Below are positions 1-31,046 of a stretch of DNA of 31,046 bases, piece after piece. Both the position numbers and the translations under genes were made by a program. The DNA lies in the NCBI RefSeq assembly GCF_000003605.2, contig NW_003134362.1, positions 189,367 through 220,412 of the forward strand, written 5' to 3'. Source of the DNA: Saccoglossus kowalevskii (taxonomy: Eukaryota > Hemichordata > Enteropneusta > Harrimaniidae). The notes beneath the pieces are model-generated. The model worked only from the letters and a program-made list of their open reading frames with translations, had not been told where the DNA came from and searched no databases. The number at the start of each line of letters is the position of its first letter. Position 1 is the first letter of the stretch.

Positions 1-1084
1 GTATGGACACATACCTGTTGTATACAGAGCTTGGATACAACCAGACACTTCGATTGGAGCGCTAACGAGCGAGTAAGTCTATTTACAGGAAAACAGAACC
101 AACATGGCGCGGAAAACAAAAACGAGAAAGCAGAGCATGCGTAGAACATGGAAGGTACCAACGGAAGGAGCCACGACGCTATTGATTTAGCTTTACCCTA
201 TGATTGTTTGTCACAAACATTGGTTCTTGTTAGCTGTTGGCACATTCTTACAATGGGTTACGCTAATCTCGAGCATTGGGTAATATTCCGAGCATGTTCG
301 GTAGCAATAGACGAAGTGCGCATGCACAAGATTTAAAATGACGTCTAGTTAGCATGTTGTTGTTTCCGGAGATATTAGCGAATTTTAGAAGATTGAAGAA
401 GAACTAATGAAATATCGTGAATCTTTTTGTTTTTGTAATGGTGATGAGACGTAATCAATAACAATAACGATTGCATTATTCAATGGTACCATCGTCAGTG
501 CGTTTTACGCCCAACCACCGGGCATCGGCGAACACCATCAGAAAAGATAGTATCGAAAGAAGGGCATGCCTGGACACTTTCTCTGCGATAATATTTTTTA
601 GGAATTTTTGTTGTAGACGCTCGAACTCTTGTTCTTGTTACAATTGCTAATAATGAAAACATGTGAAATCTGTGGAAAAAAACGCTCATTTGTTGAATTT
701 CCAGTTGTGAAATGCGTATTTTGACCTTTCACACCTAAACAAACCGAATGGGCATGTGTGATGATCGTAGTTTCATAATGCGCATAATATTTTATGGTCA
801 CGTTAAAAATCGGCGAGGTTATATCATATTCCGCTAACTCGTTACTTGTTTAAGCAATCGTAAACTATCATCGACATCAAAGATAAGCTAGACAATGTCC
901 TTAACAGGAGTAACTTGGGTTGAAACAAAAGGAAATAAGCCAGTTAAGAGGCTTAAGTGGCTACTTAGTATCTTCCATGCGTAGAATAATGTAAAGCGAA
1001 CACGAGAGAGCTTTAACACGATTCGTAAATACAATAAACACACTTAGTGGCGTAACCACTTATTGTCTTTAACCTTAACAATTT
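1..1084. other. Unassigned region at left edge
   Basis: No gene is recognised. The first ~75 bases are open in two plus-strand frames and are followed by a good splice-donor string (gtaagt at about 74-79), so the tail of an exon from a gene to the left is possible but unproven. Three short motifs resemble promoter elements: an ATGGCGCGG context at 104, a palindromic GCGCATGC at about 318, and a CRE-like TGACGTC at about 339. The remainder is AT-rich with only short open frames that have no family resemblance. Confidence 0.3.
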
Positions 1085-4000
1085 GACATAACCCATAATT
1101 TTTTTCTGCGATCAAATGTTGTTTTCACATCTTACTTGCATCCGACAAAGGTCTTCGCAGAATGTATTTAGTGTTCAGATCCAGATCAAATTGTATGCAG
1201 TTTTAACCCCATCAAACATGTGCGAATGTAACCATGCTGATCGGTCAGCTCTCAATTCAAACGACAGTAGTTCGTTAAATGAAATATAGATTCCCATTCA
1301 AATTTCGTTAACCTCTACCCTGTACCGTCATTAGCATATATCACTGTTCCTTCTGTTCTCTTTTAGTTTGGAGCTAGCACCCACCATACACACCAACAAC
1401 ATCGAAACATAATGCACTAGCTTATATGTATCCGCCAATTGAATGAATCATATATACTCTGAAGCCATGGACACAGTTAAAACTAAGTTAGAAGCTTGTA
1501 TGCTTGGATACACAATCGTTGCCAACAAAATACTGGAAAAAGAGTGATATGGCACCCCCATTCATTACATCACAAAAAAATTAGAATTATCTATGCCCAT
1601 CAGTGTCAAAGAGTTAAAACAGCCGTAATCAGAGGCGTAATTTAATTTAATTTAAGTTTAAACACTTGTTATTTACTGATATTATTGTGTTCCCATTAAT
1701 CACATCATAGCTGCATTGCTATTAAAATCATTTCAACTAAATTAAAACCCTCTTAAGCATAATTTTGAGCTGATGAGAAACTGCATACAATTAAAGTTTC
1801 ATTTTAATAAATTATACTTAGGTAAATTATAATTAGGTAAATTATACTTTTTTGTTTGTCTAACAAAAAAACATAATGTAGCATTGTATCAGTGTATGTT
1901 TGGCGTACTTCTATAGTAGCAAACTAGTTCTTATAATGTAGTATTTTACATTTCACTGTTCGTATGAAGATAATTCTCATGAGCATTTACTAGTATGCTT
2001 GCAAGCTTAAAAGGCTGCTCAGTGGTCTTATTAAAAATAAGAATGATTGGGCTGTAACTGCGAAAAAGAAATTCTGTTGCCTGACACATCCTTTACAATA
2101 TCGCTGACATAAGTTATTTATTATTAACCCTCACTCACAATATTGTTACACGTATACGCACTGAACAATGTAATACTAATACCCTAGGTGGTATCATCTT
2201 TACAGTTTTGTTGTTGTAAATGTTTCCAGTTCTGTTTTCTATTTAGCTGTTTAGAACACGCTGGCCTATTATACATCTGTCATCTCCTAAATTTAGTTAT
2301 TCTCAGTTTAAAGATTGTTTTATGAAAAACTACTGGTATCACATCAATTAATTATTATAAACACTTTAAATCCTCGGCAAGATTATTACACGCTTACTCA
2401 CTGGAACACTTAGCTGGTATAATCTATATGATTTATAATCTATATTGTTATGAACCGCTAAGTATTAGAAATATCACAGGTCTTTTGATCGACTACGTAA
2501 ACATGAACGACGCTATTTTGGCAAGATTTGTTTAGCGATGCTAGCATGTTGGTACACGCCTTTTTTACCCGATTAAAACTAGGTGCAAATAATTCCCGAT
2601 AATAATCTTTACATGGCAGGGGCTGGATGTTTATAAGTTGGTAGACTGGCTTTGATACGTATCAGGGTTCAATAATGCAATATTTCAAAGTCCTAATTTT
2701 GTTTACATGTTCTGTTTACATTGTATTTGCCTGTAGTTTGAGGTCAAAGTGAAGTAATATAACGAGGTATCACTTTGCATGTAAATTTGTCGATTTTAAT
2801 GAATATTCTAAAGGTATCGTGATCTGTCTGACTCCCTCGGTCCAGGTGTGAGCATTTTTGTTACCCACAACGCGGTTCGAGACAAAAGAACACTAGCCGT
2901 TTCTATTTGTTGGTATGTTTTGTAAGACAATTGGGTTAAGCGTCTTAGGGTTTCGAACTGCACAAGACGTTCATTTGGAATTGGTGATCTGGTTTTTGCA
3001 TTATTGCCCATTAGGATGAATATATTGATGGATCAGTTTCGTGGTCCCTGTTAAATATTAGAAAGGTTAATAAGGTAAATTTTATAATTAGGACTCATGG
3101 TCTTTGAAAGCATAGTCAGTTTACCACATCAATATACTAACACTGTAATGCGAATGTTTTTTCCAAGAAGTTAAGGTAGCACATAATTGTCCACCCCATC
3201 GGCCTCCCCTCTCGCTCATGGTTTCTCCTGTCCGCCTACCCAATAAATCATCCTTTCTTGTATAGCCCATCTCGTCCTTTCATTTCCATACCAGTCCCAT
3301 CCCAGTCTTCTGATCCAATCCTTATCTATCGTAATCGCTCAACACTTCACCCGACATTCTACTATTGCCTAGTCCATGGATGCCTCACTTACTCCACCTC
3401 TCGGCACCTTCTCGTTTACCAGTCCTCTCTCTCACTTTCTCATTTTAACCCAATCCAATCCAATACCTTCCAGATCGTTCCACCATATCCCCCTTTACTC
3501 GACAGTCCCAGTGACGTCTCCTTCTAGCATACAACCCCTTGCATACGCTTCTTCTAGCTTACTGTTTCTCTTTCTATCTTACGAGCCAATCCCGGAGTTT
3601 CCAGTTAGTGTATCACCCTAACTAACTTCCTATTCTTAACTACAGCTCCTCTCGGCCTCTTCTTTTTTGTCATCCCATCAACGGTGCCTTTTTTCCTTCA
3701 TGACCTAGCAACGTTCCTTTATACCTTACTATCGATCCTGTCTTCTTCCTCTCGCTGACCTCCATTTCTAGCCTCCCTCTCTCTCCTATGACCCAATACC
3801 ACCTTCACTGAATGACTAAAGCCTCTCCAGGCCGTGTCATCCCACATACAGTTCCTCTAAATTGTTCTTTCAATTCAATACCCACCTTTCTAACAGTTTA
3901 CCACCCAGCCAACAGCCCATTCTGGCGTTTCACGCTTATGACCAATTCCGACCATTCACGATCGTGTACATATTATTAATTCAACGTTTGTGCCTATAGG

Positions 4001-4440
4001 TTGAAGATTGTTCTCATGTATTTGCAACATTATTGGGAGTACCAGAAGCAGGTCACAAACCCATATGTTATAACCATCCATCACTTTGAAATAACTAATA
4101 AATGCCGCTAACAATACTATCGTCTTCAATCATCTCCAACGAAAGTGAACAAACAATTTTTAAAAAAACACTGGTATGTACACCTCTCCCTCACTGGGAA
4201 GAATGCTCTGTCATATCGTTTAATCATTGAGCTACTAAACATTAGCCAATTTATCTACACTGGAATAATGATTACAGTCTTGTTACAAATGTGTTTTAAT
4301 TTTTCAATTTATATATATTTTTATTTGCCATTTAGGTCTGACAAGCCTATTCTATATTATATCGTTTTAATATTTTTCTCGCTTTTGTTTTGTTCTCTAT
4401 TGTCGCATATGGTTAACCAAAATTCGAATATATATTAAAT
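1085..4440 (+). repeat. Long dispersed repeat, copy 1
   Basis: This stretch aligns by eye with 4931-8705 along almost all its length. Anchor strings include 'gcgatcaaatgttgtttt' (about 1108 and 4957), 'gtatcactttgcatgtaaat' (about 2767 and 6582), 'ctctcgctcatggtttctcc' (about 3211 and 7525) and 'aaaaaaacactggtatgtac' (about 4163 and 8428). The offset between copies grows from ~3.85 to ~4.3 kb because copy 2 has an extra ~0.5 kb near 6970-7500. No convincing protein is encoded. Internally it holds repeated AT-rich modules ending in ACTGGTATCAC and a pyrimidine-rich array. No reverse transcriptase, transposase, terminal inverted repeat or LTR was seen, so the class is unknown. Confidence 0.8.
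3190..3960 (+). repeat. Degenerate pyrimidine-rich minisatellite in copy 1
   Basis: The plus strand here is strongly C/T-biased and built from loosely repeated blocks. They resemble 'ctctcgcttacgaccc' followed by 'cctctcggcctc', with a rough spacing of 30-36 bases. Open frames across it consist of Ser/Pro/Leu-rich peptide, the composition expected when C/T-rich DNA is translated, and are not considered genes. Confidence 0.6.
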
Positions 4441-4930
4441 CCTGCTGGTATCACGTGTTTCTTGCTATACATGTCTATAATAAATGAGGAGACAAATAGA
4501 AATAAAGGACGGAAGCAAATTAAGAGGGATATGGACTTATATAATAGGATGACGTGACCCAAATATACCAGAATAGAAAATTAGTATTGTTTTGTAAAGC
4601 TTTATTTTTATTAATATGAGCCCAACAGTTGTATTTATTAGAGCTGTGTTGTGTTTGACAGTATTTCATCGATCTATGGTATACTCCATGTTAGTTCATC
4701 TGTTAGCTATTGTGTCTCTTGTATGCATCCAGTGCAACAAGATTGTGATTATGTTATTGTAGTTGATACTCTGTACAATAAGCGGTAAGACATCCATCTG
4801 ATGGTGTACCACTGCTATGTACTCTGTACAAGAACTGTAAAAAAGTTTCATTACTTTCTATACCTGCATGTCTTGCCTACTTGTACGCTTTTTACACTTG
4901 TCATGGCCATCGTACGCTAGCAGTTCAGTT
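4441..4930. other. Spacer between long repeat copies
   Basis: An AT-rich stretch with no counterpart recognised elsewhere in the window. No open frame of note, no RNA gene and no splice-flanked exon was recognised. Confidence 0.5.
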
Positions 4931-7900
4931 CACGAAACCCGTTAATTTCTTTTTGCGATCAAATGTTGTTTTGACATCTTACTTGCATCCAACAAAGGTT
5001 TCCACAGAGTTTACCTAGTATTCACATCAAGATCTAATTCCATACAGTTTTAACTCCAGCAAACATGTGTGAATTGTAACCATGCTGATTGGTCAGGTCT
5101 CAATTCAAACGACAGTTCGTACAATAAAATGCAGATTCCCATCCAAATTTCGTTAACCTCTACCCTGTACCGTCATTAGCATATATCACTGTTCCTTCTG
5201 TTCTCTTATGGTCGGGGGCTAGCACCCATCATACACATCAACATATCAAAAACATAATGGACCAGCTTATGTGTATCCGCCAATTGTATAAATCATACTA
5301 TGAAGCCTTTGACACAGTTAAACTTAAGTTAGAAGCTTGTATGCGTGGACATACAACTGCTGCTAACACAATACTGAAGATAAGTCATATGGTATCCCCA
5401 TTCATTACATCGCACACAAATTAGAACTATCTATGCCCATCAGTGTCAAAGAGTTGAAATATGATAATAGATATAATTTTTACCATAACAACCGTAATCA
5501 GAGGCATAATTTAAGGAAGTTTAAACACTTTTTATTTACTGAAACTTTTGTGGACACATTATTCACATCATATACGCATGGCTGTTGAAATCATTGAACT
5601 AAATTAAAGATGAGCAGATGAGTTACTGCATACAATTTAATTTTCATTTTAATTCGGTAAATTATAGTTTTTGCTGCTTTTCGGGATGGTTATCTAAAAC
5701 CTTTGTTGTCTAACGAAAATAAAAATATAATAATGTAGCACTGTATGTTTGGCGTACTAAAGTAGCAAACTAGTTCTTATAATATAGTATTTCACATTTC
5801 ACTGTTCGTATGAAGCTAATTCTACTTATGAAATTCAACTAATATGCTTGCAAGTTTAAAAGGTTGCTTAGTGGCCACATGAAAATAAGAATGACTGAAT
5901 TGTAACTGCGAAAAAGAAATGCTGTTGCCTGTGAAAGGATGTAAATGAACCGATGACGACACACCCTTCCCAATATCGCTGACATAAGTTAATTATTATA
6001 AACCCTCACGGACAAGATTATTACACGCTCACTCACTGGAAAACTTAATACTAATACCCTAGGCGGTATAATCTTTACAGTTTTGTTGTTCGAAATGTTT
6101 TCAGTTCTGTTTAGCTGTTTAGAACACCCTGGCATATTATACATCTGTTTATCTCCAAAATTTAGTTGTTTTCACTTTAAAGATTGTTTTATGAAATTAA
6201 AATTAATTAATTATTATAAACCCTTTAAATCCTCGACAAGATTATTACACGCTTACTCACTGGGACACTGGTATAATCTATATATCACAGGTTTTTCGAT
6301 CGACTACATAAACATGAACGACGATATTTAGACAAGATTTGTTTAGCGATGCTAGCATGTTGGTACACGCCATTTTTACCTTATAAAAATTAGAAGATGC
6401 AAATAATTCTCGATAATAATCTTTTCATGGCAGGTACTGGATGTTTATGAGTTTGTAGACTGGTTTTGATACGTTTCAGGGTTCAATAACGCAAAATTCC
6501 ATAGTGCTAATTTTGTTTACATGTTTTGTTTACGTTGTATTTGCCTGTAATTTAAGGTCAAAGTAAAGTCATATAACGAGGTATCACTTTGCATGTAAAT
6601 TTGTCGATTTTAATGATTATTCTAGAGGTATCATGATTTGTCTGACTCCCTCGGTCCAGGTGTGAAGGTTTTTTTTACCCACAATGCGGTTCAAGACAAA
6701 AGAACGCTAGCCGTTTCTAATTGTTGGTATGTTTTGCAAGTCAATTGGGTTGAACATCTTTAGGGTTTCGAAATGCACAAAGCGTTCATTTGGAATTGGT
6801 GGTCTGATTTTAGTATTATTGACCATTAGGAGGAATACATTGATGGATCAGTTTGGTGGTTCCTATGAAATATTAGAAAGGGTTCATGAGGTAGATTTTA
6901 TAATTAAGACTCATGATCGTTGAAAGTTTTACCACATAAATATGTTATAACTGTAATGCGGATGATTTTCAAGAAGTTAAGGTCGCACACAATTTACAAT
7001 TAATTAACAATATAATTGAACCAAATGTGAGTCGTTGGACTTTACCCTGTATGTTACTAACTAAACGTGATAATTTAATGCAGTTACTGAATCTGATTCG
7101 TACATTATCCCGAGAACTGATGATTATATTGCTTGGATTGGGAATGCCAGATTTAAACATAATTGAACATGTGATTCGTTAAAATGGTACTGGCGTTTTC
7201 TTTCAATGGAACAGATTAAGGAAATGTTGGCTTGATAATTCCTGATGCTTTGAATATTATATTTTGACATATTCAATGAACAATTCGAGGGCTAAATTTC
7301 TGATCAAACGGCCCTTTTCTCGCCCGTAGCACTCCCGGCATTTCTCTTTTATTTAGCACCCATCTCGGCCTCTTTTTCCTGTTTACAAACTAATCTCATC
7401 ATTTTCCAATAGTTCACCTCCTACCCCAGATCCCCTTCTTGCCTACAATCCCTCCAGGCACACCCTCTTACGTACAGTTCCATGTGGCACTTTATTTTCG
7501 TTTTCCTCCCCCATCGGCGTCTCCTCTCGCTCATGGTTTCTCCTGTCTGTCCAACCAATAAATCATCCTTTCTCCTATAGGCCATCTCGTCCTTTCATTA
7601 CCATACCAGTCCCATCCCAGTCTTCTGATCCAATCCTTATCTTTCGTAATCGTTTAACACTTCACCCGCCATTCTACTATTGCCTTGTCCATGGATGTCT
7701 CATTTAATGCCCCTCTCGGCACCTTCTTGTTTACCAGTCCTCTCTCCCACTTTCTCATTTTAACCCAATTCAAAACCTTCCAGATTGCATCCCCTTGCAT
7801 AAACCTCTTCTAGCTTACTGTTTCTCTCGTGTTCCCATTCTCTCTTACAATCAAATCCCGGATACAATTCAGTGTATCACCCTACCTGACATCCTAGTCT

Positions 7901-8705
7901 CAACTACAGCTCCTGTCGGCCTCTTCTTCTCGATATCCCTATCTGCGGTTCCTTCTTTCCTACATGACCTAGTAGCGTTCCTTTATAACTTACTATCTAC
8001 CCGGCCTTCTTCCTCTTGCTGACCGCCATTTCCCGCCTCCTTCTCTCTCGTATGACCCAATACAACCTTCACCGATTGACTGAAGCCGCTCCAGGCCGCT
8101 TCATCCCACCTACAGCCCCTCTCAATTGTTCATTCAATTCAATATCCTCTTTGCTAACTGTTCCAACCACCGAGCCTACAGCTCATTCTGGCGTTTCTCG
8201 CTTATGACCAATTCCGAACATTCCCGATCGTGTACAAATTATCAATTCAACGTTCGTGGTTTTAGGGTGAAAATTGCCCTTGTGTATTTGCAAAATTAAT
8301 GGGAGTACCAAAAGCAGGGCACAAGCCCATATGTGTTAACTATTTATCACTCTGAAATGACTAATATATGGCGCTAACAATACTATCGTCTTCAATCATC
8401 TCCAACGAAAGTGAACAAACAATTTTTAAAAAAACACTGGTATGTACACCTCTCCCTCACTTGGAAGAATGCTCTGTCATATCGTTTAATCATTGAGCTA
8501 CTAAACATTAGCCAATTTATCTACACTGAAATAATGATTACAGTCTTGTTACAAATGTGTTTTAATTTTCCAATTTATATATATTTTTGTTTTGCCATTT
8601 AGGTCACACAAGCCTTGTACATATTGTATTGTTTTAATTTTTTCTCCCTTTTGTTTTGTCCTCTATTGACGCATATGGTTCACCATAATTGTAAAATATT
8701 AAAAT
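4931..8705 (+). repeat. Long dispersed repeat, copy 2
   Basis: Second copy of the family, in direct orientation to copy 1. It differs by many substitutions and short indels, so the duplication is not recent overall. An additional segment near 6970-7500 is lacking in copy 1, but part of it ('aaatttctgatcaaac' at about 7295) recurs in the fourth copy at about 25700. Copy 2 is therefore closer to the fuller form and copy 1 carries a deletion. No protein-coding capacity was recognised. Confidence 0.8.
7300..8210 (+). repeat. Degenerate pyrimidine-rich minisatellite in copy 2
   Basis: Counterpart of the C/T-rich array in copy 1, longer on its left side. Blocks of the type 'ctctcgcttatgacc' and 'cctctcggc' recur at about 30-36 bases. 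Peptides read from it are low-complexity and have stops in the other copies, so no gene is called. Confidence 0.6.
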
Positions 8706-8716
8706 GTATTAAATAA

Positions 8717-9560
8717 TTTAAGGAAGTTCAAACTTTAGTTACTGAAATTATTGTGTACCCATTAATCACATTATAGCTGCATGGCCATTGAAATCATTTG
8801 AACTAAATTAAAAACAAGTTACTGCATATAATTTTCATTTTAATTCGGCAAATTATACTTTTTATAATGTAGTATTTTACATTTTACTGTTTGTATGAAG
8901 CTAATTCCTATGAGATTCTACTAATATGCTTGCAAGCTTAACATGTTGTTCAGTGGCCTTAAAGAAATAAGAATGACTGAGCTGTAACTGCGAAAAATAA
9001 ATGCTGTTGCCTGTGAAAGGATGTAAATGAACCGATGACGACACACCCTTTCCAATATCGCTGACATAAGTTAATTACAAGTATTATAAACTTTCACTGA
9101 CAAGATTATTACACGCTTACTCACCGGAAAATGTAATACTAGGTGGTATCATCTTTACAATTTTGTTTAGATGTTTTTATTTAGATGTTTAGAACACGCT
9201 GGCCTATTATACATCTGTCATCTCCTCAATTTAGTTATTCTCAGTTTAAAGATTGTTTTATGAAAAACTACTGGTATCACATAAATTAATTATTATGAAA
9301 CCTTTAAATCTCCAGTGACAAGGTTAGTACACGCTTGCTCACTTGGACATTTAGACGGTATAATCTATACAATTTATAATCTATATAGTTATGTTGATCA
9401 AAATGTTTTCAGTCTTTCATGTACTGATATCAAGTTTCTAATTCTGCTTTTTTTCTGTTGAGAACTCGCCGTCACATTATACATCTGTTCATCTCCTAAA
9501 TTTTGTTATTATTCTCAGTTTAAAGATTGTTGTTTGATAAAATACTGGTATCACGATTGT
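8717..9560 (+). repeat. Long dispersed repeat, 5'-truncated copy 3
   Basis: Starts with 'aatttaaggaagttcaaac', which matches an internal position of copy 2 (about 5510), so the left ~0.6 kb of the family is missing. It contains two consecutive ~210-275-base modules, about 9070-9280 and 9281-9554. Each begins near TTAATTATTAT and ends with ACTGGTATCAC. It stops before the downstream part with the pyrimidine array. It lies directly upstream of the lectin promoter. Confidence 0.7.
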
Positions 9561-9830
9561 ATTCCCAGTGCTTTTATTGATGCTTCATTAAGACACCAAA
9601 CCCCGGATGGTGTGATTTATTGGCATTCAGCTGGATAATAACAAGAAATAAATTTCGGGAAAGAAAGAATTATTTAAATTAGAAAAAAATTGTATATTAA
9701 TAGAAAACTATTCAAATAATTCATGACATCTGCTTAACATTTTAAACTATTTCAACATATCCACGTGTAAGCCTATGTTGGGGGTGTTAATGTGACTCCT
9801 TAGCTCCTTATTTATTTGTTGAACACAACA
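9561..9830. other. Region upstream of lectin gene
   Basis: No repeat or open frame is recognised. By position it should include the proximal regulatory DNA of the lectin gene. Confidence 0.35.
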
Positions 9831-9838
9831 TTTAAATA
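9831..9838 (+). promoter_or_regulatory. Candidate TATA-like box of lectin gene
   Basis: The string tttaaata lies 68-75 bases upstream of the preferred start codon (9906). A TATA element here would place transcription start near 9860. The alternative in-frame ATG at 9852 would then be at or upstream of the transcript start, which supports 9906 as the true start. This is inferred from spacing only. Confidence 0.35.
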
Positions 9839-9905
9839 CGACTCCACATACATGTTATCATCTCGTATTGCTCTGACGCAATCTTTGGATCCACATCGTA
9901 GAAAA

Positions 9906-9954
9906 ATGGTCGGAGTTTGGTTTTTCCTCGCAGCAGTCCTCCAGGCACAGGTTA
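9906..9954 (+). CDS. Lectin exon 1: signal peptide
   Basis: Starts MVGVWFFLAAVLQAQ, a short hydrophobic signal-like peptide. The ATG has a strong context (A at -3, G at +4). An upstream in-frame ATG at 9852 would add 18 polar residues before the hydrophobic core and has T at -3, so it is less likely. Two donors are possible. CAG|GTTAGT after 9950 is the stronger string but leaves phase 0. GTGAAT after 9954 is weaker but leaves phase 1, which the next recognised exon needs. I end the exon at 9954. If the stronger donor is used, an extra exon with phases 0 and 1 must exist in the first intron. Confidence 0.65.
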
Positions 9955-12900
9955 GTGAATTACTGTTATTGTAGTTGAATATCTAACACTAATTTGGAAA
10001 TACATTTTCTACATATGTTAATTATGTACATATACATATGTTAATTAGATAATATTAATACTATTATTATACCAATATTAATAATATTAACAAACGATAG
10101 TATGTTATAAACGGGACATGGGAGCACTTTCTTGCATCTCTATTTTGATGAAGCACCAGTTTTCCTGCTTTATGAAAAAAAAACACCACCAAGACGCCCG
10201 CAAATGTAATTCTTCTCATCCCGCCCATCCTCTTCCATCCATATTTTATACTGTCAACAATCTAGAATACGTTTCTCTTTATTATATATATTGAGCTCCG
10301 TTCTTTAACATGATTGGATCGTAACGATTGGCATGCATAGTCAAAATTTACAATAAAACTAGACACACACTATTGCCGGTAATTTGTACTAATTATTAAA
10401 TGTAATTCTACAGTCATAGATGATAATTATTAGAACATGTTAATTATCGACATTATAATACTTATAAATAACATTGAAGTTGATCAATATAGTGATTGCC
10501 ATTATTACAAAAAATAATATTGTATTGTTACAATAATTTAATTGTCAGAGCTGTAAAAATGTATTATTCAGTTAGAGGAAGTTATAGTTGATATAGGAAT
10601 AGTAGCATATATTATTTAATTTTTCGAAGCTGTTAACATCCGATGTAGGAATGACACCAAATTAGCACCCTGTATTATTTAGTCTCCGGGAGCTGTCATT
10701 ATTCAATATAGGAATGGCACCAAAATGTATAAAATAGTTGTTGGAAGCTGTTAATATACGATATAGAATTGGTACCAAAATAGTAGCATGTACACATAGT
10801 TGTCGAGAGTTAAGGTTCGATATCGGAATGATACCAACATAGCATGTATGTAATCAATATCAGATTCAATTCACAATGTGGTAATGTCAAATTACGGGGA
10901 ATAATTTGATATTGAATAGTGAAGTTGTACCTTTCCAAAAATCTCCTCCACAAGATGGCTCAGCATGAGGGATTTCGTCCTTCTGTTTTGTGATATCTGC
11001 TAGAGCAGTGATGTAACAAGGAATGGCATTTTCTATTCTTTACTTCGTGTCCTCCCAATATCCAATATGTTTATACAGAGCTGTGCATTCCACGGGAACC
11101 ACACTCATTCTACTTTCAAAGGGTCCGTGAACAGTATTATGACCGGTGTTCATGTATCAATCTGTGATCTTTGTCAAATGGTGGTTAAATCCATCCATTA
11201 CTCATCTTGAATTTACAAGGTAATTGTTCCGGCGAAGTACTCACCTTGATGTATTTCATTAGGACCACGTGTATGTGACAATGCCCTCGCAGTTTAGAAT
11301 CAGTTTACCAACAGCCAATCATATTGCTTCTTTCTTCAACGCGCTTGGCCAAACTATCAAAATCTTCGAGGTGGAGCTAAGTCACGAGACGCTCCACGTT
11401 GCTATTTAAGACGCGCACCACTACACCATGTATTTCTATGGGCTCTGCACGAGATGCTGTGAAACACCGGTCGAAAAGCTGGTGAAATTTTCTAAAATCA
11501 AAAAAACAGCACAAACTTAAACAACCTAAACAAATCCTAAACAACCAAATTTAAATATGTTGCATATGTAGTGGTAATCTTGTTACACTGTTCAGCGGGG
11601 GTGCCAACAACCATCACAAAATACCGTTTTCTGAAAATGTATTGTCCTTTGTTGTCGGGTGTGTTTAAACCGAAGAACTAAAAAAAAGAACGATGACAGA
11701 ATATTCATACTGTTTAATCATAACAGTTTAATACATTTACATGCAGTCATCGTTCATACTGTTTAATCATAACATATATATTCTTCGTTCTTCGTTCTTC
11801 GGTTTAAAGTCGCCCTTTGTTTTCACCATGATGATGATGAAAATATCTGACCCGAGTATAAATGTCGCTGCACACAGTGATAGCTGTGTTGGCTTGGATG
11901 TCGAGGCGCTTTCTGGCAGTCATTGTAACATAGCTTTCTATTGGTCGGAAAACTTTCTATCGCGCAACCCCGTGACATACACGGTTATGAATAGAATTAC
12001 CGCACGTTGTTGTAGAGAGAAGAATGTCCGAACGGAACAATACCGTGCAGGCGGACGATGTCCACCACTGGGCTGGATGTGCTAACATCTGGACATATTC
12101 TTGAGGGCTGCTATGGAAACAAGACCTTTCATGGTTGAAATAATTTCCACAAAGCTCAATCAGTTGTCTGAGCTGCACAGATATTACTATCGCAAAACCA
12201 CCAAAAAATGAAAATGGAGGATATTGTCACTCCAAACCAAATTACTAGGGCAAAAATAGACTCACGCCATCCATTAAATAACTTTGCGAAATTTACAGCA
12301 AGAACACAATAGCTTCACCACTATCGTCAGTTCTCGTTAAATGATACACACTACAATAATAAAAATATGTCACAAAACAGTATGTTCAATAATATATAAC
12401 AATGTCATACGATTTCAAGTATTGCCAACCGGTTCACAACGTTCTGTACAATTCCGAAAATTCGCTGACCAGGAGGCAAGTATAAATCACACAGTCCAAT
12501 GCTGAATGTCAACAGAGCTGCTCCGATGCTGGTTCGGCAGTCGCTTAGGTCTCATCACGGCACTGGGATAATGTAAACTTTCTATGACATCTCGTCCGTG
12601 GGATGCAACACTCTGAACTTTACCAGATTTTCGATCGATGCATCAACGTTACATATACAACTTAGCAAGTATCTGTACAGCAAAAACAAAGATCAAATCA
12701 ACTATCACTCCTGGTCATTTCTGTCCACCGCCTCGTTTTTAGGGGAAAAAAAGAATCCAACCTCGTTCGCACATATAAAATCTAATGAATACCCTCATAT
12801 GAGCTCAAGTAAATGAGTAACTTAACTTTTGGATTACGGAGAATTGTGCTAGTAATATTATTTATTCGCTTTCGTTACATGTATGATGTTGCAGAAGCTG

Positions 12901-15900
12901 GGTGGAAGAGCAATATCCTGACATTGTTGTTTACGTGTACTTTTCTGTTCATTTCTGCTAATACTAACTTTCTGCATATATTTTTCATGATTTTCAAAAA
13001 GTACACTACAAAGCTTTGGTTTTTAAAATGAATGCACATTTTAGTTGGAAAAACAAACGTATATGTAAATGAGTCATTTGTTATGCCATTTTATGTCAAT
13101 GTATTCACGGGCATATACCAGGAATACGATACACGGCCTCTACTTTGTCATAACCTTGAAACATAAATTTTATTGAATCGAATTAACTTGAGAATCAGTT
13201 TCTTTCTTTTCTTTTTCTGTTCTTTTTGCTTTGTTACTATGGACATATTTTATTTCGTGATTGTTGTGACATTTTACTGTAGACTTCAATTGAAATACGA
13301 ATTTTACACTAGATACAATTTTGCTGATGATCTAAAAACTGAGGCTGTGTCGTTGTTTAAATTGCTCTCTGGTTTAGTACAAACTAAATTAAATTACATT
13401 TTTCTCTTGTGATAAGTTTACATTACATAGATATTTATACATATTTTATATTATTTATACATTTTTTGCTCACAGATTTAACATGCGGGGTATTCAGAAA
13501 AAATTTTGGTTAAGAAGAGTTAAAAAAATAAATTCTCTGATACAAAATTTCAGGAAAAAACGAATTCGATGCTTAATTTCATTTTGTTGTGATGATTTAT
13601 TTTATTTCTCATTGTATTTTATATCACTATAATTATCACTCTACCTCAATAGGTTATATTGTACCGTAATTCTGTGGTATTCGACAGTTTGTTATCATAT
13701 CTTATTATGTAATTTGGGACGATTATGCAATATTTTCAAGATGGCGGAAAAGACTCCCATTAATTGTCACAGGCTTGTTGAAGCGGGAGGGTCGTCACCT
13801 GCGCACGCGCGGGAATTGAGTCCCAAGGACGATAATAACACACGCTAAAAACGCAAACACTTGTTTGTAAACAGGTCTCATACCACTAATTAACCAATGG
13901 CTGCTCGTAGCCCGATTAAATGCCTAGAAAGAACCAGTAATTTTTTTTAAATTTGTTTTTTCTCAGGTGCTCCCTGTTTGAGGGCGTAATCACCTGGGTC
14001 AAAGATGAGACCAACATGTGGTCTTTTGTTTACTACTTAGCGACTGTGTACCTGTGGGTTTATTCTGTGTGTATTTGGATGTTCTAATCTTGGTGTTTTT
14101 CCAGTGATTTCTCTAGGTGCAATCCAAATACAGTAGGTGTGTCTTGTTTACCTGAGATTGGTAAGAGTTTGAGCTGGCCAACATGTTAGTTTTTTCATAT
14201 GGTTGTTTACTGGCATGTTGATTTCCCATTTTCGAGTCATGTTTTCAACTTTCTTCATCATTTTCATATAGCAGTCTCGTCATATGTTAACATTGTCGTC
14301 TATGGAAATTCAATTAGTGGTATGAGTCCAACAATGAAACGCTATGGCCATATGACGTATGCGCAGGTGGCGACTCCCCCGTTTTTAGTTCTTAGCTTGA
14401 TACAGCGAACGATTGAATCGGGAAGATATAATATAAAAGAAGAGTTAATGCGAGAATGGTCGCATTTATATACTGCCGCTATACTGTCGTTGCGCGAAAT
14501 GTGTGATATATACATGTATAATAACCTCACTCTAATATTAATTATATTTTCTTGTTCATACTTTTCTAATAGGCAAATATTGGTGGTCGACCTTCAAGAA
14601 ATTATAATGGTGAATATGAATTATTCATTACAATTAAGTAAATGCATCGTTATTATAGTTAGAGGTAGCGATGCGTGACAGTTGATGAACAAACACACAT
14701 TATATTCATATTTCAGGGCCTGCGTTGCTTGGTACTGGTGAAGATAAGAAGTTGTACTCCAAAAGTTATTCGGATAGACAGTGGGACGGTCCTATTGGAA
14801 GTTCTTGCTGTATGATGAGAATTGCAGTCATGCAAGATGGTAGCTTACTTGGAGTCGGTGAAGACAATCAACTATATACTAAGACGTCTATTCATGCTGG
14901 CAAGTGGAAGGTCGTTGAGAACAGTTGCTGCATTCAGGATGTGACAGTGCAACAGGACGGTTCAATCATCGCCGTATCCTCCGCCGTCAGTCGGAAACTG
15001 ATGACTCGACCCGATCTGACCAGTGAATGGACAACCAGCCGTAAATTCAACGATGCTATCCGCATCGATGTACTACCAGATGGCACTATGTTAGGTGTCA
15101 CTTCATCTGGAGGACTAAAGCGACGGGTGGGCGGATTTGATGGTACATGGAAATACCAAAAAAGTTTTGGTATGAAAGCAGACGACATTTCAATTCAACC
15201 TGATGGAACCGTACTAGGTATTGAAAAAGGCGGGTGCGGTGTTCACGTCCTCGACTTAGAAACTGGTAAATGGGGCGAAGAATTACTTGAATCTGAATGT
15301 GTAACGGCCATTGCGTCACCTGGCAATTTGAGTGAGTATATAACACGGGGTCTCATATAATGTTATTGTACAACAAAATATGCGTTAGCGGGAATTAGTT
15401 TTTGCATTTTTGTTTTTCTACGAGCGGTTTTAGTATAATAGCTGCTGAATCTACAAATTATTTAGCAAATTATGTATTCATGCATGCAAATTGTTATTCA
15501 TTATCTGCATTCTTTAAGATGTGATACACAAATACTCTTGTTGCGATTAGAAGTGATTTCTCCAAATTTTGGAGTTGTGCGGGCTGGTGTATTGAATGTC
15601 TGTACATGCGCAGCGAAGTGCTGAACATTGTTTTATTCGAACCATTTGCACTGAAACAAGTAAACGTCGAATTGTTTCCACGTAAATTCGAGCCAATATC
15701 GCAAAAATGTTGTTTACATACATTATTGTAGTGTTTCAGAATTTATAATCTAACTCTTTCCCTGCAAGCGGGAAAATGTACCAGGCAGGAAGTACATTTT
15801 TAGTTTGTGTCTAGTGTGAATTCTTATTTATTATTTAATATCTCGATTCTTAATGAGCAATGTGACAATGGTTGAATTATATGTTAATCAAATAATCTTC

Positions 15901-18900
15901 CTGTTACTGTCACTTAAGGGTATGGAACAAAATAATTACTAAATGTGATGGTAGCAACATGTTTGTCGAATCTACTGTTATTAACCGGCAATTTTTCTAT
16001 TCTGAAGTATTCCCTGAACCCACAGTCGCACCAACAGAGGCGCCAACAGAGGCGCCAACAGAGGCACCAACCGAGGCACCAACCGAGGCGCCAACAGAGG
16101 CACCAACCGAGGAACCAACCGAGGCGCCAACAGAGGCACCAACCGAGGCACCGCCGCCACCTTCAAGTACGTAATCATTAGAATAGAAGAGTACAGCAAC
16201 CAGCAGTGTTAGACACCCGTTTAATGCGCCTAACTTTAGGCTATAAATCCTACCTTTCAGTATGAGCCATTATCAGTTTATACTCTATAACATGTACATT
16301 ATAATTACAATCCAGACATCTAGTGACATATGCTACTATATTACTCAACAATATTCACTGATTTATTCGTAGAATCCAAGATTTTTACTGACAAAGTGCT
16401 GTTTAAGGATTCATTCGCGGAATGTTATAAAAGAGGTATGATGCTTGCTGTTCCAACTGATGAGAGTGCATATAATGACATAGTTAATGCAATCAAAGCA
16501 ATGGGGGAGCTGGATACAGAATATATCTTCATTGGCATAAAGTACATCGACGACGACATTAAAACAATTTATGGAAGTCGTGACTTCTACCGAGCATTTG
16601 CACCTAACGAGCCCAATGGTCATGGGGACAATTGTGTCGTCATTTCGTAAGTGATTCTTTGTTATTGTCGTCACATGTGGATATAAATCGTTTAGAGGTA
16701 TAGAGAGTATACAATTATAATACATTTTTAAGTATAATGGTGACACAAACTGGATATCAATTATTGTTTCTCAATTAAGTGTCAATCAGAAAATCTTATT
16801 AATTTTAAGTTGTAGCATAACGGAATTTACCCGCCGTGTGTGCGCGTTCTGGATTTGATATTCAAATTCCAGGGATAAAATGCACCTTGGCGCGTGACAA
16901 AATCGACAACAATTTTAATTATATTTTAACGAACTAGCGGTAATACCGATCATATACTATTTCTACACATAATATACATAACACAGATATAACAAAGATA
17001 TTTGTATTATAAATTCTAAAATATACTCCTTTATTTGGAATGGGCATGACAGAATATCACGCAACACCATAATAGGCCAAGGGGGATTGGGTATGTTGGA
17101 TATATGTGCAATGCAAAAAGCCATTAAAGTAATGTGGGTCAAACATTATCTCTCTGATACTTTGAAGCTTGTGGGGGACACCACATTAATAGTCTGTTTA
17201 TTGGGCTTACCTTGGCTGGACATTCATTTATTCTCTGCCTTTTAATATGCAACAAACTGCAACAAACGACAATCTCAATGGAAATTAGGCCACAATATTA
17301 TTTATACAAATGAAAAGTTATTCCATTTGAGTTCAGCATTAGTAAGTTCGAATGTATGCACTTTCTGTTATGACACTCCGTTTCTCTACATTAATTCATC
17401 TATTTGCTGAGTGTTAACCGGTCCAGGTTTTATGGAGATCTATGTAAATATATGGAGTAAGGCCTTAAGACTTAAAAAATAAGTTAACAAGCAAACAAAT
17501 TATTTTGGGAGATAGAAACTTGTCCATTCTACTCAATCACATTATACTTATTACAGCATTTACAACAGCATACTTATAAAAATCATGCCAAACATAGCTA
17601 TAGCAGAGGTGAAATACAATAAAAAAAGTATGAATCACTACTTTCAACCAGAAAGGGCGCAACAAGAATTGGAATAATGTTCTAGTGTAACAGTACAGGC
17701 ACTGACCTTTGTTTTGCAATTGATCAATAAGATTGTAACTTATCGAATTGGTGTGTACTACTATATAATTTGGCAATCTCCACAATGTTAATGAATGCTT
17801 TGAGGGTATGCTGGAAATGGGATACCTGCCATATTCAATCACTGTGAAGTTGTTCATTATTGTATTCTGTTTCTCACCCAAAGGGTTAAAGATGACTACA
17901 AGTACGTCGACATTGACTGTGGGAATAAAGCTTGGGAAGGGCCAGAGGCTATGTATGTATGCGAACCACTAGGTAAATCATTTATATATTAACCTAATTT
18001 AACTTTTTTAGTTTTAGAAACATCTCCATTTACCTCCGCTTATTTAAGTCTTGTAATTATTAAAATACCAGGAAAACAGCTCGTCATGATTATTATCGAA
18101 TGTTGCTCCGTTTTCTTAACTTAAAATAGATGATCCACTCTCATAAGATTTTATATGTGGTGATTTGATTTTGTAAAATGGTATCTATATTTCAGATCCT
18201 TACTATGCTGCAGAGATAGTCAAATACAAATTCTTCGACTCAAGGACGCCTCGTGACAAAGCAATTACAAAATGTAAAAAGCGAGGCATGGTACTTGCTA
18301 GAGACCACAGTGAACAGACCCATGGTGCCATTCTAATCAAGATATGGATAACTTCGTCATTTTGGGAGAACTATCATATTGATGCAGTAAAAGGAGGTCC
18401 TACCGGTGTGATATCAAGTACTGGGCAAGCTCAGAATTTTAAACCATTCGCAAAGGGTGAAGTTGATGGACAAGGTAACTGTTTCTATCTACGGTAGGTA
18501 CAGTTATGTTATCTTGTGTGTCACTAAATACATTCTATATTGTTCACTATTTCAAATAATCATTAGGCCCGGCCCGTTTTGTTATTTATGTTCCACTTAT
18601 GTTCCATTTACTGTACTGTACTGATAATCTAAGCATATATTAATATGGGGTTATTACTAAGATACCTCAAGTATGCACGAAGACAATACAGCGGCAGTAT
18701 CGACCGACGCGCAGATGTCTACATACATCTATAAACGTTTTAGTAGATTTTCTCTATAAATTGTGATAGATGATAAATTGGGAAGCTATTTCCAGTGGCT
18801 TTCCTGTAATTGCTCTATAGACTTTACAGAAACAAGAACACACAACTAATGATACATGCACAAGAATAGATTCTAATGTATTGGCCGTAATTGTAATTAA

Positions 18901-19897
18901 GTACAATAGGCACCAAGTTGAAGATCAGAAAACATTATGTAATGTTAAATGCATAAAATGGGTTTAAGCACAAGCATGTGAACAATTCAAGTTGGATAGT
19001 CATGTGATCAATATATTATTTTCAAAGCAATCACATACATTGCAGTGGCTCATAGATACTGCGAACTACATTTTAGATCGTGATTTCAGTTGGTAACTTA
19101 GTAACCCATATGATACTGATGGCTATCAGATTGCCTTAGAGAATTGACAAGATATTGTCACACACAAAAAAACAACTCTAATGAAACTCACTAATGTTGT
19201 ATAACAGGTATCAAAGATATTGAGGTATTATTTATTTGCTATAAATATAGAATGAAAATATATTTTGAAATATCCAGCGCTGAAAATGACCAAATGGTTT
19301 CATTGATCAAAGTTAGGAAATAAATTATTTTTAATTCATTAGCAAACTAAACACATTTTGAAGTATCTATTTATCAATCAAATTATTTATATGAAGTTAC
19401 ATTCAACTTAGAAAGTGTTTTTTATGCAAATCCAAAGAACGTCTACATTAATTTTGTGATACAATACAAACACATGAATGAATGATTGCATAACTATATT
19501 TAAAGAGCAGAACTGCAAATACTATTGAAATCTAATAAAATATTGTATCAGCTTTTTCAAATGGTGTCTTGATTGACAATTGTACATTCTATTTGTTTTA
19601 AAGGAGAACTAAGGAACATCAGTGGGGCGATCATAAGTGCATCAGGGCATATGGATTCATATGCTACGATAGTGAGTTTGTCTTATCATAACATATATCA
19701 ATGATTTTATATTAGAAAATTACAAACGAAAGCGTGTTTCAGTACTAGAAATACATTTCCAATTATGAACTTTACCACCTTGTGCAGAACGCTTATTGGA
19801 ACAGACACACTCAGTGGTAAAGGATACAATTGAAAACACTATACGGAGATAACTGATTTATCTTTTTCGTTGATAAGGATACGCTACATCGGACTAA
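9906..19897 (+). CDS. Secreted lectin gene: five propeller repeats, PTEAP linker, two C-type lectin domains (spliced)
   Basis: Gene-level entry. The preferred model joins 9906-9954, 14717-15331, 16008-16166, 16373-16646, 17884-17972, 18196-18493, 19604-19671 and 19878-19897. That is 1572 nt, or 523 residues plus stop. All junctions are GT-AG and in phase, with phase 1 at domain borders and phase 2 inside each C-type domain. Order in the protein: signal peptide, five ~40-residue repeats with a DG[ST]-hydrophobic-GV core, Thr/Pro-rich linker, lectin domain 1 (EPN motif), lectin domain 2. Known C-type domains bind sugars or proteins extracellularly, so recognition or immunity is the likely role; this is inference. 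The weak points are the first-exon donor, the possibility of an unseen exon in the 4.8-kb first intron, and the exact C-terminus. Confidence 0.82.
10574..10850 (+). repeat. Degenerate ~60-bp tandem repeat, about five copies
   Basis: Five imperfect copies share a pattern close to 'gaagctgttaa.atncgatataggaatgacaccaaa' followed by 'tagcatgta'. Examples begin at about 10578, 10627, 10689, 10744 and 10807. Copies vary in length (about 45-65 bases). Non-coding and intronic if the lectin model is right. Confidence 0.65.
10887..11153 (-). pseudogene. Unrecognised coding-like fragment with one in-frame stop
   Basis: On the minus strand a frame runs from ATG at 11153 to a TGA at 10887-10889, 89 codons including the terminator, with a single internal TAA at 11040-11042. 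Its composition is balanced and protein-like: segments such as VECTALYKHIGYWEDTK before the stop, then NAIPCYITALADITKQKDE and AEPSCGGDFWK after it. This contrasts with the low-complexity peptides from surrounding AT-rich DNA. No family is recognised. It may be the end of a decayed gene whose earlier parts lie at 11308-11376 and 11957-12570, or a transposon remnant. Confidence 0.35.
11308..11376 (-). pseudogene. Unrecognised coding-like fragment, possible exon remnant
   Basis: Minus-strand frame reading LHLEDFDSLAKRVEERSN followed by MIGCW and a TAA at 11305-11307. It is preceded on the minus strand by TAG (11377-11379), which could be an acceptor AG or a stop. The amphipathic, charged composition is protein-like. 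It resembles the tail of some glycosyltransferases only loosely, so I do not assign a family. Confidence 0.25.
11664..11808. repeat. Nested inverted repeats with internal direct repeat
   Basis: An outer perfect 15-base pair (tttaaaccgaagaac at 11664-11678; its reverse complement at 11794-11808) encloses an inner perfect 10-base pair (gaacgatgac at 11688-11697; gtcatcgttc at 11746-11755). Also present is a perfect 22-base direct repeat (ttcatactgtttaatcataa plus ca, at 11704-11725 and 11753-11774). The transcript could fold into a long interrupted hairpin. It could also be a short foldback element, but no target-site duplication was identified. Confidence 0.6.
11957..12570 (-). pseudogene. Possible decayed coding sequence, unrecognised
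   Basis: Two minus-strand frames look protein-like. One near 12570-12410 includes SIGAALLTFSIGLCDLYLPP then GQRIFGIVQNVVN before a stop. The other, about 12178-11957, includes LIELCGNYFNHERSCFHSSP. They are in different frames, lack clear splice sites and match no family I know. They may belong with the fragments at 10887-11376. Chance open reading in a less AT-rich patch cannot be excluded. Confidence 0.2.
13735..13870 (+). promoter_or_regulatory. GC-rich promoter-like patch with YY1-type and NRF1-type motifs
   Basis: Within AT-rich DNA, a ~130-base GC-richer island carries caagatggcgg at 13737-13747, a match to the YY1 core often found at animal start sites. About 55 bases on is tgcgcacgcgcggg, close to the NRF1 palindrome. 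The ATG inside the YY1 motif (13741) opens a 35-codon frame ending TAA at 13846-13848. This could be an internal promoter, the start of a non-coding transcript, or a transposon piece. Confidence 0.35.
14199..14678 (+). other. 159-codon open frame just upstream of lectin exon 2, coding status doubtful
   Basis: Starts at a real ATG and ends TGA at 14676-14678, 38 bases before the exon 2 acceptor. The predicted peptide is rich in Ile, Tyr and Met. No family is recognised, it has no cysteine pattern like the neighbouring exons, and an antisense frame is also open across part of it. It is long for AT-rich DNA, so I list it, but chance opening is the more likely explanation. Confidence 0.15.
14717..15331 (+). 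CDS. Lectin exon 2: five propeller-like repeats
   Basis: 615 nt with phase 1 at both ends, encoding ~205 residues. Five units of 39-41 residues begin LLGTGEDKKLY, LLGVGEDNQLY, IIAVSSAVSRKLM, MLGVTSSGGLKR and VLGIEKGGCGVHV. Four end in a DG[ST] turn. Each has a Trp or aromatic mid-unit (QWDG, KWKV, EWTT, TWKY, KWGE) and an alternating hydrophobic strand before the DG turn. This spacing is typical of small beta-propeller lectins with tectonin- or tachylectin-like repeats, though sequence identity to those is not claimed. The SSCC/NSCC pairs in units 1 and 2 could form disulfides. The last unit lacks a DG turn (SPGN). The symmetric phase makes the exon a shuffling-competent module. Confidence 0.85.
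15332..16007 (+). other. Lectin intron 2
   Basis: Begins with a strong donor (gtgagt) and ends after a T-rich tract (ttttctattctgaag). No inserted element or gene was recognised. Confidence 0.6.
16008..16166 (+). CDS. Lectin exon 3: PTEAP-repeat linker
   Basis: 159 nt, phase 1 to phase 1. Encodes FPEPTVAP then tandem PTEA units ending APPPPSS. The unit is 12 bases (ccaacagaggcg and variants such as ccaaccgaggca), repeated about 11 times with one PTEE variant. A Thr/Pro-rich spacer of this sort is typically extended and O-glycosylated, separating the propeller from the lectin heads. An alternative acceptor (cccacag ending at 16025) is also in phase and would shorten the exon by 18 bases. Confidence 0.85.
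16018..16163 (+). repeat. Coding 12-bp minisatellite (PTEA units)
   Basis: Tandem 12-base units varying at two synonymous positions (aca/acc for Thr, gcg/gca for Ala). Because the unit is a multiple of three, copy-number change keeps the frame and only alters linker length. Confidence 0.85.
16373..16646 (+). CDS. Lectin exon 4: C-type lectin domain 1, N-terminal part
   Basis: 274 nt, phase 1 to phase 2. Contains the first conserved cysteine (SFAECYKRG), an LAVPTDESAYNDI helix region typical of the fold, FIGIKY in place of the WIGL core, and NEPNGHGDNCV. The last includes a canonical EPN tripeptide, which in studied C-type domains helps bind calcium and mannose-type sugars, and the second conserved cysteine. 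The acceptor is ttcgtag ending at 16372 and the donor is gtaagt at 16647. Confidence 0.92.
16647..17883 (+). other. Lectin intron 4, hosts a LINE relic
   Basis: Splits C-type domain 1 in phase 2 just after the second cysteine. It begins with gtaagt and ends ctcacccaaag. The middle is occupied by a dead LINE fragment in the same orientation as the gene. Confidence 0.8.
17012..17690 (+). mobile_element. 3' remnant of an L1-like LINE reverse-transcriptase ORF
   Basis: The frame from about 17012 to a TAA at 17243-17245 reads SFIWNGHDRISRNTIIG, then QGGLGMLDICAMQKAIKVMW and VKHYL. This is the conserved FIWNG...GGLGM.D....KA.K..W block near the C-terminal end of L1-type non-LTR polymerases. Further on, after frame breaks, VCTFCYDTPFLYINSSIC (about 17350-17408) resembles the C.FC...ET..HLF..C zinc-knuckle region that follows it. 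A weak tail may reach ~17690. Stops and deletions show it is inactive. No poly(A) tail or target-site duplication was identified. Confidence 0.75.
17884..17972 (+). CDS. Lectin exon 5: C-type lectin domain 1, C-terminal part
   Basis: 89 nt, phase 2 to phase 1. Encodes VKDDYKYVDIDCGNKAWEG then PEAMYVCEPL, supplying the third and fourth conserved cysteines and the final YVCE strand. The usual WND calcium tripeptide reads YVD here: Trp is Tyr, the Asn ligand is Val and Asp is kept. Calcium or sugar binding may be altered despite the intact EPN in the preceding exon. Confidence 0.92.
18196..18493 (+). CDS. Lectin exon 6: C-type lectin domain 2, N-terminal part
   Basis: 298 nt, phase 1 to phase 2. 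Acceptor atttcag, donor gtaggt. Begins DPYYAAEIVKYKFFDSRTP and carries the first cysteine (AITKCKKRGMVLA) and second cysteine (GQGNCFYL). The EPN position reads EVD, so the Pro and Asn of EPN are lost while the Glu remains. The WIGL core is weak (SSFWENY). Overall spacing still fits the fold. Confidence 0.9.
18494..19603 (+). other. Lectin intron 6
   Basis: 1.1 kb of AT-rich sequence between the two halves of C-type domain 2. No gene, element or repeat was recognised. Confidence 0.6.
19604..19671 (+). CDS. Lectin exon 7: C-type lectin domain 2, C-terminal part
   Basis: 68 nt, phase 2 to phase 1. Reads RTKEHQWGDHKCIRAYGF then ICYD, supplying cysteines three and four. The WND position reads WGD, keeping Trp and Asp. 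If the donor gtgagt at 19672 is not used, the frame runs on for SEFVLS and stops at TAA 19689-19691, giving a natural alternative end. Confidence 0.9.
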
Positions 19898-19939
19898 CGA
19901 ATACATAGAGAATACATATGACAGAAATATGCCAAAAAG
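19878..19939 (+). CDS. Lectin exon 8: C-terminal end and possible 3'UTR
   Basis: Bounded by an acceptor (gttgataag ending at 19877) and a strong donor (aag|gtgaga). Joined in the expected phase 1 it codes RYATSD and stops at TAA 19895-19897. Read instead in phase 0, the whole exon is open (DTLHRTNEYIENTYDRNMPK) and continues in frame into the next exon. The two readings differ by frame, so either the rest is 3'UTR, or an alternative upstream junction or an assembly indel exists. Confidence 0.6.
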
Positions 19940-20222
19940 GTGAGAAAACTATGGTATAATTTTGTATACTTTATAATATCTAAATGATGGCCTTTCAAGT
20001 GTCCATCTTGAAAATTTTTGGATCGCCCATCACAGTTTTCTTGTTGGTTGTGAAAATATATTTGAAGCAGCTCTAATATGGCATTGGATGTAACAGTCTC
20101 AGCTAGACTTTACTTTAGAATTTACTCCTCCCTACAAATATCATTCTTTTTTTACATTGTTAGTTCAACTTGTCTAATTCTACATATATCTCATATCTCA
20201 TAATTCTTATTCATATTTATAG

Positions 20223-20365
20223 ATATTTATTCTATCGAACAGCGAGAACCCAACCAAAGAACCTATTTCGTAAATGAACTAAATTAAGCATGATACCACA
20301 TCTCGAAGGAAACGACGCATTGCATGAATCGAAATGAATAAATAAATAATAATGTAATAATCATA
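20223..20365 (+). other. Terminal exon of lectin gene, mainly 3'UTR
   Basis: Follows acceptor ttatag (ending 20222). In the alternative frame of exon 8 it continues as RYLFYRTARTQPKNLFRK to TGA 20275-20277. It ends just beyond two overlapping AATAAA signals at 20337-20342 and 20341-20346, so cleavage near 20360 is expected. Confidence 0.55.
20337..20346 (+). terminator. Polyadenylation signals of lectin gene
   Basis: Two overlapping AATAAA hexamers, plus strand, ~60 bases after the last possible stop codon. This is the first strong signal downstream of the lectin coding exons. Confidence 0.6.
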
Positions 20366-20839
20366 AAGCTGTGTAAGTTATTCTATTGTCAGTACTTTCA
20401 CGGGAAATTTTGAAAATATGTCATCCTCACATTTTGGGCCGCATACATCATAAGACGAAGGTAATATCAAAGAAAGAGTGGTATGATTTCTACAAAGCTT
20501 ATGTTTTTGTTGTGTTCGTAGTTAGACAACACATACAACCGTGTCTCTTTCCAAAGTTATAGCAAAATCCCGAATCCAATAAATGTTTGGAAATCGCTTT
20601 GATACAACTACTGTCTGGAGCTCAGTGTCATTGAAAGGCAGTTATTCCGTGATAAAAGAAACATTTGTGGATCGTGTTATATTGTTTTAGTGCAGTTTGT
20701 CGATCGAACGTACATCGGTTTGTCTTGTGAGCACGTATGTAATGATTACAGAACGCCATAGCCGGACAAAACATTTGTGGAATGTGGAAGTAAGTATCCG
20801 TCATGTGGAACATTGCTGTAACATAGATATCGTACAGAA
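20366..20839. other. Intergenic stretch before minisatellite
   Basis: No gene or repeat is recognised between the lectin 3' end and the ~48-bp tandem array. Confidence 0.5.
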
Positions 20840-22447
20840 ACATCACATGGCTGCAATTTACATAGCATAGTGCGGAGATATAAAAAAACATCACATGGCT
20901 GTAATTTACATAGCATAGTGCGGAGATATAAAAAATATCACTTGGCTGTAATTTACATAGCATAGTGCGGAGATATAAAAAATATCACATGGCTGTAATT
21001 CATATAGCATAGTGCGGAGATATCAAAAAACATCACATGGCTGTAATTTACATAGCATAGTTCGCAGATATAAAAAAATCATCACATGGCTGTAATTTAC
21101 ATAGCATAGTGCGGAGATATCAAAAACATCACATGGCTGTAATTTACATAGCATAGTGCGGAGATATAAAAAAACATCGCATGGCTGTAATTTACATAGC
21201 ATAGTTCGCAGATATAAAAAAATCATCACATGGCTGTAATTTACATAGCATAGTGCGGAGATATAAAAAAACATCACATGGCTGTAATTTACATAGCATA
21301 GTTCGCAGATATAAAAAACATCACATGGCTGTAATTTACATAGCATAGTGCGGAGATATAAAAAAAACATCGCATGGCTGTAATTTACATAGCATAGTGC
21401 GGAGATATAAACAAACATCACATGGCTGTAATTTACATAGCATAGGGCGGAGATATAAAAAAAACATCACATGGCTGTAATTTACATAGCATAGGGCGGA
21501 GATATAAAAAAACATCACATGGCTGTAATTTACATAGCATAGTTCGCAGATATAAAAACACATCACATGGCTGTAATTTACATAGCATAGTGCGGAGATA
21601 TAAACAAACATCACATGGCTGTAATTTACATAGCATAGTGCGGAGATATAAAAAAATATCACATGGCTGTAGTTTACATAGCATAGTGCGGAGATACATC
21701 ACATGACTGTAATTTACATAGCATAGTGTGGGGATCTCAAAACACATCACATGGCTGTAATTTATATACCATAATGTGGAGTTGTCAAAAACATCACAGG
21801 TCTGTAATTAATATATCATAGTGCGGAGATATCAAAAGCATCACATTACTGTAATTTATATAGCATAGTGCGTAGATATCATAACATCACATGACTGTAA
21901 TTTATATAGCATAGTGCGGAGATATCACAACAACACATGGCTGTAATTTATAAAGCATAGTTCGGAGATACCAAACACATCACATGGCTGTAATTTACAT
22001 AGCATATTGCGAAGACACGAAACACATCACATGACTGTAATTTACATAGCATAGTGTGGGGATATCAAACACATCACACGGCTGTAATTTATATAGAATA
22101 GTGTGGAGATATACAACACATCAGATGACTGTAATTTACATGGCATAGTAAGGAGATATAAAACACAACACATCACATTACTTTTTTATATAGCATAGTA
22201 AGAAGATATCAAAAGCATCACATAGCTGTAATTCACATAGCATAGTGCGGAGATATAAAACACGTCACATGACTAATTTATATAGCATAGTGCAGAGATA
22301 TCAAATGTATCACATTACAGTAATTTATATAGCATAATGCGGATATATAACACATCACATGACTGTAATTTATATAGCATATAAAAAAGAGATATCAACA
22401 CATCACATGCCTGTAATTTACATAGCATAGTGTGGAGATATCAAACG
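20840..22447 (+). repeat. ~48-bp minisatellite, about 34 copies
   Basis: The unit is approximately 'catcacatggctgtaattt', then 'acatagcatagtgcggagat', then 'ataaaaaaa', counted at about 34 copies. Copies from about 20880 to 21700 are nearly identical and almost all 47-49 bases long. From ~21700 to 22447 they are much more diverged, with substitutions and indels. A variant with ttcgcag instead of tgcggag recurs at about 21060, 21204, 21301 and 21542, two, three or five units apart. The minus strand stays open in the homogeneous part because the unit is close to 16 codons without a stop. This is a property of the repeat and not evidence for a gene. Confidence 0.95.
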
Positions 22448-22990
22448 CATCGTTGAAAGTTTAAATGTGTCGTCCGGCATATGGCGCAGTATGCGCGATG
22501 CCGAAGACATACAAGTAGTATATCGTATATTATTGAAATGTGAAGCTGTTATTATATTTAGTGCATTTTCTTCCCGTGTAGACACCTAAGTTTAAAAAAA
22601 TGTTTTTGTTTTTTTTATAAAAAGATGACGTGTTCGTTCCTGGTCTAATATAATGTCAATGTTTTTGCTATTATTGAGTATGTTGGTTTCACACTGTACT
22701 TTTTGCGAGCAATGGATCCATGTTTTTAATAAGTTTGTTCAGTTTTCTTTTCTCCGTGTTTTAACAAAGCTTTGTCATTAGTAAACCTATCTTGGCGCGC
22801 ATAAAACACAGGATACAGAAATGCAATCATAATTAATTTCACTAATTTTTTCGCCAACCAACCAACCAACTACGCAGACACAACCTACAGGGGCACACTA
22901 GAGTAAGTATAACTGAGTCTCTGAAGCCCAATCTGGAAAGCAAAGTGCAACTAACTTGTGATGAATGTTCCCTTTTGTCAGAATAAGCAT
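22448..22990. other. Unassigned region after minisatellite
   Basis: AT-rich, with a short ccaaccaaccaaccaac run at about 22855. No gene or RNA was recognised. Confidence 0.45.
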
Positions 22991-23048
22991 GTGGATTCAA
23001 TACTCCTGAGGTCTTGGAATATTACCTGGGAAAAACACATGTGGACTT

Positions 23049-23294
23049 TTGATTGGTTGGGCTGATTCAGTTATACCTGGTTTGAAGCCGTCTACGGCAT
23101 TTCTACAAAAGTGGGGACTTATCTCAAACCAGGTTTCTGAACAGTACACGAAACTACTTGACATTTATTTACCGACCCACCTGGACAAATCCCAGACCAT
23201 TCTGGTAAAGGAAGCTTTTGCAGATATAAAACGCCTAGCTGGAGAAGAACATCAGGCTCTGGCTGTTGAAAAACTAAGGCAACTCCTCAAATAA
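23049..23294 (+). pseudogene. Upstream fragment of the retroelement, unrecognised
   Basis: A well-composed frame, GWADSVIPGLKPSTAFLQKW through a charged helical stretch (FADIKRLAGEEHQALAVEKL) to TAA at 23292-23294. No ATG begins it; the frame is open from a stop at about 23010. It lies ~65 bases before the frame with the GLKFIPTP motif and on the same strand, so it is probably the N-terminal part of the same element, separated by a frameshift or stop. I recognise no domain. Confidence 0.4.
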
Positions 23295-23358
23295 TCGAGG
23301 AAAAGAGTGCGGGACCCCCGAAAGGACAGGAAACGCTCTTCTAGCCTACAATAAACCA

Positions 23359-24759
23359 GTGCTTCGACACAAAAACCAAACGGCTATTTTCAGGGCCACC
23401 GCATCCTCCCAAAAGAGAACTACCGTTATTACTATGAACCCGTTCATACCAACAATAACACAAAACGAAATAGACACTTCTCACGTAAGAAAACTGGTTA
23501 AAAATAAACGGTTGGCTGATCAAGCTCAGTTGGTCTCAAATTTTATTCGGAATTTTCCGAGTAAAATTCTAACAGAAGTCATTGCCCTTGGCAACGGACT
23601 CAAATTTATACCAACCCCACTTAAGGTAGAGATGCAGGTTTGTGGGCACTTGGGAGTGAATTTTTTTTTTTTTTTTTTGCTTTTTATTATCCAAAAAGTC
23701 TTGACTATAGACTGTTGAAATTTTGTAGAATTGTGAATAGTGGAACATACTCAAAAAATGATTTAAAAATATAGATAACAGGTGCAAACATTATCTCATT
23801 TGAATGCTTAGCAAAATTTAGCAAGGCTGTACATAAATAATAAAAAAAAAACATGGTGAAAAAAAGAAATGATGGGATCTCTATATTATGCACTGTATTT
23901 AACTTTTTACAAAACGAGAATACATTTAAATTTTAAACTGTAACAGCCATTTTAATTATGAGCATTAGCAAACTTCTTACTGGGTGAATTGTTATGCAAA
24001 TAAGCAATTATCTCAGCTTCTTTTTAGTGCACATTCCAGAACTTTAAAAAAAATAGCTCCTAGACGCTTTGACCGTTTGTTTTGAAATTTTCACAAATGA
24101 TTGACAATGTGTTTATCTTCAAAACGCCGTCGGGGCATTGTTTTTAGTTGAATGGTGTTACAGCAATCATACAGACAACTAGCCTGGATGTTAATTTATG
24201 CATAAACTTGAAATAGTGAAATTTGAGTTGCTGCCCTACAAAATTGACAACTGGTACACAGTTTTCAAGACGGCACTTTCTTTATAGTAAACAGATGTAC
24301 CCATAAACCAATTTTGACAGGAAACAGAAGCATGGTTTAGAAGCTAATTTTTTTTAAATCACTTTTGACCAAAAAAGCACATTTTTGTGCATATTTCAAA
24401 CTACAGTGTCCATAAAAATAAAATACTAACAAAAGTTTAAAATTCATACAATAAGCTTTCCGAAAATATATAATTTTGTGGACAAGGGAGGTCATCTTGG
24501 TTTCCTAATTAACTAATTAAAATACCTGTCAGGTAAACTGCATCTCTACCTTAAGACAACCTATCACATGTATATGCTGTCTGGGAGAATGCGTATCAAA
24601 TATTTAATGCGCAATAAACAATCTCAACAATATCCTTTCAAAATGAAATCAATATGGAACATATTAAACAACGAGCAATACTATACCATAATTAGTGGTA
24701 ACGATATCATAGTTACAACTAATTTAAGCTCGTTACAGAAATGTACAATCTGGAATTAA
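23359..24759 (+). pseudogene. Retroelement ORF interrupted by a TTAA transposon
   Basis: The left part runs to the insertion at 23621 and the right part resumes at 24555. When the inserted DNA and one TTAA are ignored, the two sides are in the same frame, with GLKFIPTP on the left and the HMYMLSGRMRIKY segment on the right. This shows the reading frame was intact across this point when the transposon landed. The frame later ends at TAA 24757-24759, short of the reverse transcriptase core, so the element was probably already dying or has decayed since. Confidence 0.6.
23621..24554. mobile_element. Non-autonomous TTAA-flanked DNA transposon (piggyBac-like)
   Basis: Perfect terminal inverted repeats of 13 bases: GGTAGAGATGCAG starting at 23625 and CTGCATCTCTACC ending at 24550. 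They are flanked on each side by TTAA (23621-23624 and 24551-24554). The element itself is 926 bases. TTAA target duplication is the hallmark of the piggyBac superfamily. No transposase is encoded and the interior is AT-rich with an 18-T run near 23660, so it is a MITE-type element. It sits inside a retroelement ORF, which dates it as the younger insertion. Confidence 0.75.
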
Positions 24760-24908
24760 TGGATTACGACACGTATACAGACCCATTTAACTACAAATTT
24801 AGAACGCCCCGGTGGTATTTACTGCCTAAAGTACTCAAACCACCACCAGTGGGCAGGTCAGACGATGATAAGGTGTCCTTGTCTCATAATCAATTAATTA
24901 CTAACTAA
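24741..24908 (+). pseudogene. Retroelement fragment with LLPK motif
   Basis: A 55-codon frame starting MYNLELMDYDTYTDPFNYKF and holding RWYLLPKVLKPPPVGR. The YLLPK.hKP...GR pattern is characteristic of the first reverse-transcriptase motif of Penelope-like elements. It is in a different frame from the preceding part, and ~100 residues expected between them are missing, consistent with a deletion. A further short frame (24917-25066, 49 codons) follows but is not recognised. Confidence 0.5.
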
Positions 24909-25066
24909 ACAAAAGAATGACCCAGAGATTTGAGCTATTTTTGTCTATGGATGATTGTGTTGATGAGAAGGTGGCGTTCCTTGAGAACTTGTTTTGTACC
25001 AATAAATATCCTACAGAGTTATCGGCAAACAGAAGTCGTTTGGATAACAATTTGGAGATGATGTGA

Positions 25067-25450
25067 ACATTTTTATTGGACTAAGAGTATGCAGTGCGTT
25101 TCAGATTATTGTAGAAATTGTCATATTTTTTAGTGATAGCGAGAAAACATTTTTCTGTCCATTTGCATCTTATCCCAGTTTTGAAGAGTCTTTTTGCAGA
25201 ATTTTTGTTCATTGCTTAAAATTCAATCAGAAAATTGGTATCTATCGACAATTATGTGTGCAATGAAAAGATTTCCTAAAGTTATATCTTCACGAAGGAT
25301 AACTCCTCATAAAGTAACTCGTGCATTAATTAATACGTTTTTTTAAGTTGATTGGTTTGACCAAGACACCATTTTTATATCAAAGTCACGGTAAATCACG
25401 TCCAGTTCTTATCATCTTGAGTCTCAAGAATGAGAGAAATTCGAGATGAA
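25067..25450. other. Unassigned region between retroelement and repeat copy 4
   Basis: An open frame at 25063-25266 begins at GTG, is rich in Phe and Ile and matches nothing I know. No feature is called. Confidence 0.4.
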
Positions 25451-25454
25451 GTGA

Positions 25455-26465
25455 GTCTTTAGGGTTTAGAAGTCCACAAAATGTTCATTTAGACTTGATG
25501 ATCTGATTTTAGCATTATTGCCTGTTAGAAGGAATACATTGATGGATCAGTTTGGTGGTCTGTATGAAATATTAGAAAGGTTAATTATATAATTAAGACT
25601 CATGATCGTTGAAAGCATAGTCAGTTATACCACATATACTAAAACTGTAATACTGATGATTTTCAGGAAGTTAAGATTGGCTATTGACAATTCTTGGACT
25701 ACATTTCTGATCAAACCATAGCGCTCCCAGCCTTTCCCTTTTGCTCAGCATCCACCGCGGTCTCCCTTTTTTGCTTACGACCTAATCACATACTATTTCC
25801 AATAGTTGATCTCAAACAGTCCCTCCTGGTACTCCCTCTCACTTACAGACCTTCATGGCACCTTATTTACGTATTGTGGATATTCCATATCCACCTTTAC
25901 CTGACAGACCTTAAAGAGTTTACTGTTCATGTCGAGTTCCTTTTCTCTTGTACGAGCTAATCCGGACTTTCCAGATAGTTTACTGCCCTACCTGACATCC
26001 TACTTTCACCTACAGCTCTTCTCAACCACTTTTTCTTGTCACCTCTATCAGCAGTCCCCTCTTTCATGCATTACCTACTGGTGTCCCTTTCTCACTTACG
26101 GTCTATGATGCCTTCTTCCTCACGCTGACCACCACTTTCAGTCTCCCTCTCCCGCTTACGACTCAATTCCAAACTTCTCCCCCACTACAACCCCTCTCAG
26201 TATCTTCTTGCTCACCTCCCCTCTCGGCCTTCCAATGCAATACCCACCTTGCTGACTGTTTACCATCCCCTACTGGCCTTTCTCGTTTACTGGCCCTCAT
26301 ATAACTTACAATCCTCTCCAAGTCTCCATCTTGCCTACAGTCGCTCTCGAGCTTTGCCTCTCGCTTACTGCCCCATCAGCCTCCCGATATTGTAGCAATA
26401 GTTTACCACCCCACCCACCTTTCTCATATCGTCTACAGTACCTCCCACCATCATCTGAATAATTA
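25455..26465 (+). repeat. Long dispersed repeat, partial copy 4
   Basis: Shares 'aatacattgatggatcagtt' and 'tgaaatattagaaagg' (about 25530-25580) with copies 1 and 2 (about 3015-3065 and 6833-6880). It then shares 'atttctgatcaaac' with copy 2 (about 7297), and continues into the pyrimidine-rich array. It lacks the left two thirds of the family. It is in the same orientation as the other copies but ~16 kb away and across the lectin gene, so the family is dispersed and not just a local tandem. Confidence 0.75.
25720..26460 (+). repeat. Degenerate pyrimidine-rich minisatellite in copy 4
   Basis: About 740 bases of C/T-rich blocks such as 'ctcgcttacgactc', 'ctctcacttacag' and 'ctctcgcttactgcccc'. 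The 'ttac' or 'ctac' anchor recurs about every 33-36 bases where measurable (for example about 26308 to 26376). Confidence 0.6.
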
Positions 26466-26566
26466 ATCCTTGTGTGAAGAGCAATCTCTCCAGAAAACCA
26501 ATATATAAACTGCTTTGGTCGTATAAATTAAAAAATCATTATTGAAAATAATGCATCAAAAATCTA

Positions 26567-26694
26567 ACCAATTTGCCAGATTTGATATGCATTGGGAAAA
26601 TATGTTCAGAACTATTTGGGTTAATCTGCTCAAGACCAATTTGCCAGATTTGATATGCATTGGGAAAATATGTTCAGAACTATTTGGGTTAATC
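26567..26694 (+). repeat. 68-bp tandem duplication
   Basis: The segment starting accaatttgccagatttgat at 26567 repeats exactly at 26635. Sixty bases are identical in the second copy (to 26694), where the repeat stops eight bases short of the unit. No divergence is seen, so it is recent, or an assembly artefact. Confidence 0.85.
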
Positions 26695-27005
26695 ACATAA
26701 CAAATTAGGTAGTATTGTGGCTGATGTTATAAATTAGATATTATTAGTCGAATATGATTGTCAATATAAAGCAACTAGGAATTCCTAGGAATTCTCAAGC
26801 TCGATACTATTTGAAAAAAATTGTGTGATGTTGAATTTCATTGTAAAATTAAAAGCACAGATGGATGGCAAAGAACACCCTTACCAGTTAATGACGTGAT
26901 CAATTAATAAAGTAGGCACGAATGTAGTTTAGTGATTGTATTGAGTGACGTGTAGTACTCAATTTGATTCCATACTGCTAGAGCGCATACCTTGCAGCAT
27001 TTTTT
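26695..27005. other. Intergenic stretch before GSTK1 3' end
   Basis: AT-rich. A short 'ctaggaattcctaggaattc' tandem occurs near 26777. No gene was recognised. Confidence 0.5.
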
Positions 27006-27010
27006 GTGAT

Positions 27011-27020
27011 TTTATTTATT
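27011..27020 (-). terminator. Candidate polyadenylation signals for GSTK1
   Basis: On the minus strand two overlapping AATAAA hexamers (plus-strand tttatttatt) lie ~645 bases beyond the GSTK1 stop. A nearer single AATAAA is at 27208-27213. Either would put the 60-bp minisatellite in the 3'UTR. Confidence 0.4.
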
Positions 27021-27105
27021 TTATTCATCTTTTTCTGCATGTACTAATATTTAGTGAGATCTACCAATAAAAACAAGAAAAGTATTTGCGCCTGTCCACA
27101 CTTCA

Positions 27106-27185
27106 ATCAACAGATGTCTCCATGTACCATACTGGGATCCGCTGGAATATGGTGAAGTTAATCAACAGACGTTTTCATGGAAAAT
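27106..27185 (-). repeat. Detached copies of the 60-bp minisatellite
   Basis: Two imperfect copies ('aatcaacagatgtctccatg' and 'aatcaacagacgttttcatg') resemble the array at 27429-27695 but are separated from it by ~240 bases of unrelated AT-rich DNA. This suggests an insertion into a once longer array, or an independent seed. Confidence 0.55.
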
Positions 27186-27428
27186 TTCCTTAAGTCAAAG
27201 ATCGTATTTTATTCAGTGAGGGGTAATATAAATAAATATAAATATTTGTTTTATATTTACAACCACACAAACCATCAACATGGCCCTAAAAATAAATGTA
27301 TTTCTATAGATATGTAGCCTATATTATAGGTGGACACAGAACTAGACATGGTCAAAACTTCAATGACATTTGAACTCTGTCAATGCAAATACTGGAATTT
27401 ACTAGATGATAGCTAAAGGGCTCATTTC

Positions 27429-27695
27429 AGCTAAGTGAATTCAATCAGCAGATGTCTCTGTGTGCTAATCTGGGACGGACTGGATTATAGCTAAGTGATT
27501 TCAGTGGACAGACGTCTTGCTGGGCCAGTCTGATATGTGCTGCCCATGGCTAAGTGAAATCAGCAGAGAGATGCCTTGCTGGACCATTCTGGCCTGTGCT
27601 GGACTATGGCGACATGAATTTAGCACACAGATGTCTCCATGGACCATTCTGGCATGTAATAGACTATAACGTGGTGATGTCAGGCAATGGACCTT
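27429..27695 (-). repeat. 60-bp minisatellite touching the last GSTK1 exon
   Basis: Imperfect units of about 60 bases begin at 27429, 27489, 27548, 27608 and (truncated) 27668. They have the plus-strand pattern 'agctaagtgaattcaatcag' then 'cagatgtctc' and later 'ctggaccattctgg'. The truncated right-hand unit lies inside the coding part of the final GSTK1 exon. A minus-strand open frame across the array is a by-product of the 60-base (20-codon) period. Confidence 0.8.
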
Positions 27696-27707
27696 CATAT
27701 TTTTCAT
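27664..27707 (-). CDS. GSTK1: GSTK1 terminal coding exon
   Basis: Acceptor ttatgtag (AG at 27708-27709 on the minus strand) after a T-rich tract. Phase 1. Encodes [14 protein letters not shown] and stops TAG at 27664-27666. The EKY.GP.P pattern matches the EKW.GP.P tail of animal kappa enzymes. The ending TTL is not a canonical peroxisomal SKL-type signal; the human protein ends in ARL. Confidence 0.8.
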
Positions 27708-30240
27708 CTACATAAAAAAAAATAGTTTTGCTGTTTATTATTAAATTATAAGGTATATGTCGTAATGTTACTTATTCATATAGATTTAATTTAGTGGATT
27801 CAACTTATCAGTGACCATAGAAATATTAAATTCCAGTGAGTAATTCACTTTAGCGGCGTTAAGATTAACAAAGCTTCTGTGATTAATAAACAGAAAAGTA
27901 CAAAATGATATACCAACATTTTGTGCGGGGAAAAATATGCCACTGAAATGATTGAAATGATACTTTACATACTAATTTTCTTTGTATTGTTACATTGTTC
28001 TCAAGTAGATTCCAGCTTTGTACATGTATATTTTTTGTAGTTTATTTAATGGTTATAATTTTTTACTAAATTTGCATATTTATTACATATAACAGTTATC
28101 TGTTTGTGATTTTTAATATCAGTAAACATCACTGGTTTGGAAAAAATCTTTCATTGTAAGTATATTAGTTATGAATTAATCTGTTTGATTTGCATATATT
28201 GCATAGACACAGGAGCACATTCAGTTTGTTGATGACCAATAGAAAGAGGGATTACCGAAGATTTACATAGTTTCATGGACATTAATAGAGCCTTCTGGTG
28301 TTTGATGATGATGTCATAATTGCTTACTAGATTTTGTCAAGTGTCGGTTTGAAGACATTGTATTCTGATTATCAGAGTTATATAAGCTATTGCCGTGTGA
28401 TTTGTGTTGTGACTTTTGTGTCAGTTGCAGTTCAGACATCGCTGAATTGAGTGTGTATTAATATTTATCTACAACCTCTCAACTCATATAAATAGTGCGT
28501 TCTTGACTGTTCACACATGAGTGAACAGTTCATCATTAATGTTGTGGTTAAATATGTTTAGAATACCTAAGACGGCATTGGATGGTATTGTTTTGAAATA
28601 CAGTTGTTATTTTTATTATAGAACTTTTGATTGATCAATTTGGGATAGTGTCTATTTCCAATCATTTTTCTTTTGAAAAAAAATGAACTTGATGGGAATA
28701 AAAGAGTTGACTTCAACTGAATATCTTCGGTAATATAACTTACCCAATAAATGTGCTATCAAGTGCATCCTATCAGATCCAAAGAACATATGTGCTTTGC
28801 CATCAACATGAACTAAAATAGTGGGTGCACCAAATGCCTAGAAAGTGGGAGAAATACATACATGTCAGCTTTTCATTAATTCAAATCATAAAGTCTATTT
28901 TTATTCTACAAACCACAATACAAACAATATACATATGATCACATAGCAGTCGAAAATTATAACTTCTTCGCACATTGACCTGAAACTTACACCATGACCC
29001 AAAGCAGTCTCTGTTCTTTCTTTCAATTTATCCTTAACATCATTATCTTTAATTCTTTCTATAAGTTTCTGAGCTTTCTCTGTTGGAATTCCTCCACTCT
29101 TTGCTGCCTATGTATAACACAGAACTTATTATAACCACAAGAGCCACAGACTGAAATGAAGTTAGGCCATGACTTCCCACTTCATTTTGATCGGGAATTA
29201 TATCTCTATTGATTCAAACATATATATGTCAAAAAAGAGGAAATCAAAAAGGAGCTTGATTATAGATTGCATAGATTGTGACACGTTTTGGCTGGTATTA
29301 CACTACACTATTAGCACAGATGGCTTCACATGTAAACCTAGGAAGCTGGTTATACACTCATATCTAAAAAGCACCTAGAAATCTGGTTATGTACATTTAA
29401 TATAACCCAGACAGTGAGCACATGTAAACAGCACCTATACAGATGACTATACATATGCACATGTAAACATCACCTGGACAGCTGGCTATATATTGGTACA
29501 AGATCATGTGATATATTGCAGTGTCACTCATTTTATGTAACAATGTTAATTATGTCAAAGTTTTACAGAAATGCAGCGGATGACCTTTCAACGCCACACT
29601 GAGTCAGTACCTAATTACTGTACTTAGTATAATGTAAGTAACACAGACTAAACAGTCTTCAAAACAAATAAGTCCTAGTGGCAAAAAGTGGTTCGCACTA
29701 TAACTGATAACAGCCCCGACTATAAATCTTTATACTTACTGCTACAATACTTCTTGCTTCAGTAATATCTTCATTCTATTGGATATTATATAATGAACAA
29801 GTAAATTTTCATCAATCATATTTTAAGTGATTAAATTTGTGTTTAATTAAATATCTGAAAACTAATGTTCAGTTGTTTATATTGCATTCCTACACTGGCA
29901 AAAACGTTTCCAGTAACTTGTAGAATTATACAGAAAGAATGTGCCAATGGCTTGTAATAATTTCTAATGGCAAGGGAACAAACAACACAACACTTATGTC
30001 CTTTTAATTACTTGCATTTGTTATTCAATGTGCTGCAGAATCAAGGCGTCTTCTCTCAATCCCAAATTTTGATGTGAAAACTGCCACTCCATCACATGAC
30101 ATGACAACATCCATGAACAATTATTAAAAGTTTTACCTTTGACCAAATTCTGAGCCATAGCTGTCTGGACACATTTTACACAGCTTCATTATTGAGGTCC
30201 ATTGAAATAGCTGTTAGTAGCCTTTGTGCCGACAACGATC
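27664..30240 (-). CDS. GSTK1: Glutathione S-transferase kappa, five 3' exons (partial; in-frame stop in one exon)
   Basis: Gene-level entry, minus strand, joining 30240-30137, 29775-29740, 29107-28991, 28837-28744 and 27707-27664. All junctions are GT-AG and in phase (1/0, 0/0, 0/0, 0/1, 1/stop). Kappa-class enzymes are DsbA-like thioredoxin-fold proteins of ~220-230 residues that conjugate glutathione in mitochondria and peroxisomes. The visible part corresponds to roughly the C-terminal 130 residues, with family-typical strings [55 protein letters not shown] and AHLL. The N-terminal exons with the catalytic serine lie beyond the right edge. One in-frame TAA (30176-30178) interrupts the first visible exon, so the locus may be a pseudogene, a null allele or carry a base error. 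Confidence 0.9.
27710..28743 (-). other. GSTK1 last intron
   Basis: 1.04 kb of AT-rich intron between the HLL-encoding exon and the terminal exon. No inserted element was recognised. Confidence 0.6.
28744..28837 (-). CDS. GSTK1: GSTK1 exon encoding the FFGSDR segment
   Basis: 94 nt, acceptor ttctag, donor gtaagt. Encodes [14 protein letters not shown] then [17 protein letters not shown]. This is the thioredoxin-fold cis-proline region (GAPT, as in GxP of DsbA-like proteins), followed by the glutathione-side FFGSDR motif of the kappa class. It is the strongest single piece of evidence for the family. Confidence 0.95.
28991..29107 (-). CDS. GSTK1: GSTK1 exon encoding a helical segment
   Basis: 117 nt, exactly 39 codons, phase 0 both ends. 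Begins [20 protein letters not shown] and ends with [12 protein letters not shown]. It corresponds to the helical DsbA-like insert, where human has an AAEKAG...LKETTEAA pattern. Acceptor atacatag, donor gtaagt (the nearby gtgtaa would break the frame). Confidence 0.95.
29326..29500. repeat. Degenerate ~40-bp tandem repeat in a GSTK1 intron
   Basis: About four imperfect units of the form 'cacatgtaaacagcacctag' followed by 'acagctggctatacatatg', at about 29326, 29364, 29419 and 29459. Non-coding. Confidence 0.55.
29740..29775 (-). CDS. GSTK1: GSTK1 36-nt micro-exon
   Basis: Exactly 12 codons, [12 protein letters not shown], phase 0 at both ends. Donor gtaagt, acceptor ccaatag. It matches the conserved EDITE segment of kappa enzymes. 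It would be missed by length-based gene finding. Confidence 0.9.
30137..30240 (-). CDS. GSTK1: GSTK1 exon with in-frame stop
   Basis: 104 nt, phase 1 to phase 0. Acceptor caacccaccag, donor gtaaaa. Reads [21 protein letters not shown], then TAA at 30176-30178 (minus), then [13 protein letters not shown]. Both flanks match the family (human has GSLSAMRFLTA and SRELWMRVWSR), so the frame is right and the stop is real in this sequence. The family has Glu or Lys at about this place; a single base change of GAA or AAA would give TAA. Confidence 0.88.
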
Positions 30241-30537
30241 CTGGTGGGTTGCAATGATTTTACATGAACTAGTCATTTCAAACAGTTTGTGAACACACAT
30301 TGTCATTCACAAGACTCCTGATGAGAACTAATATGTTCTTACTTATCAAGAAACAAAGCATACAACTGACTTGCATCACTAGAACCGGTAAGAGGGTTGG
30401 TTTGATTATCAGATTATCGGATTACAAATTCATATGTGTTTCGTTGGATGAAAATGGTCAAAATATGAATTCTCATTATTTCAGTTGATTAAGAATAGTT
30501 TTAATGGTTCCCCTTTAGTTTCCTCTGACTAAGAATT

Positions 30538-31046
30538 CTCTCATCAGTTCTGTCGAATACGATGGTCTGATTATGAATTCCCATCACTTCTGTCAAATAA
30601 GACGGTCTGATTATGAATTCCCATCACTTCTGTCGAATAAGATGGTCTGATTATGAATTCCCGTCAGTTCTGTCAAATAAGATGGTCTGATTATGAATTC
30701 CCGTCAGTTCTGTCGAATAAGATGGTCTGATTATGAATTCCCATCACTTCTGTCAAATAAGATGGTCTGATTATGAATTCCCATCACTTCTGTCAAATAA
30801 GATGGTCTGATTATGAATTCCCATCACTTCTGTCAAATAAGATGGTCTGATTATGAATTCCCATCACTTCTGTCAAATAAGATGGTCTGATTATGAATTC
30901 TCATCACTTCTGTCAAATAAGATGGTCTGATTATGAATTCCCATCACTTCTGTCGAATAAGATGGTCTGATTATGAATTCCCATCACTTCTGTCGAATAA
31001 GATGGTCTGATTATGAATTCCCATCACTTCTGTCAAATAAGATGGT
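30538..31046 (+). repeat. 40-bp satellite with an EcoRI site per unit, runs off window
   Basis: Twelve full and one partial copy of 'gatggtctgattatgaattc' followed by 'ccatcacttctgtcaaataa'. The period is exactly 40 across the array. Units differ mainly at caa/cga and at atcac/gtcag. Diverged older copies are visible just left (about 30437-30530). The array lies upstream of visible GSTK1 exons on the minus strand, so it is probably intronic. Confidence 0.95.

Follow-up and report, generated by a model that had tools for sequence, protein, structure and literature searches.

A predicted chimeric lectin-like protein of Saccoglossus kowalevskii with a tectonin-like propeller, a PTEA stalk and two C-type-lectin-like domains

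Structure of the gene

The 31,046-nucleotide window, that is, the whole stretch of DNA analysed (G000:C2613:189367-220412 in the organism's own 572-Mb genome), carries a gene which we rebuilt from its splice sites. The spliced chain consists of nine exons on the plus strand, all introns are of the GT-AG type, and the product has 534 residues. Along the chain the intron phases are 0, 1, 1, 1, 2, 1, 2 and 1. An eight-exon, in-phase GT-AG chain had been proposed in the initial annotation. Its ends (start codon at 9906, stop codon ending at 19897), the GT-AG junctions and the single frame were recovered, but the exon count had to be raised to nine, since the frame breaks otherwise.

Exon 1 (9906..9950, +) holds the start codon and the signal peptide (MVGVWFFLAAVLQAQ) and ends at the donor GTTAGT in phase 0. 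The signal peptide was assigned from hydropathy, not by a signal-peptide program, and lies in a single reading frame with the other modules, as had been suggested. The 37-nt exon 2 (14573..14609, +; ANIGGRPSRNYN; phase 0 in, phase 1 out) is needed for the frame: when it is skipped and exon 1 is spliced directly onto the propeller exon, the downstream frame is lost. Exon 3 (14717..15331, +; phase 1-1) codes for the five-repeat beta-propeller, recognised by its repeats and predicted fold. It is followed by exon 4 (16008..16166, +; phase 1-1), whose sequence gives a stalk of ten PTEA/PTEE units and 53 residues; the Thr/Pro linker expected from the first reading thus stands in the common frame.

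The two C-type-lectin-like domains (CTLDs) are each coded by two exons. CTLD1 starts in exon 5 (16373..16646, +; phase 1-2), which contains EPN, and is completed by exon 6 (17884..17972, +; phase 2-1; YVDIDC...YVCE). CTLD2 starts in exon 7 (18196..18493, +; phase 1-2), which contains EVD, and is completed by exon 8 (19604..19671, +; phase 2-1; QWGDHKC...FICYD). Exon 9 (19878..19897, +) supplies the final residues RYATSD and the stop codon. Candidate polyadenylation signals (AATAAATAAA, a double AATAAA) were located by motif scan only at 20337..20346 (+), 440 nt past the stop. The protein is therefore laid out as signal peptide, 12-residue link, 205-residue propeller exon, stalk exon, CTLD1, CTLD2 and short last exon. 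The borders between propeller, stalk, CTLD1, CTLD2 and last exon are all phase-1 introns.

The propeller

Self-similarity of exon 3 peaks at shifts of 40 (z 6.2) and 41 (z 5.7) against 500 shuffles, and no other shift within 20-79 rises above z 3. The Pfam model Tectonin (PF19193) matches the propeller with E 2.4e-4 and 21.1 bits, under its gathering cut-off of 30. Two related propellers of the same genome, the paralog on contig C3467 (24.8 bits) and the second propeller on C3089 (23 bits), are also under this cut-off. In the sequence search of the PDB, the best matches were a PQQ propeller (2.3e-5) and a designed one (4.7e-5); even with E values up to 10 allowed, tachylectin-2 (1tl2) did not appear.

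A scan of prokaryote contigs, for which the query was the clearest repeat together with two typed consensus rows, gave 5 relatives out of 156 candidate stretches. The relative from Nannocystis has ten repeats, readable as two sets of five, and matches v31Bagel8 (E 3e-14) as well as Cake. By eye, the Chitinophaga relative combines an M57 peptidase with five repeats, and the one from Thiotrichaceae has five C-terminal repeats. The remaining two are shorter cases. PF19193 scored 66.8, 46.4 and 21.2 bits on the bacterial relatives, two of the three scanned being above cut-off.

AlphaFold2, supplied with rows of the bacterial relatives, modelled the propeller with pLDDT 81.3 and pTM 0.81. Among the 50 fold matches listed are tachylectin-2 (1tl2, 5c2m), carp fish-egg lectin (4ruq, 4rus), Laccaria tectonin-2 (5fsb) and Pizza6. 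The top match listed is one chain from a structure of Toxoplasma microtubules, and many further propeller proteins are among the matches listed. Exon 3 is thus predicted to form a five-bladed tectonin-like beta-propeller, the blade count being taken from the five repeats and not from the model coordinates. Both the five repeats of about 40 residues and the propeller had been proposed in the initial annotation; a prediction without a propeller, named there as one of two refuting outcomes, was not obtained.

The C-type-lectin-like domains

CTLD1 and CTLD2 share 24% identity (pairwise E 4e-9), and a phase-2 intron cuts each of them at a like place, ahead of the last segment. CTLD2 passes the Pfam model Lectin_C (PF00059) with 26.1 bits at a cut-off of 22.6, and the CTLD2 of the inverted copy described below reaches 27.2 bits. 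Exon 7 alone does not match Lectin_C, so the joined domain supports the junction between exons 7 and 8. CTLD1 by itself has no Lectin_C match. A profile of the CTLD1 and CTLD2 pair matches mosGCTL-20 (E 3e-4), mosGCTL-6 (0.002) and tetranectin (0.012). Single-sequence PDB searches with the CTLDs were weak (best E 0.019 and 0.038), and a search of the NCBIfam profiles gave nothing above cut-off. Judged from these profiles, the C-type relationship of the heads appears strong for CTLD2 and weaker for CTLD1, for which the pair profile speaks; the two C-type domains first described are retained with this grading.

A C-type lectin domain has four conserved cysteines forming two disulphides, and its Ca2+/sugar motif is EPN or QPD, plus WND. 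Four cysteines are present in each domain, at 303, 373, 389 and 403 in CTLD1 and at 433, 502, 518 and 526 in CTLD2. CTLD1 has EPN and YVD, and the inverted copy has APN in place of EPN. CTLD2 has EVD and WGD at the sugar-motif positions. Because EPN and APN differ between the copies and CTLD2 has EVD, Ca2+-dependent sugar binding is uncertain, and a usual C-type sugar site in these CTLDs seems doubtful.

The inverted copy on contig C2613

A second full copy lies head to head with the window gene on the minus strand at C2613:177326-165382, and about 22 kb separate the two start codons. It retains all nine exons, every splice dinucleotide and the stop codon, with an open frame of 530 aa. The only change in exon length concerns the PTEAP exon (147 against 159 nt), which is one 12-nt stalk unit shorter. 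The exon 1 product shares 14 of 15 aa between the copies, and exons 2 and 9 are identical.

Gap runs spare the exons: over 1593 aligned exon bases there is a single one, which is 12 nt long and keeps the frame, against 87 over 8120 aligned intron bases. The chance of at most one exon gap run is 2.6e-6, or, by halves, 0.03 (5') and 4e-6 (3'); the gap test is strong for the 3' half only. Identity between the copies is 94.9-98.1% in introns 1-4 and 59-90% in introns 5-8. Splice-site conservation in the 5' half is weak proof, because the copies are nearly identical there. Taken together, the full inverted copy with its open frame and the exon-sparing gaps suggest that the nine-exon chain is more than chance. 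Between the copies dN/dS is 0.45 for the propeller, 0.69 for CTLD1 and 0.76 for CTLD2 (Fisher p 0.13, 0.38 and 0.46), and in none of the four parts tested (range 0.45-0.76) is it significantly below 1; the substitutions by themselves thus do not demonstrate selection.

The two genes differ unequally along their length. From signal peptide to propeller, dS is 0.037 and dN 0.019; in the CTLDs, dS is 0.146, about four times that of the scaffold, and dN 0.108. With rounded counts, Fisher p for the difference between scaffold and CTLDs is 0.0025 and 5e-9. On the simplest reading, gene conversion or an unequal exchange may have homogenised the 5' half recently without reaching the heads.

Relatives in the same genome

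At least 33 propeller matches, exon 3 itself counted, were found on 18 contigs of the genome at E <= 0.001. Five genes form a close set: the window gene, its inverted copy, C3467, the first propeller of C3089, and C4613. Their propellers share with the window propeller 96% of amino acids (inverted copy), 73% (C3467, which sits at a contig end), 68-82% by pieces (C4613), and 69% over 42-204 and 50% over 1-56 (C3089). Matches outside the close set are at 42% or less. In a tree of 17 selected rows, which did not include C4613, the other four genes are grouped with a local support of 0.966.

C4613 retains a signal-like exon, exon 2 (ANIGGRIPRSYS), a frame-broken propeller and the PTEAP exon. At the aligned start of the signal-like exon I stands for M, and there is no ATG. 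After the PTEAP exon follow F5/8C exons, the first of which scores above cut-off with F5/8C Pfam models. Joined, they match the F-type lectins FBP32 (3cqo; 1.5e-47) and LECTIN 1k12 (4.6e-23). The first F-type unit consists of two exons (phase 1-1), and the second has in-frame stops. The F-type lectin motif is HX26RXDX4R/K. The head on C4613 contains the RxDx4R part (RQDCCSER), and the His position, counted by hand, is Cys, so the motif is not complete in this head.

C3089 has a frame-broken propeller and two short linker exons with TTEEPTDAPT (by eye); behind these lies a second propeller, closed by a stop codon. For both C4613 and C3089, the broken propeller frames in this assembly lower the confidence in head-swapped relatives. 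The genome holds 89 matches to the F-type exon and 8 to CTLD2 (exon 7, itself counted), and apart from those on C4613 and C2613 none of them shares a contig with a propeller match. Since the lectin modules are mostly found on propeller-free contigs, they exist apart as well, and the joins look local.

Comparison with known lectins

Each module is known already, and their combination places the product among the chimeric lectin-like proteins of animals. The tectonin-domain lectins (tachylectin-1, carp fish-egg lectin 4ruq/4rus, Laccaria tectonin-2 5fsb, hTectonin) have short tandem repeats and a propeller fold, as predicted here. Tachylectin-1 and carp FEL are six-repeat propellers (PMC3269628, in part), whereas the window propeller has five repeats of 40-41 residues, is fused to a stalk and CTLDs, and stays below the Pfam cut-off. 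With tachylectin-2 it shares a five-bladed fold, as predicted from the five repeats and the fold matches; the tachylectin-2 motif, however, has 47 residues (PMC4735018, in part). Designed propellers also occur among the matches, Pizza6 by fold to the window propeller, and Bagel and Cake by sequence to the Nannocystis relative. These three are designed proteins, and no lectin role is implied by them.

Secreted tandem C-type lectins of the insect immulectin type have a signal peptide and two tandem CTLDs, as here (PMC8878817, in part), and the mosquito mosGCTL proteins are reached by the pair profile. Unlike in these lectins, a propeller and a PTEA stalk precede the CTLDs, and the sugar motif is altered. 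Chimeric F-type lectins likewise mix lectin domains, CTLD and pentraxin among them; no propeller is named in the part of the source drawn on (PMC5712786). A limited search, confined to the literature, did not find the combination of propeller, stalk and CTLDs, and priority is not claimed.

Interpretation of the locus

The sequence evidence probably describes one animal gene, whose product is secreted, chimeric and lectin-like and comprises a signal peptide, a five-bladed tectonin-like propeller, a PTEA stalk of ten units and two CTLDs in tandem. Alternatively, two adjacent genes, one for the propeller (perhaps with the stalk) and a separate one for the double CTLD, might have been joined in silico. 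The introns of 676, 206 and 1237 nt leave room for this, and there are CTLD relatives on contigs that gave no propeller match. However, a motif scan detected neither AATAAA nor ATTAAA in introns 3 and 4 (15332-16007, 16167-16372), order and phases are the same in the complete inverted copy, and on C4613 lectin exons of the same phase likewise come after the stalk exon, which makes such a join most improbable. It is also very unlikely that one or both copies are decaying into pseudogenes, so that the architecture has no present function. The dN/dS values and the broken propeller frames of the C4613 and C3089 paralogs would fit decay, but both C2613 copies keep a reading frame of at least 530 codons, and the single in-frame gap between them stands against the 87 intron gap runs.

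A third explanation accepts the secreted protein but not its sugar binding: carried on a mucin-like stalk, propeller and CTLDs would be protein-protein or structural modules, for instance of a shell, a mucus or an adhesive. The change from EPN to APN between the copies and the EVD of CTLD2 point in this direction, and non-carbohydrate functions are ascribed to more than 80% of the lectins in C. elegans and Drosophila (PMC8614816, in part). On the other side, the fold matches listed include tectonins and tachylectin-2, which are lectins (PMC3269628, in part), and the head on C4613 is a clear F-type lectin relative. We regard this explanation as unlikely, though clearly less so than the previous two.

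In the preferred reading, a single gene for a chimeric lectin-like protein, the modules may have been united through exon shuffling, because their borders are phase-1 introns and relatives carry other heads behind a like propeller and linker. The propeller would be a glycan-binding base, by analogy with the propellers of tectonins and tachylectins, which bind sugars of bacteria. The stalk would serve as a spacer that holds the heads out, and the heads would add a second specificity, which would let a single chain bridge two ligands, with the propeller at one end and the lectin-type heads at the other. The initial annotation had further suggested a rigid spacer and a multivalent molecule. The product would most likely be soluble and act in innate immunity or mucus, either in recognition or as an agglutinin. 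hTectonin binds both LPS and M-ficolin, and in limulus the protein GBP acts together with the lectin CL5 (PMC2707011, in part); by analogy, the window gene would unite partners of this kind in one chain.

More tentatively, the family might possess a constant propeller-plus-stalk base with exchangeable heads, which are C-type in two genes, F-type on C4613 or a second propeller on C3089. The heads would be added by phase-1 exon shuffling, and the base would stay similar in the pair of C-type genes, perhaps through gene conversion, as the heads diverge. If true, this would amount to an innate recognition kit whose specificity is altered through head swapping or diversification.

If the gene is expressed as predicted, an invertebrate mounts lectin folds of unrelated origin on a common scaffold, in which the head can be changed and the stem is kept. 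The two-ended design, with a propeller against a C-type or F-type head, would be testable, and the locus would offer a tractable case of new recognition specificities arising without antibodies.

Duplicated and repetitive sequence around the gene

The contig that carries the gene under study (window 9906-19897), C2613, also contains an inverted copy of the whole gene on the minus strand (C2613:165382-177326), which is arranged head-to-head with it. The 5' halves of this gene pair are about 95% alike with the introns counted in, while the 3' halves are less alike, which suggests that the 5' half was homogenised recently. Because stretches within window 1642-9384 match the copy region of C2613 several times over, this part of the window is internally duplicated. 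Intron 5 contains an open stretch (window 16982-17245) which by eye looks like the C-terminal region of the reverse transcriptase from a LINE element, and no Pfam match was obtained for it.

Downstream of the gene lies a tandem array with 34 copies of a 47-bp unit (window 20838-22445). Similar sequence was found on C3467 (about 264007-265132), about 1.5 kb downstream of the propeller paralog. Another array, consisting of 13 copies of a 40-bp unit with 95% matches, reaches the contig end (window 30524-31046).

Associated domains and other propeller settings

On C4613, F-type lectin exons (stretch L018:2249-3005, 3219-3440 and about 5738-5950) are placed after the propeller and PTEAP exon. The first F-type unit is open and the second has in-frame stops. 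Genome-wide, 89 F-type lectin exon matches were identified, with clusters at C352:19156-44037, C4257:95100-232589, C2403 and C3226.

Downstream of the double-propeller gene on C3089, long frames of NDNDKRNSGE-type repeats are located on the minus strand (C3089:41977-43999). A Chitinophaga protein (stretch L002:4044-5450) carries an M57 peptidase domain followed by a five-repeat propeller of the same kind as in the window gene. In the stretches L035, L037, L039 (C1914), L044 and L047 (C805), inspection by eye revealed paired propeller frames separated by a Ser/Gly-rich stretch. These pairs seem to be another use of a propeller with a flexible linker.
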